Part shown: piece by piece, positions 1-64,000 of the stretch
Layout of the letters: each line of letters begins with the position of its first letter
Numbering within the stretch: position 1 is the first letter of the stretch
From: Parasphingorhabdus sp.
Lineage (GTDB): Bacteria > Pseudomonadota > Alphaproteobacteria > Sphingomonadales > Sphingomonadaceae
DNA length: 64,000 nucleotides
Assembly (NCBI GenBank): GCA_030373505.1
Contig: JAUCYS010000002.1
Location: 124,001-188,000, forward strand
Reading direction: 5' to 3'
Notes under the pieces: generated by a model
Databases searched by the model: none
What the model was told of the DNA's origin: nothing
Seen by the model: the letters and a program-made list of their open reading frames with translations, nothing else
Translations under genes and position numbers: made by a program

Positions 1-1260
1 CACCAGCATCGCCGCGATTTCTTCCGGCGTCTTCTCCGCCATCAGGCGTTTCGCCAGCGCCATGTCATCCTCGTCGATCTCGACCGGCTGCAACAGGGTT
101 TCGATCAGCCGCTCGGCATCATTCTTGCGAATGTCGGCGCGCGTAGGAGCATCTTTCCATTCGGCATTGATATTCGCGCCGCGCAGCATCGATTCGACCC
201 GCTTGCGCCGCTGGTAAGGCACGATGATGACCGCCGTACCCTTCTTGCCGGCACGCCCGGTACGACCGGAGCGATGCTGCAGAGTTTCCGCGTCGCGCGG
301 CATATCGACATGCACGACAAGGCTCAGCGTCGGCAGATCGAGGCCGCGAGCGGCAACGTCGGTTGCGACGCAGACGCGTGCGCGCTTGCTGCGCAGGGCC
401 TGCATCGCCTGATTGCGTTCGCTCTGGGTATGTTCGCCGGAGAGCGCCACCGCACTGAACCCGCGATCCACAAGGCTCGCGTGCAGACGGCGGACCGCCT
501 CGCGCGTGGCGCAGAACAGCATCGCCGATTCTGCTTCATGGAAACGCAGCAGATTGACCACCGCATTTTCCGTGTCGGCAGGCGCGACGGTTATTGCCTG
601 ATAGGCGATATCGCCATGGCCGCGATCTTCGCCGACGGTGGAAATGCGCAGCGCATCATTCTGATAGCGTTTGGCAAGATTGATGATCGGCTTGGGAATG
701 GTTGCCGAGAACAATAATGTCCGGCGTTTTTCACCCGTGGCGTCGAGAATTTCTTCGAGATCTTCGCGGAAGCCCATGTCGAGCATTTCATCCGCTTCGT
801 CGAGCACCGCTGCCCGGAGGTTTTTCAGGTCGAGCGCGCCGCGTTCGAGATGGTCGCGCAACCGGCCGGGGGTGCCGACAATGACATGCGCGCCGCGGCG
901 CAGCGTACGCCGTTCCTTGGACGCATCCATGCCGCCGACACAGGTCGCGATCTGGGCACCGGCCGGCTGGTACAGCCAGGTCAGCTCGCGACTTACCTGC
1001 AGGGCCAGTTCACGGGTTGGGGCGATGACGAGGGCCAGAGGTTCGACCAGAAACGGGAAACGACCGTTGTCGTCCAGCAATTGCGGCGCCATCGCCAGGC
1101 CAAAGGCAACGGTCTTGCCGGAGCCGGTCTGGGCGGAGACGATCAGATCGCGGCCATCCGCTTCCGGTTCAAGCACGGCTGCCTGGACGGGCGTTGGCTT
1201 GTCATATTCGTGCGCCGCGAGCGCCTCTGCGAGAAGCGGGGATAATTTGGTGAAAGGCAT
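1..1260 (-). CDS. DEAD-box RNA helicase, C-terminus cut by window edge
   Basis: ATP-dependent RNA helicase, probably acting in RNA unwinding, ribosome assembly or decay. The reading frame is open for all 420 codons from the ATG at 1260 to the window edge. Helicase motifs appear in order: Q-motif TPVQ near residue 23, Walker A AQTGSGKT at 43-50, PTREL at 81-85, DEAD at 154-157, SAT at 185-187, DVAARGLD at 301-308 and HRSGRTGRAG at 329-338. Both RecA-like domains are therefore complete; only the C-terminal tail is missing, so the subtype (DeaD/CsdA-like, RhlE-like or DbpA-like) cannot be settled. The long AT-richer leader at 1261-1362 separates it from the upstream flavoprotein gene on the same strand. 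Confidence 0.95.
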   Translation of the reverse strand, partial: MPFTKLSPLLAEALAAHEYDKPTPVQAAVLEPEADGRDLIVSAQTGSGKTVAFGLAMAPQLLDDNGRFPFLVEPLALVIAPTRELALQVSRELTWLYQPAGAQIATCVGGMDASKERRTLRRGAHVIVGTPGRLRDHLERGALDLKNLRAAVLDEADEMLDMGFREDLEEILDATGEKRRTLLFSATIPKPIINLAKRYQNDALRISTVGEDRGHGDIAYQAITVAPADTENAVVNLLRFHEAESAMLFCATREAVRRLHASLVDRGFSAVALSGEHTQSERNQAMQALRSKRARVCVATDVAARGLDLPTLSLVVHVDMPRDAETLQHRSGRTGRAGKKGTAVIIVPYQRRKRVESMLRGANINAEWKDAPTRADIRKNDAERLIETLLQPVEIDEDDMALAKRLMAEKTPEEIAAMLV

Positions 1261-1362
1261 AATGTTCTAATTCCGTGGCAAAAGTGAAAGCCGCGCGGAA
1301 ATGCCAGTCGCCTGCGGTTTATGAAGATGATGTTGTTTTTATTAAAGGGTCTGCGCTGGGGA

Positions 1363-2547
1363 TCATATTGCCTTACCGGCAGCATGGCCACTCGCCCAAG
1401 CCCATTGAAAATTATAGCCACCGAGCCAGCCGGTGACATCAACGGCTTCGCCAATAGCATAGAATCCGGGTACTTGCCTAGCTTCCATATTTTTCGACGA
1501 TAATTCCGCCGTGCTGATCCCGCCAACGGTGACTTCCGCCTTGGCAAAACCTTCGGTTCCATTGGGCATGAAGCGCCAGTGCGACAGCCGTCTCGCCGCT
1601 TCATCGAGCTTCTTGTCGGTCAGATTGCCCAGTTCGCCGTCCAGGCCAATCCGCTCGGTCAGCGTTTCGGTGAGGCGCGCGGGCAAATGCGCATTGATCG
1701 CCTTTTTCAGCGAAAGCCGCGGCAGTTGCCGCTTGGCCCGGGCAAGCCAGTCATCCGGCAGATCCGGCAGAAAATCGATTTCCACCGGCTCGCCATGCTG
1801 CCAGTAAGAGGATATCTGCAGGATTGCCGGCCCCGACAGGCCCTTGTGGGTGAACAGGGCCGCTTCCCGGAACGCGGTCTTGCCGCTGCGAGCGATCACC
1901 GGCGCAGAGACACCCGACAGCGAACGGAACAGGGTTTCTTCGCCGCCGAGAGTGAGCGGCACCAGAGCCGGGCGTGGCTCGACGATTTTCAGTCCGAACT
2001 GCCGGGCCAGATCATAGGCGAATCCGGTCGCGCCCATTTTCGGGATCGACGGCCCGCCAGTGGCAACCACCAGTGACGGAGCAAAGGCCGTCTGGCCGCC
2101 ATATTCGACCTGATAGCGACCATCACTGTGGCTGACGGCGGTGATCGCCTTGCCCAGCGACAGGCTGACCGAATCGGCCGGGCATTCGTCCATCAGCATC
2201 GTGACGATCTGCTTCGCCGAGCCGTCGCAGAATAGCTGACCCAGGGTTTTCTCGTGCCAGTCGATGCCATAGCGGTCGACCAGCGCGATAAAATCACTGG
2301 CGGTGTAGCCGCTCAGGGCCGATTTCGCGAAATGCTTGTTCTGCGACAGATAGCGGTCTGGGGCCGTGCCAATATTGGTGAAATTGCACCGCCCGCCACC
2401 GGAAATCAGGATTTTCTTGCCGGGCTCGTCAGCATGGTCGATCAGCAGGATCTTGCGTCCCCGCTGTCCGGCGACGGCCGCGCACATCAGGCCGGCCCCG
2501 CCGGCCCCCAATATTATCGCATCATAATGGCTTGGCGGCTTGGGCAT
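1363..2547 (-). CDS. BaiN/HI0933-family FAD-dependent oxidoreductase
   Basis: Flavoprotein of 394 residues. The N-terminal dinucleotide-binding motif GAGGAG lies at residues 14-19, followed by the family hallmark SGGGRCNFTN at 49-58. The C-terminus carries AIGEAVDVTGWLGGYNFQWA, which closes the FAD site. Family members are annotated as NAD(P)/FAD-dependent oxidoreductases or 3-dehydro-bile-acid reductases, and their physiological substrate in environmental bacteria is mostly unknown. Length matches the family. It lies about 100 nt upstream of the helicase on the same strand. The flavin assignment is secure; the substrate is not. Confidence 0.9.
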   Translation of the reverse strand: MPKPPSHYDAIILGAGGAGLMCAAVAGQRGRKILLIDHADEPGKKILISGGGRCNFTNIGTAPDRYLSQNKHFAKSALSGYTASDFIALVDRYGIDWHEKTLGQLFCDGSAKQIVTMLMDECPADSVSLSLGKAITAVSHSDGRYQVEYGGQTAFAPSLVVATGGPSIPKMGATGFAYDLARQFGLKIVEPRPALVPLTLGGEETLFRSLSGVSAPVIARSGKTAFREAALFTHKGLSGPAILQISSYWQHGEPVEIDFLPDLPDDWLARAKRQLPRLSLKKAINAHLPARLTETLTERIGLDGELGNLTDKKLDEAARRLSHWRFMPNGTEGFAKAEVTVGGISTAELSSKNMEARQVPGFYAIGEAVDVTGWLGGYNFQWAWASGHAAGKAI

Positions 2548-2830
2548 CAGATTGTTGCATGCTTTCGAAATATGGATGGATGTCGCGACTGCCGACCGGG
2601 AGCGGTCCGCTCACCGTCGCCTGCAAGGGCCACGGCCACCCTTCTGTAGCGCTTTTTGTCCGAAAAAATAGACAGGGATGCGATCAATCGCCGTCTCCGT
2701 GGCGATTGTCACCTGCGACGGATTTCCCTCGTGCAGATGCGCCCGGGCGAAACAGAGCCTGCGCGCCGCAACCTTTTGGACGGGTTCGCGTTTTCAATCC
2801 GAAGGCACCCGAACGCCGAGGGAGAGTGAA

Positions 2831-3070
2831 ATGATGACCGGTCTGGCCTATGCCCTGATATTGATGGGATGTTCTGACGATATGTCCCAATGCCGGGAAG
2901 TGGCGACAGATACACGTTTCAGCGCGACGTTGCGCGAATGCGAGAAAGCCCAGCCCGACGCCTTGCGGTCCGAGACAGCCATGGAAATCGACTATCCCGT
3001 GGTGGCCACCAAATGCGTTGCAAGCGGCGATAAATTCGCAAAAACAGGCACCTCATCTGTTGGCCGATGA
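2831..3070 (+). CDS. small cysteine-containing hypothetical protein
   Basis: I do not recognise this 79-residue protein. I chose the ATG at 2831 because GGGAGAG sits just upstream at 2820-2826; the frame is open further 5' but without a better ribosome site. A short hydrophobic N-terminus (TGLAYALILMGC) is followed by a polar region with four cysteines in all (CSDD, CREV, CEKA and KCVA), so it could be a small secreted or periplasmic protein with disulphides. Its 3' end abuts or slightly overlaps the start of the AI-2E permease remnant. Function unknown. Confidence 0.55.
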   Translation: MMTGLAYALILMGCSDDMSQCREVATDTRFSATLRECEKAQPDALRSETAMEIDYPVVATKCVASGDKFAKTGTSSVGR

Positions 3071-4227
3071 TCATATAGCGGCTCCGGTCGACGCCGAGGG
3101 CCCGTCCGGGACGCGCCGGGCTATTGCTTCGAATACAACCTTAAAGAGACTCTTCTCGACGACGATTTTTCTCTTGTCGCTTGGCCTGTTTCTGGCCCTG
3201 CCCTTTGCCTTGTCAGCGGGAGCAGTCTTCTTCCGCCCGCTGTTCGCCTCGATCGTGATCATGCTGCTGCTATTGCCGCTGACCGATGGCCTCACCAAGC
3301 TCGGTATCCCCAACCCCGTTTCCTCTTTCCTAGCCGTGCTGGTATTTCTGCTGATTCTGGCTCTCGGCTTTCTGATCATCCTGCAGCCCGCGCTGGAACT
3401 CGCTCAGCGATTTCCCGACATCACAAATATCCTTCAGGAACGGCTGGTGGATATCCGCCAGTTCACGGCCTCGATATCCCAGATGGGGGGCGGAATTTTT
3501 CTTCCACCATCGGCGAAACCGGCGGCCGGGAAGTGGTTTTCTGGCCAGGCCCGTCCGTGATGGAAGAGGCGGGCCTATGCGACTCCGGCTGCTCTGCTCG
3601 AATTTCCTGCTCGTCGTGCTGCTGGTATATTTCATGCTCGAATCACGTCTGAGGCTGAAGCGACTCATCTTGCTCAATCGCTCGAATCTGGGCACGACGC
3701 TCAAGGCCGCTCGCACCGGCCGAAGCATCACTGAGGATCTGTCCCACTATATCGGTGCGGTGACCATCATCAATATCGCGGTCGGAATGCTGGTGGCCTT
3801 TGGCGCCTGGCTGCTCGATATCGAATCTCCGCTGATGTGGGGCGGTATAGCCGCCATCCTCAATTTCATTCCCTATCTCGGACCGATGCTGATGGCGGTG
3901 CTCCTGTTCGGATTCGGCGCGGCATCCTCAGGCGATCTCGGCGGCGGTATCGTCCCGATGGCGGCCTATATCGGGCTGCAGGCCATCGAGGCCAATCTGG
4001 TCACCCCGTCGATCCTTGGCAGGCGCTTTTCGATGAACCCGGTAATTATCCTTCTGGCCATCAGCTATTTCACCTGGATATGGGGTCTGGCGGGAGCGTT
4101 GATCGCGGTGCCCTTGCTGATCACCGGCAAAGCCCTGGTCGAACAGCTCGGGAGTCCGAATATCGTCGGCTTCATGCTGGGAGAACCCCTGTTCGATTCG
4201 CCGCCTGAACGACAGGACCTGGATTGA
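3060..4227 (+). pseudogene. AI-2E family permease, frameshifted
   Basis: Two reading frames together encode an AI-2E (PerM/YdiK) family membrane protein. The 5' part ends at 3560 and holds the first hydrophobic segments (IFLLSLGLFLALPF and following). The 3' part, from about 3577, carries the family's C-terminal helices, including FIPYLGPMLMAVLLFGFG and WIWGLAGALIAVPLLI. The frame must change twice: near the six-G run at 3485-3490 (a third frame then reads STIGETGGREVV) and again around 3565-3580. Two changes do not restore the original frame by chance, so this is a decayed gene or contains sequencing errors. Family members are putative exporters with roughly eight membrane helices. The start is uncertain; TTG at 3060 is my choice. 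Confidence 0.75.
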
Positions 4228-4378
4228 GGGTTTTGCGCCTTGTCAAAAGCAACACGATGCCAAGCAAATGCCTCTTGGCGTGTTGACGCAAGCAGGACTT
4301 CAATTCCGCCAGGCTTGGACCGGCTTCTGCGGACGTAAAGTCGCAGAAGTTCGGTATGGCTGGGAGTTTTGGAAAAAT

Positions 4379-4454
4379 TGGTGGAGCCTAGCGGGATCGA
4401 ACCGCTGACCTCTTCGCTGCCAGCGAAGCGCTCTCCCAGCTGAGCTAAGGCCCC
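4379..4454 (-). tRNA. tRNA-Ala(GGC)
   Basis: On the minus strand the sequence folds as a 76-nt tRNA. The acceptor begins GGGGCC, the D arm contains AGCTCAGCTGGGAGAGC, and the anticodon stem CTTCG/CGAAG encloses the loop CTGGCAG with anticodon GGC. The T arm contains GGTTCGATCC. The 3' CCA is encoded at 4379-4381. Confidence 0.95.
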
Positions 4455-4504
4455 ATTTGAAAAGCGCCTTTAGTATAGACGCCCTTCAATATGCAAATCA
4501 AAAA

Positions 4505-4831
4505 TCAGGTATCGGCTGGTTCGTCGTCACCCTTGCCCTTGCTGACGCCGAGATCATCGTCGCCACCCAGGTCAACTTCATTGTCCGGCGATGGATCATC
4601 ATCATCGATATTGATGTCCAGATCATCATCGTCGACCGCATCCGCTTCCTTCTTGGCGTCTTTCTTCGGCGCGGCCTCAAACGGCAGCGGTTGCTTGGAT
4701 TTCAGCACGGCTTCCGGGACAAAGCTTTCGCCGCATTCGACGCAGGTCGCCGGATCTTCCTTGCCGAGATCGTAAAAGCGCGTTCCACATTTCGGGCATG
4801 TGCGTTTTGTGCCCCATTCCGGTTTAACCAT
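4505..4831 (-). CDS. TIGR02300 family (FYDLN acid domain) protein
   Basis: Small protein of 108 residues typical of Alphaproteobacteria. The N-terminus holds a zinc-ribbon-like pair CPKC (12-15) and CVEC (30-33) around the signature FYDLGKEDP. The second half is strongly acidic and low in complexity (DDDDLDINIDDDD), as in the family. No biochemical function is established for the family. The gene lies between tRNA-Ala and aroA; the 183-nt gap to aroA on the other strand must hold both start regions. Confidence 0.9.
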   Translation of the reverse strand: MVKPEWGTKRTCPKCGTRFYDLGKEDPATCVECGESFVPEAVLKSKQPLPFEAAPKKDAKKEADAVDDDDLDINIDDDDPSPDNEVDLGGDDDLGVSKGKGDDEPADT

Positions 4832-5014
4832 GGCTGGTGTCCAAATCCTGTCTAAATCAATTCGTTTATAGGTAAGTCTGCTCTTCGGCGATTCAAGTCA
4901 TGCCTAAATCAGCCGCGAAATCCGGCGCGCCTTGCCATAGCTTTGCAGCGCTGTCAAAAGCCCTTTCATATTCCTGCACGAATCATTCGTGCGTTCCGCT
5001 AACAAAGCTCTGAC

Positions 5015-6364
5015 ATGACAAGCAACACTCCACTGCCCGCGACGTTCAAACCGTCCGGCCCGCTTACCGGCACCATTTCCGTCCCAGGCGACAAAAGCAT
5101 TTCGCACCGGGCCCTGATATTCTCCGCGCTGGCCGTCGGCAAAAGCCGGATCACCGGTCTGCTCGAGGGCGAAGACGTCCTCGCAACCGCCGATGCGCTG
5201 CGCATGATGGGAGCGAAAATCGAAAAAAAGGACGACGTCTGGACGGTCCATGGCGTCGGCGTCGGTGGGCTGATGCAGCCGGACAATGTTCTGGAAATGG
5301 GCAATAGCGGCACATCGACGCGCCTGCTGATGGGTCTGATCGCGTCTCACCCGATCAGCGCAACCTTCACCGGCGATGCCAGCCTGACGAAACGGCCGAT
5401 GGGCCGGGTGATCGAACCGCTGTCCCGGATGGGCGCGGATATCCGCGCGCGCAAGACGGCTGACTACAAGGAGTGCCTGCCACTCACCGTCAACGGCCTT
5501 TGTCCGGCGGTCCCGATCGAATATCGCCTGCCGGTCCCTTCGGCGCAGGTCAAATCGGCGATTCTGCTTGCCGGCCTCAACACACCGGGGATTACCCGGA
5601 TTGTCGAACCGGTGCTCACCCGCGATCATAGCGAAACCATGCTGCGGGGCTTTGGCGCGCAGATCAGCGTCGAAACCGATGCCGAGGGTTGCCGGGTGAT
5701 CTCCCTGACCGGTGAAGCGGAACTGCAACCGCAAAAGATCAAGGTCCCGGGTGACCCCTCCTCTGCCGCCTTCCCGGTCGTTGCGGCCCTGATCGTCCCC
5801 GGTTCGGATATCATCATCGAAAATGTCGGTATCAATCCGACCCGCGCCGGACTGTACGAAGTGCTGCAGAATATGGGCGGCGATATCCGCTTTGCGAAAA
5901 AGCGCACCGTTGGCGGTGAGCCAGTTGCCGATATCCACGTCAGGCACAGCCCGCTTACCGGCATCGACGTGCCCGCCGACATTGCGCCCAGCATGATCGA
6001 TGAATTTCCGGTCCTGTTTGTCGCTGCCGCCATGGCGGAGGGCGAAACCACCACCCGCGGCCTACACGAACTGCGGGTCAAGGAATCCGACCGGCTGTCG
6101 CAAATGGCCAAGGGGCTTGGCCTTCTAGGCGTAAGCCTGACCGAGCAAGATGACGGCCTGACGATCCGGGGCAGCGGCGGCAAACCGCTGCCGGGCGGAA
6201 GCATCAAACCGGTGATCGAAACCGCGCTGGACCACCGCATCGCGATGAGCTTCGCAGTCGCTGGCCTGGCAACAGAATCGGGTCTCTCGATTGACGATAT
6301 CCGGCCGGTCGAAACCAGTTTCCCCGGTTTTGACGAGCTTATCACCAAACTGGCGGCCACATGA
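5015..6364 (+). CDS. aroA: 3-phosphoshikimate 1-carboxyvinyltransferase (EPSP synthase)
   Basis: Joins shikimate-3-phosphate and phosphoenolpyruvate in the sixth step of the shikimate pathway, in the cytosol. The 449 residues show DKSISHR at 26-32, GNSGTSTR at 96-103, RPMGRV at about 127-132, SAQVKSAILLAGLN, RDHSETMLRGFGA, DEFPVLFVAAA and RVKESDRL. This pattern is closer to class II enzymes (the Agrobacterium CP4 relatives) than to the E. coli class I enzyme. Unlike CP4, which has Ala at the second position of the GNAAT loop pair, this protein keeps Gly (GNSGT). It overlaps the next gene by 4 nt and probably forms an operon with it, cmk and possibly rpsA. Confidence 0.97.
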   Translation: MTSNTPLPATFKPSGPLTGTISVPGDKSISHRALIFSALAVGKSRITGLLEGEDVLATADALRMMGAKIEKKDDVWTVHGVGVGGLMQPDNVLEMGNSGTSTRLLMGLIASHPISATFTGDASLTKRPMGRVIEPLSRMGADIRARKTADYKECLPLTVNGLCPAVPIEYRLPVPSAQVKSAILLAGLNTPGITRIVEPVLTRDHSETMLRGFGAQISVETDAEGCRVISLTGEAELQPQKIKVPGDPSSAAFPVVAALIVPGSDIIIENVGINPTRAGLYEVLQNMGGDIRFAKKRTVGGEPVADIHVRHSPLTGIDVPADIAPSMIDEFPVLFVAAAMAEGETTTRGLHELRVKESDRLSQMAKGLGLLGVSLTEQDDGLTIRGSGGKPLPGGSIKPVIETALDHRIAMSFAVAGLATESGLSIDDIRPVETSFPGFDELITKLAAT

Positions 6365-6621
6365 TCGACGGATTTACCGCCAATATAATCGGGCTGTTCG
6401 GCAGCGTGCTGATCGTCTCTGCCTATGCCTATAATGTCTACGCCAGTTCGGTGAATGCCTTTGTCTATAACGGCACAAACCTGTTGGGGGCACTGCTGCT
6501 GACCGTGTCGCTGATGGTGCATTTCAATCTCGCTTCGCTGCTGCTCGAATTCGTCTGGATCATCATTGCCGTCGGCGGCCTGATAAAGGCCTCCAGGGAT
6601 CAGGCGAGGACCAAGCGATGA
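6361..6621 (+). CDS. CBU_0592-like small membrane protein
   Basis: An 86-residue protein with three hydrophobic stretches (IGLFGSVLIVSAYAYNV, LLGALLLTVSLMV, LLLEFVWIIIAVGGLI) and a basic C-terminus. It resembles the CBU_0592 family of small inner-membrane proteins, which has no known function. It starts inside the aroA stop (ATGA overlap) and its own stop overlaps the cmk start by 4 nt, so the three genes are translationally coupled. Confidence 0.8.
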   Translation: MIDGFTANIIGLFGSVLIVSAYAYNVYASSVNAFVYNGTNLLGALLLTVSLMVHFNLASLLLEFVWIIIAVGGLIKASRDQARTKR

Positions 6622-7262
6622 TCATCGCCGTCGACGGACCGACCGCCTCGGGCAAGGGAACGATTTCCAAGCGACTGGCAAAGCATTTTGCCCTGCCTTT
6701 CCTGGATACCGGCCTGCTCTACCGCGCGGTCGGCTGGACGCTCCAGCAACAGGGCGGCGATCCCGACAATCCGGCCGATGCGCTGGCCGCCTGCAATTTT
6801 GAGAGCAGCCTGCTCGACGATCCGGCGCTGCGCAGCGAAGACATTGGCGGCCTCGCCAGCCGTGTCTCCGTTCACCCTCCGGTCAGACGCGCCCTCGACA
6901 AGCGCCAGAAAGACTTTGCCGGCCAGCCCGGCGGGGCCGTACTGGACGGGCGCGATATCGGAACCGTTATCGCACCGGATGCCGACGTCAAACTGTTCGT
7001 CACCGCCTCCTCCGAGGCCCGCGCCGTGCGCCGTTTCGAGGAGATGAAGCGCCGGGGCCAGCAGGTTGATTTCGAAGACATTCTCGCGGACATTCTGCAG
7101 CGCGACGAACGCGACCAGAACCGCGCCACCGCTCCGCTGAAGCCCGCCGCAGATGCAGTCTTGCTAGATACCACCAATTTGACTATAGACGCCGCCATTC
7201 AGCAGGCGATTGCCTTGGTGAATGCGAAGACAAGCGGCCGGCGCGACAAAGATCCGGCATAG
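6618..7262 (+). CDS. cmk: (d)CMP kinase
   Basis: Phosphorylates CMP and dCMP with ATP in pyrimidine nucleotide recycling. The 214-residue protein has the P-loop GPTASGKGT at residues 7-15, the family segment LDTGLLYRAVGW, DGRDIGTVIAPDADVKLFVTA and an RRFEEMKRRGQ lid region. Length is normal. The order aroA-cmk-rpsA is conserved in many Proteobacteria. It overlaps the preceding gene by 4 nt and is followed by a structured 208-nt leader before rpsA. Confidence 0.96.
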   Translation: MIIAVDGPTASGKGTISKRLAKHFALPFLDTGLLYRAVGWTLQQQGGDPDNPADALAACNFESSLLDDPALRSEDIGGLASRVSVHPPVRRALDKRQKDFAGQPGGAVLDGRDIGTVIAPDADVKLFVTASSEARAVRRFEEMKRRGQQVDFEDILADILQRDERDQNRATAPLKPAADAVLLDTTNLTIDAAIQQAIALVNAKTSGRRDKDPA

Positions 7263-7347
7263 CAGACAAATGATGCGCTAGACGGGCTGGTCAGAAACCG
7301 GTTCGGCTTTGGCGCAGCTTTTGCTGTTGATGCTTAGCCTCGCATCT

Positions 7348-7411
7348 ACCAAAATTTGGCAGTTTCCTGAGGGATGCGGCGATCACATGAGGTGATCGCG
7401 GCAATTTTGGT
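7348..7411 (+). promoter_or_regulatory. structured leader upstream of rpsA
   Basis: Two nested inverted repeats lie 60-120 nt before the rpsA start. ACCAAAATT (7348-7356) pairs exactly with AATTTTGGT (7403-7411), and enclosed within it GCGATCAC (7379-7386) pairs with GTGATCGC (7392-7399). E. coli rpsA is translationally autoregulated through leader hairpins; whether this unrelated sequence does the same job is inference. Confidence 0.4.
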
Positions 7412-7470
7412 CCAAGACCGGCGGAACCAACCGCCTGGCCAGAAAAATTGACTGTCAAGGATTATACCAT

Positions 7471-9174
7471 ATGGCCTCAACGGCATTTCCAACCCGCGAC
7501 GATTTCGCGGCAATGTTAAACGAATCACTCGGTGGCGAAGACCAGGGCTTTGAAGGCCGCGTCGTCAAAGGCACCGTAACCGGCATCGAAAATGACATGG
7601 CTGTCATCGATGTGGGACTGAAATCAGAAGGCCGTGTGGCGCTGCGCGAATTCGCCGCTCCCGGTCAGAAAGCCACGATCACTGTCGGTGACGAAGTCGA
7701 AGTCTATGTCGACCGCATCGAAAATGTGAATGGCGAAGCCATGCTGTCCCGCGACCGCGCTCGTCGCGAAGCAAGCTGGGACAAGCTGGAAAAAGAATAT
7801 GACGAAGGCAATCGCGTCGAAGGCGTTATCTTCGGTCGCGTCAAGGGCGGCTTTACCGTTGACCTTGACGGCGCCGTCGCCTTCCTGCCCGGCAGTCAGG
7901 TTGATGTCCGCCCCGTGCGTGACGTGACCCCGCTGATGGACATTCCGCAGCCCTTCCAGATCCTCAAGATGGATCGCAAGCGCGGCAATATCGTTGTCTC
8001 GCGCCGTGCCATCCTCGAAGAAACCCGCGCCGAACAGCGTTCGGGCCTCATCGAGAGCCTTGCCGAAGGTCAGGTTACCGAAGGCGTGGTCAAGAATATC
8101 ACCGATTATGGTGCGTTCGTCGACCTCGGCGGCATCGACGGTCTGCTTCATGTTACCGATCTCAGCTACAAGCGGGTCAACCACCCGAACGAGATGATCA
8201 ACATCGGCGACACGCTGAAGGTCCAGATCATCAAGATCAACAAGGACACCCAGCGCATCTCGCTCGGCATGAAACAGCTCGAGAGCGATCCATGGGACAG
8301 CGCGACCGAAAAATATGCGGTTGGCACCAAGCTTACCGGTTCGGTCACCAACATCACCGAATATGGCGCATTTGTCGAACTGGAACCAGGCATCGAAGGC
8401 CTTGTCCATGTTTCGGAAATGTCCTGGACCAAGAAGAACGTCCATCCCGGCAAGATCGTTTCCACCTCGCAGGAAGTGGAAGTCATCGTTCTCGAAGTCG
8501 ATACCGAGAAACGCCGCATTTCGCTCGGCCTCAAGCAGGCCCAGTCCAACCCGTGGACCGACTTTGCGGATACGCATCCGATCGGCAGCACGGTTGAAGG
8601 CGAAGTCAAGAACGCGACCGAATTCGGTCTGTTCATCGGCCTTGAAGGCGACGTCGACGGCATGGTCCACATGTCAGACATCGCATGGGGCATTTCCGGC
8701 GAAGACGCGCTCAACCTCCATCACAAGGGTGAGCAGGTCAAGGCGATCGTTCTCGACATCGATGTCGAAAAGGAACGCATCTCGCTCGGCATGAAGCAGC
8801 TGGAAAAAGGAGCACCCGCCATGGGTGGTGCCGACACCGGCGGCCTCAAGAAGGGTTCGGTTGCAACCGTCACCGTTCTCGAAGTCCGCGATGGCGGCCT
8901 CGAAGTCCAGATGGGCGACGACGGCGCGACCGGCTTCATCAAGCGCAACGACCTCGGTCGCGATCGCGACGAACAGCGTCCGGACCGCTTCCAGGTTGGC
9001 CAGAAGCTCGATGCGATGATCACCGGCTTCGACCGTTCGAAGAAACCGAATTTCTCGATCAAGGCGCATCAGCTGGCTGAAGAGAAGCAGGCTGTGGAAC
9101 AGTTCGGTTCGACCGATTCCGGTGCAAGCCTCGGCGATATTCTCGGTGCTGCGTTGAAGAAGAAAGAAGAATAG
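7471..9174 (+). CDS. rpsA: 30S ribosomal protein S1
   Basis: The mRNA-binding ribosomal protein that brings structured or weak-SD transcripts to the 30S subunit. The 567 residues contain about six S1 (OB-fold) repeats, recognisable from recurring patterns such as DYGAFVDLGGIDGLLHVTDL, EYGAFVELEPGIEGLVHVSE and EFGLFIGLEGDVDGMVHMSD, each followed by RISLGMKQ-type ends. The ATG at 7471 is preceded by AAGGA. It follows cmk after a 208-nt leader and ends 31 nt before a strong terminator. Confidence 0.98.
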   Translation: MASTAFPTRDDFAAMLNESLGGEDQGFEGRVVKGTVTGIENDMAVIDVGLKSEGRVALREFAAPGQKATITVGDEVEVYVDRIENVNGEAMLSRDRARREASWDKLEKEYDEGNRVEGVIFGRVKGGFTVDLDGAVAFLPGSQVDVRPVRDVTPLMDIPQPFQILKMDRKRGNIVVSRRAILEETRAEQRSGLIESLAEGQVTEGVVKNITDYGAFVDLGGIDGLLHVTDLSYKRVNHPNEMINIGDTLKVQIIKINKDTQRISLGMKQLESDPWDSATEKYAVGTKLTGSVTNITEYGAFVELEPGIEGLVHVSEMSWTKKNVHPGKIVSTSQEVEVIVLEVDTEKRRISLGLKQAQSNPWTDFADTHPIGSTVEGEVKNATEFGLFIGLEGDVDGMVHMSDIAWGISGEDALNLHHKGEQVKAIVLDIDVEKERISLGMKQLEKGAPAMGGADTGGLKKGSVATVTVLEVRDGGLEVQMGDDGATGFIKRNDLGRDRDEQRPDRFQVGQKLDAMITGFDRSKKPNFSIKAHQLAEEKQAVEQFGSTDSGASLGDILGAALKKKEE

Positions 9175-9205
9175 TCCTTCGTCCAACCGGACCGGATTAC
9201 AGACG

Positions 9206-9237
9206 AGCCCGCCCCCCTCAACGGGGCGGGCTTTTTC
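9206..9237 (+). terminator. Rho-independent terminator after rpsA
   Basis: A perfect 10-bp stem, AGCCCGCCCC (9206-9215) with GGGGCGGGCT (9223-9232), encloses a 7-nt loop and runs straight into a T tract. It sits 31 nt after the rpsA stop. Confidence 0.93.
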
Positions 9238-9404
9238 TTGCCCGTGTCCCATTTCACATCAGTTTTCCACTAAACTGCCAAGCCCATTGAAAATAGGCGG
9301 ATTTTCTGGCATCTAGGGACTCTAAAAACAAAAGACATCATGATCCTTGGGAGTCTCTGTCAAGGGAAACCGCTGAATCGGCATCAAATCGGAAAGGCGC
9401 ACCG

Positions 9405-9686
9405 ATGATACGTTCTGAACTACTGGAAAAACTCGCAAACGAGAATCCGGAATTGAAGCCGGATGAAATTGAAAAAATTGTCGACATTTTCTTCAGCCAG
9501 ATAAGCCAGAAGCTGGCCGAGGGCGGGCGCGTCGAACTGCGCGGATTTGGTGCTTTTTCCACCCGCCAGCGCAAACCGCGGGTCGGCCGCAATCCCCGCA
9601 CCGGGGAGTCGGTCGAGGTTCCGGCCAAGCGTGTGCCCTATTTCAAGCCCGGCAAGGAAATCCGCGAGCGGCTGAACAAGGGCTAG
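9405..9686 (+). CDS. ihfB: integration host factor, beta subunit
   Basis: Small DNA-bending protein of 93 residues that acts as a heterodimer with IHF-alpha in nucleoid structure, sigma-54 transcription and site-specific recombination. The HU/IHF fold is complete: the N-terminal helices begin [11 protein letters not shown], followed by [14 protein letters not shown] and the DNA-binding arm [13 protein letters not shown] with the intercalating Pro region, ending [15 protein letters not shown]. rpsA-ihfB adjacency is common in Proteobacteria. It has its own 160-nt upstream region because the rpsA terminator intervenes. Confidence 0.96.
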
Positions 9687-9783
9687 TTACCGAAATATTC
9701 CGATATAATGCGTCTCCGCACTTGACCAGGCGCGCGCAATAATGCTTGTCGACAGGCTCCGGCTGACGGTCGGAGCTACCGGT

Positions 9784-9870
9784 GCGGACGTGGCGAAATG
9801 GTAGACGCAGCAGACTTAAAATCTGCTATCCGAAATGGGTGTGCGGGTTCGAGTCCCGCCGTCCGCACCA
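9784..9870 (+). tRNA. tRNA-Leu(TAA)
   Basis: An 87-nt class II tRNA with acceptor GCGGACG paired to CGTCCGC, D arm GTGGCGAAATGGTAGACGC, anticodon stem GCAGA/TCTGC around loop CTTAAAA (anticodon TAA), a long variable arm, and T arm GCGGG/CCCGC. The CCA is encoded. Its last 30 bases are duplicated at 29861-29890, which marks it as the integration site of the island that follows. Confidence 0.96.
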
Positions 9871-9871
9871 G
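9841..9871 (+). repeat. left attachment repeat, inside tRNA-Leu 3' end
   Basis: A 31-bp sequence covering the T arm, acceptor 3' strand, CCA and one further G. It is identical to 29861-29891. The flanking bases differ immediately outside, so the repeat is exactly 31 bp. This is the copy that completes the functional tRNA gene. Confidence 0.92.
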
Positions 9872-9892
9872 CCCGTAAAACTGGGCTTTTTT
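9870..9892 (+). terminator. terminator after tRNA-Leu
   Basis: AGCCC (9870-9874) pairs with GGGCT (9883-9887) and is followed by six T residues. Apart from its first two bases it lies in island DNA, so the island supplies the tRNA with a new transcription end. Confidence 0.65.
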
Positions 9893-10012
9893 GACGTTTA
9901 TCGACACAATATTTGTGCTTCCAAAACTATCACCCAGACCCACTGTGTGTAATTTCGATGTAATTTGACCAAATATCCCGGTGTCGATGGCAGCCATAGC
10001 TTCATCAATGTG

Positions 10013-10543
10013 TCAGGGTGATGTTAATTGCGAGCTGTTTGATTTGATGGGAATGCAAAGCCCCGCGACGATAAGTTCGGCGTGGTCCGCAATCGCTGAA
10101 ACCTCTTGGTTCAACCTCCCGGCCATGTCCCGAAATCGACGGGCCAGCGCGTTGTCTGGCACGATACCCATGCCAACTTCATTGCTCACCAGAATGACAG
10201 GACAACTGGCCGTCACCAAGGTTTCAATCAGTCGCTGCGAAGCGACGGAAAAATCATGTTCGCCCAGGAGCAGATTGCTGGTCCACAAGGTCAGGCAATC
10301 GATCAACAGGACACGGCCTTCTCCCATTTCACGCGCGATCGCATCGGGCAGATCGATGGGGCATTCGACTGTGCGCCAGCGGGGTCCGCGGTCAGCCCGA
10401 TGCCGCGCGATCCGGTCGCTCATCTCCTCATCAAACGCTTGCGCAGTGGCCAGATAAACCAGCTCGCCAGGCTGGCCTTCCGCCAGAAACTGGGCGCGCG
10501 CGCTTTTTCCAGACCGCGCCCCGCCTGTTATTAAAGTCAGCAT
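10013..10543 (-). CDS. cobU: bifunctional adenosylcobinamide kinase / guanylyltransferase
   Basis: Phosphorylates adenosylcobinamide and transfers GMP to give adenosylcobinamide-GDP, the substrate of CobS. I chose ATG at 10543 because the protein then begins MLTLITGGARSGKS with the P-loop directly at the N-terminus, as in CobU/CobP. Further motifs are LVYLATAQ, ADRGPRWRTVE, LLIDCLTLWTSNLL and VILVSNEVGMGIVPDN. The resulting 176 residues fit the family. The final dozen residues (CIPIKSNSSQLTSP) look unusual. It is divergent from the riboswitch-controlled operon, so the riboswitch does not act on it. Confidence 0.95.
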   Translation of the reverse strand: MLTLITGGARSGKSARAQFLAEGQPGELVYLATAQAFDEEMSDRIARHRADRGPRWRTVECPIDLPDAIAREMGEGRVLLIDCLTLWTSNLLLGEHDFSVASQRLIETLVTASCPVILVSNEVGMGIVPDNALARRFRDMAGRLNQEVSAIADHAELIVAGLCIPIKSNSSQLTSP

Positions 10544-10561
10544 CGCATCTGTCCATTTTCC

Positions 10562-10590
10562 TTGCAATTCGTTTTTGCTCGCCATATCGG
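10562..10590 (+). promoter_or_regulatory. putative promoter of the B12 operon
   Basis: TTGCAA (10562-10567) is followed after 17 nt by TATCGG (10585-10590), placing the transcript start a few bases before the riboswitch. The -10 box is weak, so this is a positional prediction. Confidence 0.4.
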
Positions 10591-10600
10591 GGCGTCGCGA

Positions 10601-10780
10601 CAGGTTCCCAGAGATGGGATTAATAGGGAACACGGAAGCAGGTATCTACCCCTGTAATCCGTGGCTGTCCCCGCAACTGTGACCGGAGAGCGGTCGCCCC
10701 ATCATGCCACTGGATGCATCAGCATCCGGGAAGGCGGGGCGGATGTGTTGACCCGGAAGCCAGGAGACCTGCCTGTTGCA
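10601..10780 (+). ncRNA. cobalamin riboswitch
   Basis: Binds adenosylcobalamin and switches off the downstream operon. The conserved core is plain: AGGTTCCC at the 5' end, TAGGGAACACGG, the CCGTGG...CCCCGCAACTGTGACC segment, CCACTGGATGC, CCGGGAAGGCGGGGCG, and the B12 box AGCCAGGAGACCTGCC at 10758-10773. It reads on the plus strand, toward btuB at 10935, in a leader of more than 300 nt. The boundaries are approximate. Confidence 0.96.
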
Positions 10781-10907
10781 GTCGGTCCTTTACGCGGACG
10801 GGGTGTTCAGCGTGATCGAGGTTCATCCTCGCGTGACGACATCGATCGGGGTGGCGCGCGCGGGTGATATGCCAGCGAATGCTCTGTCGTGCCATGAGCG
10901 CGTGCAA

Positions 10908-10929
10908 CCCCTTGTTGTTAAATAGGGGA
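10908..10929 (+). promoter_or_regulatory. RBS-sequestering hairpin of btuB leader
   Basis: CCCCT (10908-10912) can pair with AGGGG (10924-10928), and AGGGGA is the likely Shine-Dalgarno sequence, 5 nt before the btuB ATG at 10935. With no obvious intrinsic terminator in the leader, this suggests the riboswitch controls translation initiation. Confidence 0.5.
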
Positions 10930-10934
10930 TACAC

Positions 10935-12875
10935 ATGCCTAATTCATTTCTGAAAGTTACAGCCTCCACACTCGCGTTCTGTTCCAGCGTCTGCGCATCT
11001 GCGTCTGCGCAGGATAACCTTGCCAGTCCGGACCCGCGCGAACCGGTCGTCGTTGTCACCGCCAACCGCACCGCCCAGCCGGTGGAACGCGTTGGCCAGT
11101 CGATCAGCGTCGTCGATAGCGCGGAGATCGAGCGGCGCCAGACCCAGACCGTTGCCGATGTCCTGCGCACCTTGCCCGGCGTCAGCATCACCCGCAATGG
11201 CGGCGTTGGTACGTCCACCTCGGTCTATATTCGCGGCGCCGAAAGCGACCACACGGTGGCGCTGGTCGACGGTATCAAACTCAACGATCCCTCTTCGCCA
11301 GGAGGCGGGTTCAATTTCGGCAATCTGCTTACCGGCAATATCGAGCGGATTGAGGTTTTGCGGGGGCCGTCTTCGGTCTTGTGGGGAAGCCAGGCGATTG
11401 GCGGGGTGATCAACATGATCACCCGGCAACCGACAGAAGAGCTGACAGTCAATTTGCGGAGCGAATATGGCTATCGCAATACAGGACAGATTGTTGGCAA
11501 CATTGCCGGAAAGGCGGGCCCGCTATCGGCCAGTGTGGGTGCGGGCTATTTCCGCACCGATGGCATCTCGGCTTTCAGCGAGGCGCGCGGTGGCGTCGAG
11601 AGGGATGGGTACAAGAACTATGGTGCCAACGGCAATTTCAACCTCGCATTGAGCGACGGGCTTTCTGTCGATGCCCGCGGCTGGTACTCCGAGGGACGCG
11701 TAAACATCGATGGTTTCCCGCCGCCGAGCTATGCCTTTGGCGACGTGAACGAGGAATCGCGCACGCGAGAGTTCGTCGGCTATACCGGCATCAACGCCGC
11801 TCTGTTCGACGGGCGTTTCCGTAACCGGCTGGGCTATGCCTATACCGACACCCGGCGGCGCAACATCAGCCTCGATGGCCCGGCGACCGAGACATTCACG
11901 GGGAACGGCCGCAACGAGCGGATCGAGTATCAGGGTATTTTCGACATCTCCGACGGCTGGCAGCTGACCGGGGGCCTGGAGCGCGAAACCTCGCGCTTTT
12001 CCAGTAGCAGCTACGGCGCGGCACCCTCGATCGGGCGCGCGCGGATCGACAGCGTATATGGCCAGATCGTCGCCACACCGGTCATCGGCCTGACCCTGAC
12101 CGGCGGAGTCCGTCATGATGATCATGATCGTTTTGGCGGCGCGACGACCGTTGGAGGCAGCGGCGTATACACCATCAGCCAGACCGGGACCACATTGCGC
12201 GCCAGCTATGCCGAGGGGTTCAAGGCACCCTCGCTGTTCCAGCTGCAGAGCGACTACGGCAACCAAGCGCTTCAGCCGGAACGGTCGAAAGGCTGGGATG
12301 CGAGCATTACGCAAAATCTCGTGGATGGACGCCTGCAGGCCAGCGCTACCTATTTCCGGCGCAATTCCAGTGATCTCATCATCTTCGTCTCGTGCGCGGC
12401 ACCGCTTGCCGGCATATGCGCCAACCGCCCGTCAGGAACCTATGACAATGTTTCCAGGGCACGGGCCGAAGGGGTCGAGATCGGCCTGACGATGCAGCCG
12501 GTCGATGCGCTGCGGCTGCAGGCCAACTATACCTATACCGACGCCACCAACCGGTCGCCCGGCGATGCGAATTTTGGCCGCCAATTGGTCCGCCGCCCGC
12601 AGCACAGTGTCACCGCGCTGATCGACTATAGCTGGGATTTCGGGCTGGAGACCGGGGTCACCCTCACCCATGTCGGCGCGAACTTCGCCAACGCAAACAA
12701 CAGCCGCAAGATCGAAGGCTATGTGCTGGCTGACCTGCGAGCGTCGTTCCCGGTGACCGACCGGATCGACATCTATGGCCGCGTCGAAAACCTGTTTGAC
12801 GAGCAGTATGAGACGATCTTCCGCTATGGCACACCGGGCCGGGCTGGCTATGCCGGTGTGCGGTTGCGCTACTGA
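10935..12875 (+). CDS. btuB: TonB-dependent cobalamin receptor
   Basis: Outer-membrane receptor for active uptake of cobalamin or other corrinoids. The 646-residue precursor starts with a signal peptide ending ASASA-QD, then the TonB box-like EPVVVVTANR, a plug domain (VADVLRTLPGVSITRNGG, VYIRGAESDHTVALVDGIKLNDP, IERIEVLRGPSSVLWGSQAIGGVINMIT) and a beta-barrel that ends GVRLRY with the usual terminal aromatic residue. Assignment to B12 rests on the upstream cobalamin riboswitch and the downstream cob/btu genes. Its stop overlaps the next start (TGATG). Confidence 0.96.
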   Translation: MPNSFLKVTASTLAFCSSVCASASAQDNLASPDPREPVVVVTANRTAQPVERVGQSISVVDSAEIERRQTQTVADVLRTLPGVSITRNGGVGTSTSVYIRGAESDHTVALVDGIKLNDPSSPGGGFNFGNLLTGNIERIEVLRGPSSVLWGSQAIGGVINMITRQPTEELTVNLRSEYGYRNTGQIVGNIAGKAGPLSASVGAGYFRTDGISAFSEARGGVERDGYKNYGANGNFNLALSDGLSVDARGWYSEGRVNIDGFPPPSYAFGDVNEESRTREFVGYTGINAALFDGRFRNRLGYAYTDTRRRNISLDGPATETFTGNGRNERIEYQGIFDISDGWQLTGGLERETSRFSSSSYGAAPSIGRARIDSVYGQIVATPVIGLTLTGGVRHDDHDRFGGATTVGGSGVYTISQTGTTLRASYAEGFKAPSLFQLQSDYGNQALQPERSKGWDASITQNLVDGRLQASATYFRRNSSDLIIFVSCAAPLAGICANRPSGTYDNVSRARAEGVEIGLTMQPVDALRLQANYTYTDATNRSPGDANFGRQLVRRPQHSVTALIDYSWDFGLETGVTLTHVGANFANANNSRKIEGYVLADLRASFPVTDRIDIYGRVENLFDEQYETIFRYGTPGRAGYAGVRLRY

Positions 12876-13903
12876 TGAACCAGGCAGCGCGCGCCCTTGT
12901 CGATCATTTTTCCGACCACGGCGGGCGGATTGATCTGGCGCGCGCCACCTTTCCCGGCGTCGACCGCTGGACCGACCTGTCGACCGGAATTGCGCCCTGG
13001 GCATATCCGGCAGTGCAAGGCGCCGAGGCAGCGGAACGGCTGCCCGACCCGGCTGATCTGGCGGCGCTGGAAGCCGCCGCTGCGGCGTTTTTCGGGGTCG
13101 ACGCCGCGCGCGTGGTTGCGGTCCCGGGGAGCGATCTGGCGCTGCGGCTGCTCGGCCAGATACTGGGCGCCCGCTCCTCACCGCAACGGCCCGCCGTCGT
13201 CCGTCCCGGCTATTCGGGCCACGAATCGATGTGGGGGGCGCAAGGCGTCACGACCTGCATCGCCGATGCGGTCGCCGCGATGGCGCAAACGCACGACATA
13301 TTGGTGCTCGCCCGGCCCAATAATCCCGACGCGGTTGTCGCCGATCGCACAGAGCTGCGTGTCGCGGCATCGCTGCTGGCGGCGCGCGGCGGACATCTTA
13401 TCGTTGACGAGGCGTTTGCCGATGCCGGCGCGCAAGACAGTCTGGCCGGTTGCGACTGGCCGGGGCTGATCGTGCTGCGATCCTTCGGCAAATTCTTCGG
13501 CCTTGCTGGCCTCAGGCTTGGATTTGTCATCGCGCCGTGCGCAATTGGCGAAGAGCTGCGCGCGCTGATCGGCGACTGGCCGGTATCCGGCCCTGCTGTG
13601 GCGGCGGGGCTTTCCGCCTATCGCGACTCTGCATGGCATCGGGCACAACGGGCAAGACTTTCAGATGCATCGCAGCGGCTGGCGGACCTGCTGACGCACC
13701 ATCGCCTCGAAATTGTCGGACGCACCTTATTTTTCGTGTTGATTCACGCGGTCCGCCGTAATGACCTGTTTTTGCATCTGGCGGAGGCCGGCGTGCTGAC
13801 CCGCCCGTTTGCTGATACCGCCGGCTGGCTGCGGATCGGTCTGCCGAGCGATGACAGGGACTGGAACAGGCTGGGCGCCGCCCTGGCCGCATGGAGGACA
13901 TAA
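12875..13903 (+). CDS. cobD: L-threonine-O-3-phosphate decarboxylase (CobD/CobC type)
   Basis: PLP enzyme of fold type I that makes (R)-1-aminopropan-2-ol phosphate, the linker between corrin ring and nucleotide loop. The 342 residues include TDLSTGIAPWAYP near the N-terminus, ARPNNPDAVV, LIVDEAFAD and the Schiff-base lysine in LRSFGKFFGLAGLRLGF. The aerobic-pathway literature calls this gene cobC. It starts one base inside the btuB stop and its own stop overlaps cobO, so it is part of the coupled B12 operon. Confidence 0.92.
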   Translation: MNQAARALVDHFSDHGGRIDLARATFPGVDRWTDLSTGIAPWAYPAVQGAEAAERLPDPADLAALEAAAAAFFGVDAARVVAVPGSDLALRLLGQILGARSSPQRPAVVRPGYSGHESMWGAQGVTTCIADAVAAMAQTHDILVLARPNNPDAVVADRTELRVAASLLAARGGHLIVDEAFADAGAQDSLAGCDWPGLIVLRSFGKFFGLAGLRLGFVIAPCAIGEELRALIGDWPVSGPAVAAGLSAYRDSAWHRAQRARLSDASQRLADLLTHHRLEIVGRTLFFVLIHAVRRNDLFLHLAEAGVLTRPFADTAGWLRIGLPSDDRDWNRLGAALAAWRT

Positions 13904-14514
13904 TGACTGAAACACCAGAAGACTATGCCCGTCACAATGCGCGGATGCAGCGGGTGCAGGCCGCGCGCGAGCGGATGCAGGCGCGCCGGACGCTGGAACG
14001 CGGACTGCTGATCGTCCACACCGGAAACGGCAAGGGCAAATCTTCGTCCGCCTTTGGCATGGCCATCCGCAGCCTGGGCTGGGGGATGAAGGTGGGTATC
14101 GTGCAATATGTCAAAGGTGCATGGGAGACGGGCGAGAAGAATTTCTTCCAAGCCAACCCAGACCTCTTGACCTTCGAGGTGATGGGCGAAGGCTTTACAT
14201 GGGACACACAGGACCGGGCGCGCGATATTGAGGCGGCGCGCGCGGCCTGGGAACGCTCGAAGGAACTCATCCTCGATCCCCGATATGACTTCATCATTCT
14301 GGATGAGCTCAACATCGTGCTGCGGCAGGATACGCTGCCGATCGATGAAATCGTCGCCTTCCTCAAGACCCGCCCGCTGACCAAGCACATCTGTATAACC
14401 GGTAGGAACGCAAAGCCCGAGCTGATCGAGCTGGCCGATCTGGTCACCGAATTCGAAGAAGTGAAGCACCCGTTCAAGGCCGGATTCAAGGCGCAGAAGG
14501 GCGTCGAATATTGA
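13903..14514 (+). CDS. cobO: corrinoid adenosyltransferase (CobA/CobO)
   Basis: Transfers the adenosyl group from ATP to the cobalt of reduced corrinoids. The start at 13903 has GGAGG at 13893-13897 and overlaps the preceding stop (TAATG); an in-frame ATG at 13891 is possible but less well placed. The protein has 203 residues with P-loop HTGNGKGKSSSAFG, the segment VQYVKGAWETGE, WERSKELI and IILDELNIVLR, ending FKAGFKAQKGVEY as in the family. The following gene starts at a TTG that overlaps this stop. Confidence 0.95.
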   Translation: MTETPEDYARHNARMQRVQAARERMQARRTLERGLLIVHTGNGKGKSSSAFGMAIRSLGWGMKVGIVQYVKGAWETGEKNFFQANPDLLTFEVMGEGFTWDTQDRARDIEAARAAWERSKELILDPRYDFIILDELNIVLRQDTLPIDEIVAFLKTRPLTKHICITGRNAKPELIELADLVTEFEEVKHPFKAGFKAQKGVEY

Positions 14515-15359
14515 TCCGCGTCCTCGCCCTTGCTCTTGCCCTGACGGTCGCCGGCTGTTCCTCGCAAGCCGCTGACCGCTTGGCGCAGAGCCCGTTGCGC
14601 GAGGCTTCGGCACTGCCGCGCGTCGTCTCTATCAACCCGTGCGTCGATGCGGTGCTGCTGCAGATCGCCGATCCGAAGCAGATCGCCGCGATCAGCCATT
14701 ATTCGCACGATGAACGGGCAAGCTCGATCCCGCTCGATCAGGCGCGGCGCTTTGCCGCGACGTCGGGCACCGCCGAAGAGGTGGTGGCGCTCGCCCCCGA
14801 CCTTGTGCTCTCCGGAGCGCATGTCGCCCCGTCGACCATCGCGGCATTGCAGCGGATGAACATTCCGCTTGTCCAGATCAGCGTCCCGGAAAGCATAGCC
14901 GAAAGCGCCGCGCAGGTCCGCACGATCGCAGCCGCGGTCGGCCAGACCGCGCGCGGCGAAGCGTTGTTGGCGCGAATCGACGACGCAGTGCAGGCCGCTG
15001 CGGCCAAGGGCGGTACGAGGCCCGGCGCGCTGATCTGGCAAGGCGGAGGGCTGGTGCCGGGCGATGGCACGCTTGCCAGCGAACTGCTGCGCGTCACCGG
15101 CTTTCGCAACATGAGCGCCGATTACGGCCTGAAACGATGGGACGTTCTGCCGCTTGAGCATCTGGTGGCGCGTCCGCCCCGTGTCTTGCTGTCGGTCGGC
15201 GCGCAGGACCACAGCGACCGGATGCTGAGCCATCCGGTGCTGAACGGGCTGACGCAGCAGATCACGGTACACCGTTACCCCGAGCGGCTGCTCCACTGCG
15301 GTGGCCCCACGATCATCGATGCAGTCCGCCATCTTGCCAGCATAAGGCGATCGCTATGA
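14511..15359 (+). CDS. btuF: corrinoid ABC transporter substrate-binding lipoprotein
   Basis: Periplasmic binding protein of the BtuF/FepB type. The likely start is TTG at 14511, overlapping the cobO stop. The N-terminus is a lipoprotein signal ending TVAGC, followed by RVVSINPCVDAVLL, typical of class III binding proteins, and EEVVALAPDLVL. The 282 residues fit the family. Ligand assignment rests on context: riboswitch-led operon, btuCD next, all with overlapping ends. A siderophore binder would look similar in isolation. Confidence 0.87.
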   Translation: MIRVLALALALTVAGCSSQAADRLAQSPLREASALPRVVSINPCVDAVLLQIADPKQIAAISHYSHDERASSIPLDQARRFAATSGTAEEVVALAPDLVLSGAHVAPSTIAALQRMNIPLVQISVPESIAESAAQVRTIAAAVGQTARGEALLARIDDAVQAAAAKGGTRPGALIWQGGGLVPGDGTLASELLRVTGFRNMSADYGLKRWDVLPLEHLVARPPRVLLSVGAQDHSDRMLSHPVLNGLTQQITVHRYPERLLHCGGPTIIDAVRHLASIRRSL

Positions 15360-16327
15360 ACCGCTCGCTCCGGCTCAACCTTGCACTTGTGGCGTGCATT
15401 GCCGTGACTGTCTTGCTGTCGCTGATGGCCGGCAAGGTGTGGATCCCGCTCGATGCCTGGGTGGCGGGCGATCCGCGCTGGCCGATAATCGCAGAACTGA
15501 GGATGCCGCGCACCGTGCTGGCGATACTGGTTGGCGGCGCTTTGGGTGTGTCCGGCGCGGCGATGCAGGGCTATCTGCGCAATCCGCTCGCCGACCCTGG
15601 CCTGTTCGGCGTGTCATCGGGAGCGGCTTTGGGCGCGGTGATCTCGCTCTATTTCGGCTATACCGCATCGGCTTGGCTGCTGCCGGCTTTTGCGCTCACT
15701 GGCGCAGGATTAACCATGGCGATCCTTGCGTTGCTGGTCGGGCGCTCGGGCAGCATGATCGTGTTCACGCTCGCCGGTGTCATTCTGTCGAGTGTCGCCG
15801 GGTCAATGACTGCGCTGGCGATCAGCCTGGCCCCCACCCCGTTTGCGACGTCGCAGATCGTCACCTGGCTGATGGGCGCGCTCACTGACCGGAGCTGGGA
15901 CGACGTATGGCTGGCGCTGCCCTTGCTGGCGCTCGGCGGCACGCTGCTCGCGCTCACCGGACGGACGCTCGATGCGCTGACGCTCGGCGAATCCGCCGCA
16001 CGCTCGATGGGGGTCGATCCGCTACGGCTGCAGCTGCTTATCGTCGTCGGCGTTGCTCTTTGCGTCGGCGCCTCGGTGGCGACCGCGGGGATCATCGGCT
16101 TCGTCGGGCTGATCGTGCCACACCTTGTCCGGCCGTTCGTGGGTAATCGGCCCTCGGCGGTGCTGCTGCCATCCGCGCTGGCCGGTGCCTTGCTGCTGCT
16201 GCTTGGCGACTGTGTGGTGCGCGCGATGCCGACGGTCAGCGAATTGCGGCTGGGCATTGCGATGTCGATGCTGGGCGGGCCGTTCTTCCTGTTTCTGCTG
16301 CTGCGCATGCGTCGGGGGTTGGCATGA
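15356..16327 (+). CDS. btuC: corrinoid ABC transporter permease (FecCD family)
   Basis: Inner-membrane permease of 323 residues with about ten hydrophobic helices. Family signatures are ELRMPRTVLAILVGGALGVSGAAMQGYLRNPLADPGLFGVSSGAALGA near the first third (spread over several short blocks) and GFVGLIVPHLVR in the last third. It starts with an ATGA overlap on btuF and overlaps btuD by 4 nt. Confidence 0.93.
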   Translation: MNRSLRLNLALVACIAVTVLLSLMAGKVWIPLDAWVAGDPRWPIIAELRMPRTVLAILVGGALGVSGAAMQGYLRNPLADPGLFGVSSGAALGAVISLYFGYTASAWLLPAFALTGAGLTMAILALLVGRSGSMIVFTLAGVILSSVAGSMTALAISLAPTPFATSQIVTWLMGALTDRSWDDVWLALPLLALGGTLLALTGRTLDALTLGESAARSMGVDPLRLQLLIVVGVALCVGASVATAGIIGFVGLIVPHLVRPFVGNRPSAVLLPSALAGALLLLLGDCVVRAMPTVSELRLGIAMSMLGGPFFLFLLLRMRRGLA

Positions 16328-17100
16328 GCACGCTGGCTGCAGAGGATATTATGCTCACGCTCGGCGGTCGCCGCGTGCTGGATGCGATAAGCACCACATT
16401 CACCCCAGGACGGGTAACAGCGGTGCTGGGGCCAAATGGCGCGGGCAAATCCACGCTGCTCTCATGCCTCGCCGGGCTGCGCACGCCCGACGAAGGCCGG
16501 GTGCTGGTCGATGGCCAGCCCCGCTCGGCGCTGTCCATGCGTGATCTTGCGCGCCAGATCGGCCTGCTGCCGCAGGGTGCCGACGTCCACTGGGACGTCG
16601 ATGTCGCCACCCTGGTGGCGCTGGGCCGCTATCCGCACCGCGCCCGCTGGGGCGAGACCAAGGCGGATGGCGCGGCGGTGGCACGCGCCATGGCCGCAAC
16701 CGATGTCACTCAATTCGCGACTCGACCGATGACCGCGCTCTCGGGCGGGGAACGCGCGCGTGTCCTTCTCGCCCGCGTGCTGGCAGGTGAGCCGCAATGG
16801 CTGCTGGCCGATGAACCGCTTGCCAATCTAGACCCCGCGCATCAGCTCGGCACGCTCGAATGTTTGCGCGAGGTCACGCGTAGCGGAGCCGGGGTGATCC
16901 TCGTTTTGCACGATCTCAACCACGCGATCCGGGTGGCGGACGAGGTGCTGTTGCTGTGCGACGGCCGGATCATCGCCCAGGGTACGCCCGAAGACGTGCT
17001 GACACCGCAGCGGATTGCGGAAACTTATGGTGTCTCCTCGCATATCGGCACGACCCCGGACGGCGTGCGGTTCATCGTGACATCACAGATGGCGCGCTGA
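16324..17100 (+). CDS. btuD: corrinoid ABC transporter ATP-binding protein
   Basis: Energises corrinoid import with BtuC and BtuF. The 258 residues show Walker A GPNGAGKST at 36-44, the Q-loop LLPQGADV, the signature LSGGERARVLLARVL, Walker B LLADEPLANLDP and the switch histidine in VLHDLNHAIR. Length is normal for the FecE/BtuD group. It overlaps btuC by 4 nt and lies 2 nt before cbiB. Confidence 0.93.
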   Translation: MSTLAAEDIMLTLGGRRVLDAISTTFTPGRVTAVLGPNGAGKSTLLSCLAGLRTPDEGRVLVDGQPRSALSMRDLARQIGLLPQGADVHWDVDVATLVALGRYPHRARWGETKADGAAVARAMAATDVTQFATRPMTALSGGERARVLLARVLAGEPQWLLADEPLANLDPAHQLGTLECLREVTRSGAGVILVLHDLNHAIRVADEVLLLCDGRIIAQGTPEDVLTPQRIAETYGVSSHIGTTPDGVRFIVTSQMAR

Positions 17101-17102
17101 AC

Positions 17103-18029
17103 ATGCTAACGCGGCCCGAACAGCTGCTGCTCGCGCTGATCGGCGAGGCCGCGATCGGTTACCCCGCATGGCTGCTGGCCGTGATCGGCCATCCGGTGGT
17201 GTGGATCGGGGCTGCCATCACCGTGCTCGAGCGGCGCTGGAATGCGGGCATCGCGCTGCGCCGCCGCGTCATGGGTCTGGCGCTGCTGGTGCTGGTCGCA
17301 GGCGGTGTCGGTGCCATCGGCTGGTTGATCGAAAACTGGGCACGCAACAGTCTGGCGGAGGTGCTGGTCATTGCGGTCACGGCCACGGGTCTGGCGCAGC
17401 GCAGCCTTGATGATCATGTCGGTGCCGTCGCCCGGCCGCTGCTACGCGGGGATTTGGCAGAGGCACGCGCGGCTGTGGCGCGGATCGTGGGCCGCGATAC
17501 CGCCGGGCTCGACGAGCACGGCATCGCAGTTGCCGCCACAGAAAGTCTGGCAGAAAGCTTTTGCGACGGCATCGTCGCGCCCGCCTTCTGGTTTCTGGTC
17601 GCCGGGCTGCCGGGCCTTCTGATATGCAAAGCTGTGAACACGGCAGATTCGATGATCGGGCACCGCGATTCGCGCTATCTCCACTTCGGCTGGGCGGCGG
17701 CGTGTACCGATGACCTGGTGAACTTCATCCCGGCGCGGATATCGGGCGTGCTTGTGTGCCTGGTCGGGTCGGGCGGATGGCGCACGATGTTGCACGATGC
17801 CCGCCACCACGCATCGCCCAATGGTGGCTGGCCCGAGGCGGCGATGGCCGGCGTGCTGGGGCGCAGGCTGGGCGGACCGGTCAGCTATGACGGCGAGCCC
17901 GCGCATCGCGCCTGGCTGGGCGACGGCCCCGCCCCCAGTACTCCCGATCTACGGCGCGCCTTGTGGGTCTATCGCCGGGCGTGTCTGCTCATGTGGGCCA
18001 TGGCAGGAGCAATCGCGTGGCTGCTGTAA
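17103..18029 (+). CDS. cbiB: adenosylcobinamide-phosphate synthase
   Basis: Membrane enzyme joining adenosylcobyric acid to aminopropanol phosphate (made by the CobD-type gene here). The start at 17103 is right behind the btuD stop. The 308 residues contain several hydrophobic helices and the family blocks [46 protein letters not shown] (read in pieces), [17 protein letters not shown] and [12 protein letters not shown]. Named cobD in the aerobic nomenclature. Confidence 0.93.
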
Positions 18030-19474
18030 TGCTGCAGGGAACGGGATCGGATGTCGGAAAATCGGTGCTTGTCGCAGGATTATGCCGGCTGCTGACCCAT
18101 CGCGGCCTAAACGTGCGCCCGTTCAAGCCGCAGAACATGTCCAACAACGCCGCCGTCGCGCAAGGCGGAGAGATCGGCCGGGCACAGGCGCTTCAGGCGC
18201 TGGCCTGTCGCGTCGCCCCCGGCATCGATATGAACCCGGTCCTGATCAAGCCGCAGTCAGACACCGGCGCGCAGGTCGTTGTGCACGGGAAGGTTGTCGG
18301 CACCTTGGGCGCGGCAGATTATCAGCACCGGAAAAGCGAACTGCTGGCGGCGGTGCTGCAATCTTGGCAGCGACTGCGGACGCAGGCCGACATCGTCATT
18401 GTCGAAGGCGCGGGTAGCCCGGCGGAGATCAATCTGCGCGCGGGCGACATCGCCAATATGGGCTTTGCCCGTGCGGCTGGCGTGCCGGTGGTGCTGGTCG
18501 GCGACATCGACCGCGGCGGCGTGATCGCCTCGATCGTCGGCACCAAGATGGTGATCGACGCGGACGATGCAGCGATGATCCAGGGCTTCCTGATCAACAA
18601 GTTTCGCGGGGATGTCCGGTTGTTCGATAATGGCTATGCCGAAATCGAACGCCGCACCGGCTGGGCGGGGCTGGGCGTGATCCCTTGGCTTGCCGCCGCA
18701 CGCCAGCTGCCCGCCGAAGACGCGGTTGTGCTCGACGCCGCAGCCGCCAGCGAGGGTGCGATCACCATTGCGGTCCCGATGCTGTCGCGGATCGCCAATT
18801 TCGACGATTTCGATTCGGTTGCGCACGAACCCGGTGTCCGGCTGATGATGGTGCCACCGGGTCAGCCTTTGCCCGGCGATGCCGCGCTGATCATCCTGCC
18901 GGGGACCAAGGCGACGATCGCCGACCTCGCGTTCCTGCGCGCGCAGCACTGGGATATCGACATCGCGGCGCATGTCAGGCGTGGGGGTGCGCTGCTGGGC
19001 ATCTGCGGCGGCTATCAGATGCTGGGGCAGACTATCGAGGACCCCGATGGTGTCGAAGGCGCGCCCGCAACCGTATCGGGGCTGGGCTACCTGCCGGTCG
19101 TCACCCGGCTGACCGGCGACAAGCGCGTGGTCGAGGTGACCGGAACCAGCATCCGCGATGGCCAGCCCTTTGCTGGCTATGAAATCCATGTCGGCCAGAC
19201 CCGCGCGCTTGGCCCCGTGCAACCGCTGCTGCGGCTGGCCAGCGGCGAGAATGACGGCGCGGTCAGCGCCGACGGGCGGATCGCGGGTTGCTATATCCAC
19301 CGCTTGTTCGATCACCCCGCTCAGCGCGGTGCCTGGCTGGCGCGGCTGGGAGCACAGAGCGACGGCGTCGCCCAGGACCACCGCGTCGATCAGGCGCTCG
19401 ATGCGCTCGCGGCGGCCCTGGAGGAGCATGTCGATGTGGACCGGCTGCTTGGCATTGCGGAGCAAGGGCCATGA
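18017..19474 (+). CDS. cobQ: cobyric acid synthase
   Basis: Glutamine-dependent amidase that amidates four side chains of adenosylcobyrinic acid a,c-diamide. I chose GTG at 18017 because AGGAG (18005-18009) lies 7 nt upstream and the protein then begins [16 protein letters not shown], matching the usual four or so residues before the P-loop; ATG at 18029 is the alternative. The 485 residues have an N-terminal MinD-like domain ([22 protein letters not shown]) and a C-terminal class I glutamine amidotransferase domain with the nucleophile in [10 protein letters not shown] and a His near the end. It overlaps cbiB by 13 nt. Confidence 0.94.
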
Positions 19475-20109
19475 CCGGGCCGGTGTTCGACGCCGCCTTT
19501 CGCGATCAGCTGGATTGCCTGCTGGCATGGCGCCGCGATGTGCGCCACTTCCAGACGCGCAACATGCCCGACGGACTTCTCGACACGCTGCTCGAAGCCG
19601 CGTGTCATGGACCGTCAGTCGGCAACGCCCAGCCGTGGCGGTTTGTCCGCATCCGTTCGCCCGAGCGCCGCGCTGCCCTCATAGCCGAGGTCGATACGCA
19701 GAAGCGCGCCGCTGGCGAGGCCTATTCCGGAGATCACAAGGCGCTTTACGAGACTCTGAAGCTGCACGGTCTGCGCGAGGCCCCCGAAATCGTCGCGGTA
19801 TTCTGCGATGAGCAGTCGGAGACCGGCCATGGCCTTGGCCGCGCGACGATGCCCGAAACCCTCTGCTGGTCGGTGGTCACCGCGGTGCAAACGCTGTGGC
19901 TCTCCGCCCGGGCGCACGGCATCGGGATGGGCTGGGTGTCGATCATCAATCCTGCGGGCATGAATGCCATGCTGGACGTACCGGCACACTGGCGCTTCAT
20001 CGCCTTGCTGTGTCTGGGCTATCCCGAGCGCGAAACCGATACGCCCGAGCTGGTCCGGCATGGCTGGCAGGACCGGCTACCGCCCACAACCACACGACTG
20101 GAGCGCTGA
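19471..20109 (+). CDS. bluB: 5,6-dimethylbenzimidazole synthase
   Basis: Oxygen-dependent nitroreductase-fold enzyme that cannibalises FMNH2 to make 5,6-dimethylbenzimidazole, the lower ligand of B12. The 212 residues begin with the family pattern [10 protein letters not shown], then [19 protein letters not shown], the segment [21 protein letters not shown] and [12 protein letters not shown]. It starts with a 4-nt overlap on cobQ and ends overlapping cobT. Its presence indicates the host makes true cobalamin under aerobic conditions. Confidence 0.94.
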
Positions 20110-21107
20110 TGATCACCCGCGAAGATGTTCAGGCCAAGCTCGACGCTCTCGCCAAGCCGGTGGGCAGCCTGGGGCAGCTCGAGGCACTGGCGGTGGAGCT
20201 CGCGGTGGCAAGCCAGTCGCTCGCTCCACTCACCTGCCCGCGCCGCCTTGTCCTGTTTGCCGCCGATCATGGCGTGGTTGCGCAGGGGGTAACGCTCTGG
20301 CCCTCGGCGGTTACCACCGCGATGGTCGAAACGATCCTGAGCGGCAAGGCCAGCAGCACTGCGCTCGCCAAGGCGCAAGGGGCGGATTTTCGGGTGGTCG
20401 ATGCCGGCATGATCCAGCCCCCGTGCGAGCCATGGCCTGATCATTTCAACGCGTCGCCCGTTGCTCCGGGAACGGCCGACCTCAGCCGGGGCGAGGCGAT
20501 GACGGTGGAGCAGTTCGATTCCGCCTGGGCGCTGGGCGAGGCAGAGGCGCAACTGGCGGCCGATGCGGGCTATCGGTTGCTGATCGCGGGCGAGATGGGA
20601 ATCGGCAACACCACCGCTGCCGCCTGCCTGACCCACGCGCTGGTCGGTATCGACGCCGAGATTGCCACCGGCAGCGGTGCCGGCGCGGATTCGGCGATGC
20701 GCGCGATCAAGCGCGATATCGTCACCTCTGCAGTCAAACGGCTGAACGGACGCACCGACAAGGCCGCGATGGCGGCCATCGCAGGCTTCGAGATCGCCGC
20801 GATGGCGGGCTTCTATGCCGCAGCCGCACGGCTGAGCAGGCTGGTGCTGCTCGATGGCTATGTCACCACCGCCGCGGCGCTGATCGCCGAACAGCTCTGC
20901 CCGGGCACCCGCGCGGTGATGATCGCGGGCCATCTCTCCGCCGAGCCGGGCCATCGCGCGGCGCTCACCCATCTTGGCCTTACCCCGGTGCTCGAGTGGC
21001 AAATGCGGCTGGGCGAAGGCAGCGGTGCGCTGGTCGCGCTACCCTTGCTCGACAGTGCCGCCGCATTGCTGTGCGATGTCGCACGGCTGGCGGATATCGG
21101 GACCTGA
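20109..21107 (+). CDS. cobT: nicotinate-nucleotide:DMB phosphoribosyltransferase
   Basis: Activates 5,6-dimethylbenzimidazole (from BluB) to alpha-ribazole 5'-phosphate. The 332-residue protein starts at the ATG overlapping the bluB stop. Signatures are KPVGSLGQLE, FAADHGVVAQGVTLWPSAVT, AGEMGIGNTTAAA and the GEGSGALVALPLLDSA C-terminus with the catalytic Glu. One base separates its stop from the cobS start. Confidence 0.96.
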   Translation: MITREDVQAKLDALAKPVGSLGQLEALAVELAVASQSLAPLTCPRRLVLFAADHGVVAQGVTLWPSAVTTAMVETILSGKASSTALAKAQGADFRVVDAGMIQPPCEPWPDHFNASPVAPGTADLSRGEAMTVEQFDSAWALGEAEAQLAADAGYRLLIAGEMGIGNTTAAACLTHALVGIDAEIATGSGAGADSAMRAIKRDIVTSAVKRLNGRTDKAAMAAIAGFEIAAMAGFYAAAARLSRLVLLDGYVTTAAALIAEQLCPGTRAVMIAGHLSAEPGHRAALTHLGLTPVLEWQMRLGEGSGALVALPLLDSAAALLCDVARLADIGT

Positions 21108-21108
21108 T

Positions 21109-21900
21109 ATGGCGGAAAGATACCCGGCTTGGGCTCCTCCGCTGCTTGCGATCCAGTTCCTCACGCGCATTCCCGTTCCCGGCACCGCATCGCTGAGCGC
21201 GCAGCAGGTTGCAACCGGGCTGGTGCAGGCGGTGGGCTGGTTTCCGCTGGTAGGCGCAGGCATAGGTGCCATCACGGCAGCCATTGCGCTAGCAGCGGCC
21301 AGCATCTGGCCCGCCTTGGTCGCGGTGCTGATCGCGCTGGCGATAGAGGCGCGGCTGACCGGTGCGTTTCATGAAGATGCGGTCGCTGATTTCTGCGACG
21401 CTTTCGGCGGCGGCCTCACCGCGGACGACGTCCGGCGAATCATGAAGGACAGCCGCATCGGCAGCTTCGGCAGCCTAGGGCTGATACTGGCGGTCGGTTT
21501 GCGCGCGGCACTGACGCTGGCGGTGATCGAGACATTGCCCCCGTTGCTGGCATTCCTCACCATCGTCGCTGCGGCGAGCTTCGGCCGGCTGATGGTCGTG
21601 GTGCTGATGACCCTGGTCGCGCCCGCGCCCCAGGGCACCGGCCTCGCCAAGGATGTCGCCTCGGGCGTCAGTCTGTCCATGCTGATCAAGGCGCTGGTGA
21701 CGGCGCTGCCCGGTTTGCTGGGCTTTGCCATGCTTGCACCTCTTGCTCTTGGGGCAGCCGCGCTGGGTGCCTGGGCCTTCCTCTGGTGGTTCCGCGCATT
21801 GCTGCTGAGCCGGATCGGCGGCAGCTCCGGCGACTGCCTGGGCTTTGCCGCTTATGTCAGCCAGCTGATCCTGCTACTGGCGGCAACGGCTGCTTTATGA
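21109..21900 (+). CDS. cobS: adenosylcobinamide-GDP ribazoletransferase
   Basis: Cobalamin-5'-phosphate synthase, the membrane enzyme that joins adenosylcobinamide-GDP to alpha-ribazole phosphate. The 263 residues begin with AIQFLTRIPVPG, then GWFPLVGAGIGA, HEDAVADFCDAFGGGLTADDVRRIMKDSRIGSFG (family signature, read in pieces) and several hydrophobic helices. It overlaps the phosphatase gene by 4 nt. Confidence 0.95.
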   Translation: MAERYPAWAPPLLAIQFLTRIPVPGTASLSAQQVATGLVQAVGWFPLVGAGIGAITAAIALAAASIWPALVAVLIALAIEARLTGAFHEDAVADFCDAFGGGLTADDVRRIMKDSRIGSFGSLGLILAVGLRAALTLAVIETLPPLLAFLTIVAAASFGRLMVVVLMTLVAPAPQGTGLAKDVASGVSLSMLIKALVTALPGLLGFAMLAPLALGAAALGAWAFLWWFRALLLSRIGGSSGDCLGFAAYVSQLILLLAATAAL

Positions 21901-22439
21901 TGGCGCGTACGGTGCTGCTGGTCCGGCACACCGAGGTCGCCCGCGCCTGGCAGGGGCGCTGCTATGGCCAAAGCGACATGGGGCTGAGCCGCGCAGGCGC
22001 CGCCCATGCGCACGCGCTCGCGCCTCAACTTGCGGCATGGCAACCGGACATCGTGCTGCACTCCGGCCTGCGCCGCGCACGCATTTTGGCGGAGGCGACC
22101 GCAGGCGTGGCAGGAATTCCCGTGCATATGGTTGCGGCCTGGAAGGAACGCGATTTCGGTACCTGGGAAGGGCGCAGCTGGACAGCGATTTACCGCCAAA
22201 CGGGTAACGCCATGGACGGGATGATCGACGACCCCGAAGGCTTTCGTCCGGGCGGTGGCGAGACCACCATGGAGCTCGCAGCGCGTTCACTCGCTGCGTT
22301 GGGGGACTTGCCGTCAAAGCGGATGTTAATTGTCTCCCACGGGGGGCCAATAGCAGCCATTGTCGGAACGCTGCAGAGCGTGCCCGTGCGCGACTGGCCA
22401 GGGCTGGTCCCCGCTGCCGGGGCCTTTATAGAGCTTTAG
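21897..22439 (+). CDS. cobC: alpha-ribazole phosphatase-like histidine phosphatase
   Basis: Member of the phosphoglycerate-mutase-like superfamily, probably removing the 5'-phosphate from alpha-ribazole phosphate or cobalamin phosphate. The N-terminus has LLVRHTEVA with the catalytic His, then CYGQSDMGLSRAG, RRARILAEAT, ERDFGTWEGRSW and the second His in LIVSHGGPIAA. It has 180 residues and overlaps cobS by 4 nt. It closes the 10-kb B12 gene run. Specificity is inferred from position. Confidence 0.88.
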   Translation: MMARTVLLVRHTEVARAWQGRCYGQSDMGLSRAGAAHAHALAPQLAAWQPDIVLHSGLRRARILAEATAGVAGIPVHMVAAWKERDFGTWEGRSWTAIYRQTGNAMDGMIDDPEGFRPGGGETTMELAARSLAALGDLPSKRMLIVSHGGPIAAIVGTLQSVPVRDWPGLVPAAGAFIEL

Positions 22440-22616
22440 CAGCCGATGTGGAGGGATGCGCTACCGCTTGAGGATTGACCGCTGTCGAGGGTTTAACCCC
22501 GTTTAGCGGCCATTCCGTAAACGGCCCAATTCCCTCCGACCTGAACTGCGCCTTCAACGACGGGCTGCTTGGCGCCGCTTGCTTCGCTATTCCAAAAGTC
22601 TGCCAGACGGGTTTCG

Positions 22617-23267
22617 TCAGCTGTCGGCTTTCTTCTGGCCATATTGCCGGAAGGCTCCGAGGATCCGCTCCATCTCGGCCTCTTCCAGCAGCTTGGGGCC
22701 GCCCACTGCAAAGGTGCCGCAGTAGACGGCGGCCTGCTCCTCGATCTCCTCGGCGATCGCCATCGCTAGGGGCAGCGCAGGCGCCAGCGTGATGAGACCA
22801 TGGTTGGCCATCAGGCAGGCGTAGCGCCCCTCCAGCGTCTCGACGACACCCGCGGCAAGCTCCTCGCTTCCGAAGGTCGCATAGGGTGCGACCGGAACGC
22901 TCGCCCCGCCACTCACCGCGACCATGTAATGCAGAGGAGGAATCTCGAGATGGGCACAGGCGAGGATGGTCGAGTAGCGGGCGTGGCAATGTACGATTGC
23001 GTTGGCATCGGCGCGCCTGTTGTAAACACCCATATGCATCCGCCACTCGCTCGACGGGCGTGCCGCTCCTTCCGCGACGCTGCCATCCCTGTCGACGAAG
23101 ACCATGAGATCGGGGGTCAGGCGATCGGGCGTCACGCCCGAGGGGGTCACGAGCATTCCGGATCCGAAGCGCATCGAAATATTGCCGGAGGTCCCGCGAT
23201 TGAGGCCCCGCGCATCGAGCGTGCGCATCGCATCGGTCAGCAACTTGCGGGCCTCGTCTTCGGTCAT
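22617..23267 (-). CDS. class II aldolase/adducin family protein
   Basis: Zinc-dependent aldolase fold of the L-fuculose-phosphate/L-ribulose-5-phosphate epimerase group, 216 residues. Visible signatures are GTSGNISMR (substrate phosphate loop), the metal-binding HCHARYS near residue 94 and NHGLITLAP. Members cleave phosphorylated ketoses to dihydroxyacetone phosphate plus an aldehyde or act as epimerases. It overlaps the kinase gene by 4 nt, so substrate of one is probably product of the other. The true substrate is unknown. Confidence 0.87.
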   Translation of the reverse strand: MTEDEARKLLTDAMRTLDARGLNRGTSGNISMRFGSGMLVTPSGVTPDRLTPDLMVFVDRDGSVAEGAARPSSEWRMHMGVYNRRADANAIVHCHARYSTILACAHLEIPPLHYMVAVSGGASVPVAPYATFGSEELAAGVVETLEGRYACLMANHGLITLAPALPLAMAIAEEIEEQAAVYCGTFAVGGPKLLEEAEMERILGAFRQYGQKKADS

Positions 23268-24214
23268 CGGCGTTCGTCCTTCACTGGCGTGTCTAGCATG
23301 AATGCCATGGTCGAGTCATAGTCTTCGAGCATGCCGAGCGTGCCAACGCCCATCGCGACCCGTGCTGCGGTCGCGACCGCGAAACGCAATGCCCCCGCCT
23401 GGTCCAGGCCGCGCGTGCGCCCTGCAATATAGCCAGCGCACAGGCTGTCGCCGCAACTGGTCGTGTCGACAGGATCAATGCGATGCGCGGGTGCGTGGAT
23501 TTGCTCGTCGGACAGAACAAGCAGGGCACCCTCTCCCCCCAGCTTGACAAGGCAGCCTTTCGCCCCGCGCGCCATGAAGCGGTGCGCGCCCTCGACAGGA
23601 TCGTCGGTGCCCGCAAGTTCGCGCATTTCGGCGAGGCTGGGCATGAACAGATCGACATGCGGAAGCAGCGTGTCGAGATCGCTCTGCGCGGCCTCCGTCG
23701 GGGCGATCAGATCACAGGAGGTGAAAACACCGCGTGCCTGCGCCTCGCGCAGGAAGTCCGCGCCTTTGCCCATCGTGCCGGGAAAGCCCACCGCCGCCCA
23801 GTGGACGTTGCGAGTGCGATCGAGTGCGGCGAACTCTGCCTCGGTGACGGGCGCGAATATGCTGGCCCCCATCATGTGCCAGTTGGGGCGATCGCCATTG
23901 GGGCGGATCGGCAGGACCGTGGTCGATGTTGGCCAGGTCGGGTCGATCGCCAGCATGCTCGTGTCGACCCCGGCACCATCCAGCATCGAGCGCACGACCT
24001 GCCCCTGCGGATCGTCGCCGACTGCCGAGGAGAGTGCCGTGCGAAGGCCCAGCGTCTGCGCTACGAAAGCGGTGCCCCCTGCTGTGCCAGCCGGCGAAAG
24101 CGCGATCTTCTCCACGATCTGCCCGGTCTCGCCTTCGGGCAGCGAGGCAACCGGGCGAACCGTGATGTCGAGCGTCGTGAGGCCGACGCAAAGCAGGTCG
24201 ATCGGCGCAGCCAC
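23264..24214 (-). CDS. PfkB-family carbohydrate kinase
   Basis: Ribokinase-like sugar kinase of 316 residues. The N-terminal PfkB region reads AGTAGGTAFVAQTLGLRT and the C-terminal catalytic motif is DTTSCGDSLCAGYIAG, with the catalytic Asp kept but the more usual GAGD anion-hole replaced by SCGD. It lies between the aldolase and the aminotransferase, overlapping the first by 4 nt and abutting the second, so the three are co-expressed and probably consecutive steps. Substrate unknown. Confidence 0.88.
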   Translation of the reverse strand: MAAPIDLLCVGLTTLDITVRPVASLPEGETGQIVEKIALSPAGTAGGTAFVAQTLGLRTALSSAVGDDPQGQVVRSMLDGAGVDTSMLAIDPTWPTSTTVLPIRPNGDRPNWHMMGASIFAPVTEAEFAALDRTRNVHWAAVGFPGTMGKGADFLREAQARGVFTSCDLIAPTEAAQSDLDTLLPHVDLFMPSLAEMRELAGTDDPVEGAHRFMARGAKGCLVKLGGEGALLVLSDEQIHAPAHRIDPVDTTSCGDSLCAGYIAGRTRGLDQAGALRFAVATAARVAMGVGTLGMLEDYDSTMAFMLDTPVKDERR

Positions 24215-25485
24215 TATGCCGAAGCCGCCGCCAGCGCAGTCATCAGCGGGTGCGGCGGGATCTCGTCCAGCTTGCCCGCCAATGTGGCGAAGGCGTCATC
24301 GGCGGCGGCGATGGTTTCCTCGATATCACTCTCGGTCATCGCCGCGCACAGGAACATGTTGTGCCAGGGATGCAGATAGAAGCCACGGGCGAGCATTTCC
24401 TGCGTCCAGGCATAGCCGACGCTGAAATCCGCATCGTCGGCGAACATGATCTGCGGCATCTGGACCGGCCCCGACTGGCGGAGCGTGAAGCCGTGCTTCT
24501 CCGCTGCGCCCCCCAGCCCCTCGCGCAGGCGCGCGCCGAGGCGCTCCGACTGTTCGAGATAGTCGCTTTCGCGGATGATCCGCAGGGTTTCGATCGCCGC
24601 CGCCATCGGCACAGCCGAAAGCCAGAACGATCCGGTCGCATAGATCGACCCCGCGCCCTCGCGGCAGCTGTCCGAACCCAGCAGCGCCGAGATCGGGTGT
24701 CCATTGGCGAAGCATTTGCCCCATGCGCTCAGGTCCGGTTGGACGCCGAGTTGGGTCCAGCTGCTGCCGCGCGCCAGGCGGAAGCCGGCGCGGACCTCGT
24801 CGACGATCAGCATCGCCCCGGCCTCGTCGCACAATTCGCGCGCACGGCGGGCATAAGCGGGTTCGGGCGCTTCCTGATCGATGAAGGCATCGTGTTTGAA
24901 AGGAGAGGCGAAGATCGCGGCCAGATCGTCTCCCGCCTCTGCCACTGCGGCTTCGAGGCTGGCGACGTCGTTATAGGCGTAGACGCGCAGATGCGCGCGG
25001 TCTTCGGGTACGGTCCCGGCCGGGATCGGCGTGCACCACGGCGCGGCGCCATGATAGGCGCCCTTGGCGACCAGCACGATCCGCTTGCCGGTCTGCGCGC
25101 GCGCGCTGCTCATCGCCATGGTCGTGGCGTCGGTGCCGTTCTTACAGAACATCGCCCAGTCAGCATGGTCGACCATCTCGACCATGGTTTCGGCAAGCTC
25201 GACCATCAGGGGAGAAGGCCCGGTCAGCGTATCGCCGATCTCGGCCTGCGCCCGCGCTGCCGCCTCGACCCGCTCGTCCTTGTATCCCAGCAGGCTCGGG
25301 CCGTAGGCGCACATATAGTCGAGGTAGCGATTGCCATCGACATCCCAGATATACGCGCCCTCCGCCTTCTCGAAGAACTGCGGGAACCCTGCCGGCATGA
25401 TCCGCACCGACTGGTGACCATACATTCCGTTCGGAATGACTTTCAGCGCACGCTCTCGAAGCGCAGCATCCTTTGTTTGGCTCAT
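24214..25485 (-). CDS. class III aminotransferase (GSA aminomutase-like)
   Basis: PLP enzyme of 423 residues related to glutamate-1-semialdehyde 2,1-aminomutase. Motifs include YLDYMCAYGPSLLGY, FCKNGTDATTMAM (phosphate-binding), GAYHGAAPWC, LIVDEVRAGFRL (Asp to pyridine N) and the Schiff-base Lys in SAWGKCFANGHPISALLG. It is not likely to be the heme-pathway enzyme because it sits with a sugar kinase, an aldolase and a TonB receptor; an amino-sugar or amino-alcohol substrate is more plausible. Shares one base with the kinase gene and starts 18 nt after the receptor stop. Confidence 0.85.
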   Translation of the reverse strand: MSQTKDAALRERALKVIPNGMYGHQSVRIMPAGFPQFFEKAEGAYIWDVDGNRYLDYMCAYGPSLLGYKDERVEAAARAQAEIGDTLTGPSPLMVELAETMVEMVDHADWAMFCKNGTDATTMAMSSARAQTGKRIVLVAKGAYHGAAPWCTPIPAGTVPEDRAHLRVYAYNDVASLEAAVAEAGDDLAAIFASPFKHDAFIDQEAPEPAYARRARELCDEAGAMLIVDEVRAGFRLARGSSWTQLGVQPDLSAWGKCFANGHPISALLGSDSCREGAGSIYATGSFWLSAVPMAAAIETLRIIRESDYLEQSERLGARLREGLGGAAEKHGFTLRQSGPVQMPQIMFADDADFSVGYAWTQEMLARGFYLHPWHNMFLCAAMTESDIEETIAAADDAFATLAGKLDEIPPHPLMTALAAASA

Positions 25486-25503
25486 AGCGATCTCACTTTC
25501 TGG

Positions 25504-27753
25504 TCAGAATTTGAAAACGGCCTGCACGCCATAGGTGGACGGATCATTATAGTTGATCTGGTCCATCGTCACGACAGGCGAAATATAGGTGATGTAGCGG
25601 GTGCCGGTGACGTTCTTGCCCCACAGCGCGAGCTCCAGCCTTTCGTCCGCCGACAACCAGGAGAACCTGAGGTTCGCGGTGCCATAGGCCTTCACCCGAT
25701 TGGCACGGGCGTTGTCGGGAGTGAGGAAGCTCTCCGACTGGAAGCTGCCGTCCGCCCGCAACTGCAATGAGCTGCCGCCCGACAGAGGCTGAGTGACCGA
25801 GAACCCGGTCGAGATCGAGAAACCGGGCGCGTTGACCAGGTTGTTACCCGCATAGTCCTCCGCCGCCAGCGCAGTGAATTGCTTGTACTTGGCATGAAGG
25901 AAGCTGGCGTTCACGAAGGCGTTGAAGTTGCGCGAAGGCTGCACCTGCAATTCGACTTCCAGACCGTAAAGCTCTGCATTGCCCGCGTTGAGCTTGCGCT
26001 GCACCGGCAACACGCCGGAGGTGTCGAACACGAATACCTGAAGATCGCGATAGTCGTAATAGAAGGCTGCGGCGTTGAAGCGCAGCGTGCGGTCGAGCAG
26101 GTCGCTCTTGAAACCCACCTCGTAGGCATAGAGCGTCTCGGAGTCGAAGGGCTGCAACTGCGCCGGATCGCTGGACGAACCGCCGGCGAACCCTCCGCTA
26201 TTATATCCCTTTGACGACGACGCATAGACCATCACATCGTCGGTCGCCTGGTACGACAGCGCGGCGCGCCAGGACAGATCCTTGAACGTCTTCGAACCTT
26301 CGAAATCCAGCACCGGAACGACGACCACGTCGTCGAAGAAGGCCCGGTAATCGAAATCGATGCTGTCGACCGAATAACGCAAGCCGCCGGTCAGCGTGAG
26401 CCGGTCGGTCAGCTCGACATCGGCTTGAGCGAAGGCGGCCCAGCTTTCGGTCGTCTGGGTGTAGGGATAGGCGTAATTGCCGATCGAATTGACCGGATCA
26501 AAAGTCCCGAGCAGATCGTTGGGATCCCGGAGGACGCGCAGAATGTCGAACGAGCTGTCCGTGACCAGCTTGTCGTGGAAATAAAATCCGCCGACGATCC
26601 AGTTCACCGAACCGCTATCGCGCGACTGGAGCCGCAGTTCCTGGCTATATTGCTCCGGACGGTCGACATAAGTGGCCGTCAGAACGTTGTTCGGGCTGGC
26701 ATCGGTATCCTCCAGCGTATTGCGGCGGACCTGCTCATAGGCCGAAATCGAGGTCAGCGTCACATCGCCGATATCGATCTTGCCGGTCAGCGATGCGCCG
26801 AACACATCGACGCGTTCCCGCCCTTCGATGTCATAATCACCCGCATTGATATCGCCGTCGGTATCAGCATAGCCGAGCCCGTCTAGCGGCACCGACCCCG
26901 CAAAGATGGGATTGCCCACAAGGTCCACGCCCGATCCGCGGTGCTGGAATTGCCGTGCATCGCCGCGGCTCTGGCCACCGTGAACGATTGCCCGAACCAG
27001 TACGTCCGGGTTCGGCGTAAAGTCGACGATCGCTCTCCCCGCCCACATGTCGAGCGCGTTGAGCTTGTTACCGGTCACCCTGTTGAGCAGCCAGCCGTCG
27101 CGGCGCAGATAGGTGCCCGAAACGCGGGCCTTCAGCACATCGCCCAGGATCGCCCCGCCGATACCGGCTTCGGCCTGCACCTCGTTAAACCGCCCGTAGG
27201 AGACCGCCGCATCGGCGCTGAGTTCATCTGTCGGCTTGCGCGAGGAAAAACGGATCGCACCTGCGGTCGTGTTGCGGCCGTAGAGCGTCCCCTGAGGACC
27301 TTTGAGCACCTCTATCCCGTCGCTGTCGAACACGTTGAACAGCTTGCCCGCGTTGGCGCCGAGGAAGACGTCGTCGACATAGACGCCGACCGCGCCTGTG
27401 GTGTTGGAATTGAAATCGCCAATGCCGACGCCGCGCAGGAACAGCGATGTTGTCGTCGACGATGTCCCCGCCTGGATGGACAGACTCGGGACGACGAGCG
27501 TCAGATCGCGCGGATCGCGGATGCCGACTTTGGTCAGTTCATCGCCGCTGATGGCAGTGACGCTGATCGGAACGTCCTGAATGTCCTGCTCGCGCCGCTG
27601 CGCGGTCACGACGATGACGTTGAGCCCGGCCTCGTCGGCGCCTTGGTCAGCGGATTGCTCGTCGGCGATCTCACCGAACGACTCTTGCGCAGCTGCAACT
27701 GCAGGCATCAGGGCCAAAAATGAGACCGAAAGGGCTCCAAAAACACGTTTCAT
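25504..27753 (-). CDS. TonB-dependent receptor
   Basis: Outer-membrane receptor of 749 residues. I chose ATG at 27753 because GGGGAGG lies 7 nt upstream and a good signal peptide follows (MKRVFGALSVSFLALMPAVAAAQ). The TonB box region reads LNVIVVTAQRREQDIQDVPIS, followed by a plug domain with DGIEVLKGPQGTLYGRNTTAGAI and a barrel ending in GVQAVFKF. This type is abundant in sphingomonads and usually imports carbohydrates or aromatic or other catabolic substrates. It precedes the aminotransferase-kinase-aldolase genes and probably imports their substrate. Confidence 0.92.
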   Translation of the reverse strand: MKRVFGALSVSFLALMPAVAAAQESFGEIADEQSADQGADEAGLNVIVVTAQRREQDIQDVPISVTAISGDELTKVGIRDPRDLTLVVPSLSIQAGTSSTTTSLFLRGVGIGDFNSNTTGAVGVYVDDVFLGANAGKLFNVFDSDGIEVLKGPQGTLYGRNTTAGAIRFSSRKPTDELSADAAVSYGRFNEVQAEAGIGGAILGDVLKARVSGTYLRRDGWLLNRVTGNKLNALDMWAGRAIVDFTPNPDVLVRAIVHGGQSRGDARQFQHRGSGVDLVGNPIFAGSVPLDGLGYADTDGDINAGDYDIEGRERVDVFGASLTGKIDIGDVTLTSISAYEQVRRNTLEDTDASPNNVLTATYVDRPEQYSQELRLQSRDSGSVNWIVGGFYFHDKLVTDSSFDILRVLRDPNDLLGTFDPVNSIGNYAYPYTQTTESWAAFAQADVELTDRLTLTGGLRYSVDSIDFDYRAFFDDVVVVPVLDFEGSKTFKDLSWRAALSYQATDDVMVYASSSKGYNSGGFAGGSSSDPAQLQPFDSETLYAYEVGFKSDLLDRTLRFNAAAFYYDYRDLQVFVFDTSGVLPVQRKLNAGNAELYGLEVELQVQPSRNFNAFVNASFLHAKYKQFTALAAEDYAGNNLVNAPGFSISTGFSVTQPLSGGSSLQLRADGSFQSESFLTPDNARANRVKAYGTANLRFSWLSADERLELALWGKNVTGTRYITYISPVVTMDQINYNDPSTYGVQAVFKF

Positions 27754-27783
27754 TAGCTTTCCTCCCCAGGAGATAATCAGATA

Positions 27784-27796
27784 TTTGTCGGGTTTA
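27784..27796 (+). promoter_or_regulatory. operator-like site, copy 1
   Basis: TTTGTCGGGTTTA lies 31 nt before the TonB receptor start and matches the reverse complement of 27846-27858 at 12 of 13 bases. On the receptor side it falls just downstream of a possible -35 (TTGACT, 27818-27823 on the minus strand). Confidence 0.5.
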
Positions 27797-27829
27797 GAGA
27801 GCATGCCACTTAGAATGAGTCAAGATAAT

Positions 27830-27858
27830 TTGATGTTCTCTGATTTAAACCCGATAAA
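27830..27858 (+). promoter_or_regulatory. putative promoter of the TetR-MFS genes with operator copy 2
   Basis: TTGATG (27830-27835) and GATAAA (27853-27858) are 17 nt apart. The second operator-like site, TAAACCCGATAAA (27846-27858), covers the -10 box, as expected for autorepression by the adjacent TetR regulator. Confidence 0.5.
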
Positions 27859-27909
27859 AGATTGCTTTTTCAAACGATATCCGAAAGAGTGCAGGCATAA
27901 GGAGCGCCC

Positions 27910-28572
27910 ATGAGCATAAGTGATGTCACACGAGCCGAAATCCGCCGCCCTTCGCAAAAGCGCAGCCATGCGCGGTTCGAAGCGATCCTTGATGGAGCGG
28001 AAAAGCTGCTTGAGACGCTGCCGCCCTCGTCGATCAGCATTCACGCAATCGCCGCAGAAGTCGGCATTTCGCCACCATCCATCTATCATTTCTTCCCCGA
28101 ACCGCAGCTGGTGTTCAGCGCTCTGGCAGAGCGATATCTGAAGCGGTTCGAGGCGAGTGTGCTGTACGAGGCGCCGAAGAACGTAGAGAGCTGGCAAGAA
28201 CTTCAGACGTTCCAGTATCGCGCCGGGCAGAAGTGGTTCAACGAACATCCCGCCGCCCGCCAGGTACTGCTCGAAGGGCCGGCATGGTCGTCGGACATTC
28301 GCCTGCAGGATCTGGAAAGCAATCTCGTCACCGCGGGGCGCAGCATTGAGCTGATGACCCAGACCTTTGTGATGCCGGAAATCCCCGATCTGCACGACCG
28401 GCTCGTCGAGATCATCGTCATCAACGATGCGATCTGGTCGCTTTCGATCCACCGCTACGGGCTGATCACCGACGAGATGGAAGAACAGGCGCGGCGGGCG
28501 CGGATCGCTTATTCACGGACGTTTCTGCCCGAATATCTGCCGCTCCGTAACGACCGGAAGGGCGCGCGTTGA
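27910..28572 (+). CDS. TetR/AcrR family transcriptional regulator
   Basis: DNA-binding regulator of 220 residues. The N-terminal helix-turn-helix reads FEAILDGAEKLLE, then ISIHAIAAEVGISPPSIYHFF (in pieces), near residues 23-60. The C-terminal ligand domain has no match I can name. AAGGAG at 27899-27904 precedes the ATG. It is divergent from the TonB receptor and is coupled to the MFS permease by a 4-nt overlap, so it most likely controls both directions through the paired sites at 27784-27858. Confidence 0.9.
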   Translation: MSISDVTRAEIRRPSQKRSHARFEAILDGAEKLLETLPPSSISIHAIAAEVGISPPSIYHFFPEPQLVFSALAERYLKRFEASVLYEAPKNVESWQELQTFQYRAGQKWFNEHPAARQVLLEGPAWSSDIRLQDLESNLVTAGRSIELMTQTFVMPEIPDLHDRLVEIIVINDAIWSLSIHRYGLITDEMEEQARRARIAYSRTFLPEYLPLRNDRKGAR

Positions 28573-29720
28573 CCGCGGTGCTGCACCCGGTCAGCCGCCG
28601 GACGCTGGCCACCTCCATCCTGATCGGTGCATGTGCACTGCTGGTGCTCGGCGTCCATCCGATACTGCTCGGTGCGATGGTTGAGGAGGGGCGGATCGCC
28701 GAAGCGCAGGTCGGCAACCTCGTGACGATCGAGATGATCGCGATCGTGCTCGGCTCGCTGGCCGGTATCTGGTTGCTCCGCAAACTCGGGGCGCGGCCGG
28801 TCATTTGCGGCGCGGGGCTCGTCCTCGCCGCCATGAACCTCCTGATGACGGACCTGTCCGGCATGGCGATAATCGCATCGTGCCGAGCCGTCGCAGGGCT
28901 GAGCGAGGGCGTGCTCGTGGCCTCCACCCTCGTCGCCATTTCCCGCGTGGCGCGGGTCGAGCGTGCCAGCGCCATCTTCCTCGCGGTGCAGACATTGATG
29001 CAGGCAGTCACTGCCGCCTCGCTCCCCTTCATCGCGCTTGGAAGTTCGCGCACCGGAACAACACTGCTCACCCTGGCCATCGCCAGTGCGGTCGCGGCAG
29101 TCGCTGCCCTCGCCCTTCCGCGAGAACTGCAACCTGCGCCGTCGGACGACGAACAGGGAGCGATCACGCCCGCAAGCCTCGCCGCCCTCGCGGGTGCGGG
29201 CCTGTTCTTGGGCGGGATCGTTTCGGTCTGGAGCTATTTCGGCCTCTGGCTGCTCGGCAACGGCTATCCTCCCACGTTCGAAGGAACCGCGATATCGCTA
29301 TGCCTCGTCGCGCAAGTCGCAGGAGCCCTGACTGCAGCCCGGTTTGGCGAGCGCTTGCCGAACCGCCAGACCATCATCGGCTGCGCTCTGGCCGCTGCGG
29401 CTTCGGCGATTCTGTTTCTGTTTGTGGGGCATGAGCCATGGGCCATTCTGGCTGTCAGCGTCATATTCGGCTTCTTCTGGCTCTTCACGCTGCCCTTCTT
29501 TGCCGGGTGGCTGATCGAGATAGACCCGTCCCGCCGCGCAGTTCTCTACATCACCGCCTTTCAGCTGGGTGGTGCCGCCCTGCTGCCCTCGATCGCCGCC
29601 ATTGCGGTCGGCAGTTTCTCGGTCGATGCCGCGATGGTCTTCAGCGGAGGGGTGTTTCTGATCCTAGCAGCACTGGCTTATCTCAACAAATACGCGATCC
29701 GCGCCCGACAGCCAGGCTGA
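28569..29720 (+). CDS. MFS transporter
   Basis: Permease of 383 residues with about 12 hydrophobic segments and the loop pattern LRKLGARPV after the second helix. The probable start is TTG at 28569, overlapping the TetR stop. Substrate unknown. Co-transcription with the TetR gene and proximity to the TonB receptor and catabolic enzymes suggest it carries the same compound across the inner membrane, or exports a toxic relative. Confidence 0.85.
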   Translation: MTAVLHPVSRRTLATSILIGACALLVLGVHPILLGAMVEEGRIAEAQVGNLVTIEMIAIVLGSLAGIWLLRKLGARPVICGAGLVLAAMNLLMTDLSGMAIIASCRAVAGLSEGVLVASTLVAISRVARVERASAIFLAVQTLMQAVTAASLPFIALGSSRTGTTLLTLAIASAVAAVAALALPRELQPAPSDDEQGAITPASLAALAGAGLFLGGIVSVWSYFGLWLLGNGYPPTFEGTAISLCLVAQVAGALTAARFGERLPNRQTIIGCALAAAASAILFLFVGHEPWAILAVSVIFGFFWLFTLPFFAGWLIEIDPSRRAVLYITAFQLGGAALLPSIAAIAVGSFSVDAAMVFSGGVFLILAALAYLNKYAIRARQPG

Positions 29721-29860
29721 TCGCAGGTTGAAAGTCCGCAAGGCTGGTTCATCGACCCGATACCGGACCTTCCGCAACCGGCCCGGAAGCTGCCACTGGA
29801 AAACACGGCTATTGATGTCAGCTTTCCGCCCAGCTTCAGTCGTTCGAGCACAAGCAAATA

Positions 29861-29891
29861 GTGCGGGTTCGAGTCCCGCCGTCCGCACCAG
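29861..29891 (+). repeat. right attachment repeat, tRNA-Leu 3' fragment
   Basis: This 31-bp sequence is identical to 9841-9871 but has no tRNA 5' half before it. It is the displaced 3' end left by integration and marks the right end of the island. The 140 nt between the MFS gene and this repeat hold nothing I can identify. Confidence 0.92.
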
Positions 29892-29999
29892 TTTATCGCC
29901 AGATTTGTCATGGCGCCTTTGCTTCGTTCGCAAATCTGTCTAGAATCGCAAAACGACTGCGACAGACTATTTCGTCAAACCGATCAACAAGGCAGATTC

Positions 30000-30473
30000 A
30001 TGCTCGAGCCCGCCATCATTGCCGCAATACTCTGGGCCGTCATTCTCGGAGGTGCGGGCGGACTGCTGACGGATATCGGCCCCTGGTACCGCGACCTGAA
30101 AAAGCCCAGCTGGCAGCCGCCGGACTGGTTGTTCGGACCGGCCTGGACGATCATCCTCGGGCTGGCCGCCTGGACCGCGATCCTGTCATGGGACCAGACC
30201 GACAATCGCTCCGACCAAGCGATCCTGATGGCGGTCTATGGAGCGAATTTCCTGTTCCACCTGCTCTGGTCACCGCTGTTTTTCAAATATCAAAGGCCGG
30301 ACTGGGCGCTGGTCGAGGTGGTGTTTCTCTGGTTGTCGGTTGTCGCCATGCTGGTCATCACCTGGAGCTTCACAGCGCTAGCCGGGGCGATGATCCTGCC
30401 CTATTTTCTCTGGGTGTCCTTCGCGGCGGTCCTCAACACCAGGATCGTACAGCTCAACCGTCCCTTTGGCTGA
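30000..30473 (+). CDS. tspO: TspO/MBR family protein
   Basis: Five-helix outer- or inner-membrane protein of 157 residues that binds porphyrins in bacteria. The start at 30000 gives MLEPAIIAAILW. Family features are WYRDLKKPSWQPPDWLFGPAWT, WTAILSWD, NFLFHLLWSPLFF and ending FAAVLNTRIVQLN, with the tryptophan-rich pocket intact. It is the first gene after the island and would originally have followed tRNA-Leu. Confidence 0.93.
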   Translation: MLEPAIIAAILWAVILGGAGGLLTDIGPWYRDLKKPSWQPPDWLFGPAWTIILGLAAWTAILSWDQTDNRSDQAILMAVYGANFLFHLLWSPLFFKYQRPDWALVEVVFLWLSVVAMLVITWSFTALAGAMILPYFLWVSFAAVLNTRIVQLNRPFG

Positions 30474-30524
30474 CGGCGGCAGCGTCACGGCATTTGGCGG
30501 CTGACCGGGGAGAAAACAGGCGAC

Positions 30525-32066
30525 ATGCGCAATTTCATTCTTCTCTGCACGATGCTGATGCTGATATCCTGCGACCGCAGCCCGGCGATCAGCATTGCGC
30601 CCGGCCCGCAACAGATCGTCCGCCTCTCCGACTCGGAGATCAAGGGTCTCGATCCGCAGAAAATCTCCGATCTCTCCTCGCTCCGCGTGGCCGCCGACCA
30701 GTTCGAGGGCCTGACCCGTCTCGACGCCAGCGGCGAAGCGGAGCCGGGGCTCGCCAAAGGCTGGCGCATGGCCGCCGACGGGCTGACCTGGAGCTTCACG
30801 CTGCGGGAATCATTGTCATTTTCCGACGATACGCCTTTTGATGCGACGCTGTTTCCGGCCCTGCTGCAACGGCTGCGCGCGCCGGAGACCGCAGCACCAT
30901 CACTGGCACTGTTCGCCAATATCGTCGCTATGGAAGCTCCGGCCAGCAATGAAGTGGTCGTGCGCCTCGCCTCTCCCGATCCGGCCCTGCCTGCCTTGCT
31001 GGCCCATCCGGCGATGTCGGCCATTCCCCTGCACCGGGTCCGCCAGGCCGGCGACCAGTGGACCTCCGACCGGCCGATGATCGCCAGCGGGCCGTACCGG
31101 CTGGCCGAATGGAAACTGAATGATTATGCCCGGCTGGCGCGCAATCCGCAGTGGCACGACGGGCAAGCGCCAACGGCGACGATCATCTGGAAACCGATGG
31201 AGGACAGCCTTTCGGCACTGCGCCTGTTCCTCTCCGGCGGTGCGGATATCGCGGCGGACTATCCGCCAAGCCGCCATCGGTGGCTCAGGGACAATCATCC
31301 GGACATCGCCCATAGCGTGCCCTATTTTGGTAGCTATTATTTCGCCTTCAACACCCAGCGGGCTCCGTTTGACGACCGGCGGGTCCGTACCGCCCTGTCG
31401 ATGGCGGTTGAACGGGAATGGATCGCCGACCAGGTCATCGGCGTCGACAATATCCCTGCCTGGGGACTGCTGCCACCGGGCCTCGCCGGGGCTGAACCAC
31501 TGCGCCCGCAATGGGCGGACTGGCCGCGGGACAAGCGGCTGCGCACCGCTCGCCGCCTGCTTGCCGAAGCCGGCTATGGGCCGGACAATCCGCTGCGCTT
31601 CGAAATCCGGTTCAACAGTTCTGCCGAGCATCGCCGTGTCTCCGTTGCGCTGGCGGCGATGTGGAAGCCGCTCGGCGTCGAGGCGAGCCTTTTCAACAGC
31701 GAGGCCGCCCTGCATTTTGCGGCGCTGCGCCGGCATGAATTTGCGCTCGCGCGCTCCGGCTGGATTGCCGACCTGCCAACTCCGGAGAATTTCCTGCTGG
31801 TGCATCAGTCCGCCAATGGCGCCGGCAATTATTCGGGCTATGCCAGCGCCGAATATGACCGGATTCTGGCGAGGGCGATCGCCGAACCGGATGCGCGGCG
31901 GCGCCAGCAACTCATGCGCCGGGCGGAGGCCAGGCTGATCGCCGACATGCCGATCCTGCCGCTCTATTTCTATGTGACCCGCAGTCTCATGGCCAAGCGC
32001 ATTGCGGGCTGGGAAGATAATATTTCCAATGTGCATCCCAGCCGCACTCTGCGTATAAGGCCCTGA
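30525..32066 (+). CDS. extracellular solute-binding protein family 5 (lipoprotein)
   Basis: Peptide-binding-protein-like lipoprotein of 513 residues. The signal ends LMLISC, and the fold signatures of family 5 (OppA/DppA) are present: GLDPQK, FEGLTRLDASGEAEPGLAKGW (in pieces), ASGPYRL, YYFAFNTQRAPFDDRRVRTALSMAV (in pieces) and a C-terminal YFYVTRSLM. No permease or ATPase gene is adjacent; instead a second solute-binding protein follows with a one-base overlap. Ligand unknown. Confidence 0.88.
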   Translation: MRNFILLCTMLMLISCDRSPAISIAPGPQQIVRLSDSEIKGLDPQKISDLSSLRVAADQFEGLTRLDASGEAEPGLAKGWRMAADGLTWSFTLRESLSFSDDTPFDATLFPALLQRLRAPETAAPSLALFANIVAMEAPASNEVVVRLASPDPALPALLAHPAMSAIPLHRVRQAGDQWTSDRPMIASGPYRLAEWKLNDYARLARNPQWHDGQAPTATIIWKPMEDSLSALRLFLSGGADIAADYPPSRHRWLRDNHPDIAHSVPYFGSYYFAFNTQRAPFDDRRVRTALSMAVEREWIADQVIGVDNIPAWGLLPPGLAGAEPLRPQWADWPRDKRLRTARRLLAEAGYGPDNPLRFEIRFNSSAEHRRVSVALAAMWKPLGVEASLFNSEAALHFAALRRHEFALARSGWIADLPTPENFLLVHQSANGAGNYSGYASAEYDRILARAIAEPDARRRQQLMRRAEARLIADMPILPLYFYVTRSLMAKRIAGWEDNISNVHPSRTLRIRP

Positions 32067-33550
32067 TGATTTTCCGTTCCCGATTCCGGCTGAACTGCAT
32101 CGCGGCGGCCCTTGCACTCTCCACGCTTGGCGCCTGCGGCTATGCCGGCGACGAGGACCAGGTGCGCGTTACCGTGATCGAGGACGGGGATGCCCGGATC
32201 AATCCGATCGGCAACCGCCTGAACTTCGCTTCCTCGACCATGCGCGCAGCGATCGCCAAGGGTCTGGTCGGGCTCGACGAGGAAGGCCGCGTGGTCCCGG
32301 CGCTCGCCGCCCGCTGGATCGTCACCGACGACGGCCTCAGCTATATTTTCCGGCTGTTCGATGCGAAGTGGGACGACGGTCGCCAGATCACCGCCGAACG
32401 GGTGGCGCGGCTGCTGAACCAGCGCCTCTCGGAATTGCGCAACAGCCGCTTGCGCTATGATGTGACGGCCGTGGACGAAGTCGTCTCGATGACCGGCCGG
32501 GTGATCGAGATCAAGCTGAACGCGCCGCATCCCAATTTCCTGCAGCTGCTGGCTCAGCCGGAAATGGGCCTGTTCCGGTCGGGTCACGGCGCGGGTCCGA
32601 TGCGGCTGCTCGACGAGGAAAATGGTATCAAGCTCGGCCAGTTCGAGCAGCTGTCGCAGGATGACGAGGAAACGGAAGAACAGGACGACCGCTGGGTATC
32701 GCTGCGCAGCGAACCCGCCGCGATCGCCATCGCTCGCTATCGGGCGGGCAGCGCCCAGATCGTGCTCAATGGCAAATATCATCATCTGCCGCTGGTCGGC
32801 GCGGCGGATATCAGCAGCGGCGACTTGCGGCTGGATCCGGTTGCCGGCCTCTTTGGCCTGCGGTTCATGCGCGCCGAGGGTTTCTGGACCGTGCCGGCAA
32901 ACCGTGAAATTCTCTCCATGGCGATCAATCGCCCGGCGCTGCTGACATCTTTTCCCGGCGTCAGCGCCTGGCAGAGCCGGCTCAAGATCATTCCCGAAGC
33001 GCTCGATGTCGAGGGGGTCAATACCTATCCGGACTGGGCCAGCATGACGATGGAGGACCGGATCGCCTTTGCCCGAAACCATGTCAGCCGCTGGAAAGAA
33101 TCGGAAGGGCCAGTGGCTCCGCTGATCATCGCCCTGCCCGATGCGGCCGGCGCGCGAATCCTGTTCAAGCGAATCCAGTCGGATCTCAGGCGCGTCGGTC
33201 TCGACGCCAGAAAGGTCAGCAACAGCGAAGCCGCTGATGTCGAACTGCTGGACGAAATCGCACCTTATGACAGCGCTCCCTGGTTTCTGAAGCAGTTCAC
33301 CTGCGTCAAGACGACGGTCTGTCTGAATGATGCCGATGCGAAAATTGCCGAAGCCGATGCCGCGACCAATCTCCAGATCAAGGCCAGACTCTATGCCGAG
33401 GTCGAGACTCTGCTCGTCGACCATTATAATTTCATCCCGATCGCGGTTCCCATCCGCTGGTCGCTTGCCCGGCAGAACCAGCGCGGTTTCGCGGTCAACT
33501 CCCGCGGCTGGCATCCATTGAACCCGCTGGTCGGCATACCCATATCCTGA
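32066..33550 (+). CDS. second solute-binding lipoprotein, divergent family 5
   Basis: A 494-residue lipoprotein with signal ending LSTLGAC. It shares the family 5 layout (NPIGNRLNF, AIAKGLVGLDEEGRVVPALAARW in pieces, FRLFDAKWDDGR) but is more divergent than its neighbour, with an acidic insert (QDDEETEEQDD) near residue 200. It starts at the stop of the preceding gene (TGATG), so the two are made together, perhaps as a pair of binding or chaperone-like proteins. No transporter genes are nearby. Confidence 0.78.
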   Translation: MIFRSRFRLNCIAAALALSTLGACGYAGDEDQVRVTVIEDGDARINPIGNRLNFASSTMRAAIAKGLVGLDEEGRVVPALAARWIVTDDGLSYIFRLFDAKWDDGRQITAERVARLLNQRLSELRNSRLRYDVTAVDEVVSMTGRVIEIKLNAPHPNFLQLLAQPEMGLFRSGHGAGPMRLLDEENGIKLGQFEQLSQDDEETEEQDDRWVSLRSEPAAIAIARYRAGSAQIVLNGKYHHLPLVGAADISSGDLRLDPVAGLFGLRFMRAEGFWTVPANREILSMAINRPALLTSFPGVSAWQSRLKIIPEALDVEGVNTYPDWASMTMEDRIAFARNHVSRWKESEGPVAPLIIALPDAAGARILFKRIQSDLRRVGLDARKVSNSEAADVELLDEIAPYDSAPWFLKQFTCVKTTVCLNDADAKIAEADAATNLQIKARLYAEVETLLVDHYNFIPIAVPIRWSLARQNQRGFAVNSRGWHPLNPLVGIPIS

Positions 33551-33581
33551 CTATAATATTGTCTGATGACAGGGAGTTTCC

Positions 33582-34004
33582 ATGGCCATTTCCGAAGAAC
33601 AGCTGAAGCGTCTGGCTGAACAGCTGCCCGATGCGAGTCGCGATCCGCAAGCGGTCCGGGCTCGCGTGGAGGCGATGGAAAAAATCCTCGAACGGGCCTT
33701 TGTCATCCCCGGCATCAACCGGCCGATCGGCTTGGATTCTCTCGTCGGCCTGATCCCGGTGGTCGGCGATATCGCCACCGCCCTGATGGGTGCCTATATT
33801 GTCTGGGAAGCCCGCAATCTCGGCATGTCAAAGCTGCAGCTGACTCGCATGGCGGCCAATGTCGGCATCGACACCGCGCTCGGCGCGATCCCGTTCGCCG
33901 GCGATGTCTTCGACTTTTTCTGGCGGTCCAATACGAAGAATCTGAAGATCATCCGCAAGCATCTCGACAAGCATCACCCGGGCACCCGCACAATCGAGGG
34001 TTGA
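33582..34004 (+). CDS. DUF4112 domain protein
   Basis: A 140-residue protein with the DUF4112 pattern LDSLVGLIPVVGDIATALMGAYIV followed by LGAIPFAGDVFDFFWRSNTKNL (both seen in pieces), i.e. two amphipathic membrane-associated segments each carrying a G-D pair. AGGGAG precedes the ATG. Function of the family is unknown. It stands alone between the solute-binding pair and a repeat. Confidence 0.85.
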   Translation: MAISEEQLKRLAEQLPDASRDPQAVRARVEAMEKILERAFVIPGINRPIGLDSLVGLIPVVGDIATALMGAYIVWEARNLGMSKLQLTRMAANVGIDTALGAIPFAGDVFDFFWRSNTKNLKIIRKHLDKHHPGTRTIEG

Positions 34005-34008
34005 GCCT

Positions 34009-34087
34009 TGTGCTCCGCACTTGATGCGGAGCCCTTGGCCACAGGTTGCCACTGCCGACAGGGCTCCGGGTCTGCGCCCGGAGCACA
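34009..34087. repeat. palindromic element, family A, degenerate copy
   Basis: Begins GTGCTCCGCACTTGATGCGG at 34010 and ends with a changed arm GCGCCCGGAGCAC at 34074-34086. It lies directly after DUF4112 and ends just before the RNase T2 stop. Confidence 0.7.
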
Positions 34088-34092
34088 ATGGA

Positions 34093-34812
34093 TTATCCCC
34101 CGCGCCAGATCTTCACCGCCTGATCCGCTTTCACCGCCCGCATATAGGCCGGACAGCGCTGCGGCCGGAAATTCCCGCCCAGACACAGCCGCACCTCCTG
34201 CAGCCAGCCCCGTTCATTCACCTTCAGCCGCACCATATCCGGCATCAGGCCGTCATTGGCGGCGGCGAAGGCATTGCGGAACTGTCCCGCGGTCAGCGGC
34301 TTGCGCGACAGCCGGTCCATGTCGGGAAAGTGCACCGCATCGAACAGGATCCGCGACACCCGGAAATAGGTCTCGGGTCGCCGGGTCATGCAGGTGCCAT
34401 GCTTCGCCCATTCATGCGCCATCATCTTCGTGCTCGGCATCATACAGAAATTGCGTTTCACCACAGCCGGTGGCAGCGGCTTGGTCGACGCGCACCATTG
34501 CGGATATCCGGGTCCCCGCGTTTCCGGCCACAGGCCATGGAGAATGAAGGCAAAGCTGCCATCCTCACCGCTGCACTGGGTCTTGTCGCGCGGACTGGTC
34601 TTGCGGGTGCGGCAATATTCGGGAGACCAGCTGAGAGCGAGCGTATAGCCCGTGACCGGACTGGCGCGGCGGGGTTCGGAGGCGGGTCTGCTTTCGGCGG
34701 GCGCGCTGAGGCCGGATGGTGGACTGCACTGGTAGGATTGGGCCTGGGCGGGTGTTAGAGCCAGCGCTGAGCTTAGCCCTAGCCCCACTATTGAGACAAT
34801 GGTGCTCCGCAC
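34093..34812 (-). CDS. ribonuclease T2 family protein
   Basis: Secreted endoribonuclease of the T2 family, 239 residues from the chosen GTG. Both catalytic blocks are present: CAS I HGLWPE and CAS II HEWAKHGTC, with histidines and glutamate intact. The start is unusual: GTG at 34812 gives a good signal peptide (VRSTIVSIVGLGL, then SSALALTPAQA, cleaved before QS) but lies inside the palindromic repeat that fills the space to nadC. An ATG at 34881 would put 23 repeat-encoded residues in front. Probably a periplasmic or extracellular RNA-scavenging enzyme. Confidence 0.85.
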   Translation of the reverse strand: MRSTIVSIVGLGLSSALALTPAQAQSYQCSPPSGLSAPAESRPASEPRRASPVTGYTLALSWSPEYCRTRKTSPRDKTQCSGEDGSFAFILHGLWPETRGPGYPQWCASTKPLPPAVVKRNFCMMPSTKMMAHEWAKHGTCMTRRPETYFRVSRILFDAVHFPDMDRLSRKPLTAGQFRNAFAAANDGLMPDMVRLKVNERGWLQEVRLCLGGNFRPQRCPAYMRAVKADQAVKIWRGG

Positions 34813-34879
34813 GTGATGCGGAGCTCCGGAGTTGGAGAGCGGTTCAGGCCGCACGAACTCCGCATCACGTGCGGAGCAC
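34802..34879. repeat. palindromic element, family A, perfect copy
   Basis: A 78-bp element with perfect 22-bp inverted ends (34802-34823 and 34858-34879; core GCTCCGCACGTGATGCGGAG). It lies between nadC and the RNase T2 gene and supplies the putative GTG start of the latter. Confidence 0.88.
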
Positions 34880-34894
34880 ATCCCCTCTTCGATT

Positions 34895-35743
34895 TCAAAC
34901 CTGCGCAAAATCCAGCCCGATATCTGCTGCAGGCGCGCTCTGCGTGAGCCGTCCCACCGAAATATAATCCACCCCGGTCTCCGCCTTGTCGCGGATCGTC
35001 TCCAGCGTCACGCCGCCGCTCGCTTCGGTCTTCACCCGCCCGCCAATCAGCGTCACCGCGCCGCGCAGCGTCGCCGGCTCCATATTGTCGAGCAGCAGAT
35101 GCGTCGCCCCCGCCGCCAGCGCCGGCTCGATCTGGTCGACCCGGTCGACCTCGCAGATGATCTGTTCCACGCCCGCGTCCCTTGCGCGCCGGACCGCTTC
35201 GCCGACAGACCCGGCGACCGCAACATGATTGTCTTTGATCATCGCCGCGTCCCACAGGCCCATCCGGTGATTCTGCGCCCCGCCCATCCGCGTCGCATAT
35301 TTCTCCAGCACCCGCAGCCCCGGAATGGTCTTGCGCGTATCCAGCAACGTGCAGCCGGTGCCGCTGATCCGGTCGACATAGGCGCGGGTCATGGTCGCGA
35401 TACCGGTCAGATGCTGCACCGTATTGAGCGCGCTGCGCTCGGCGGTCAGCATCGCCCGGCCCTTGCCCCTGAGGCGCATGATATCGGTGCCCCCCGCCAC
35501 CGCCTCGCCTTCCGCGACCAGCATTTCAATCTCCACATCGGGATCAAGATAGCGGAAAAAAGCCTCTGCAATCGGCAGTCCGGCAATCACCGCATCATCG
35601 CGGCTGTCCATCACGCCGGAGAATATCGCATCAGCGGGGATGACAGCTTCCGACGTGACATCGCGGCCTGTCGGCCCGAGGTCCTCGGCGAGGGTAGCAG
35701 CGACGAAAGCGTCGAGATCGAAACGGTCCAGGGTAAAGCTCAT
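34895..35743 (-). CDS. nadC: nicotinate-nucleotide diphosphorylase (carboxylating)
   Basis: Quinolinate phosphoribosyltransferase of de novo NAD synthesis. The 282 residues from ATG 35743 contain EDLGPTGRDVTSEAVI, LNTVQHLTGIAT, LDTRKTIPGLRVLEKYA (PRPP site), GGAQNHRMGL, KDNHV and the C-terminal DYISVGRLT. nadA lies 1.3 kb away on the same strand; nadB is not in the window. Confidence 0.96.
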   Translation of the reverse strand: MSFTLDRFDLDAFVAATLAEDLGPTGRDVTSEAVIPADAIFSGVMDSRDDAVIAGLPIAEAFFRYLDPDVEIEMLVAEGEAVAGGTDIMRLRGKGRAMLTAERSALNTVQHLTGIATMTRAYVDRISGTGCTLLDTRKTIPGLRVLEKYATRMGGAQNHRMGLWDAAMIKDNHVAVAGSVGEAVRRARDAGVEQIICEVDRVDQIEPALAAGATHLLLDNMEPATLRGAVTLIGGRVKTEASGGVTLETIRDKAETGVDYISVGRLTQSAPAADIGLDFAQV

Positions 35744-35825
35744 ACCGCCTTCTAGCCATTCCCGCGCCCGGCTCAAGACAAACTGTGAATGGCCGAAACT
35801 GTCATGACTTGTCGAGGCGGCTGAC

Positions 35826-35854
35826 TTGTGATAACTATGTGTTTCACATATACA
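35826..35854 (+). promoter_or_regulatory. brnT promoter with overlapping operator
   Basis: TTGTGA (35826-35831) and TATACA (35849-35854) are exactly 17 nt apart. The inverted repeat TATGTG-TTT-CACATA (35836-35850) lies in the spacer and overlaps the -10 box, a likely binding site for the antitoxin. The predicted transcript start is within a base or two of the brnT ATG at 35860. Confidence 0.6.
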
Positions 35855-35859
35855 GAAGC

Positions 35860-36135
35860 ATGGATTTTGAATTTGATCCTGCCAAGGATGCAATCAACCG
35901 GGCGAAGCATCATTTGCCGCTCGCATTCGGGCAGCGGATATTCGATGATCCTTTTGCCGCGATCCTGCCATCCTTCCGGCCGATCGATGGCGAATACAGG
36001 TACAAGGCGGTCGGCCTGGTCGACGGCAAGCTTTTTACCGTCGTCTATGTTGAACGTAGCGCGGCAATAAGATTGATTTCAGTAAGGAGGAGCAATGGCG
36101 CGGAACAAAGAGACTATGATCGCGATCCCGGCTGA
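35860..36135 (+). CDS. brnT: BrnT family toxin
   Basis: Type II toxin with a RelE-like ribonuclease fold, 91 residues. The family pattern is clear: FEFDPAKDAINRAKHHL, then FGQRIFDDPFA, the strand RYKAVGLVDGKLFTVVYVER and RLISVRRSNGAEQRDYD (in pieces). No Shine-Dalgarno sequence precedes the ATG, and the promoter places the transcript start almost at the ATG, so the mRNA may be leaderless. It overlaps the antitoxin gene by 41 nt. Confidence 0.87.
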   Translation: MDFEFDPAKDAINRAKHHLPLAFGQRIFDDPFAAILPSFRPIDGEYRYKAVGLVDGKLFTVVYVERSAAIRLISVRRSNGAEQRDYDRDPG

Positions 36136-36385
36136 TCCGGATGATCCCGAAGATTTCGACGTCAGCGTCGCCGGCCTCGAACGCGCGCATATGGGCCGCT
36201 TCATCCGGGTGCTGCGATATGATCTCGGCCTGACGCAGGAGGAATTTGCCCGGACCTACGGCATCCCGCTCACCAATATCCGCCAATATGAAATCGGCCG
36301 CCATATGCCGCCGCCCGCGGTACGCGCCTATCTCAAGGTGATCCGCGCCGAACCGGAAGTAGTGAAACGGGTGATGGCGGGCTGA
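36095..36385 (+). CDS. HTH-type antitoxin partner of BrnT
   Basis: DNA-binding protein of 96 residues. The helix-turn-helix reads GLTQEEFARTYGIPLTNIRQYE near residues 46-67 (in pieces), followed by PPPAVRAYLKVIRAEPEVVKR, a typical end for XRE-type antitoxins. This differs from classical BrnA, a ribbon-helix-helix protein. A strong site AAGGAGG, 4 nt before the ATG, lies inside brnT. Likely neutralises the toxin and represses the shared promoter. Confidence 0.82.
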   Translation: MARNKETMIAIPADPDDPEDFDVSVAGLERAHMGRFIRVLRYDLGLTQEEFARTYGIPLTNIRQYEIGRHMPPPAVRAYLKVIRAEPEVVKRVMAG

Positions 36386-36390
36386 TTTTC

Positions 36391-36460
36391 CCTCTCCCGT
36401 GCGGGAGAGGGTTGCGCAGACTTGGCAGCTTGCTGCCTAGTCGTAGCTGGGTGAGGGTGT
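36391..36460. repeat. repeat family D, copy 1
   Basis: Starts with the hairpin CCTCTCCCGTGCGGGAGAGG right after the antitoxin stop, where it could also end transcription. The 50-bp core at 36409-36458 differs at a single base from 62942-62991. A related half in opposite orientation follows at 36481-36549, so 36386-36627 is filled with repeats and no gene. Confidence 0.8.
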
Positions 36461-36589
36461 ACTGCTCTCGATAGTGAGGAACACCCTCATCCAACTCCGC
36501 CTAATCTTGCGGATAAGGCTTCGTATCCTTCTCCCTCATGGGAGAAGGGACATGGATTGTCCGAAAGTGATAATCCGTTCCCACGTTTT

Positions 36590-36615
36590 GTCATTCCCGC
36601 GAAGGCGGAATCCAG
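36590..36615 (+). repeat. palindrome family C, copy 1
   Basis: GTCATTCCCGCGAAGGCGGA followed by ATCCAG. It lies 12 nt before the GIY-YIG gene, in forward orientation. Confidence 0.85.
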
Positions 36616-36627
36616 TTAGAACAGGCC

Positions 36628-36921
36628 ATGCCTCAAAGCTATCATGTCTATATTCTCGCCAGCAAGCGCAACGGGACTCTCTACATCGGCGTCACCAACA
36701 ATCTGGCCGCCCGCATCTTCGCGCATCGAAACGGAAGGGGTTCGGCGTTTACCAAGAAATATCGAGTAACAAGGCTGGTCCATATCGAACCGTTCGTCGA
36801 TGTCCGCGATGCCATCGCCCGTGAGAAGGCGCTCAAGAAATGGAACCGTGGTTGGAAATTGCGTTTGATCGAGGAGAGCAATCCGGACTGGGGTGATCTG
36901 TTTGACACACTAAACGGATGA
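36628..36921 (+). CDS. GIY-YIG nuclease family protein
   Basis: A 97-residue single-domain GIY-YIG protein (YhbQ/UPF0213-like). The catalytic strand pair reads YHVYILAS and TLYIGVTNNLAARIFAHRNG, with the conserved Arg in the last block, then a KALKKWNRGWKLRLIEE helix. Proteins of this type are common and often multi-copy in sphingomonads; their function is unknown. The gene is bracketed by inverted copies of a palindrome, 12 nt before and 22 nt after. Confidence 0.9.
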   Translation: MPQSYHVYILASKRNGTLYIGVTNNLAARIFAHRNGRGSAFTKKYRVTRLVHIEPFVDVRDAIAREKALKKWNRGWKLRLIEESNPDWGDLFDTLNG

Positions 36922-36943
36922 TCAGCCTTGAAGAGCGTGCCAG

Positions 36944-36970
36944 CTGGATCCCCGCCTTCGCGGGGATGAC
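36944..36970 (-). repeat. palindrome family C, copy 2
   Basis: Reverse-orientation copy with core GATCCCCGCCTTCGCGGGGA, 22 nt after the GIY-YIG gene. Together with copy 1 it forms inverted brackets around that gene. Confidence 0.85.
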
Positions 36971-36997
36971 AAGTGCGCTTCGGTCCTAACCACCTGT

Positions 36998-37024
36998 GTC
37001 ATTCCCGCGCAGGCGGGAATCCAG
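36998..37024 (+). repeat. palindrome family C, copy 3
   Basis: GTCATTCCCGCGCAGGCGGG followed by AATCCAG, 27 nt after copy 2 and in forward orientation, shortly before the 3' end of nadA. Confidence 0.85.
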
Positions 37025-37084
37025 TCGGTCGGCGAAAAGGAGACATTCGCTCAAATGAGCCCTATTCCCTCCAGAACAGATGTC

Positions 37085-38098
37085 CTACCCCTCATGCGCC
37101 AGATCAGTCGGCCCCAGATCGCCCTGCCCGATCGTCGCGCTCGCCATTTCCATCATCTTGTCGATCGACTTGCGGGCCTGCAGACGCATTTCCTCGTCCA
37201 TCTCGATCCGCGGCTCCAGATCACGCAGCGCGATATAGAGTTTCTCCATCGTGTTCAGCGCCATATAGGGGCAGATATTGCAGTTGCAGTTGCCGTCCGC
37301 ACCGGGCGCGCCGATGAAATTCTTTTCCGGCAATGCCTTTTCCATCTGGTGAATGATATGCGGTTCGGTGGCGATGATGATCGTGTCGCCTTCAAATTCC
37401 TTGGCATATTTCAGAATCGCGCTGGTCGATCCCACCATGTCGGCATGATCCAGAATATAGGGAGGGCATTCCGGGTGCGCCGCCACCGGCGCACCGGGAT
37501 GCTGGGCCTGCAGCTTGAGCAGTTCGGTCTCGCTGAACGCTTCATGGACGATGCACACGCCGGGCCAGAGCAGCATCTCGCGACCGGTTTTCTTCGATAC
37601 ATAGCCGCCGAGATGCTTGTCCGGGCCAAAGATGATCTTCTGGTCGAGCGGAATCTGCGCCAGAATATGTTCGGCGGACGAGCTGGTGACGATGATATCG
37701 GACAGCGCCTTCACCTCCGCCGAGCAGTTGATATAGGTCACCGCAATATGGTCGGGATGCGCTTCGCGAAACGCCTTGAACTGGTCCGGCGGGCAGCTGT
37801 CTTCCAGGCTGCAGCCCGCATCCATGTCCGGCAAGATGACAATTTTCTCCGGCGACAGGATCTTGGCGGTTTCCGCCATGAACTTCACGCCGCAGAAGGC
37901 GATCACATCGGCATCGGTTTCTGCCGCCTTGCGCGACAGTTCGAGACTGTCACCAACGAAATCGGCGATATCCTGCAATTCCGGCTTCTGGTAATAATGG
38001 GCCAGAATGATCGCGTTGCGTTCCTTGCGCAGCCGGTTGATTTCCTCGACAATATCGACCCCGGCCAAGCTGCCGCCTATTCCACCACGTGCGTCCAT
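37085..38098 (-). CDS. nadA: quinolinate synthase
   Basis: [4Fe-4S] enzyme that condenses iminoaspartate and dihydroxyacetone phosphate to quinolinate. The 337 residues contain ILAHYYQKPELQDIADFVGDS (in pieces), FCGVKFMAETAKIL, the first cluster region DMDAGCSLEDSC, YINCSAEVKA, HPECPP and NCNCNICPYM with the remaining cysteines. Works upstream of NadC, also in this window. Confidence 0.97.
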   Translation of the reverse strand: MDARGGIGGSLAGVDIVEEINRLRKERNAIILAHYYQKPELQDIADFVGDSLELSRKAAETDADVIAFCGVKFMAETAKILSPEKIVILPDMDAGCSLEDSCPPDQFKAFREAHPDHIAVTYINCSAEVKALSDIIVTSSSAEHILAQIPLDQKIIFGPDKHLGGYVSKKTGREMLLWPGVCIVHEAFSETELLKLQAQHPGAPVAAHPECPPYILDHADMVGSTSAILKYAKEFEGDTIIIATEPHIIHQMEKALPEKNFIGAPGADGNCNCNICPYMALNTMEKLYIALRDLEPRIEMDEEMRLQARKSIDKMMEMASATIGQGDLGPTDLAHEG

Positions 38099-38120
38099 TT
38101 TACATTCCTATATCCTGTTT

Positions 38121-38181
38121 CCGTTCGTGCTGAGCCTGTCGAAGCACGCTTGCCACCCTTCGACAGGCTCAGGGCGAACGG
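38121..38181. repeat. palindrome family B, copy 1
   Basis: GAGCCTGTCGAAG and its inverted partner CTTCGACAGGCTC, flanked by CCGTTCG and CGAACGG, lie between nadA and the kelch gene. This is a repeat common in sphingomonad genomes. Confidence 0.85.
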
Positions 38182-38229
38182 AGTTTCTGATTCCCGAAGA
38201 GTCTAGGGCAAGTTACCGTTCAATGGAAA

Positions 38230-39309
38230 TCAATTGCTTATCCGGAATTTGACAATCCGGTCGGTCACTTTCTGCTCCGCATCCATGCCGCCCAATATAT
38301 AATATTCCGCGCCGGCCTGAACGAGACCGCGATGGTCCATGCTCGGTTCGGCCAGTTGTCCCAGTTGCTGCCACCGGTCGGTTTGCAGATCATAGGCAAA
38401 AAAACCGGCCGACGGCCTGGCCGGCACGCCGTCATAGCCGATACCGTCATAATTATAGGGATTGTCGCCGCCGCCTGCAAATATCACGCGATGCCCCGCT
38501 TCATCTCCCACCGCCGCCATTCGGTACAGTGCCGCACCGGCATGGGCCTCGACTCCGCGCCAGCTGATTTGCGTCGGATTCTGCGGATCGATATCGCCGC
38601 GCCAGGTCAGTTTCGCCGGCACGAACTTGCGCTTGCCATCGGCAAAGACGGTCGCCACCCCGTCGCTGATGATGATGCTGTTACCCGCGATCCCGCCGGC
38701 ATGACCGAACACGGGGGTGCCGGGAAAGGGCGTCGCCTCGGTCCAGGCGCCGGTCTGCGTGTCAAACAGCTGCACCACGCTGACATTGCCTTCGTCATGC
38801 CAGCCGGAAATCAGATAGATGAAGCGGTTCTGATAGGGCACCGCCACGGCGTCATCGACCGGAGTGGGCATATCCGCCTTTTTCTCATAACGCCCGGTTG
38901 CCGGGTCAAAGGCAAAGACGTCTGGGGTCGAGACTTCGTCGCCATTGGCGGCAACGGTATAGCCACCGAATATATAGATTTTCCCGGCAACCGGAACCGC
39001 CGCGCTGGCCAGCCGTCCTTCCGGAACCGGGACCGAAGCGATGATCTTGCAGGCTTCGGTCGCCAGCACGCAGGCATAGGCGACGTTGCCGGTGTCTTTC
39101 CATGTCTTGCCCGCCCTCAGGCCGTTGAAGCTGTAGAGAGTCGGTCCATCCGGCCCGTCGATGACCGCCACCGCATTGTTGCTGATCGGTTCCGGCAGGA
39201 CAAAACCCGCGGTCTGCGACAGCGGTTCCGGCTGCGGGCTGCGTTCGCATCCGGACAGCGTCATTCCTGTCGCCAGCAGCGCCAGCCCCGCACTCTTGGC
39301 AAATCTCAT
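38230..39309 (-). CDS. kelch-repeat lipoprotein
   Basis: Lipoprotein of 359 residues (signal ending GMTLSGC) with kelch-type beta-propeller repeats: GKIYIFGGYTVAANGDE, NRFIYLISGWHDEGN, HRVIFAGGGDNPYNYDG and EYYILGGMD each lead into a blade. No enzyme signature is visible. It overlaps the upstream DUF4230 gene by 4 nt, so the two are probably co-expressed with the MBL hydrolase gene. Likely periplasmic; function unknown. Confidence 0.85.
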   Translation of the reverse strand: MRFAKSAGLALLATGMTLSGCERSPQPEPLSQTAGFVLPEPISNNAVAVIDGPDGPTLYSFNGLRAGKTWKDTGNVAYACVLATEACKIIASVPVPEGRLASAAVPVAGKIYIFGGYTVAANGDEVSTPDVFAFDPATGRYEKKADMPTPVDDAVAVPYQNRFIYLISGWHDEGNVSVVQLFDTQTGAWTEATPFPGTPVFGHAGGIAGNSIIISDGVATVFADGKRKFVPAKLTWRGDIDPQNPTQISWRGVEAHAGAALYRMAAVGDEAGHRVIFAGGGDNPYNYDGIGYDGVPARPSAGFFAYDLQTDRWQQLGQLAEPSMDHRGLVQAGAEYYILGGMDAEQKVTDRIVKFRISN

Positions 39310-40022
39310 TGCGCCTCTTCCCTCTTCTTCTGCTGCTCCGCCAGCACTTCCCGGATCGGCCGCGAATAGTCCCAGCGCTCCTTGTAGCGGCTGCGCTCAT
39401 AGGGGAAGAAGGCATCGATTTTCACTTCCACGCCCGCTGCCTGCAACGGCACCGCAAAATTGTGCCGCACCGCTCGCCGCGCGGCCTCCCGCGCCAGCCG
39501 GACCTGCACCGGATTCTGCGCCTGCTTGGCCAGTTCCTCGACGCCCTTCTTGCGATTGGCCTGATCGAGGACATCTTCGGCATCGGTCAGCGCCATCAAG
39601 ATTCCGCCGTCGTCATAGGTCTGGATCTGGTCGATATGCACCTCGGGCCGGGCGATCTCGATTGCGGGTATTTCGACATAGAGCGTATTGTCGCGTGCAT
39701 CCCAGCGGACGTCATCCTCATCCAGCTTGGCTAGGTCCAGCTCGTAGCGGACACTGCCGGGCATGATCAGCGTCTTGCGCGCCGATAGGCCGAGCCTGGT
39801 CAGCGTGGTGGTGACGGTGGCGTTGTAGCTCGCCGAAAAGACAGTCAGCCGGTTCTGCTCCTGCATGTTGCTGAGGCTGGCATTGGCGATGGAGACCGGG
39901 TCGGGGCTGACGCTGCTCTCGACCCGGGCAAAAAGCATCCAGGCGAGCGCGATGATCAGGATCAGGAACCCGCCGATTATGGCGAAAGGCAACCAGACGC
40001 GCCACGACATGGGCCTGCTCAT
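39306..40022 (-). CDS. DUF4230 domain protein, membrane-anchored
   Basis: A 238-residue protein with one N-terminal transmembrane helix (WLPFAIIGGFLILIIALAWM) and a DUF4230 periplasmic domain (ARKTLIMPGSVRYELDLAKL, NTLYVEIPAIEIARPEV). The end is a charged helix. Domain function is not known. It overlaps both neighbours by 4 nt, forming an operon with the MBL hydrolase and kelch lipoprotein. Confidence 0.85.
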   Translation of the reverse strand: MSRPMSWRVWLPFAIIGGFLILIIALAWMLFARVESSVSPDPVSIANASLSNMQEQNRLTVFSASYNATVTTTLTRLGLSARKTLIMPGSVRYELDLAKLDEDDVRWDARDNTLYVEIPAIEIARPEVHIDQIQTYDDGGILMALTDAEDVLDQANRKKGVEELAKQAQNPVQVRLAREAARRAVRHNFAVPLQAAGVEVKIDAFFPYERSRYKERWDYSRPIREVLAEQQKKREEAQ

Positions 40023-40891
40023 GCAGCCATGCTCCAGACGTCGCCAGATTGCTCGACGAGTCCGCGATCCAGCAGGTCGAGCAGATGCGCCCGTACCGAC
40101 TGGCCCGCTGCACCGGTGAGCCGCGGATCGAGCCCCTTGTACATCTGCGGCACCATGTCGACGATGGCGGCAGGGCCGCTTTGCAACAGCTTCAATATCT
40201 GCCGCTCGCGCTGCTTGCGATGGCCCATCATCCCCCGCACCAGCTGCCGTGGATTGGTGACCTTCTTGCCATGGGCCGGATAATAGACCGTGTCCTTGCG
40301 CTCATAGAGCTTCTGCAGGCTCGCCATATAATCGGCCATATTGCCGTCCGGCGGCACGATCACGCTGGTCGACCAGGCCATGACATGGTCGCCGGTAAAC
40401 ATCGCACCCGATTCCCGGACGGACAGGCAGAGATGGTTCGACGTATGGCCCGGCGTCGCCACCGCCTCGATGGTCCAGCCGTCGCCAGCGACCGTCTCGC
40501 CGTCGGCAAGCACCCGGTCGGGCTGATAATGCCGGTCAAAGCTCTCGTCCGCACGCGGGCCGTCCGCCTCGAGCACCAGCGGCGCACAGCCGATGATCGG
40601 CGCGCCGGTGCGTTCCGCCAGGGGCGCGGCCGCCGGGCTATGGTCCCTGTGGGTGTGGGTACACATGATCGCGCTGATCCGTGCGTCGCCCACCGCTGCC
40701 AGGATCGCCTCGATATGCTCATCAATCGCCGGGCCGGGGTCGATGACGGCCCGGTCCGACTTGTTGCCGACGATATAGGTCTGGGTCCCGGTATAGGTGT
40801 AGGGGCTGGGGTTGCCGGCCAGCACGCGCGCCACCAGCGGTTCCATCTGCTCGCACAGGCCCGTGGGATATTTTGAAGGGTCAAAGTCCAT
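40019..40891 (-). CDS. MBL-fold metallo-hydrolase
   Basis: Beta-lactamase-fold hydrolase of 290 residues with metal ligands THTHRDHS near residue 80, the His in TPGHTSNHLC, and the Asp in FTGDHVM. A C-terminal winged-helix-like segment (QILKLLQSGPAAIVDMV) resembles the LACTB2-like group, some of which are RNases. ATG at 40891 is chosen; an in-frame ATG at 40918 would add nine residues. First gene of the three-gene run with DUF4230 and the kelch lipoprotein. Confidence 0.88.
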   Translation of the reverse strand: MDFDPSKYPTGLCEQMEPLVARVLAGNPSPYTYTGTQTYIVGNKSDRAVIDPGPAIDEHIEAILAAVGDARISAIMCTHTHRDHSPAAAPLAERTGAPIIGCAPLVLEADGPRADESFDRHYQPDRVLADGETVAGDGWTIEAVATPGHTSNHLCLSVRESGAMFTGDHVMAWSTSVIVPPDGNMADYMASLQKLYERKDTVYYPAHGKKVTNPRQLVRGMMGHRKQRERQILKLLQSGPAAIVDMVPQMYKGLDPRLTGAAGQSVRAHLLDLLDRGLVEQSGDVWSMAA

Positions 40892-40989
40892 GGCTATGAT
40901 GTGGCATATCCCGACCATAAAACAACCATGAAAAAGGGCGATCCGCGAAAACGAACCGCCCGGTCACCGTGTAAATCGGATTGGCTGGC

Positions 40990-42831
40990 TCAGGTCATCG
41001 ACAGTTCCGACAGCTGTGCTTTCACTTTCTGGATGCCGCGATCAAGCTCCTTGAGCGTCCGGGCGCGCGTGCTCATGTTGTCCGTGCATTTCGCCGCTTC
41101 GGCGCGGCCTTTTTCCAGACCCGACAATGTTGCCTTGAGAATGGCCGCCCTGTCGACCTTGACTTCAAATCCGCCGCAACCAGCCACCACCGCCCAGGCC
41201 TGACTGGTGAGTCCATTTTTCCCGCTCATTGCGATCTGCTTGTTCATCGCCTTGCAGTCGGGACCGTTGCTGCTGGCCGCATGCGCGCTGCTTCTCGCAT
41301 AGGATATCGAGGAAAGGAGAGCGGTCCGGCTTTGCTCGCGAGCCTCAAGGGCAGCCTCGCGCTGGGCCTGCTGGGCTTCGCGCAAAGCCTCGCGCTGGGC
41401 CTCGCGCGCTTCTCGCATCGCTTCGCGCTGGGCTTGCCGTGCCTCCCGCTGCGCTTCGCGCACTTCCCGGTCTGCTTCCCGCAGCTCCCGTTCCATTTCG
41501 CGCTTGGCTTCGGCCAGTTCCCGGTCGACTTCGCTCATCGTCGAGCGCATCTCGGTCTCATCCCATCCGCTTTCGTGCAGCGCTTTCTCGGCCTCCAGCC
41601 GCGACTGTTCGGCTTCCTTGACCATCTGCCGCACTTCCTGTTCGCTCAGTTTCTTGTCTGTGCGCAATATAATGGTTCGGCCATTATGCTTGATGGTGTG
41701 AACATGGTCGTCGGCCGGGTCATAATCCTTGCGCCCGTTGAGCATGGTGATGGTGGTAACCTCGCCCACCTTTGCCGGTGCGGACGGTGCCGAGGGGGCT
41801 TCGGGAGCAAAGACCGCCGACGAAGCAGCCGGAGCGGATGGCGCTGCCGGTGGGAGCGGTGCCAGTGGCGCCTCAGGAACAGACAGGCCCACAGGATCGA
41901 CCGATTCGGCATAGGTGACGGTTGCCGTCAGCGGCAGCGCGATGACCGTCCCTGCCGCCACCAGTGCGGCTCCCAGTCGCCGGCGCAGCGTCGATTTTTC
42001 TGACTGGCCGAGCATTTTCAGCCGTCCCTTGATCTTGTCCTTCTGGTTCAGCGGACTGGCCAGACCCAGCCGGTGGCCGGATGCCGACTTGGCGATGGTC
42101 CGGCCATAGATGGCCCGGACATCGCGCCCGCTCTGCGCCAGCACCCGCGCGTCGCAGGCCGTTTCCTGGTCCTGCCGGAAGGCGATCCAGGCAAACCAGG
42201 CGACCGGATTGAACCAGTGCAGCGACAGGATCGACAGACCGACGAAATTGGCCGCCAGATCGCCGGCTTCGTGGTGGGCGATTTCATGTTCCAGAGCCAG
42301 TTTCCGTTCCCGCGGTGCATAGTCGCGGAAGAAATTGGTCGGGACCGCAATATATTTGTCGAACAGGCCAAAGGCGAGAGGCCCGCCGACCGCCGCCGTT
42401 TCGAGAATCTTGATATTGCCATGACGGCTGATCAGACGGCCGTCGGCGACGATGTCTTCCCGAAACTGCAGATAGGCGGCCAGTTTGCTGATGAACAGGA
42501 GCCCCGCTCCGCCAAGCCAGAGGATGAGCGCAATCATCATCCAGTCGAGCGAAGCCAGGGCGCCGAATGCGCTGCTTTGGGCAGGGGCGGCGACAAGCAG
42601 ATCGGAACCGGTCGTTGCCGGCACGAATGCCGCTATCGGCTCAACCTCGGCCGGTGCCTCGAGCGTCAGCGTTGGCATGAACAGCCGCGCCACCGGCACG
42701 ATCCAGAGCAGATAGGCGATACGGGCGCCGAAAAAATGGGCCACCGGCTTGCGGATTGCCAGCACCAGCAGCAACAGCAGGGTCATCGAGACCATGGTAT
42801 CCCAGATCCATTGGTTCAGTTCGCCACTCAT
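40990..42831 (-). CDS. M56 family metallopeptidase (BlaR1-like) with long charged helix
   Basis: Integral-membrane zinc protease of 613 residues. N-terminal hydrophobic helices (about 10-26, 38-53, 97-120) surround the protease motif HEIAHH at 182-187, with QETACDARVL as the downstream metal-ligand segment. A further helix near 295-312 leads to a Pro/Ala-rich linker and a periplasmic domain with a striking run of QREAxREA-type repeats (about 410-500), predicted coiled coil, then a Cys-containing C-terminus. There is no penicillin-binding domain, so the signal sensed is not evidently a beta-lactam. It overlaps blaI by 4 nt. Confidence 0.87.
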   Translation of the reverse strand: MSGELNQWIWDTMVSMTLLLLLVLAIRKPVAHFFGARIAYLLWIVPVARLFMPTLTLEAPAEVEPIAAFVPATTGSDLLVAAPAQSSAFGALASLDWMMIALILWLGGAGLLFISKLAAYLQFREDIVADGRLISRHGNIKILETAAVGGPLAFGLFDKYIAVPTNFFRDYAPRERKLALEHEIAHHEAGDLAANFVGLSILSLHWFNPVAWFAWIAFRQDQETACDARVLAQSGRDVRAIYGRTIAKSASGHRLGLASPLNQKDKIKGRLKMLGQSEKSTLRRRLGAALVAAGTVIALPLTATVTYAESVDPVGLSVPEAPLAPLPPAAPSAPAASSAVFAPEAPSAPSAPAKVGEVTTITMLNGRKDYDPADDHVHTIKHNGRTIILRTDKKLSEQEVRQMVKEAEQSRLEAEKALHESGWDETEMRSTMSEVDRELAEAKREMERELREADREVREAQREARQAQREAMREAREAQREALREAQQAQREAALEAREQSRTALLSSISYARSSAHAASSNGPDCKAMNKQIAMSGKNGLTSQAWAVVAGCGGFEVKVDRAAILKATLSGLEKGRAEAAKCTDNMSTRARTLKELDRGIQKVKAQLSELSMT

Positions 42832-43196
42832 TTTTTCAACTCCCTCAAAAGCTCCTCGATTTCGCGGATATCCTCGGCGCTCAATTCATCGGCCTCGGCC
42901 AAATGGGCAACCAATGGCATGACTTTTCCCCCGAAAAGCCGATCCACAAAATTTCGTGACACGCCGGTCAGATAGGCATCCCGTTCGACCAGCGGTGAAT
43001 AGAGAAAACGGCGACCGTCGCGCTCGGTCCCGACCACTGCCTTGGCGGCCAAGCGCGACAGCAGCGTCTTGACGGTCTGCAGCGACCAGTCCTTTTCGTC
43101 TGCCACCCGATCGGCCACTTCCGTGGCGGTCAGCGGCGCGCGCTTCCAGAGGACTTCCATGACGGCATGTTCTGCATCGCTAATGCGTTCGGTCAT
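42828..43196 (-). CDS. BlaI/MecI/CopY family repressor
   Basis: Winged-helix repressor of 122 residues (ISDAEHAVMEVLWKRAPLTATEVADRV, KDWSLQTVKTLLSRLAAKAVV, seen in pieces). In this family the partner M56 protease cleaves the repressor on signal. The gene is coupled to the M56 protease, and a perfect BlaI-type dyad lies 33 nt upstream, so the pair should be autoregulated. Confidence 0.92.
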   Translation of the reverse strand: MTERISDAEHAVMEVLWKRAPLTATEVADRVADEKDWSLQTVKTLLSRLAAKAVVGTERDGRRFLYSPLVERDAYLTGVSRNFVDRLFGGKVMPLVAHLAEADELSAEDIREIEELLRELKK

Positions 43197-43228
43197 GATA
43201 TGGGTCCCTCCGGCGACAATCGTCAGTG

Positions 43229-43242
43229 ACTACACCTGTAGT
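43229..43242 (-). promoter_or_regulatory. BlaI/MecI-type operator
   Basis: ACTACA-CC-TGTAGT is a perfect dyad matching the family consensus TACA-N2-TGTA. On the minus strand a -35-like TTTACA (43258-43263) is followed after 17 nt by TACAGG, inside the operator, so bound repressor would block the blaI promoter. Confidence 0.8.
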
Positions 43243-43408
43243 TTAATCGACCACGGATGTAAACAGTGAATGTCGGGAGCGATGTCGTTGGTGGATCATC
43301 AGCGGCCGTTTGTCGAAAACAGGCGCTTGTCGGAATATTTTACACGCACCGCGATCCTTAACGGCGCATAAACCGGGCAAGTAACTGTAATTCAAGGTTT
43401 TCCGAAAA

Positions 43409-43426
43409 CTGGCACGACCGATGCAA
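43409..43426 (+). promoter_or_regulatory. sigma-54 promoter
   Basis: CTGGCACGACCGATGCAA matches the -24/-12 consensus YTGGCACG-N4-TTGCW at all but one informative position, with the invariant GG (43411-43412) and GC (43423-43424) exactly 10 nt apart. The predicted start is near 43436. No plus-strand gene follows. Confidence 0.75.
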
Positions 43427-43435
43427 GGTATTGGT

Positions 43436-43597
43436 CGTACAGAATGTTTCACAACCCCACCCCCCTTTCACGAGGGATAAATGAGGGGGACAATCGACTG
43501 GTCTCTGTTGTCCCATCTCGTTGAAAATTCGACAAAGCTTACCCAAGCTTACCCCAAATGAAAACGGCCCGGTCCTCCTAGACCGAGCCGTTTTTAT
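43436..43597 (+). ncRNA. candidate sigma-54-dependent small RNA
   Basis: Transcription from the sigma-54 site would run about 160 nt to the terminator at 43563-43597 without meeting a credible coding sequence. The RNA would have a C-rich 5' segment (ACCCCACCCCCC), a stem GGGACAA (43488-43494) with TTGTCCC (43508-43514), two tandem AGCTTACCC copies near 43537-43556, and a terminator hairpin whose loop displays CCTCCT, complementary to Shine-Dalgarno sequences. The remainder of the blaI-grxD gap (43265-43408) shows no gene; enhancer sites for the activator would be expected there. Confidence 0.5.
43561..43597 (+). terminator. bidirectional terminator
   Basis: AACGGCCCGGTC (43563-43574) pairs with GACCGAGCCGTT (43581-43592) with one mismatch. 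T tracts on both strands let it serve the plus-strand RNA and the convergent grxD transcript, whose stop is 38 nt away. Confidence 0.9.
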
Positions 43598-43629
43598 TTC
43601 CGGGTCAAGCCGGCAGGACCGGCAGGTGC

Positions 43630-43962
43630 TTAGGCCTGGGCGGGAGCAACCTTTTTCTCGGCCATCAGTTCGCCAAGTTCGCCGGCCTCATACATTTCCA
43701 TCATGATATCGCTGCCACCGACAAATTCGCCTTTGACGTAGAGCTGCGGAATGGTCGGCCAGTCGGAATAATCCTTTATTCCCTGACGGACTTCCATGTC
43801 CTGCAGCACATCAAAGGACTCGAAGCCCACTCCGAGATGCTCCAATATGGCAACGGCGCGACTGGAAAAGCCGCACTGCGGAAACAGCGGGGTGCCTTTC
43901 ATGAAAAGCACCACGTCATTGCTGTTCACCACCGCTTTGATTTTTTCGTTCACGTCGGTCAT
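43630..43962 (-). CDS. grxD: monothiol glutaredoxin, Grx4 type
   Basis: CGFS-type glutaredoxin of 110 residues that binds and hands on [2Fe-2S] clusters together with BolA. The active site CGFS lies in FPQCGFSSRAV near residue 30, with the glutathione-binding WPTIPQLYVKGEFVGGSDI segment. It is the last gene of the leuC-to-grxD run, 10 nt after bolA. Confidence 0.96.
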   Translation of the reverse strand: MTDVNEKIKAVVNSNDVVLFMKGTPLFPQCGFSSRAVAILEHLGVGFESFDVLQDMEVRQGIKDYSDWPTIPQLYVKGEFVGGSDIMMEMYEAGELGELMAEKKVAPAQA

Positions 43963-43972
43963 CTTGTTTCTC

Positions 43973-44206
43973 CTAGTCCGGAACTGACGTGGTCAATTGC
44001 AACGCGTGCAATTCACCACCCATTTTTCCCTTCAGCGCGGCGTAAACCGCCTGATGTTGTTTAACCCGGCTCATACCCGCGAACGCCGCAGAGCTGACCT
44101 TGGCGGCATAATGATCGCCATCGCCGGCAAGATCGGTAATTTCAACCGACGCATCCGGAAAGGCTGCCAAAATCATCGTCTCGATATCTGCGCTTGCCAT
44201 TGCCAT
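43973..44206 (-). CDS. BolA family protein
   Basis: Small partner of monothiol glutaredoxins in Fe-S cluster regulation, 77 residues. Family features are VEITDLAGDGDHYAAKVSS, the conserved His in SRVKQHQAVYAALK and GELHALQL. Either ATG at 44206 or 44200 could be the start. It lies between DUF1476 and grxD, an arrangement widespread in Alphaproteobacteria. Confidence 0.92.
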   Translation of the reverse strand: MAMASADIETMILAAFPDASVEITDLAGDGDHYAAKVSSAAFAGMSRVKQHQAVYAALKGKMGGELHALQLTTSVPD

Positions 44207-44210
44207 CGCG

Positions 44211-44537
44211 CTAGGTGGCTTCTTCGATAAACTGGCGCCGGGCTTCCACCAGTTTTTCGGCCAGAGCCGTACGGATACCCGCATCGTCCATTTCGACGCC
44301 GGCCGAGGTCAGGTCGCCAAGCAACTTGCGAATGACATCCTCGTCACCCGCTTCCTCGAAATCGGCCGCGACGACCTCTTTCGCATAGGCATCGGTTTCC
44401 TCGGGCGTCAGACCCATTTTTTCCGCAGCCCATTGACCGAGCAGGCGGTTGCGCCGCGCGGTCACGCGAAACGCCATCTCCTCGTCGCGGGCAAATTTCG
44501 CTTCAAACGCCCGTTCGCGATCGTTAAAATCAGTCAT
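44211..44537 (-). CDS. DUF1476 family protein (ATPase inhibitor zeta-like)
   Basis: A 108-residue, highly charged helical protein: MTDFNDRERAFEAKFARDEE, FRVTARRNRLLGQWAAEKMG, then acidic helices. DUF1476 includes the zeta subunit, a natural inhibitor of the F1-ATPase in Alphaproteobacteria. The N-terminal inhibitory segment here fits that group, but the role in sphingomonads is less studied. It precedes bolA by 4 nt. Confidence 0.9.
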   Translation of the reverse strand: MTDFNDRERAFEAKFARDEEMAFRVTARRNRLLGQWAAEKMGLTPEETDAYAKEVVAADFEEAGDEDVIRKLLGDLTSAGVEMDDAGIRTALAEKLVEARRQFIEEAT

Positions 44538-44607
44538 GAACTTCCCTTGCTCTGTGTGGATATAAAAATAGGCATCACTGGGCCTCCCTGCAAGTGCGGA
44601 CGGCCAA

Positions 44608-45609
44608 TCAGTCGGCGATCTTGACGACCAGCTTGCCGATCGCGCCGCGATCCGCCAATTTCTGGATCGCCTTGCCGGCGTCGGCAAAGGCAAAGACTTC
44701 CGATACGCGCGGCTGGATATGGCCCTGGTCCCAGAGCTTGAACAGCCGGTCGATATGGGCGCGGTTGCCCTTCGGGTCGCGCATCGCATAGGCGCCCCAG
44801 AACACGCCGCAGACATCGCAGGATTTCAGCAGGGTCAGATTGAGCGGCAGCTTCGCGATCCCGGCCGGAAATCCGACCACCAGAAAGCGGCCTTCCCAGG
44901 CGATCGAACGCACCGCCGGTTCGCTATAGTCGCCGCCAACCGCATCATAGATGACATCCGCACCATTGGGCCCGACGGCCGCCTTGAACTGCGCAGCCAG
45001 CGCCTTCGACTGGTCCTTGTCGAACGGAGCGCGTTCATAGACAACGGTTTCATCCGCACCGGCCTGCTTGGCAAATGCGGCCTTTTCTTCGGATGACACC
45101 GCCGCAACGACACGCGCGCCAAAAGCCTTGCCCAGCTCAACCGCCGCAATACCGACGCCGCCGGAAGCACCCAGCACCAGAAGCGTTTCCCCCTGCTTGA
45201 GATGGCCCCGGTCAAGCAGCGCGTGGATCGAAGTACCATAAGTCAGCAGCAGAGCGGATGCGTCTTCAAAGCCGACGCTGTCGGGAATTTTGAACACGCT
45301 GTTCTGGTCGACAACAACTTTCTCGACCAGCCCGCCATGGCCGGTGGTCGAGGCAACGCGGTCGCCCACCTTGAGATCCTCGACGCCCTCGCCAACCGCC
45401 GCAATGACCCCGGAAACCTCTCCACCCGGCGCAAAGGGCCGCTGCGGCTTGAACTGATACAGGTCCTGGATGATCAGCACATCGGGATAGTTGATCGAAC
45501 AGGCTTTGACATCGATCAGCACCTGCCCCTTGCCGGCAACCGGATCGGCGACGTCCATCATCTCCAGCGTATCCGGTCCGCCCACTTTGGTTGACATCAA
45601 AGCCTTCAT
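44608..45609 (-). CDS. NADPH:quinone oxidoreductase family protein
   Basis: Zinc-independent medium-chain dehydrogenase/reductase of 333 residues. The Rossmann motif VLGASGGVGIAAVELGKAFG lies near 144-163, with the QOR pattern CSINYPDVLIIQDLYQ (no zinc-ligand cysteines) and FAPGGEVSGVIAAVG in the N-terminal domain. Substrates may be quinones or enones. It sits between leuD and DUF1476 on the same strand. Confidence 0.9.
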   Translation of the reverse strand: MKALMSTKVGGPDTLEMMDVADPVAGKGQVLIDVKACSINYPDVLIIQDLYQFKPQRPFAPGGEVSGVIAAVGEGVEDLKVGDRVASTTGHGGLVEKVVVDQNSVFKIPDSVGFEDASALLLTYGTSIHALLDRGHLKQGETLLVLGASGGVGIAAVELGKAFGARVVAAVSSEEKAAFAKQAGADETVVYERAPFDKDQSKALAAQFKAAVGPNGADVIYDAVGGDYSEPAVRSIAWEGRFLVVGFPAGIAKLPLNLTLLKSCDVCGVFWGAYAMRDPKGNRAHIDRLFKLWDQGHIQPRVSEVFAFADAGKAIQKLADRGAIGKLVVKIAD

Positions 45610-45642
45610 ATCATTCCCTTCCCTGGAATTGTTTTTTGGATT

Positions 45643-46236
45643 CTAGGCCGCAACCGGCTTGAGCCAGGGTTGCGCAGAATCACTGTTCATTTCGTGCCGC
45701 TTTATGGCATCGGCCTTCGCCATTGTCAGGTCTATTTCATCCAGCCCCTCGATCAGGCACTGGTGCCGGAACGGGTCCATTTCGAACACAAAGCGATCCT
45801 GGAACGGGGTGGTGACGCTCATGCTTTCCATGTCGATGGTGATCGGATCGGTCCTGGCGACCTCCATCAGCCGGTTGATCGCGTCCTGCGGCAGCGCGAT
45901 TGCCAGCAGGCCGTTCTTGAACGCGTTGCCGGAAAATATGTCGGAGAAACTCGGCGCGATCACCGCCTTGATGCCCATGTCGTCGAGCGCCCAGGCCGCA
46001 TGTTCCCGGCTTGATCCGCAACCGAAATTGTCACCCGCGATCAGGATCGAGGCACCGGCATATTCCGGGTCGTCGAAAATATTGCCTTCCTGCGCCCGGA
46101 TCGACTCGAATGCGCCGGCACCGAGTCCCTCGCGCGAGACCGTTTTCAGCCATTTGGCGGAGATGATGACATCGGTATCGACATTTTTCTGGCCGAAAGG
46201 AATGGCGCGCCCTTCAACCCGCTGGACCGGCTGCAT
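45643..46236 (-). CDS. leuD: 3-isopropylmalate dehydratase small subunit
   Basis: Swivelling domain of isopropylmalate isomerase in leucine synthesis; pairs with LeuC. The 197 residues show [37 protein letters not shown] and [20 protein letters not shown] (in pieces). A small unrelated gene separates it from leuC. Confidence 0.96.
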
Positions 46237-46238
46237 CT

Positions 46239-46520
46239 CTATTCCTCTTCGCTTCTGTCGAAATCGTCATCGTCGCCGTCATCATAATCCGGCTCATTTT
46301 CATATTTCGGCAGCGGCTTGTCCTTCGCCGGCTTGAAATCGTCATGTTTTCTGATCTGGTGCCGCCCGGCGTAGAGCAGAGCAGCCGCAACCGCAGCCGA
46401 GCCGATGGCGGCACCGACTTTGGCACCGGTCGACCATGCGCCGGTTTCGTCGCCTTTCGGGGCCTTGGTCTTGCCGGGCTTCGGGTCAGGACGCTTGTCG
46501 TTTTTCTTGTCGTTGCTCAT
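46239..46520 (-). CDS. small single-helix membrane protein between leuC and leuD
   Basis: Unrecognised 93-residue protein with a basic N-terminus ([16 protein letters not shown]), one short hydrophobic helix ([17 protein letters not shown]) and an acidic tail ([14 protein letters not shown]). It ends 2 nt before leuD and starts 9 nt after leuC, so it is translated with both. No function can be assigned. Confidence 0.75.
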
Positions 46521-46529
46521 TTCAACCTC

Positions 46530-47960
46530 TTATCTTGTCAGTTCTCGCACATCAGTTAGCCTGCCGGTCACGGCCGCAGCCGCAGCCATGGCAGGGGACA
46601 TCAGATGCGTTCTGGCACCCGGGCCCTGCCGCCCAACGAAATTGCGATTGGAAGTGGATGCGCAGCGTTCGCCCGCTGGCACCTTGTCGGGATTCATGCC
46701 GAGACAGGCGGAACAGCCTGGCTCGCGCCATTCAAAGCCGGCATCGGTGAATATCCGGTCCAGCCCTTCGGATTCGGCCTGCGCCTTGACCAGGCCGGAG
46801 CCGGGCACGACGATCGCCCATTTGACATTATCGGCCTTCTTGCGTCCCTCAAGCACCGCAGCTGCGGCCCGCAGATCCTCGATCCGGCTGTTGGTGCAGC
46901 TGCCGATGAAGATATTCTCGACCATCACGTCGCGCAGCGCCTGCCCGCTTTCCAGACCCATATAATCCAGCGACTTGCGTGCGGCGTCCTGCTTCGACGG
47001 ATCGGCAAAGCTTTCTGGTGCCGGCACCGTGCCGTTGACCGGCACCACATCCTCGGGGCTGGTGCCCCAGGTCACGGTCGGCGAAACATCGGCGGCGTTG
47101 ATCGTCACGCTCTTGTCAAAGATGGCGCCCTCGTCGGTCGGTAGCGTCTTCCAATAGGCAACCGCTGCGTCCCAGTCGGCGCCTTTCGGTGCCATCGGAC
47201 GGCCCTTCAGATAGGCATAGGTCTTGTCGTCAGGCGCGATCAGGCCGGCGCGCGCGCCTGCCTCGATTGACATGTTGGAGATCGTCAGCCGGCCCTCGAT
47301 CGACATCTGCTCGAACACTTCTCCGCGATATTCGATGACATGGCCGGTACCGCCAGCAGTGCCGATCACGCCGATGATATGCAGGATCAGGTCTTTCGGG
47401 CTGATGCCCGGGCAAAGCAGACCCTCGACGCGGATTTCCATCGATTTCGAGCGGCTCAGCTGCAGCGTCTGGGTCGCCAGCACATGCTCGACCTCGCTGG
47501 TGCCGATGCCAAAGGCCAGCGCCCCCAGCGCCCCGTGCGCCGCGGTATGACTGTCGCCGCAGACCATGGTCGTGCCCGGCAGGGTGAAACCCTGCTCCGG
47601 CCCGATGACATGGACAATGCCCTGGTTGATATCGCTGGCACCGATATATTTGATGCCAAAGGCAGGCGCATTGGCTTCCAGCGCTTCCAGCTGGGCCGCG
47701 CTCGCCGGATCGGCGATCGGAATCTTGTTACCCTCGGCATCCAGCCGCGCGGTGGTCGGCAGATTGTGATCGGGAACCGCCAGCGTCAGATCCGGCCGCC
47801 GCACCTTGCGCCCGGCCTTGCGCAAACCTTCAAAGGCCTGCGGGCTCGTCACTTCGTGCACCAGATGCCGGTCGATATAGATCAGTGCCGTGCCGTCATC
47901 CCGCTGGTCCACCACATGGGCGTCCCAGATTTTCTCGTAGAGGGTCTTCGCTTTGGTCAT
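46530..47960 (-). CDS. leuC: 3-isopropylmalate dehydratase large subunit
   Basis: Aconitase-family [4Fe-4S] subunit of isopropylmalate isomerase. The 476 residues contain [28 protein letters not shown] (in pieces), [16 protein letters not shown] with the first cluster Cys, [10 protein letters not shown] with the other two and the [13 protein letters not shown] substrate loop. It leads the run leuC-X-leuD-qor-DUF1476-bolA-grxD. Confidence 0.97.
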
Positions 47961-48063
47961 AAGGTCCTGTTTTCCCGATATGGGGTTTCGTTTAGTCAGA
48001 TCAATTGTCGGTGCAAGTGAGAACTGGCTTCAAAATCCTCTCAATAGCGCCTATCTTCGCACT

Positions 48064-48579
48064 ATGAGCATTTTTTCCATCATTGCTACCGTACTGGTAT
48101 CGGTCATCGCGATGGAATTTGTCGCATGGGCGAGCCACAAATATATCATGCACGGCTTCGGCTGGGGCTGGCACCGCGACCATCACGAGCCGCATGACAA
48201 CAAGCTCGAGAAAAACGATCTCTACGGCATCGTCGGCGCGGTGATGAGCATCTCGATGTTCGCGATCGGCAGCCCGCTGGTAATGGGCACATCGGCATGG
48301 GAACCGGGCACCTGGATCGGCCTCGGCATTCTCTTCTACGGCATCATCTACACCCTGATCCACGACGGCCTGGTGCATCAGCGTTACTTTAAATATGTCC
48401 CGAGAGGCGGCTATGCCAAAAGGCTGGTCCAGGCCCACAAGCTGCACCATGCCACCATCGGCAGGCAAGGCGGCGTGAGCTTCGGCTTTGTTTTCGCCCG
48501 CGATCCGGCGAAGCTGAAGACGGAACTGAAACAACAGCGCGAGGCCGGCATCGCCGTTGTTCGCGAAGCGGTCGGCTAA
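48064..48579 (+). CDS. crtZ: beta-carotene hydroxylase
   Basis: Di-iron membrane hydroxylase converting beta-carotene to zeaxanthin in carotenoid synthesis. The 171 residues have the histidine clusters HKYIMHGFGWGWHRDHHEPH (in pieces), LIHDGLVHQR and HKLHHAT, with hydrophobic helices between. The start at 48064 gives MSIFSIIATVLVSVIAMEF. Divergent from leuC. Consistent with the yellow pigmentation of sphingomonads. Confidence 0.94.
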   Translation: MSIFSIIATVLVSVIAMEFVAWASHKYIMHGFGWGWHRDHHEPHDNKLEKNDLYGIVGAVMSISMFAIGSPLVMGTSAWEPGTWIGLGILFYGIIYTLIHDGLVHQRYFKYVPRGGYAKRLVQAHKLHHATIGRQGGVSFGFVFARDPAKLKTELKQQREAGIAVVREAVG

Positions 48580-48588
48580 ACCCCGCTC

Positions 48589-49449
48589 TTGTCCCAAATC
48601 TGCATCCTGACGGCTGCCCCCGATTATTTCGAGGACCTCGGCCCCGCGCGCAGCACCTATCAGCGGCTGCTGGGCGAGGACATCGTCTTCCGCCACTGGA
48701 CCGACCCCGGCGATCTGACCGGCTTTGATCTGGTCCTACCGCTGCTGGTCTGGGGCTATCAACGGGACTGCCCGCGCTGGTTCGCGCTGCTCGACCAGCT
48801 CGCCCAGCAGCAGATAAATTTGGTCAACCCGGTGTCGGTGCTGCGCTGGAACAGCGACAAATCCTATCTGCTCGAGCTGGAGAAGGCCGGCGTAGCCATC
48901 GTCCCAACCCTGATCAGCGCGGCATTGAAGGCAAGTGATCTCGCGGAAGCCGCGCAAAAATTCGGCACCGATCAACTGGTGGTCAAACCGCCCATTTCCG
49001 GCGGCGCGGACGGCACCTACCGGCTACGGAATGGCGAGCTCCTGCCCGAGGATATCGCGGGGAAGGAAATGCTGATCCAGCCCTTCCAGCCTGCGATCGC
49101 TCAGGAAGGCGAATATTCCCTCTTCTATTTCGGGGGCACCTTCAGCCACGCCATCCTCAAACGCCCCGCCCATGGCGATTTCCGCGTCCAGGAATTTCTC
49201 GGCGGTTCGGAAAGCGGCACCGACTGTCCCGAAGGCGCGCAGGACCTCGCGGTGCAGGCCCGGCAGGCGGCGGAACAGATACTCGGCACGGAAACCCTGC
49301 TCTACACCCGCGCCGATATGCTCCGCGACGCCGAAGGCCAGTTCCGCCTGATGGAACTGGAACTGATCGAACCCTCGCTGTTCTTTGGTCATGCGGCGGA
49401 TGGTGGGAATTTATTTGCCACCGGGGTTAACGCAGCTTTGCCTCGCTAG
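48589..49449 (+). CDS. ATP-grasp family protein
   Basis: A 286-residue protein, probably starting at TTG 48589, 9 nt after crtZ. The layout resembles ATP-grasp enzymes: VLRWNSDKSYLLELEKAGV at the domain entry, DQLVVKPPISGGADGTYRL with the ATP-binding lysine, MLIQPFQPAIAQEGEYSLFYF and a metal-binding end RLMELELIEPSLFF. Related proteins include the cycloserine-pathway enzyme DcsG. The ligands joined are unknown. It is co-directional with crtZ but no link to carotenoids is known. Confidence 0.8.
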   Translation: MSQICILTAAPDYFEDLGPARSTYQRLLGEDIVFRHWTDPGDLTGFDLVLPLLVWGYQRDCPRWFALLDQLAQQQINLVNPVSVLRWNSDKSYLLELEKAGVAIVPTLISAALKASDLAEAAQKFGTDQLVVKPPISGGADGTYRLRNGELLPEDIAGKEMLIQPFQPAIAQEGEYSLFYFGGTFSHAILKRPAHGDFRVQEFLGGSESGTDCPEGAQDLAVQARQAAEQILGTETLLYTRADMLRDAEGQFRLMELELIEPSLFFGHAADGGNLFATGVNAALPR

Positions 49450-49454
49450 ACATC

Positions 49455-49539
49455 CGTCATTGCGAGGAGCGAAGCGACGCGGCAATCCAGGGCGTCTGCA
49501 CGTGCCGCTCTGGATTGCCACGCTTCGCTCGCAATGACG
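49455..49539. repeat. palindromic element, family E
   Basis: An imperfect 85-bp palindrome whose arms start CGTCATTGCGAGGAGCGAAG (49455-49474) and end CGCTTCGCTCGCAATGACG (49521-49539). It fills the space between two convergent genes and may act as a bidirectional terminator. A very common repeat in Alphaproteobacteria. Confidence 0.85.
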
Positions 49540-49540
49540 T

Positions 49541-50173
49541 TCAGCTGGGCCGCGGCAACAGCACCGGCCCGCCCAGTTCCACCGTCTTCTTGTAGCCCGG
49601 CCGCGCCACCAGCGCCTCGAAATAGCGTTTGCAGTTCGCCCGATTGTCCAGCTGCCCCAGCGCCGCGCGCCCTTCCAGCATATAGTGCAGATTGATATCC
49701 GCGCCGGTAAACTTGTTCGCGACCAGGAATTCCTTGCCCTCCAGCTCGATCTCGAGATGGTCGAGCAGCTTGTCCACCTCTGCCTGCAGGAAACCGTTCA
49801 GCACCTCGGGCAGCCCGCCCAGCATCGGCGCGATGCCGGTGATGATGAAGCTCATCCCCATCGTGCCTTCGGCAAAATGCAGCCATTCGAGATATTTCGC
49901 CCGCTCCGGATGATCCGGCACCACGCCGAGCGCGCCGTCGCTGTGCCGCTCGACCAGATATTCGATGATCGCGCCGGATTCGACCATGGTCACGCCGTCG
50001 ACCTCGACCGTCGGCGCCTTGGCCAGCCGGTGCGCCTCGGCCAGTTCCGGCGGTGACCGCCGCGTCCTGGGATCGCGGTTATAGGTCACCATCTCATATT
50101 CGATGCCGCCTTCCTCGCACAGCCAGATGATCCGGGACGAACGGGAATAGTCGAGATGGTGCAGCTTGATCAT
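49541..50173 (-). CDS. glutathione S-transferase family protein
   Basis: A 210-residue GST. The thioredoxin-like half reads KLHHLDYSRSSRIIWLCEEG and KAPTVEVDG, ending in VESGAIIEYLVER (the conserved E-S for glutathione gamma-Glu). The helical half includes LVANKFTGADINLHY. Substrate unknown. The ATG at 50173 gives a standard GST N-terminus. Confidence 0.9.
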   Translation of the reverse strand: MIKLHHLDYSRSSRIIWLCEEGGIEYEMVTYNRDPRTRRSPPELAEAHRLAKAPTVEVDGVTMVESGAIIEYLVERHSDGALGVVPDHPERAKYLEWLHFAEGTMGMSFIITGIAPMLGGLPEVLNGFLQAEVDKLLDHLEIELEGKEFLVANKFTGADINLHYMLEGRAALGQLDNRANCKRYFEALVARPGYKKTVELGGPVLLPRPS

Positions 50174-50236
50174 GGGTGGCTCCTCTTTATGTTTGGAGCA
50201 AATGTGCGGCAAAGGCCCAGCAGCGTCAACAGAACT

Positions 50237-50319
50237 CTGTACTCCGCACGCGATGCGGAGCTCTGGAGGCTCAAGATGGCGTTGCGACGGCAGAGCTCCG
50301 CATCGAGTGCGGAGTACAG
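50237..50319. repeat. palindromic element, family A
   Basis: 29-bp inverted ends at 50237-50265 and 50291-50319 match at 28 positions (core ACTCCGCACGCGATGCGGAG). It lies in the 333-nt gap upstream of the GST gene and downstream of the SulP gene. Confidence 0.85.
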
Positions 50320-50341
50320 GCCCCATACCCACCGCACGCGC

Positions 50342-50487
50342 GTGCCCCGGCGAAGGCCGGGGCCCATCTCTGCTGACGAGGCTGGAGGGCAAGTGATTAT
50401 GAAGCGCCAAACGCGAGTCTGCCTGCAAACCAGCCATCCCGATAGTGGCAATATCAGGAGATGGACCCCGGCCTTCGCCGGGGCACG
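50342..50487. repeat. palindrome family F pair
   Basis: GTGCCCCGGCGAAGGCCGGG (from 50342) and the inverted copy CCCGGCCTTCGCCGGGGCAC (50467-50486) flank about 100 nt with no gene. Together with the family A copy this fills the gap 50174-50506. Confidence 0.8.
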
Positions 50488-50506
50488 AATCAACCCCAGC
50501 CCAGAC

Positions 50507-51994
50507 CTAGTGCCCCACAACCCCCAAACTCTCGAACGGCTTCTCATTCTCGCTATATTTCTCGACCAGCGTCGCGCTCGCCTGGTTGAGGCCGATGACC
50601 TCGACCGTCTTGCCCTCGTTCTTCAGCCGCTCGACTATCTTGTCCAATATGCCGGTGGCGCTGATATCCCAGAAATGCGCGTCATGGACATCGATGATCA
50701 CGCTGTCGATGCCATCCTCGTTAAACTCCATCGCTTCATAGAGCATGTCGACCGAGCCGAAGAATATCTGCCCGCCAAAGACATAGCGGTGCGTGGTGAC
50801 CTCGACAAAATCCTGCACCGTAACCAGCTGCCGGACCTTCCAGGCAAAAAATATGCCGGACAACAGCACCCCCGACAGCACCCCGATCGACAGGTCATGC
50901 GTCGCCACGACCATCACCACGGTGGCGATCATCACGACATTGGACGGCCAGGGATGATGGGTGATCTCGGTAAAGCTCTTCCAGCGGAAGGTCGAAACCG
51001 AGACAAAGATCATCACCGCAACCAGCGCCGGCATCGGGATTCGCGCCACCCACTGGCCCAGCCCGACGATCAGCACCAGCAGCATCACCCCGGCGACAAA
51101 GGTCGACAGCCGCCGCCGGCCGCCCGACTTGATATTGATCACCGACTGCCCGATCATCGCGCAGCCGCCCATGCCGCCGATCCAGCCGGTCACGAAATTG
51201 GCAATGCCCTGGCCATAGGTCTCGCGCTTCTTGTCGCTGCGCGTCTCGGTCATATCGTCGACGATCGACGCGGTCAGCAGCGACTCCAGCAAGCCCACCG
51301 CCGCCATCGCCAGCGAATAGGGCGCGATGATCCGCAGCGTTTCCCAGCTGATCGGCACCTGCGGGATATGCAGCCACGGCAGGCTGTCGGGCAGCTCGCC
51401 CATATCGCCGACGGTGAACACATCGGCGCGGAAATAGATGCTGATCCCGGCCAGCACGATGATCGCTGCCAGCGGCGACGGCACCAGCTTGGTGATCCGC
51501 GGCAGGCCATAGATGATCGCCAGGCCGGCAGCGATCATCACATAGGTCTGCACGGTGAACGCCTCGCCGGTCATCTGCGGAATCTGCGCCATGAAGATCA
51601 GGATCGCCAGCGCGTTGACAAAGCCGGTGATCACCGAGCGTGAGACAAAGCGCATCAGCAGGTCAAGCCGCAGCAGCGCCGCGATCCCCTGGAACACGCC
51701 CATCAATATCGTCGCGGCAAACAGATATTCGACGCCATAGTCACGCACCAGCGGCACCACCAGCACCGCCACCGCAGCGGTCGCCGCGCTGATCATCCCC
51801 GGCCGGCCGCCGACCAGCGAAATGATCACCGCGATCGAGAAACTGGCATAGAGCCCGACCCTGGGATCGACTCCGGCGATGATCGAAAAGCCGATCGCTT
51901 CCGGGATCAGCGCCAGCGCCACCACCAGGCCTGCCAAAAATTCGGTTTTGGGATTCGACAGCCAGTCGCGCTGAAAATCGCTGTGTATGGCCAT
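50507..51994 (-). CDS. SulP family anion transporter with STAS domain
   Basis: Inner-membrane transporter of 495 residues from ATG 51994. The N-terminal signature [32 protein letters not shown] (in pieces) and some 11 or more hydrophobic helices match Sul[21 protein letters not shown] is the helix 8-9 region; the last 110 residues form a STAS domain with the conserved [12 protein letters not shown]. SulP proteins in bacteria carry sulfate, bicarbonate or dicarboxylates; I cannot choose between them. Both sides are rich in palindromic repeats. Confidence 0.9.
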
Positions 51995-52103
51995 GGCCAG
52001 CCTCCGTCCTGTAAAAATGCTGCGCCGCAACATCAGAAAGGCGCGGCTTTGCAGCAAGGGCCGGATTCAGTCAAGTTTCACGGCCCGTGTCCGGACGGAC
52101 ACC

Positions 52104-52184
52104 CTGTGCTCCGCACTCGATGCGGAGCTCTGGAGGCTGGAGGCAGAGCTTTGGGCGCAGAGCTCCGCATCAAGTGCGGAGCAC
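52104..52184. repeat. palindromic element, family A
   Basis: Inverted ends at 52104-52132 and 52158-52184 (core GCTCCGCACTCGATGCGGAG). Upstream of the SulP gene. Confidence 0.85.
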
Positions 52185-52237
52185 GTAAGTTGTTCCCTGC
52201 CGAAGGGCAGGGCCCAGAATGATCCTGCCCGATCGTC

Positions 52238-52318
52238 TGGGCCCCGGCCTGCGCCGGAGCACGTCAATGCCAGCGCCAGCGTGCCCCGGCGCAGGACTCC
52301 GCATCAGGTGCGGAGCAC
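52238..52318. repeat. family F palindromes fused to a half family A element
   Basis: A family F copy (52238-52262) is followed by a half copy GTGCCCCGGCGCAG (52281-52294) that runs directly into a half family A arm ending GGTGCGGAGCAC (52318). This looks like recombination between repeat families. Confidence 0.7.
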
Positions 52319-52339
52319 GCGCTCGGTGGCGACAAGTTT

Positions 52340-52410
52340 CCGTTAGTGGTGAGCCTGTCGAACCACGCCTATCGACGGGAGGTGTCCTTCGACAGGCTCA
52401 GGACGAACGG
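52340..52410. repeat. palindrome family B, copy 2
   Basis: GAGCCTGTCGAACCACG and the inverted CCTTCGACAGGCTCA, closed by CGAACGG, lie at the 3' end of the second GST gene. With the copies above, the 437-nt gap 51995-52431 is almost entirely repeat and holds no gene. Confidence 0.85.
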
Positions 52411-52431
52411 CTTGCTGCTGTTCACCGGCCA

Positions 52432-53115
52432 CTAGCCCGCCCGATAATCCGCGGTCACCCTCGCCGCCTCCGCAATCTCCGCTTCATGCCCAACCTCCCG
52501 ATAGGGCTCGGCCAGCGCCTGCCGCTCCCATTCCAGCATCGCCGGATGCGCAAGGATGCGCTCCACCCACGCCTGCCCGGCATCCCCGATATCCAGACCA
52601 AAGCTGCGCACGCGAAAAGCCACCGGCGCATAAAAGGCATCGACGATGGTGAACCGCTCCCCGGCCAGCCACGGCCCGCCGAACCGCTCAATCCCTTGCG
52701 CAAACAGTTCGCCGATCCGGTCGATATTGCGCCGCAGCGGCGTCTCGATCCGGTGCAGCTCTGCCCGCACCCCGACATTCATCGGGCAGATATTGCGCAG
52801 CGGCGCAAAGCCGCCGTGCATCTCCGCCGCCGCGCAGCGCGCCCAGGCCCGCGCCTCGTCATCCTCGGGCCAGCAACCGGGATGTCGCTCCGCCAGATAT
52901 TCCGCGATTGCCAGCGAATCCCAGACCTTGCGATCGCCGTCCTTCAGACAGGGCACCTGCCCGTTCGGCGCAAATTCCCGGAACCGCTTGTAATTCTCTT
53001 CCTCGAAACAGACAATCTCGTCCGCAAAGGGGATATCCAGCGCCTTCATCAGCAGCCACGGCCGCAGTGACCAGCTGGAATAGTTGCGATTGGCGGTGAT
53101 CAGGGTGTACGTCAT
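52432..53115 (-). CDS. glutathione S-transferase family protein
   Basis: A 227-residue GST with N-terminal domain TLITANRNYSSWSLRPWLLM, PNGQVPCLKDG and DSLAIAEYLAERHPG, and a helical C-terminal domain with LAGERFTIVDAFYAPVAFR. Nearest in pattern to the group annotated as GST family in Proteobacteria with a Ser-rich glutathione site. ATG at 53115 is used because the protein then starts like its relatives. Divergent from the PhoX-like gene. Confidence 0.9.
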   Translation of the reverse strand: MTYTLITANRNYSSWSLRPWLLMKALDIPFADEIVCFEEENYKRFREFAPNGQVPCLKDGDRKVWDSLAIAEYLAERHPGCWPEDDEARAWARCAAAEMHGGFAPLRNICPMNVGVRAELHRIETPLRRNIDRIGELFAQGIERFGGPWLAGERFTIVDAFYAPVAFRVRSFGLDIGDAGQAWVERILAHPAMLEWERQALAEPYREVGHEAEIAEAARVTADYRAG

Positions 53116-53194
53116 ATTTCTGTTTTCTTTCGCCGGTAGGAGCGGCTTCATCCGCGCGCCGACAGCATAACAGCGACAACAGGAAGTTTGAACA

Positions 53195-54592
53195 ATGACA
53201 TTATCCCGAAGAGATTTCATGCGGTCCGCGCAAGCGGTTGGCCTCTTCTATGCATCGCTGTCGCTGACCGGATGCGCCAGCGCCCGCAGCGCCAATCGCT
53301 CGTTCCGCCTGATCCCCGATCCGGCCAGGCGGCTCGATCTGCCGGAAGGCTTTTCCTACACATTGGTCAGCGAGACCGGCGGCACCATGTCCGACGGATT
53401 TTTCCGTCCCGGCCGCCCCGACGGCATGGCCTGTTTCGCCCATCCCGACAGCGCCGACAAATGCATATTGATGCGCAATCACGAAAACTGGAAGAATACC
53501 CCCACCGGCAGCCCCTTCGGCAAGGGCGCCGAACTGCTCGACCGCGTGTCGGACAGCCAGCTCTATGACCGCAAGGTCGACGGCTCGCCCTTTTTCGGCG
53601 GGGTCACCAAGCTGGTCTACGACCTGAAGCACAAGAAGATGGAGCGGGATTTTCTCGTCCTCACCGGCACCGCGGCCAATTGCGCCGGCGGCAGAACACC
53701 CTGGGACAGCTGGCTGAGCTGCGAGGAGGAAGTGCTCACCGCCGGCAAGGAATCCGGCAAATATCATGGCTTCGTCTTCGAAAACCCGTCCAGCGCCACT
53801 GGCCTGATCGACGCAGTGCCGCTGAAAGCCATGGGCCGTTTCGCGCATGAAGCCGCTGCCGTCGATCCCGAAAGCGGCATTGTCTATATGACCGAGGATG
53901 ATCGCAGCGGCCTGATCTATCGCTTCATCCCGGCTGTGCGGGGCGATCTCGCCAAGGGTGGGAAGCTGCAGGCGCTCGCCATCAGGGGCTGGAAATCGGC
54001 GCTCACCAACAACTGGCCGGAAGACTGGGGCGGCGGCGGGGCAGGACGCATCCAGCAGGGCCAGCAATTTGAAATCGACTGGATCGATCTCGACGACGTC
54101 GAATCTCCCGACGCCGATCTCGCCGAACGAGGCCATGCGGCGGGCGCGGCCTATTTCTGTCGCGGCGAAGGCATGGACTACGGCCTCCGTCCCGGCAGCA
54201 CCAGCGGCGAAATCTATTTCACCTGCACCCAGGGCGGAGCAGCCCAGACCGGTCAGGTGTGGAGCTATGCGCCCGACCAGTCGGACCAGGCCACCGGCAC
54301 GCTGACCCTGCTCTACGAATCCACCAGCGCCGACACGCTCGACCTGTGCGACAATCTCGCGCTGGCACCATGGGGCGATCTGATCCTGTGCGAAGACGGC
54401 AGCGGCAGCAACTATCTGCGCGGCCTGACCCCGGACGGCAAAATCTACGATTTCGCCCGCAATGCCCACAAGGACGAATCCGAATTCTGCGGCGCCTGCT
54501 TCTCGCCCGACGGCACGACGCTCTTCGTCAATGTGCAGGAGCCGGGATTCACCTATGCGATCACCGGGCCGTGGGAGAGTTTGCGGGTCTGA
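53195..54592 (+). CDS. PhoX-like (DUF839) phosphatase, Tat-exported
   Basis: A 465-residue secreted protein. The N-terminus has a twin-arginine signal (SRRDFM) and a lipobox-like LTGC. The body matches the PhoX/DUF839 family: DGMACFAHP, MRNHEN, GGRTPWDSWLSCEEE with the metal-binding Cys/Glu group, FAHEAAAVDPESGIVYMTEDDRSG (in pieces), EGMDYG and LCDNLALAPWGDLILCED. PhoX enzymes are Ca/Fe-dependent alkaline phosphatases; this one is shorter than typical PhoX, so substrate range is open. Confidence 0.85.
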   Translation: MTLSRRDFMRSAQAVGLFYASLSLTGCASARSANRSFRLIPDPARRLDLPEGFSYTLVSETGGTMSDGFFRPGRPDGMACFAHPDSADKCILMRNHENWKNTPTGSPFGKGAELLDRVSDSQLYDRKVDGSPFFGGVTKLVYDLKHKKMERDFLVLTGTAANCAGGRTPWDSWLSCEEEVLTAGKESGKYHGFVFENPSSATGLIDAVPLKAMGRFAHEAAAVDPESGIVYMTEDDRSGLIYRFIPAVRGDLAKGGKLQALAIRGWKSALTNNWPEDWGGGGAGRIQQGQQFEIDWIDLDDVESPDADLAERGHAAGAAYFCRGEGMDYGLRPGSTSGEIYFTCTQGGAAQTGQVWSYAPDQSDQATGTLTLLYESTSADTLDLCDNLALAPWGDLILCEDGSGSNYLRGLTPDGKIYDFARNAHKDESEFCGACFSPDGTTLFVNVQEPGFTYAITGPWESLRV

Positions 54593-54609
54593 TATTGACG
54601 ATAATTCCC

Positions 54610-55281
54610 TCAGCCCCCTTCTTGAGGCAAAACCGTAGGAAGGGGGGTGGAACGCTTTACTCGCTTGTCCCTTTTTCTGTATTCACTCTGATATTTTCGC
54701 CGCTGCGTGGTGATTTCGTAAAGAACGATGCCGGACGATGTGCCAAGGTTAAGGCTTTCGATCATCCCGAACATCGGTATCGCAACGCACATATCACTTC
54801 TCTGGACTGCCAAGTCGCTTATCCCGCGCTTTTCATTGCCAAACCAGACTGCAAGTTTTGCGTGTTCGGTAAACTCTCCTTCATGAAGATAGACGTTGGT
54901 CATACCCTTCACATGAGGCGAGGTAACGATCGAATGAAAGTTTTTCCGCTCCAAATGGTCAAGACAGTCTTCGGTCGTATCAAACCGCTTTACGAAGCTC
55001 CATTTTACCGCCGAAACCGATGTTTTGGACAGTGACTTTCGCTCTCTCATGTCCTGCCAATCATCAGGCAATGCCTTCCGAGGGTCGACGATATAAACCT
55101 TCTCGACACCGAGCGCGTTTACATTCCGAATGACAGTGCCAATGTTCTTGATATCCGAAGGATCCTCGATCACGGCAATCAAGTTCTTGCAGACAAAGGG
55201 TTTGATCGCTTTGGCACGGGCACGAACGGTTGCTTTGGAACGTTTCTTCGTGTCGGCCTTATCTTCTCCGGCTTCGCTCAT
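54610..55281 (-). CDS. TrmH/SpoU family RNA 2'-O-methyltransferase
   Basis: SPOUT-class methyltransferase of 223 residues. Trefoil-knot motifs are NIGTVIRNVNALGVEKVYIVDP, LAVWFGNEKRGIS and MFGMIESLNLGTSSGIVLYEI (in pieces), which form the SAM site. The N-terminus and the KRDKRVKRST end are basic. Target RNA is unknown. It ends only 18 nt from the convergent PhoX-like gene and starts at the stop of the acyl-CoA dehydrogenase gene. Confidence 0.9.
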   Translation of the reverse strand: MSEAGEDKADTKKRSKATVRARAKAIKPFVCKNLIAVIEDPSDIKNIGTVIRNVNALGVEKVYIVDPRKALPDDWQDMRERKSLSKTSVSAVKWSFVKRFDTTEDCLDHLERKNFHSIVTSPHVKGMTNVYLHEGEFTEHAKLAVWFGNEKRGISDLAVQRSDMCVAIPMFGMIESLNLGTSSGIVLYEITTQRRKYQSEYRKRDKRVKRSTPLPTVLPQEGG

Positions 55282-56445
55282 CTATCCAGCCCCAATCAAC
55301 TCCCGCCCGATCAGCATCCGGCGAATCTCGTTGGTCCCCGCGCCAATGTCGAGCAGCTTGCTGTCGCGCCAGTAGCGCTCGACCGGCCAGTCGGTGGTAT
55401 AGCCCGCCCCGCCCAGCGCCTGGACCGACTCTTCCGCCACCCGCACGCTGTTCTCGCTCGCCAGCATCACTGCACCTGCTGCGTCGAAGCGGGTGGTCTG
55501 GCCGGCGTCGCAGGCCTTGTTGACATTATAGACATAGCTGCGGGCGCTGTTCAGGCGGACATACATGTCGGCGATCTTGCCCTGCATCAGCTGGAACGTG
55601 CCGATCGGCTTGCCGAACTGCTTGCGCTCGCGGACATAGGGGATGACCGTGTCGAGACAGGCCTGCATCAGGCCCAGCGGAATCGCCGCCAGCACCGCGC
55701 GTTCGTAATCCAGCCCGCTCATCAGCACGCCGACACCGCCGTTCAGCGGGCCCATGACATTTTCCTCCGGGACTTCGCAATCGTCGAATACCAGTTCAGC
55801 GGTCGGGCTGCCCTTCATCCCGACCTTCTCGATCTTCTGGCCGATCGAGAAACCCTTCATGCCTTTCTCGATCAGGAAAGCGGTAATCCCGCCGGAACCG
55901 GCCTCGGGCCGGGTTTTGGCATAGACCACCAGCGTATCGGCATCGGTCGAATTGGTGATCCAGAATTTGGTGCCGTTGAGCACATAGCCGCCCTGCACCG
56001 CTTCGGCCTTGAGCTTCATCGAAACCACATCCGAACCGGCCCCGGCCTCCGACATCGCCAGCGACCCGACATGCTCGCCCGAGATCAGCTTCGGCAGATA
56101 TTTCGCTTTCTGCTCGGCATTGGCCCAGCGGCGGATCTGGTTGACGCACAGATTGCTGTGCGCGCCATAGCTCAGCCCCAGCGCCGCGCTGCCCCGGCTG
56201 ACTTCCTCGACCGCGATCGCATGTTCCAGATAGCCGAGCCCGAGCCCGCCGTCTTCTTCGTCCACGGTGATCCCGTGCAGGCCGAGATCGCCCATCTGCG
56301 TCCACAATTCGCGCGGAAACCAGTCCTCGCGATCCATCTTCTGCGCCAGCGGCATGATCTTTTCCTCGGCAAAGCGCCGGGTGGTGTCGCGGATCTGGTC
56401 GGCCATTTCGCCAAGCTGGAAATCAAATTGTGGAGTGGCAATCAT
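55282..56445 (-). CDS. isovaleryl-CoA dehydrogenase
   Basis: FAD enzyme of leucine breakdown, 387 residues. The isovaleryl-CoA dehydrogenase type is indicated by ALGLSYGAHSNLCVNQI and the catalytic Glu in MSGLDYERAVLAAIPLG; further acyl-CoA dehydrogenase signatures are AMSEAGAGSDVVSM, FWITNSTDADTLVVYAKT and YWRDSKLLDIGAGTNEIRRM (in pieces). Other genes of the pathway (liuB-E) are not adjacent, so specificity is by motif only. Confidence 0.87.
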   Translation of the reverse strand: MIATPQFDFQLGEMADQIRDTTRRFAEEKIMPLAQKMDREDWFPRELWTQMGDLGLHGITVDEEDGGLGLGYLEHAIAVEEVSRGSAALGLSYGAHSNLCVNQIRRWANAEQKAKYLPKLISGEHVGSLAMSEAGAGSDVVSMKLKAEAVQGGYVLNGTKFWITNSTDADTLVVYAKTRPEAGSGGITAFLIEKGMKGFSIGQKIEKVGMKGSPTAELVFDDCEVPEENVMGPLNGGVGVLMSGLDYERAVLAAIPLGLMQACLDTVIPYVRERKQFGKPIGTFQLMQGKIADMYVRLNSARSYVYNVNKACDAGQTTRFDAAGAVMLASENSVRVAEESVQALGGAGYTTDWPVERYWRDSKLLDIGAGTNEIRRMLIGRELIGAG

Positions 56446-56607
56446 TTCTGGTCCTTTGCGTATCTGCTGATCGTGTAGCAGAATATCCGCTGTTTTCTAG
56501 AGCTTGTTCCCCTGCGAAGGGCGCAGGCGACGAAAGCTTCCCCAAAGCTTTCTCAAAGCCGAGCGGTCCATCTCCTGCCCTCGCGTCAAGAACACAGGCC
56601 GGGAGAT

Positions 56608-56630
56608 GGATCCCCGCCTACGCGGGGAAA
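56608..56630 (-). repeat. palindrome family C, copy 4
   Basis: GGATCCCCGCCTACGCGGGG, a reverse-orientation copy of the palindrome that brackets the GIY-YIG gene, located in the gap before pyrD. Confidence 0.75.
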
Positions 56631-56678
56631 CAGGCGTTTTGCATTGCCCAATATTCCGTCCAATGCCATAGCCCGGCC

Positions 56679-57716
56679 ATGCTCTACAATCTCGCCAAAC
56701 CCTTCATCTTCAAGCTCGAAGCCGAACGCGCCCACGGCCTGACCATCGCCGGCCTGAAGACCCTGCCAATGGGGCCTGCCCCCAAATCCGATCCGGTACT
56801 GGCGACCACAGTCGCCGGGCTCGACTTTGTCAATCCGATCGGCATGGCCCCCGGCTTCGACAAGAATGGCGAGGTGCCCGATGCGCTGATCCGCATGGGC
56901 TTCGGCTATGCCGAGGTCGGCACGCTGACGCCGCTGCCGCAGGCCGGCAATCCCAAACCGCGCATCTTCCGGCTGGTCGAGGACAAGGCGGTGATCAACC
57001 GGCTCGGCTTCAACAATCAGGGCCAGCAGGACGCCCTCCCCCGTCTCGCACGCATGCGCCCCCGCATGGGCAAGGGCGTGCTCGGCATCAATATCGGCGC
57101 CAACAAGGACAGCAGCGACCGGATCGCCGACTATGTCACCGGCGCAAAGAATATGGCACCGCTGGCCGACTATCTCACCGTCAATATCAGCTCCCCCAAC
57201 ACCCCGGGCCTGCGCGCGCTGCAGGACAAGGGCGCGCTGGCCGAACTGCTCGCCGCAGTGATGGACGCGATGGGCCAGTCGAAAACCCCGGTCTTCCTGA
57301 AAGTCGCCCCCGATCTCGAACCCGCCGATATCGATGATATTGTCGATGTCGCACCGGCACAGAAAATCGCCGCGCTGATCATATCCAACACCACCATCTC
57401 CCGACCCGATCTGCTCTCGCGCAACCGGACCGAAACCGGTGGCCTCTCCGGCGCGCCGCTAAAGGATCTCGCGCTGCAAAGGCTGAAGGATTTCCGGACG
57501 GCCAGCGGCGGCAGCATCCCGCTGATCGGTGTCGGCGGCATCGCCACCGCGGAGGATGCCTATGAACGCATCCGCGCCGGCGCCTCGCTGGTCCAGCTTT
57601 ATACGGCGATGATCTACGAAGGCCCGACCATCGCCGCGACCATGGCCTGCCAGCTCGCCAAATTGCTCAAGCGCGACGGGTTCAAAAATGTCGCCGAGGC
57701 TGTCGGCACCGCCTAG
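56679..57716 (+). CDS. pyrD: dihydroorotate dehydrogenase (quinone), class 2
   Basis: Membrane-associated FMN enzyme of pyrimidine synthesis that reduces quinone. The 345 residues from ATG 56679 have the class 2 N-terminal helix (YNLAKPFIFKLEAERAH), GMAPGFDKNGEVPDAL, EVGTLTPLPQAGNPKPRIFR (in pieces), NRLGFNN, the catalytic Ser in VNISSPNTPGLR and FLKVAPDL. Converges on the gamma-glutamyltransferase gene 9 nt away. Confidence 0.97.
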   Translation: MLYNLAKPFIFKLEAERAHGLTIAGLKTLPMGPAPKSDPVLATTVAGLDFVNPIGMAPGFDKNGEVPDALIRMGFGYAEVGTLTPLPQAGNPKPRIFRLVEDKAVINRLGFNNQGQQDALPRLARMRPRMGKGVLGINIGANKDSSDRIADYVTGAKNMAPLADYLTVNISSPNTPGLRALQDKGALAELLAAVMDAMGQSKTPVFLKVAPDLEPADIDDIVDVAPAQKIAALIISNTTISRPDLLSRNRTETGGLSGAPLKDLALQRLKDFRTASGGSIPLIGVGGIATAEDAYERIRAGASLVQLYTAMIYEGPTIAATMACQLAKLLKRDGFKNVAEAVGTA

Positions 57717-57725
57717 CTTGCCCGG

Positions 57726-59459
57726 CTAGTCGCCGGTCCCGACCAGCACCACGCCCTCGCGGCGCGGATCAAAGCCACCGTCAACCTTGCCATCGCGGAT
57801 CATCACCGCATGCACGCCGCTGTCCTCGCCCTGGCCCGGCTTGAGATCGATCCCGCGCTCGGCCAGACCTGCCACAACGCCAGGTTCGAACTCGTCCACT
57901 TCGCCGCCAATGGCCGCGCCCCGCGCCACCAGATTGGGCAGCGCCAGCGCCTGCTGCATCGACAGGCCCCAGTCGATCGTGCCAACCAGCGACTTGGCGA
58001 CATAGGCCAGAATAGAATTGCCGCCCGCAGACCCGATCGCGCCGGCAAACTTGCCGTCACGGTCGAGCAATATCGTCGGTGTCATCGACGAGCGCGGCCG
58101 CTTGCCCGGTGCCACCGCATTGGCGGCGGGATGGCCATCGGCATCGGTCGGGCTGAACGAGAAATCGGTCAGCTGGTTGTTGAGAAAGAAACCGTCGACC
58201 ATCCGGCCGGTGCCGAAAATCGATTCGACGGTTGTGGTGATCGACACCACATTGCCCTGCGCATCACGAACAATGAAATGCGAGGTTCCTGCCGGCTCCA
58301 TCGTATGGTCGGCCCCCGCCTGCACCGCGCCCGGAGGGGTACCCGCCTTGGGCGGAGCGGAAGCGGTAACACCGATCAGCGCCGCCCGCTTGGCGACATA
58401 GGCCGGGTCCAGCAATCCCTGCACCGGCACCGAAACAAAGGCGGGATCGCCGACATATTGGTCGCGGTCGGCATACATCAACCGGCTCGCCTCGGCGAAC
58501 AGGAACCATGCCTGCGGATCACTCGGGCCGCGCGTCGCGATATCGGTCTTCTCCAGCATCGCCAGCAATTGCAGCAGGCCGACGCCGCTCGACGGCGGTG
58601 GCGGCACGCAGACCCGATAGGCGCGATAGGGATTGCAAACGGCCTCCCGCTTGACCGGCCGGTAACCGGCCAGATCGGCCATGGTCATCCGGCCCTCGAG
58701 CGGCGCGGAGCGCGTCTTGGCGACAATCTTCGCTGCCGTCGACCCGGTATAAAGCGCAGCCGGGCCATTGGCCGCGAGCCGCTTCAGAAACGCCGCATAT
58801 TCGGGATTTTTCAGCCGGTCGCCGATCGCCAGCCTTTTGCCATTGGCATCGCTGAAATAAGCGGCGGCGTCCGGCATTTCCAGCTGCGGAAAGCCCTTCG
58901 TCAGAAAACGTCCCAGCCGCGGGCTGATCACAAAGCCTTCTTCTGCGGTCCGCTCCGCCGCTCCGAACAGGCTGCTCCACTCGAGCGCGCCATGCTCCTC
59001 ATGCACCAGCGCCAGCATCGCCACCGCGCCCGGCACGCCGGTCGCCCGGCCGCTGGTCACCGCTTCGCGATAGCCGAGCGGCTCGCCGTCGGGCGCCAGA
59101 AACATCGTCGGGCTGGCCTGCGCCGGGGCGGTTTCGCGCCCGTCATAAACGGTCAGCTTGCCCGAGGCGCCGTCATAATAAGTCAGGAACGCCCCGCCAC
59201 CGACGCCGGAACTTTGTGGCTCGACCAGCGACAGCATCGCCTGCACCGCAATAGCCGCGTCGATCGCGCTGCCGCCGCGCGCCAGCACATCCTGCCCCGC
59301 CTTCGCCGCCAGCGGATTGGCGGCGATCACGAACGGTTCGGCCTTCCGGGCAACGGCAGTCTCCGGCGCGGAAACACCGGCCGGTTCGGACAGGCCGGTC
59401 TGGGTACAGGAAGCGGTGAGCAGCGCTGCCACGGCAGCGACGAGACGGGATATTTTCAT
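57726..59459 (-). CDS. ggt: gamma-glutamyltransferase
   Basis: Periplasmic N-terminal nucleophile hydrolase that removes or transfers the gamma-glutamyl group of glutathione. The 577 residues begin with a lipoprotein signal ending LLTASC. Motifs are GGSAIDAAIAVQAMLSLVEPQSSGVGGGAF (in pieces), DGRETAP, the nucleophile Thr in EPAGTSHFIVRDAQGNVVS, and PRSSMTPTI. ATG 59459 is chosen for its signal peptide. The fold and autoprocessing site are intact. Confidence 0.93.
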   Translation of the reverse strand: MKISRLVAAVAALLTASCTQTGLSEPAGVSAPETAVARKAEPFVIAANPLAAKAGQDVLARGGSAIDAAIAVQAMLSLVEPQSSGVGGGAFLTYYDGASGKLTVYDGRETAPAQASPTMFLAPDGEPLGYREAVTSGRATGVPGAVAMLALVHEEHGALEWSSLFGAAERTAEEGFVISPRLGRFLTKGFPQLEMPDAAAYFSDANGKRLAIGDRLKNPEYAAFLKRLAANGPAALYTGSTAAKIVAKTRSAPLEGRMTMADLAGYRPVKREAVCNPYRAYRVCVPPPPSSGVGLLQLLAMLEKTDIATRGPSDPQAWFLFAEASRLMYADRDQYVGDPAFVSVPVQGLLDPAYVAKRAALIGVTASAPPKAGTPPGAVQAGADHTMEPAGTSHFIVRDAQGNVVSITTTVESIFGTGRMVDGFFLNNQLTDFSFSPTDADGHPAANAVAPGKRPRSSMTPTILLDRDGKFAGAIGSAGGNSILAYVAKSLVGTIDWGLSMQQALALPNLVARGAAIGGEVDEFEPGVVAGLAERGIDLKPGQGEDSGVHAVMIRDGKVDGGFDPRREGVVLVGTGD

Positions 59460-59622
59460 ATGGGACAAGGCTATAGACCAGGTCGAACCGCGATGTCCAT
59501 TGGCAGTGATTGCACCGCCGCGACGCCGCCAACCGGTTTCCCTGTTTACCAAAATAATTGCCCGCTCCACCGATCCGCGCTAGTCCGGTCGCCAATCATC
59601 CAGCCCGGCACGACGCCGGCGC

Positions 59623-61464
59623 ATGAGCGAGAGGAAGCACCGCGTGGCCCGGAAAAAGGCAAAAAACCGTTATCTCGAAATCGACCAATATCAGAACCTC
59701 GTGTCGATGTTCTTCGACCGCGCCCGCCAGGGCGGCGACAAGCCCTTCCTGCACGCCAAGGTCGATGGCGCCTGGCAGGCGACCAGCTGGAACGAGGCCG
59801 CCCGCCAGGTCGCGGCGCTCGCCAAATCGCTGCAACGCATCGGCCTGAAAAAGGGCGACCGGGTGATGCTGGTCTCGGAAAACCGTCCCGAATGGTGCAT
59901 CGCCGATCTCGGCATCATGGCCGCCGGCTGCATCACGGTGCCGACCTACACCACCAACACCCCGTCCGATCACCAGCATATTCTCGACAATAGCGGCGCC
60001 CATGCGGTGATCGTCTCCGACAGCAGGCTCGCCAAGAACCTGCTGCCCTCGGTGATCAGCTCCTCGGATGCCAATATCATCATCGGCATCGCCGACCTGC
60101 GCATCGGCCAGTCCGGCGATTTCGATCTCTACCGCTGGGCGGATCTGGTCCAGGGCAGCGATGCGGATGTCACCGAAGTGACCGAACAGGCCGCCGGCAT
60201 CACCCGCGACGAGACCGCCTGCATCATCTACACCAGCGGCACCGGCGGCAAGCCGCGCGGCGTGATGCAGCATCATGGCGCGATTCTGCACAATACCAAG
60301 GGCCCGGCCGAGGTAATCGAGACCGATTTCGGCTGGGACGAGGAAGTCTTTCTCTCCTTCCTGCCGCTCAGCCATGCCTATGAGCACAGCGCCGGCCAGT
60401 TCTTCCCGATGGGCATCGGCGCGCAAATCTATTATTCCGAAGGGCTGGAAAAGCTCGCCTCGAATATCGAGGAAGTCCGCCCGACGATCATGGTCGTCGT
60501 CCCGCGCCTGTTCGAGGTGCTCCGCGCCCGGCTGATCAAGACCGTCCAGAAACAGGGCAAGATGCCCAATTATCTGCTCGGCAAGGCGCTGGCGATCGGC
60601 GAGCGCGAGGCCGAGGGCAAGGGCCGCAAACGCGACAAGCTGATGGACCTGTTCCTCGACCGCACCCTGCGCCCCAAGGTTCAGCAGCGCTTCGGCGGCC
60701 GGATCAAGGCGATGGTCTCCGGCGGCGCCCCGCTCAACCCGGAAATCGGCACTTTCTTCCAGTCGCTCGGCCTGACTCTGCTGCAGGGCTATGGCCAGAC
60801 CGAATCCGGCCCGATCATCGCCTGCAACCGCCCGCGCACCGGCCTCAAGATGGACACGGTCGGCCCGCCGATGATCGATACCGAGGTGAAGATCGCCGAG
60901 GACGGCGAGATCCTGGTCCGCGGCGAGCTGGTCATGCACGGCTACTGGCGCAACCAGGAGGAAACCGACAAGGTGCTCAAGGACGGCTGGCTGCACACCG
61001 GCGATATCGGCCATATCGACGAGGCCGGCCGGATCGCGATCACCGACCGCAAGAAGGACCTGATCGTCAACGACAAGGGCGACAATGTCGCGCCGCAAAA
61101 GGTCGAGGGCATGCTCACCCTGCAGCCGGAAATCCTGCAGGCGATGATCACCGGCGACCGCAAGCCCTATATGGTCGGCCTGATCGTCCCCGACCCCGAA
61201 TGGGCGCTGGAATGGTCGCGCGAGCAGGGCGTGGACTATGACTTTATCGAACTGCAGGACAACCCGGCCTTCAAGACCGCCGTCCGCGAAGCGATCGACC
61301 GGGTCAACCAGGACCTGTCCGTCATCGAAAAAGTCCGCCGCTTCGCCTTTGCCGACGAGCCCTTTGCGATCGAGAATGAAGAGCTGACCCCGAGCATGAA
61401 GATAAGGCGGCATGTGATTAGGGAGCGGTATTTGGAGCGGATGGATGCGTTGTATGGGAAGTGA
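59623..61464 (+). CDS. long-chain fatty acid-CoA ligase (AMP-forming)
   Basis: Adenylate-forming enzyme of 613 residues. Signatures are the P-loop YTSGTGGKPRGVM, LPLSHAYEH, LQGYGQTESGPI, WLHTGDIGHID and DRKKDLIVNDKGDNVAPQKVE (in pieces) with the catalytic Lys region. Length and the N-terminal extension fit the FadD15-like long-chain group. Stands alone; substrate chain length is inference. Confidence 0.92.
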   Translation: MSERKHRVARKKAKNRYLEIDQYQNLVSMFFDRARQGGDKPFLHAKVDGAWQATSWNEAARQVAALAKSLQRIGLKKGDRVMLVSENRPEWCIADLGIMAAGCITVPTYTTNTPSDHQHILDNSGAHAVIVSDSRLAKNLLPSVISSSDANIIIGIADLRIGQSGDFDLYRWADLVQGSDADVTEVTEQAAGITRDETACIIYTSGTGGKPRGVMQHHGAILHNTKGPAEVIETDFGWDEEVFLSFLPLSHAYEHSAGQFFPMGIGAQIYYSEGLEKLASNIEEVRPTIMVVVPRLFEVLRARLIKTVQKQGKMPNYLLGKALAIGEREAEGKGRKRDKLMDLFLDRTLRPKVQQRFGGRIKAMVSGGAPLNPEIGTFFQSLGLTLLQGYGQTESGPIIACNRPRTGLKMDTVGPPMIDTEVKIAEDGEILVRGELVMHGYWRNQEETDKVLKDGWLHTGDIGHIDEAGRIAITDRKKDLIVNDKGDNVAPQKVEGMLTLQPEILQAMITGDRKPYMVGLIVPDPEWALEWSREQGVDYDFIELQDNPAFKTAVREAIDRVNQDLSVIEKVRRFAFADEPFAIENEELTPSMKIRRHVIRERYLERMDALYGK

Positions 61465-61577
61465 GAGGACCTCAAGTAAGGGTGGAATAGACAGTGATTT
61501 GGCATGTTTATTAAATCATCCGCATCATAATTAGGATGCTCCATTATCAACACGTGAATGGAACGGGTGTTAAGCGA

Positions 61578-62363
61578 TTATACTACCGCATCGGGTAATG
61601 CATCTATTTCATCTGTGAACTCTATCTTTGGTCGACGTCCAACCATATCGAACATTGCATCGCCGTATTTTTTGAACAACTCACGCACATCTTCAGCTTG
61701 AGTTGTTATAGTCGATTCTATCGAAAGGCTCAGAACTCGGAGCGTCACAATCTTTGGCATTATCTCTTTCCGATTTTTGTTATCAATGGTGATTGAGCCT
61801 ATATTGCCTTTCATTTCAGCAGGCATATTTGTTTGAAAATCTAGAATCATTGATCGATACACTTCTGTCGATTGGATAAGATTATCCATCCAGATTAATG
61901 CCTGTTGGTAGTCATTTAATATGTCAAATTGCTTGTACTTGCTCAACAAATGTAATTCTCGATAATCTAAAGACACCCGAGGCGGGTTGTGCACCGGAGG
62001 TGTATAGCGAGACCAGAAATCCTCTCCATCTCCGTAAGCATCCCTAGCTTCTTTGATGTCGTTGGAAGCATTGATGAATGCATTGCAAAGAGATGACAGT
62101 TTATAGAGTAGTGTCTCCGCAGTCGCGATTTCTTCGGTTTTCAAGGCCATTTCGGCCTTCTGATCTTCCCGACGAAATTGAGAGCGCTGCGCAAGGATGG
62201 TGATGCCACCACCGACGATAGCCCCTAGTATTGCTGCAATGAAACTGGAGTCGGTAACCAAATGCATCAGGCTTGGTTCCAAAGGATACTGCGCCGACAT
62301 CTCAGACAATTGCTGTGATATGGTGGCCAGCTGATCTGCGATCAGTATCAGTGGTTTTGACAT
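61578..62363 (-). CDS. membrane-anchored hypothetical protein
   Basis: I do not recognise this 261-residue protein. One transmembrane helix (FIAAILGAIVGGGITILAQ) near residue 40-60 is followed by a long, mainly helical cytoplasmic-looking domain with heptad-like charged stretches (RREDQKAEMALKTEEIATAE). GAGG lies 5 nt before the ATG. The gene is clearly AT-richer than its neighbours, suggesting recent acquisition. It is co-directional with the next small gene. Confidence 0.7.
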   Translation of the reverse strand: MSKPLILIADQLATISQQLSEMSAQYPLEPSLMHLVTDSSFIAAILGAIVGGGITILAQRSQFRREDQKAEMALKTEEIATAETLLYKLSSLCNAFINASNDIKEARDAYGDGEDFWSRYTPPVHNPPRVSLDYRELHLLSKYKQFDILNDYQQALIWMDNLIQSTEVYRSMILDFQTNMPAEMKGNIGSITIDNKNRKEIMPKIVTLRVLSLSIESTITTQAEDVRELFKKYGDAMFDMVGRRPKIEFTDEIDALPDAVV

Positions 62364-62415
62364 ATTATCCTCGAAGCCTGCGCGGAACCATTTATGTACC
62401 CGTATGTGACAATCA

Positions 62416-62712
62416 CTATTCCTTGATTAGCTTGCCCCAATCGTCATCGGTCTCTTCGACCACAATATTGATACCACAGAAAACTTCGTCGTCGCTTATA
62501 CGGGTGTAACTAAAAAGACGTGATCTAACCTTTCCGGAGAAGTGCGAGCGCTGTCCACCATCCATTGAGTTGTCTATTTGCACATAATCGCCGACATTTG
62601 GAAGAATAACAGATCCAGTCTTATCTGTGGCGCTAATCCCAACAATTTCGCCGTCATCTGTGGGACGCAAATCGCCCTTGGCAAGATATTGAAAGTCGAT
62701 CCCATAATTCAT
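62416..62712 (-). CDS. small hypothetical protein
   Basis: An unrecognised 98-residue acidic protein with no signal peptide or membrane segment (GDYVQIDNSMDGG, FCGINIVVEETDDDWGKL). The pattern of alternating short hydrophobic residues suggests a beta-rich domain, possibly of PilZ-like size, but no signature is present. It precedes the membrane-anchored hypothetical by 52 nt and shares its AT-rich composition. The ribosome site (AGAAAAAAG) is poor. Confidence 0.55.
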   Translation of the reverse strand: MNYGIDFQYLAKGDLRPTDDGEIVGISATDKTGSVILPNVGDYVQIDNSMDGGQRSHFSGKVRSRLFSYTRISDDEVFCGINIVVEETDDDWGKLIKE

Positions 62713-62941
62713 CTTTTTTCTCGCTGTAATTACCGATCTATATTACTTGCCGCGCACTGATTAGATATACAAGCTCATTCAAATCAGCGAATTCACAAAA
62801 TTCTGCATTACCTTTCTCACGGACACACAGTTATTCCGATGCTTAGCTAAAAATTGTGAAACGACTAGAATTACGGTGACAGTGGAATTACGGGAATTAG
62901 GCTGACAGTTTACTAAATGCACACCCCTCCCTCAAGGGAAA

Positions 62942-62991
62942 GGGTTGCGCAGACTTGGCAGCTTGCTGCCTAGTCGGAGCTGGGTGAGGGT
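62942..62991 (+). repeat. repeat family D, copy 2
   Basis: This 50-bp sequence differs at one base from 36409-36458 (core GCGCAGACTTGGCAGCTTGC). It lies in the gap 62713-63285, which holds repeats and no gene I can support. Confidence 0.85.
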
Positions 62992-63010
62992 TTACAATCC
63001 CAAAGCCTAC

Positions 63011-63103
63011 CCGTTTGTCCCGAGCCTGTCGACCCGAAGGGCGAGCTTGGCTCAACGACGCCTTGCGACGAGAGGCGTGGTTCGACAGGCTCACCATTAA
63101 CGG
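63011..63103. repeat. palindrome family B, copy 3
   Basis: GAGCCTGTCGACCCG and the inverted GGTTCGACAGGCTCACC are separated by a longer, diverged centre than in copies 1 and 2, ending in TAACGG. Confidence 0.75.
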
Positions 63104-63285
63104 ATAATGGAATCTATGGTGCCAGTTGCGACAATCGCCAATGGAGCCTGAAACAAGCACATAGTTGCGCGTGTCACCATAAGGGTGATAATTGAATAAC
63201 TCTGTGATAGAAAAGGCAGTCCTTTATTCAACCAGCTAATGCCCTGCCAAATCTCCACCGTAACGCTGCTAAAGTTAACGGCTGG

Positions 63286-64000
63286 TTGTTTTTAGCGTTC
63301 GCGGTTCTGTGTTTGACAGGCTGCAGCTACAAAACATCGCCTTGGGTGCATTTCAAGATAATCATCGATGTTGAGGCTGACGGGAAACTCTATTCGGGTT
63401 CGAGTGTCTTGGGGATGCAGTTCTCAAATCACGAGCGTACCGGACAAAAAGGTCTTTATCATTTTGGAACCATGAAAGGCGAAGCTCCTTTTGTTGAAGT
63501 TGGAGACCATGGAGCGCTGTTTGCTTTGCTTAGCGTAAACAAAAATGGCGGCTTTACGTCAAATGATGCGATATTTTACATCCCCACCGACAGATTGCTG
63601 GGCTCGCGCAGCGCTGATCTCGTAGTTGACATGACCAGGCTTTCCAAAATGGTGGGTAAGGGCAGTGAACTTTCCTGCCTGAAAGACAGTCCCGACGAAA
63701 TCGATTGTCCGGTTTTGTCCCGGTTTGAAGATATCAGTGTGCCCACCAGTATCGAGCAGGTCGATCCAAAAGATTTGGCACAAAGCTTCGGTCCGGGAGT
63801 CGAACTGAAGTCGATTAGGTTCGAAATAACGGATGAACCAATAACAGAAAAAATTGCTGCCAAACTGCCTTGGCTTCTGAACGAGCCGGAGCTGGAAAAT
63901 GGCATCCCAGTCCGTATTTTTGGCAAAATTCCGCGTGGCGTTCCCAAAAAAGATTGGCCTTTTGCAGCTAGAATGCATGATGGTTTTTTTAAGATGAATT
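63286..64000 (+). CDS. putative lipoprotein, 3' end cut by window
   Basis: The frame is open from 63211 to the window edge. No ATG is available near the N-terminus; TTG at 63286 gives a lipoprotein signal (LFLAFAVLCLTGC, then SYKTS). The mature part continues WVHFKIIIDVEADGKLYSGSSV and carries pairs of cysteines (ELSCLKD, EIDCPV) further on. No family is recognised. The AT-rich composition matches the preceding hypothetical genes. The real start may be lost or further upstream if a frameshift is present. Confidence 0.6.
   Translation, partial: MFLAFAVLCLTGCSYKTSPWVHFKIIIDVEADGKLYSGSSVLGMQFSNHERTGQKGLYHFGTMKGEAPFVEVGDHGALFALLSVNKNGGFTSNDAIFYIPTDRLLGSRSADLVVDMTRLSKMVGKGSELSCLKDSPDEIDCPVLSRFEDISVPTSIEQVDPKDLAQSFGPGVELKSIRFEITDEPITEKIAAKLPWLLNEPELENGIPVRIFGKIPRGVPKKDWPFAARMHDGFFKMN

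Follow-up and report, generated by a model that had tools for sequence, protein, structure and literature searches.

The locus at positions 43409 to 43597 of the window (the whole stretch of DNA analysed, 64,000 nucleotides from Parasphingorhabdus sp.) raises the question of what a sigma-54 promoter drives when no gene follows it, what controls this promoter and on what its product acts. The preliminary description of the locus proposed a regulatory RNA under sigma-54 control, and this proposal is supported: the promoter, the hairpins and the terminator are conserved in relatives, in the absence of transcript data. We consider it probable that the product is a trans-acting small RNA (sRNA) of the PrsK-PrsR/RpoN (PEP-CTERM, exosortase A) regulon that represses the Flp/Tad pilin. 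The conservation of promoter and enhancer box, the RNA structure, the occurrence of the RNA across the bacterial family, the co-occurrence with PrsR and the complementarity to flp were established computationally; flp as the target is inferred from sequence. The features of the locus are collected in Table 1.

Table 1. Features of the sRNA locus and its neighbours, by position in the window.
Feature	Position	Strand	Remarks
blaI-like repressor gene	42828-43196	-	Penicillinase_R; flanks the RNA element opposite grxD
Enhancer box TGTCGGAATATTTTACA (TGTCG-N7-TTACA, 17 bp)	43328..43344	+	Predicted PrsR binding site; kept before the RNA in the genus
-24/-12 sigma-54 promoter CTGGCACGACCGATGCAA	43409..43426	+	Conserved in relatives; rpoN in the genome
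Small RNA gene	43436..43597	+	Start inferred about 12 nt past the GC element; the terminator is the end
5' mini-hairpin	43463..43476	+	Two groups within the genus differ in sequence
Middle hairpin with conserved loop	43480..43522	+	Helix 1: 97.3% of cells paired, 3 pairs changed on both sides
Proposed seed CUGGUCUCU	43498..43506	+	Complementary to the flp pilin Shine-Dalgarno sequence GGAGACCAG: 8 Watson-Crick pairs and 1 G-U pair
Tandem AGCTTACCC linker	43537..43554	+	Present twice in 2 of 21 genus sequences
Intrinsic terminator, loop CTCCTA	43563..43595	+	Helix 2: 97.6% of cells paired, 5 pairs changed on both sides
grxD, monothiol glutaredoxin Grx4	43630..43962	-	TIGR00365 above cut-off; convergent neighbour, landmark

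The GG (43411-12) and GC (43423-24) elements of the promoter are 10 nt apart, as first described, and the promoter is conserved in the genus. The genome encodes RpoN (E 1e-68); the locus thus meets the sequence criterion for a sigma-54-dependent gene, a -24(GG)/-12(GC) promoter together with RpoN. The motif is weak when taken alone (38 occurrences of TGGCAC-N6-TGC in the genome of the window versus 27 for the reversed pattern, little above chance) and becomes significant because of its conservation in the genus. The claim that no coding sequence follows on the plus strand agrees with the list of open reading frames (ORFs), which has none of at least 80 aa between 43409 and 43597; a 26-aa ORF is not conserved as a protein. 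The 164-nt RNA folds with -57.4 kcal/mol (z -5.7), and in the proposed seed 7 of the 9 bases are unpaired at values of at least 0.97, with the other two mostly paired. A terminator scan flagged the plus strand alone at the RNA 3' end; as the stem is symmetrical, we infer that it may double as the terminator of grxD on the minus strand. Being non-coding and structured, with its own promoter and terminator, the RNA meets the structural part of the criteria for a trans-acting base-pairing sRNA. On its other side, the region 40990-43196 contains the blaI-like repressor gene and then, by eye, the gene of a BlaR1-like membrane protein whose long C-terminal part is rich in Ala, Glu and Arg.

A blastn search of 30 relatives found the element in 15 of 18 genomes of the genus and in none of 12 others. 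Among named relatives, it is present in Parasphingorhabdus marina DSM 22363, P. flavimaris SW-151 and Sphingorhabdus sp. 109 and EL138. Seventeen of the initial 21 stretches were kept, and four without promoter or structure (L100, L101, L102 and L104, from Cyclobacteriaceae, two Comamonadaceae and Kribbibacterium) were set aside as chance matches. Alignments contained 14 (A1) and 21 (A2) sequences, with the incomplete L006 and L106 excluded and same-contig copies counted once. Within the genus CTGGCAC-N6-TGC is nearly unchanged, the upstream block TGTCG..TTACA is present and the RNA core AATGAGGGG..CTGGTCT..CCCCTCTCATT is kept together with the terminator. The 21 distinct sequences pair in 97.4% of cells, with changes on both sides in 8 of 26 pairs, whereas slid-structure controls pair in 33-52% of cells in the same sequences. 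A covariance model (R1) scored at least 56 bits in 30 of 32 genus genomes, including 24 of 24 of good quality; the two below this value are drafts (89% complete, with a weak match of 23.6 bits, and 82% complete). Promoter and box were recognized by regular expression at 28 of the 30 strong loci and by eye at the remaining two, where the promoter is kept and the box varies: at L127 it ends in TGACA, in the same place as in L010, and at L165 it has a single base change. The test set in advance, that promoter and hairpins be conserved in relatives, as judged by a covariance search among other means, was passed. The promoter class and the status as an RNA are well supported by computation, without transcript data.

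Some details of the RNA require revision. Its most conserved feature is the loop CTGGTCTC (CTGGTCT in 20 of the 21 genus sequences), which, like the upstream box, was absent from the preliminary description. The stem given there as 7 bp belongs to a hairpin (43480-43522) that is longer than this, and the tandem AGCTTACCC is present in the window but is rarely found as two copies in the genus (Table 1). No match above the gathering threshold was found at the RNA with Rfam 15 in the window and 16 relative loci. The only matches above threshold there were tRNAs and the cobalamin riboswitch of the window (10585-10790; RF00174, 124.7 bits); below threshold there was, for example, Thr_leader close to the terminators of L187 and L189, at 25-34.5 bits where the gathering threshold is 55.

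The alignments also bear on whether the RNA instead encodes a small peptide, from the ORF that starts at 43481. AGGAGG precedes the ATG in several members of the genus, where the first 14 or so codons are alike. However, L010 loses the frame, with a matching insertion in the opposite stem arm, the stops are scattered, third positions show no bias and the stems differ in other genera. We find a peptide hardly tenable as an explanation. The 26-aa ORF (ATG 43481) was rejected as a protein, with 8/6/6 variable columns at codon positions 1/2/3.

The box lies 64 nt upstream of the promoter. According to the accessible part of Haft 2006 (PMC1569441), PEP-CTERM motif 1 is a 17-nt element ending in TTTACA, predicted to be the PrsR site, and its spacer to the -24/-12 motif averages 62.8 nt (S.D. 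10.6); the box TGTCGGAATATTTTACA and its spacing agree with this description. The partial texts available also report an RpoN-dependent PEP-CTERM gene in Aquincola (PMC9850573), a Zoogloea PEP-CTERM gene regulated by RpoN and PrsK-PrsR (as cited in PMC9012009) and the enrichment by a predicted Desulfovibrio PEP-CTERM regulator (DVUA0057) of its five predicted targets (PMC3333781). The genome of the window encodes PrsK, PrsR, EpsB_2 and exosortase A; epsB2, prsK and prsR form an operon, after which comes a prsT-like gene that scores below its cut-off.

Among 40 relatives, 27 contain the combined box and sigma-54 pattern, at 46 sites in all, and the reversed pattern occurs in none. Of the sites, 18 are the RNA, 20 are of a type that precedes a 76-aa gene and 8 are PEP-CTERM-like. 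Each of these 8, of which two are from the genus and six from other families of the order, stands before the gene of a secreted-looking protein whose tail is PEP-CTERM-like; five of the proteins are above the TIGR02595 cut-off, one is short of it by 0.2 bits and two have weak matches to related models. The 20 sites of the 76-aa type are all within the genus; one of them (that in the genome of the window) was translated and the rest were assigned from the matched sequence. Such box-promoter sites occur in 27 of 32 relatives with PrsR and in 0 of 8 without it (Fisher 2e-5; among the latter, G019 is narrowly below the cut-off with a fragment). The box at 43328-43344 is a predicted PrsR site, for which there are no binding data. 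Of the three cues first suggested, surface is the only one that fits, because the box is of the PrsR/PEP-CTERM type; nitrogen and stress are without support.

Several other sites of this kind were observed. The strict pattern in the genome of the window found the RNA and a 76-aa gene and no PEP-CTERM gene. The latter site, the second PrsR-type box with a sigma-54 promoter in this genome (G000:C17:88286-88359; L036, L058), precedes the gene for a 76-aa protein with no Pfam or NCBIfam match, which is beside a gene that we take to be astB-like. A TGTCG..TTTACA box in reverse orientation stands about 52 nt before the epsB2-prsK-prsR operon (L057:10061-10130; G000:C19:46113-46129), with no consensus -24/-12 site between the two; autoregulation is possible. 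At L059:3921-4270 (G002:C469) a sigma-54 promoter resembling that of the RNA is followed by two genes in tandem, which encode alanine-rich peptides of 40 aa that start MTNSNIQNQ.. and MLSPKFQNR..

Outside the genus the best R1 score was 33.8 bits, and many of the hits read were terminators. Two weak hits in other genera, L139 and L144, have the box, the promoter, grxD and the same loop on a different stem. As these proved to be real, a pattern of box, promoter and CTGGTC was used for a wider search. It was found in 85 of 397 Sphingomonadaceae genomes, representing 32 of 96 genera, and the reversed pattern in none. The pattern is strict, so RNA-bearing genomes may be missed, while the 55 matches with unopened loci may include a few chance ones. 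One such match, in G116, has a promoter of the kind that precedes the 76-aa gene. Two hairpins on the minus strand of two g57 genomes (L133, L137), with the loop TCTGGTCCC followed by ACTTACCCCC (by eye), lack the strict promoter pattern and are perhaps diverged members of the family.

The 30 loci read outside the genus hold the motif at 33 places, 27 of which put CTGGTC in an apical loop whose stem has 5 bp or more; of the 56 other occurrences of CTGGTC in these loci, 4 are so placed. The loop CUGGUCUC is displayed on stems that are unrelated in sequence across genera. grxD is convergent with the RNA at 27 of these loci, as in the window, and within about 300 nt at 22; of the remainder, it is on the same strand at one and was not found at two. 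Some copies of the RNA are 0.5-1.5 kb away from grxD or tandemly duplicated. At L183, L184 and L186 (G265, G301 and G223) the RNA gene is duplicated on one strand, and both copies have a box and a promoter of their own. The rival view that there is no functional RNA, only the terminator of grxD and a promoter match that arose by chance, would suit the symmetry of the stem, its position adjoining grxD and a promoter motif near chance frequency (38 versus 27). It can scarcely be reconciled with the joint retention of promoter, box, loop and paired stems, or with the distant and duplicated copies.

PrsR is above its cut-off in 40 of 40 sampled pattern-positive genomes and in 30 of 40 pattern-negative genomes (Fisher 5e-4). 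The positive genomes were sampled from 75 outside the genus, and 31 were read as RNA loci, with 9 unread; as the pattern contains the box, the co-occurrence is partly built in. These counts, and the identity of the box with that of PEP-CTERM genes, make it very unlikely that the sigma-54 sRNA answers to a different enhancer-binding protein, of the NtrC or FlbD type, even though NtrC-family proteins are abundant (9-30 matches per relative genome) and binding by PrsR rests on prediction only.

The motif UGGUC is found 2-4 times per RNA at 11 of the 30 loci outside the genus and as a single copy at 19. The multiple copies, which include those in the terminator loops of L195 and L196, and the conservation of the loop on variable stems could indicate that the RNA titrates a protein that recognizes CUGGUC hairpins, as CsrB-type RNAs do CsrA. 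The RNAs with a single copy speak against titration, which also leaves the complementarity to the flp leader unexplained, and we regard it as highly improbable. In g56 a terminator loop (L195, L196) repeats the motif (ACTGGTCC), and the five g56 RNAs have 3-4 copies of UGGUC each.

The anti-Shine-Dalgarno loop of the preliminary description was of the right kind but was assigned to the terminator, where CTCCTA is present in 19 of 21 genus sequences; outside the genus CTCCTA occurs within 110 nt after the loop at 1 of 33 places, and there not in the terminator by eye. The terminator loop was rejected as the main seed on this distribution. The strongest candidate is the loop of the middle hairpin, CUGGUCUC.

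GGAGACCAG, the complement of CUGGUCUCC, includes a Shine-Dalgarno core. The pattern GGAGACCAG-N{0,9}-ATG was matched 100 times over 26 genomes and its reversed form 26 times; a few of the 100 overlap, and one (G007) is the RNA locus itself. The genes behind 50 matched loci were read (30 + 20, several of them the same place), and among these flp alone recurs in almost every genome of the genus (11 of 12). The longer GGAGACCAGACATG occurs once in each of these 11 genomes, every time at the start of a Flp/Fap pilin gene (PF04964), and the twelfth carries GGAGACCAAACATG before flp. In G216, a genome outside the genus, this 14-mer GGAGACCAGACATG stands before the gene of a protein other than Flp, and GGAGACC was absent by eye from the flp leaders read in seven genomes of other families of the order. 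Flp was selected after the loop match had been seen in the genus.

For 45 genomes from 13 genera, the leader of the main flp gene was set against the genome's own RNA; a 46th genome, G147, was left out for want of a recognized main leader, and one copy each was taken of the tandem RNAs of L183, L184 and L186. Full GGAGACCAG is present in the leaders of 14 of 15 genus-1, 4 of 7 g65 and 1 of 1 g108 genomes, and in no leader of the other ten genera, where shorter loop matches are kept (5 bp in g102). Pairing of the loop with the Shine-Dalgarno sequence (site 2) showed no covariation between genera, with 141,618 of 200,000 permutations as good, and site 2 alone could therefore be a general anti-Shine-Dalgarno loop. 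Pairing of the RNA 5' segment with the flp leader from -48 to -13 (site 1) does covary: only 112 of 200,000 genus permutations were as good, and the mean energy in a contiguous-helix test was -14.4 kcal/mol for cognate and -11.9 kcal/mol for non-cognate pairs. The segments that pair at site 1 are UGGUCUUCG with CGAAGACCA in g56 and g69, UGGUCUUCGAU with AUCGAAGACUA in g52, UAGUCUUCG with CGAAGACUG in g84, GGUUUCACU with AGUGAAACC in g102 and CUCGUUCCAGA with UCUGGAACGAG in g108. Outside the genus, the test of site 1 does not depend on the choice of Flp; its regions were set after inspection of the leaders, and the genera in the permutation tests are not independent samples.

Dinucleotide shuffles gave a median p of at most 0.05 for site 1 in 6 of 13 genera (g102, g108, g51, g52, g56 and g69) and for site 2 in 8 of 13 (g1, g108, g38, g51, g65, g69, g84 and g88). 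For the genus of the window only the loop pairing is significant (median shuffle p of 0.006, versus 0.55 for site 1). With the neighbouring second flp-like leader of the same genome as a control, flp was the better partner in 32 of 33 genomes at site 2 and in 28 of 33 at site 1. Whole-length duplex energies gave a genus permutation value of 15/100,000, but the cognate duplex of the genome of the window was the worst of its row (-16.5 versus a non-cognate mean of -23.9), and many genus-1 and g51 cognate pairs were worse than those with foreign RNAs. The whole-length duplex allows stems to unfold freely, which is why the contiguous-helix test was added.

These results must be weighed against the possibility that the PrsR/sigma-54 sRNA is a broad regulator with several targets, acting on Shine-Dalgarno sequences in general, for which the Flp pilin is one target among others or not the principal one. 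Shine-Dalgarno sequences are matched by the loop CUGGUCUC and, in the genus, also by the terminator loop CUCCU, site 2 lacks covariation, and GGAGACCAG is also found before a secreted-looking protein in G016, G147 and G207 and before an enoyl-CoA hydratase-like gene in G000 and G005 (by eye). Yet among the matches read flp is the only gene that recurs in almost every genus genome, and its site-1 pairing covaries between genera, so that we judge a broad regulator unlikely.

On the favoured reading, repression of the Flp pilin by an sRNA of the PEP-CTERM regulon, active PrsR bound to the box would drive sigma-54 polymerase from the promoter at 43409-43426. The resulting RNA of about 160 nt would display CUGGUCUC in a hairpin loop, and this loop may pair with the Shine-Dalgarno sequence of the major Flp/Fap (Tad) pilin mRNA; in several other genera the 5' segment of the RNA is predicted to pair further upstream in the flp leader as well. 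Occlusion of the flp ribosome-binding site would block ribosome binding, and Flp pilin is proposed to fall under PrsR activation while PEP-CTERM surface proteins rise. Transcription, PrsR binding, the direction of control, any need for Hfq and the physiology are inferred, there being no transcript, binding or expression data. With somewhat less assurance, we also favour a family-wide role, in which the sRNA serves the PEP-CTERM/exosortase system as its post-transcriptional arm: PrsR would turn matrix proteins on and the Tad pilus off through a two-site, co-evolved clamp on the flp leader, a switch from pilus to matrix.

Floc- and biofilm-forming bacteria are among the carriers of PEP-CTERM/exosortase systems. 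If the proposal is true, a regulatory RNA is added to the PEP-CTERM regulon that links it to Tad pili, another attachment machine, and the passage from pilus attachment to matrix becomes open to a concrete mutational test. The sequence signature allows the RNA to be annotated in many genomes.

Alphaproteobacterial sRNAs such as alpha-r14 and CcsR expose CCUCC anti-Shine-Dalgarno loops. The RNA described here resembles them in its loop-exposed anti-Shine-Dalgarno sequence (the genus terminator loop CUCCU) and differs in its main conserved loop CUGGUCUC, its sigma-54 promoter and the lack of an Rfam match over threshold. In the Qrr and GlmY/GlmZ systems a short RNA is transcribed with sigma-54 under a response regulator of the enhancer-binding type, and base pairing with mRNA is its usual mode of action. 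The RNA of the window is likewise predicted to be driven by a response regulator and sigma-54, but its predicted regulator is PrsR, its hosts are Sphingomonadaceae and its proposed target is the Flp pilin. Qrr RNAs and GlmY/GlmZ are known sRNAs driven by sigma-54 and an enhancer-binding protein (PMC10162802, PMC8745638, PMC7073468). The Desulfovibrio response regulator DVU0679 also has an sRNA gene as a target (PMC3333781); in the available text, however, it is not the PEP-CTERM regulator of that species, and its sRNA adjoins the regulator gene and is of unknown function. The locus shares the kind of box, the spacing and the -24/-12 promoter with the PEP-CTERM/exosortase regulon (PrsK-PrsR, RpoN), whose members named in the portions seen encode proteins, whereas the product here is an RNA.

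Within the same bacterial family, the sRNA SuhB of Sphingopyxis granuli TFA is trans-encoded, 61 nt long and growth-rate regulated, and it pairs with the 5' UTR of its target thnR and represses translation in an Hfq-dependent manner (PMC6563040, available in part). Trans action, 5' UTR pairing and translational repression are proposed for the RNA of the window too, whereas the length, the growth-rate regulation and the target of SuhB set it apart. FnrS is another sRNA reported in Sphingopyxis, and in the material available the targets of SuhB and FnrS differ from flp. No report of an sRNA in the PEP-CTERM regulon or acting on the Flp pilin was found in the literature (preprints and most subscription papers were outside the search), nor one of PrsR control beyond PEP-CTERM proteins in Sphingomonadaceae. 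The RNA is thus of a kind already known, an sRNA driven by sigma-54 and a response regulator, and new in a regulon without a reported RNA in the literature found.

A further observation concerns the secreted-looking protein of G016, G147 and G207: its gene is preceded by GGAGACCAG(T)AATG (L217, L244 and L245), and the protein is a possible second target of the RNA.
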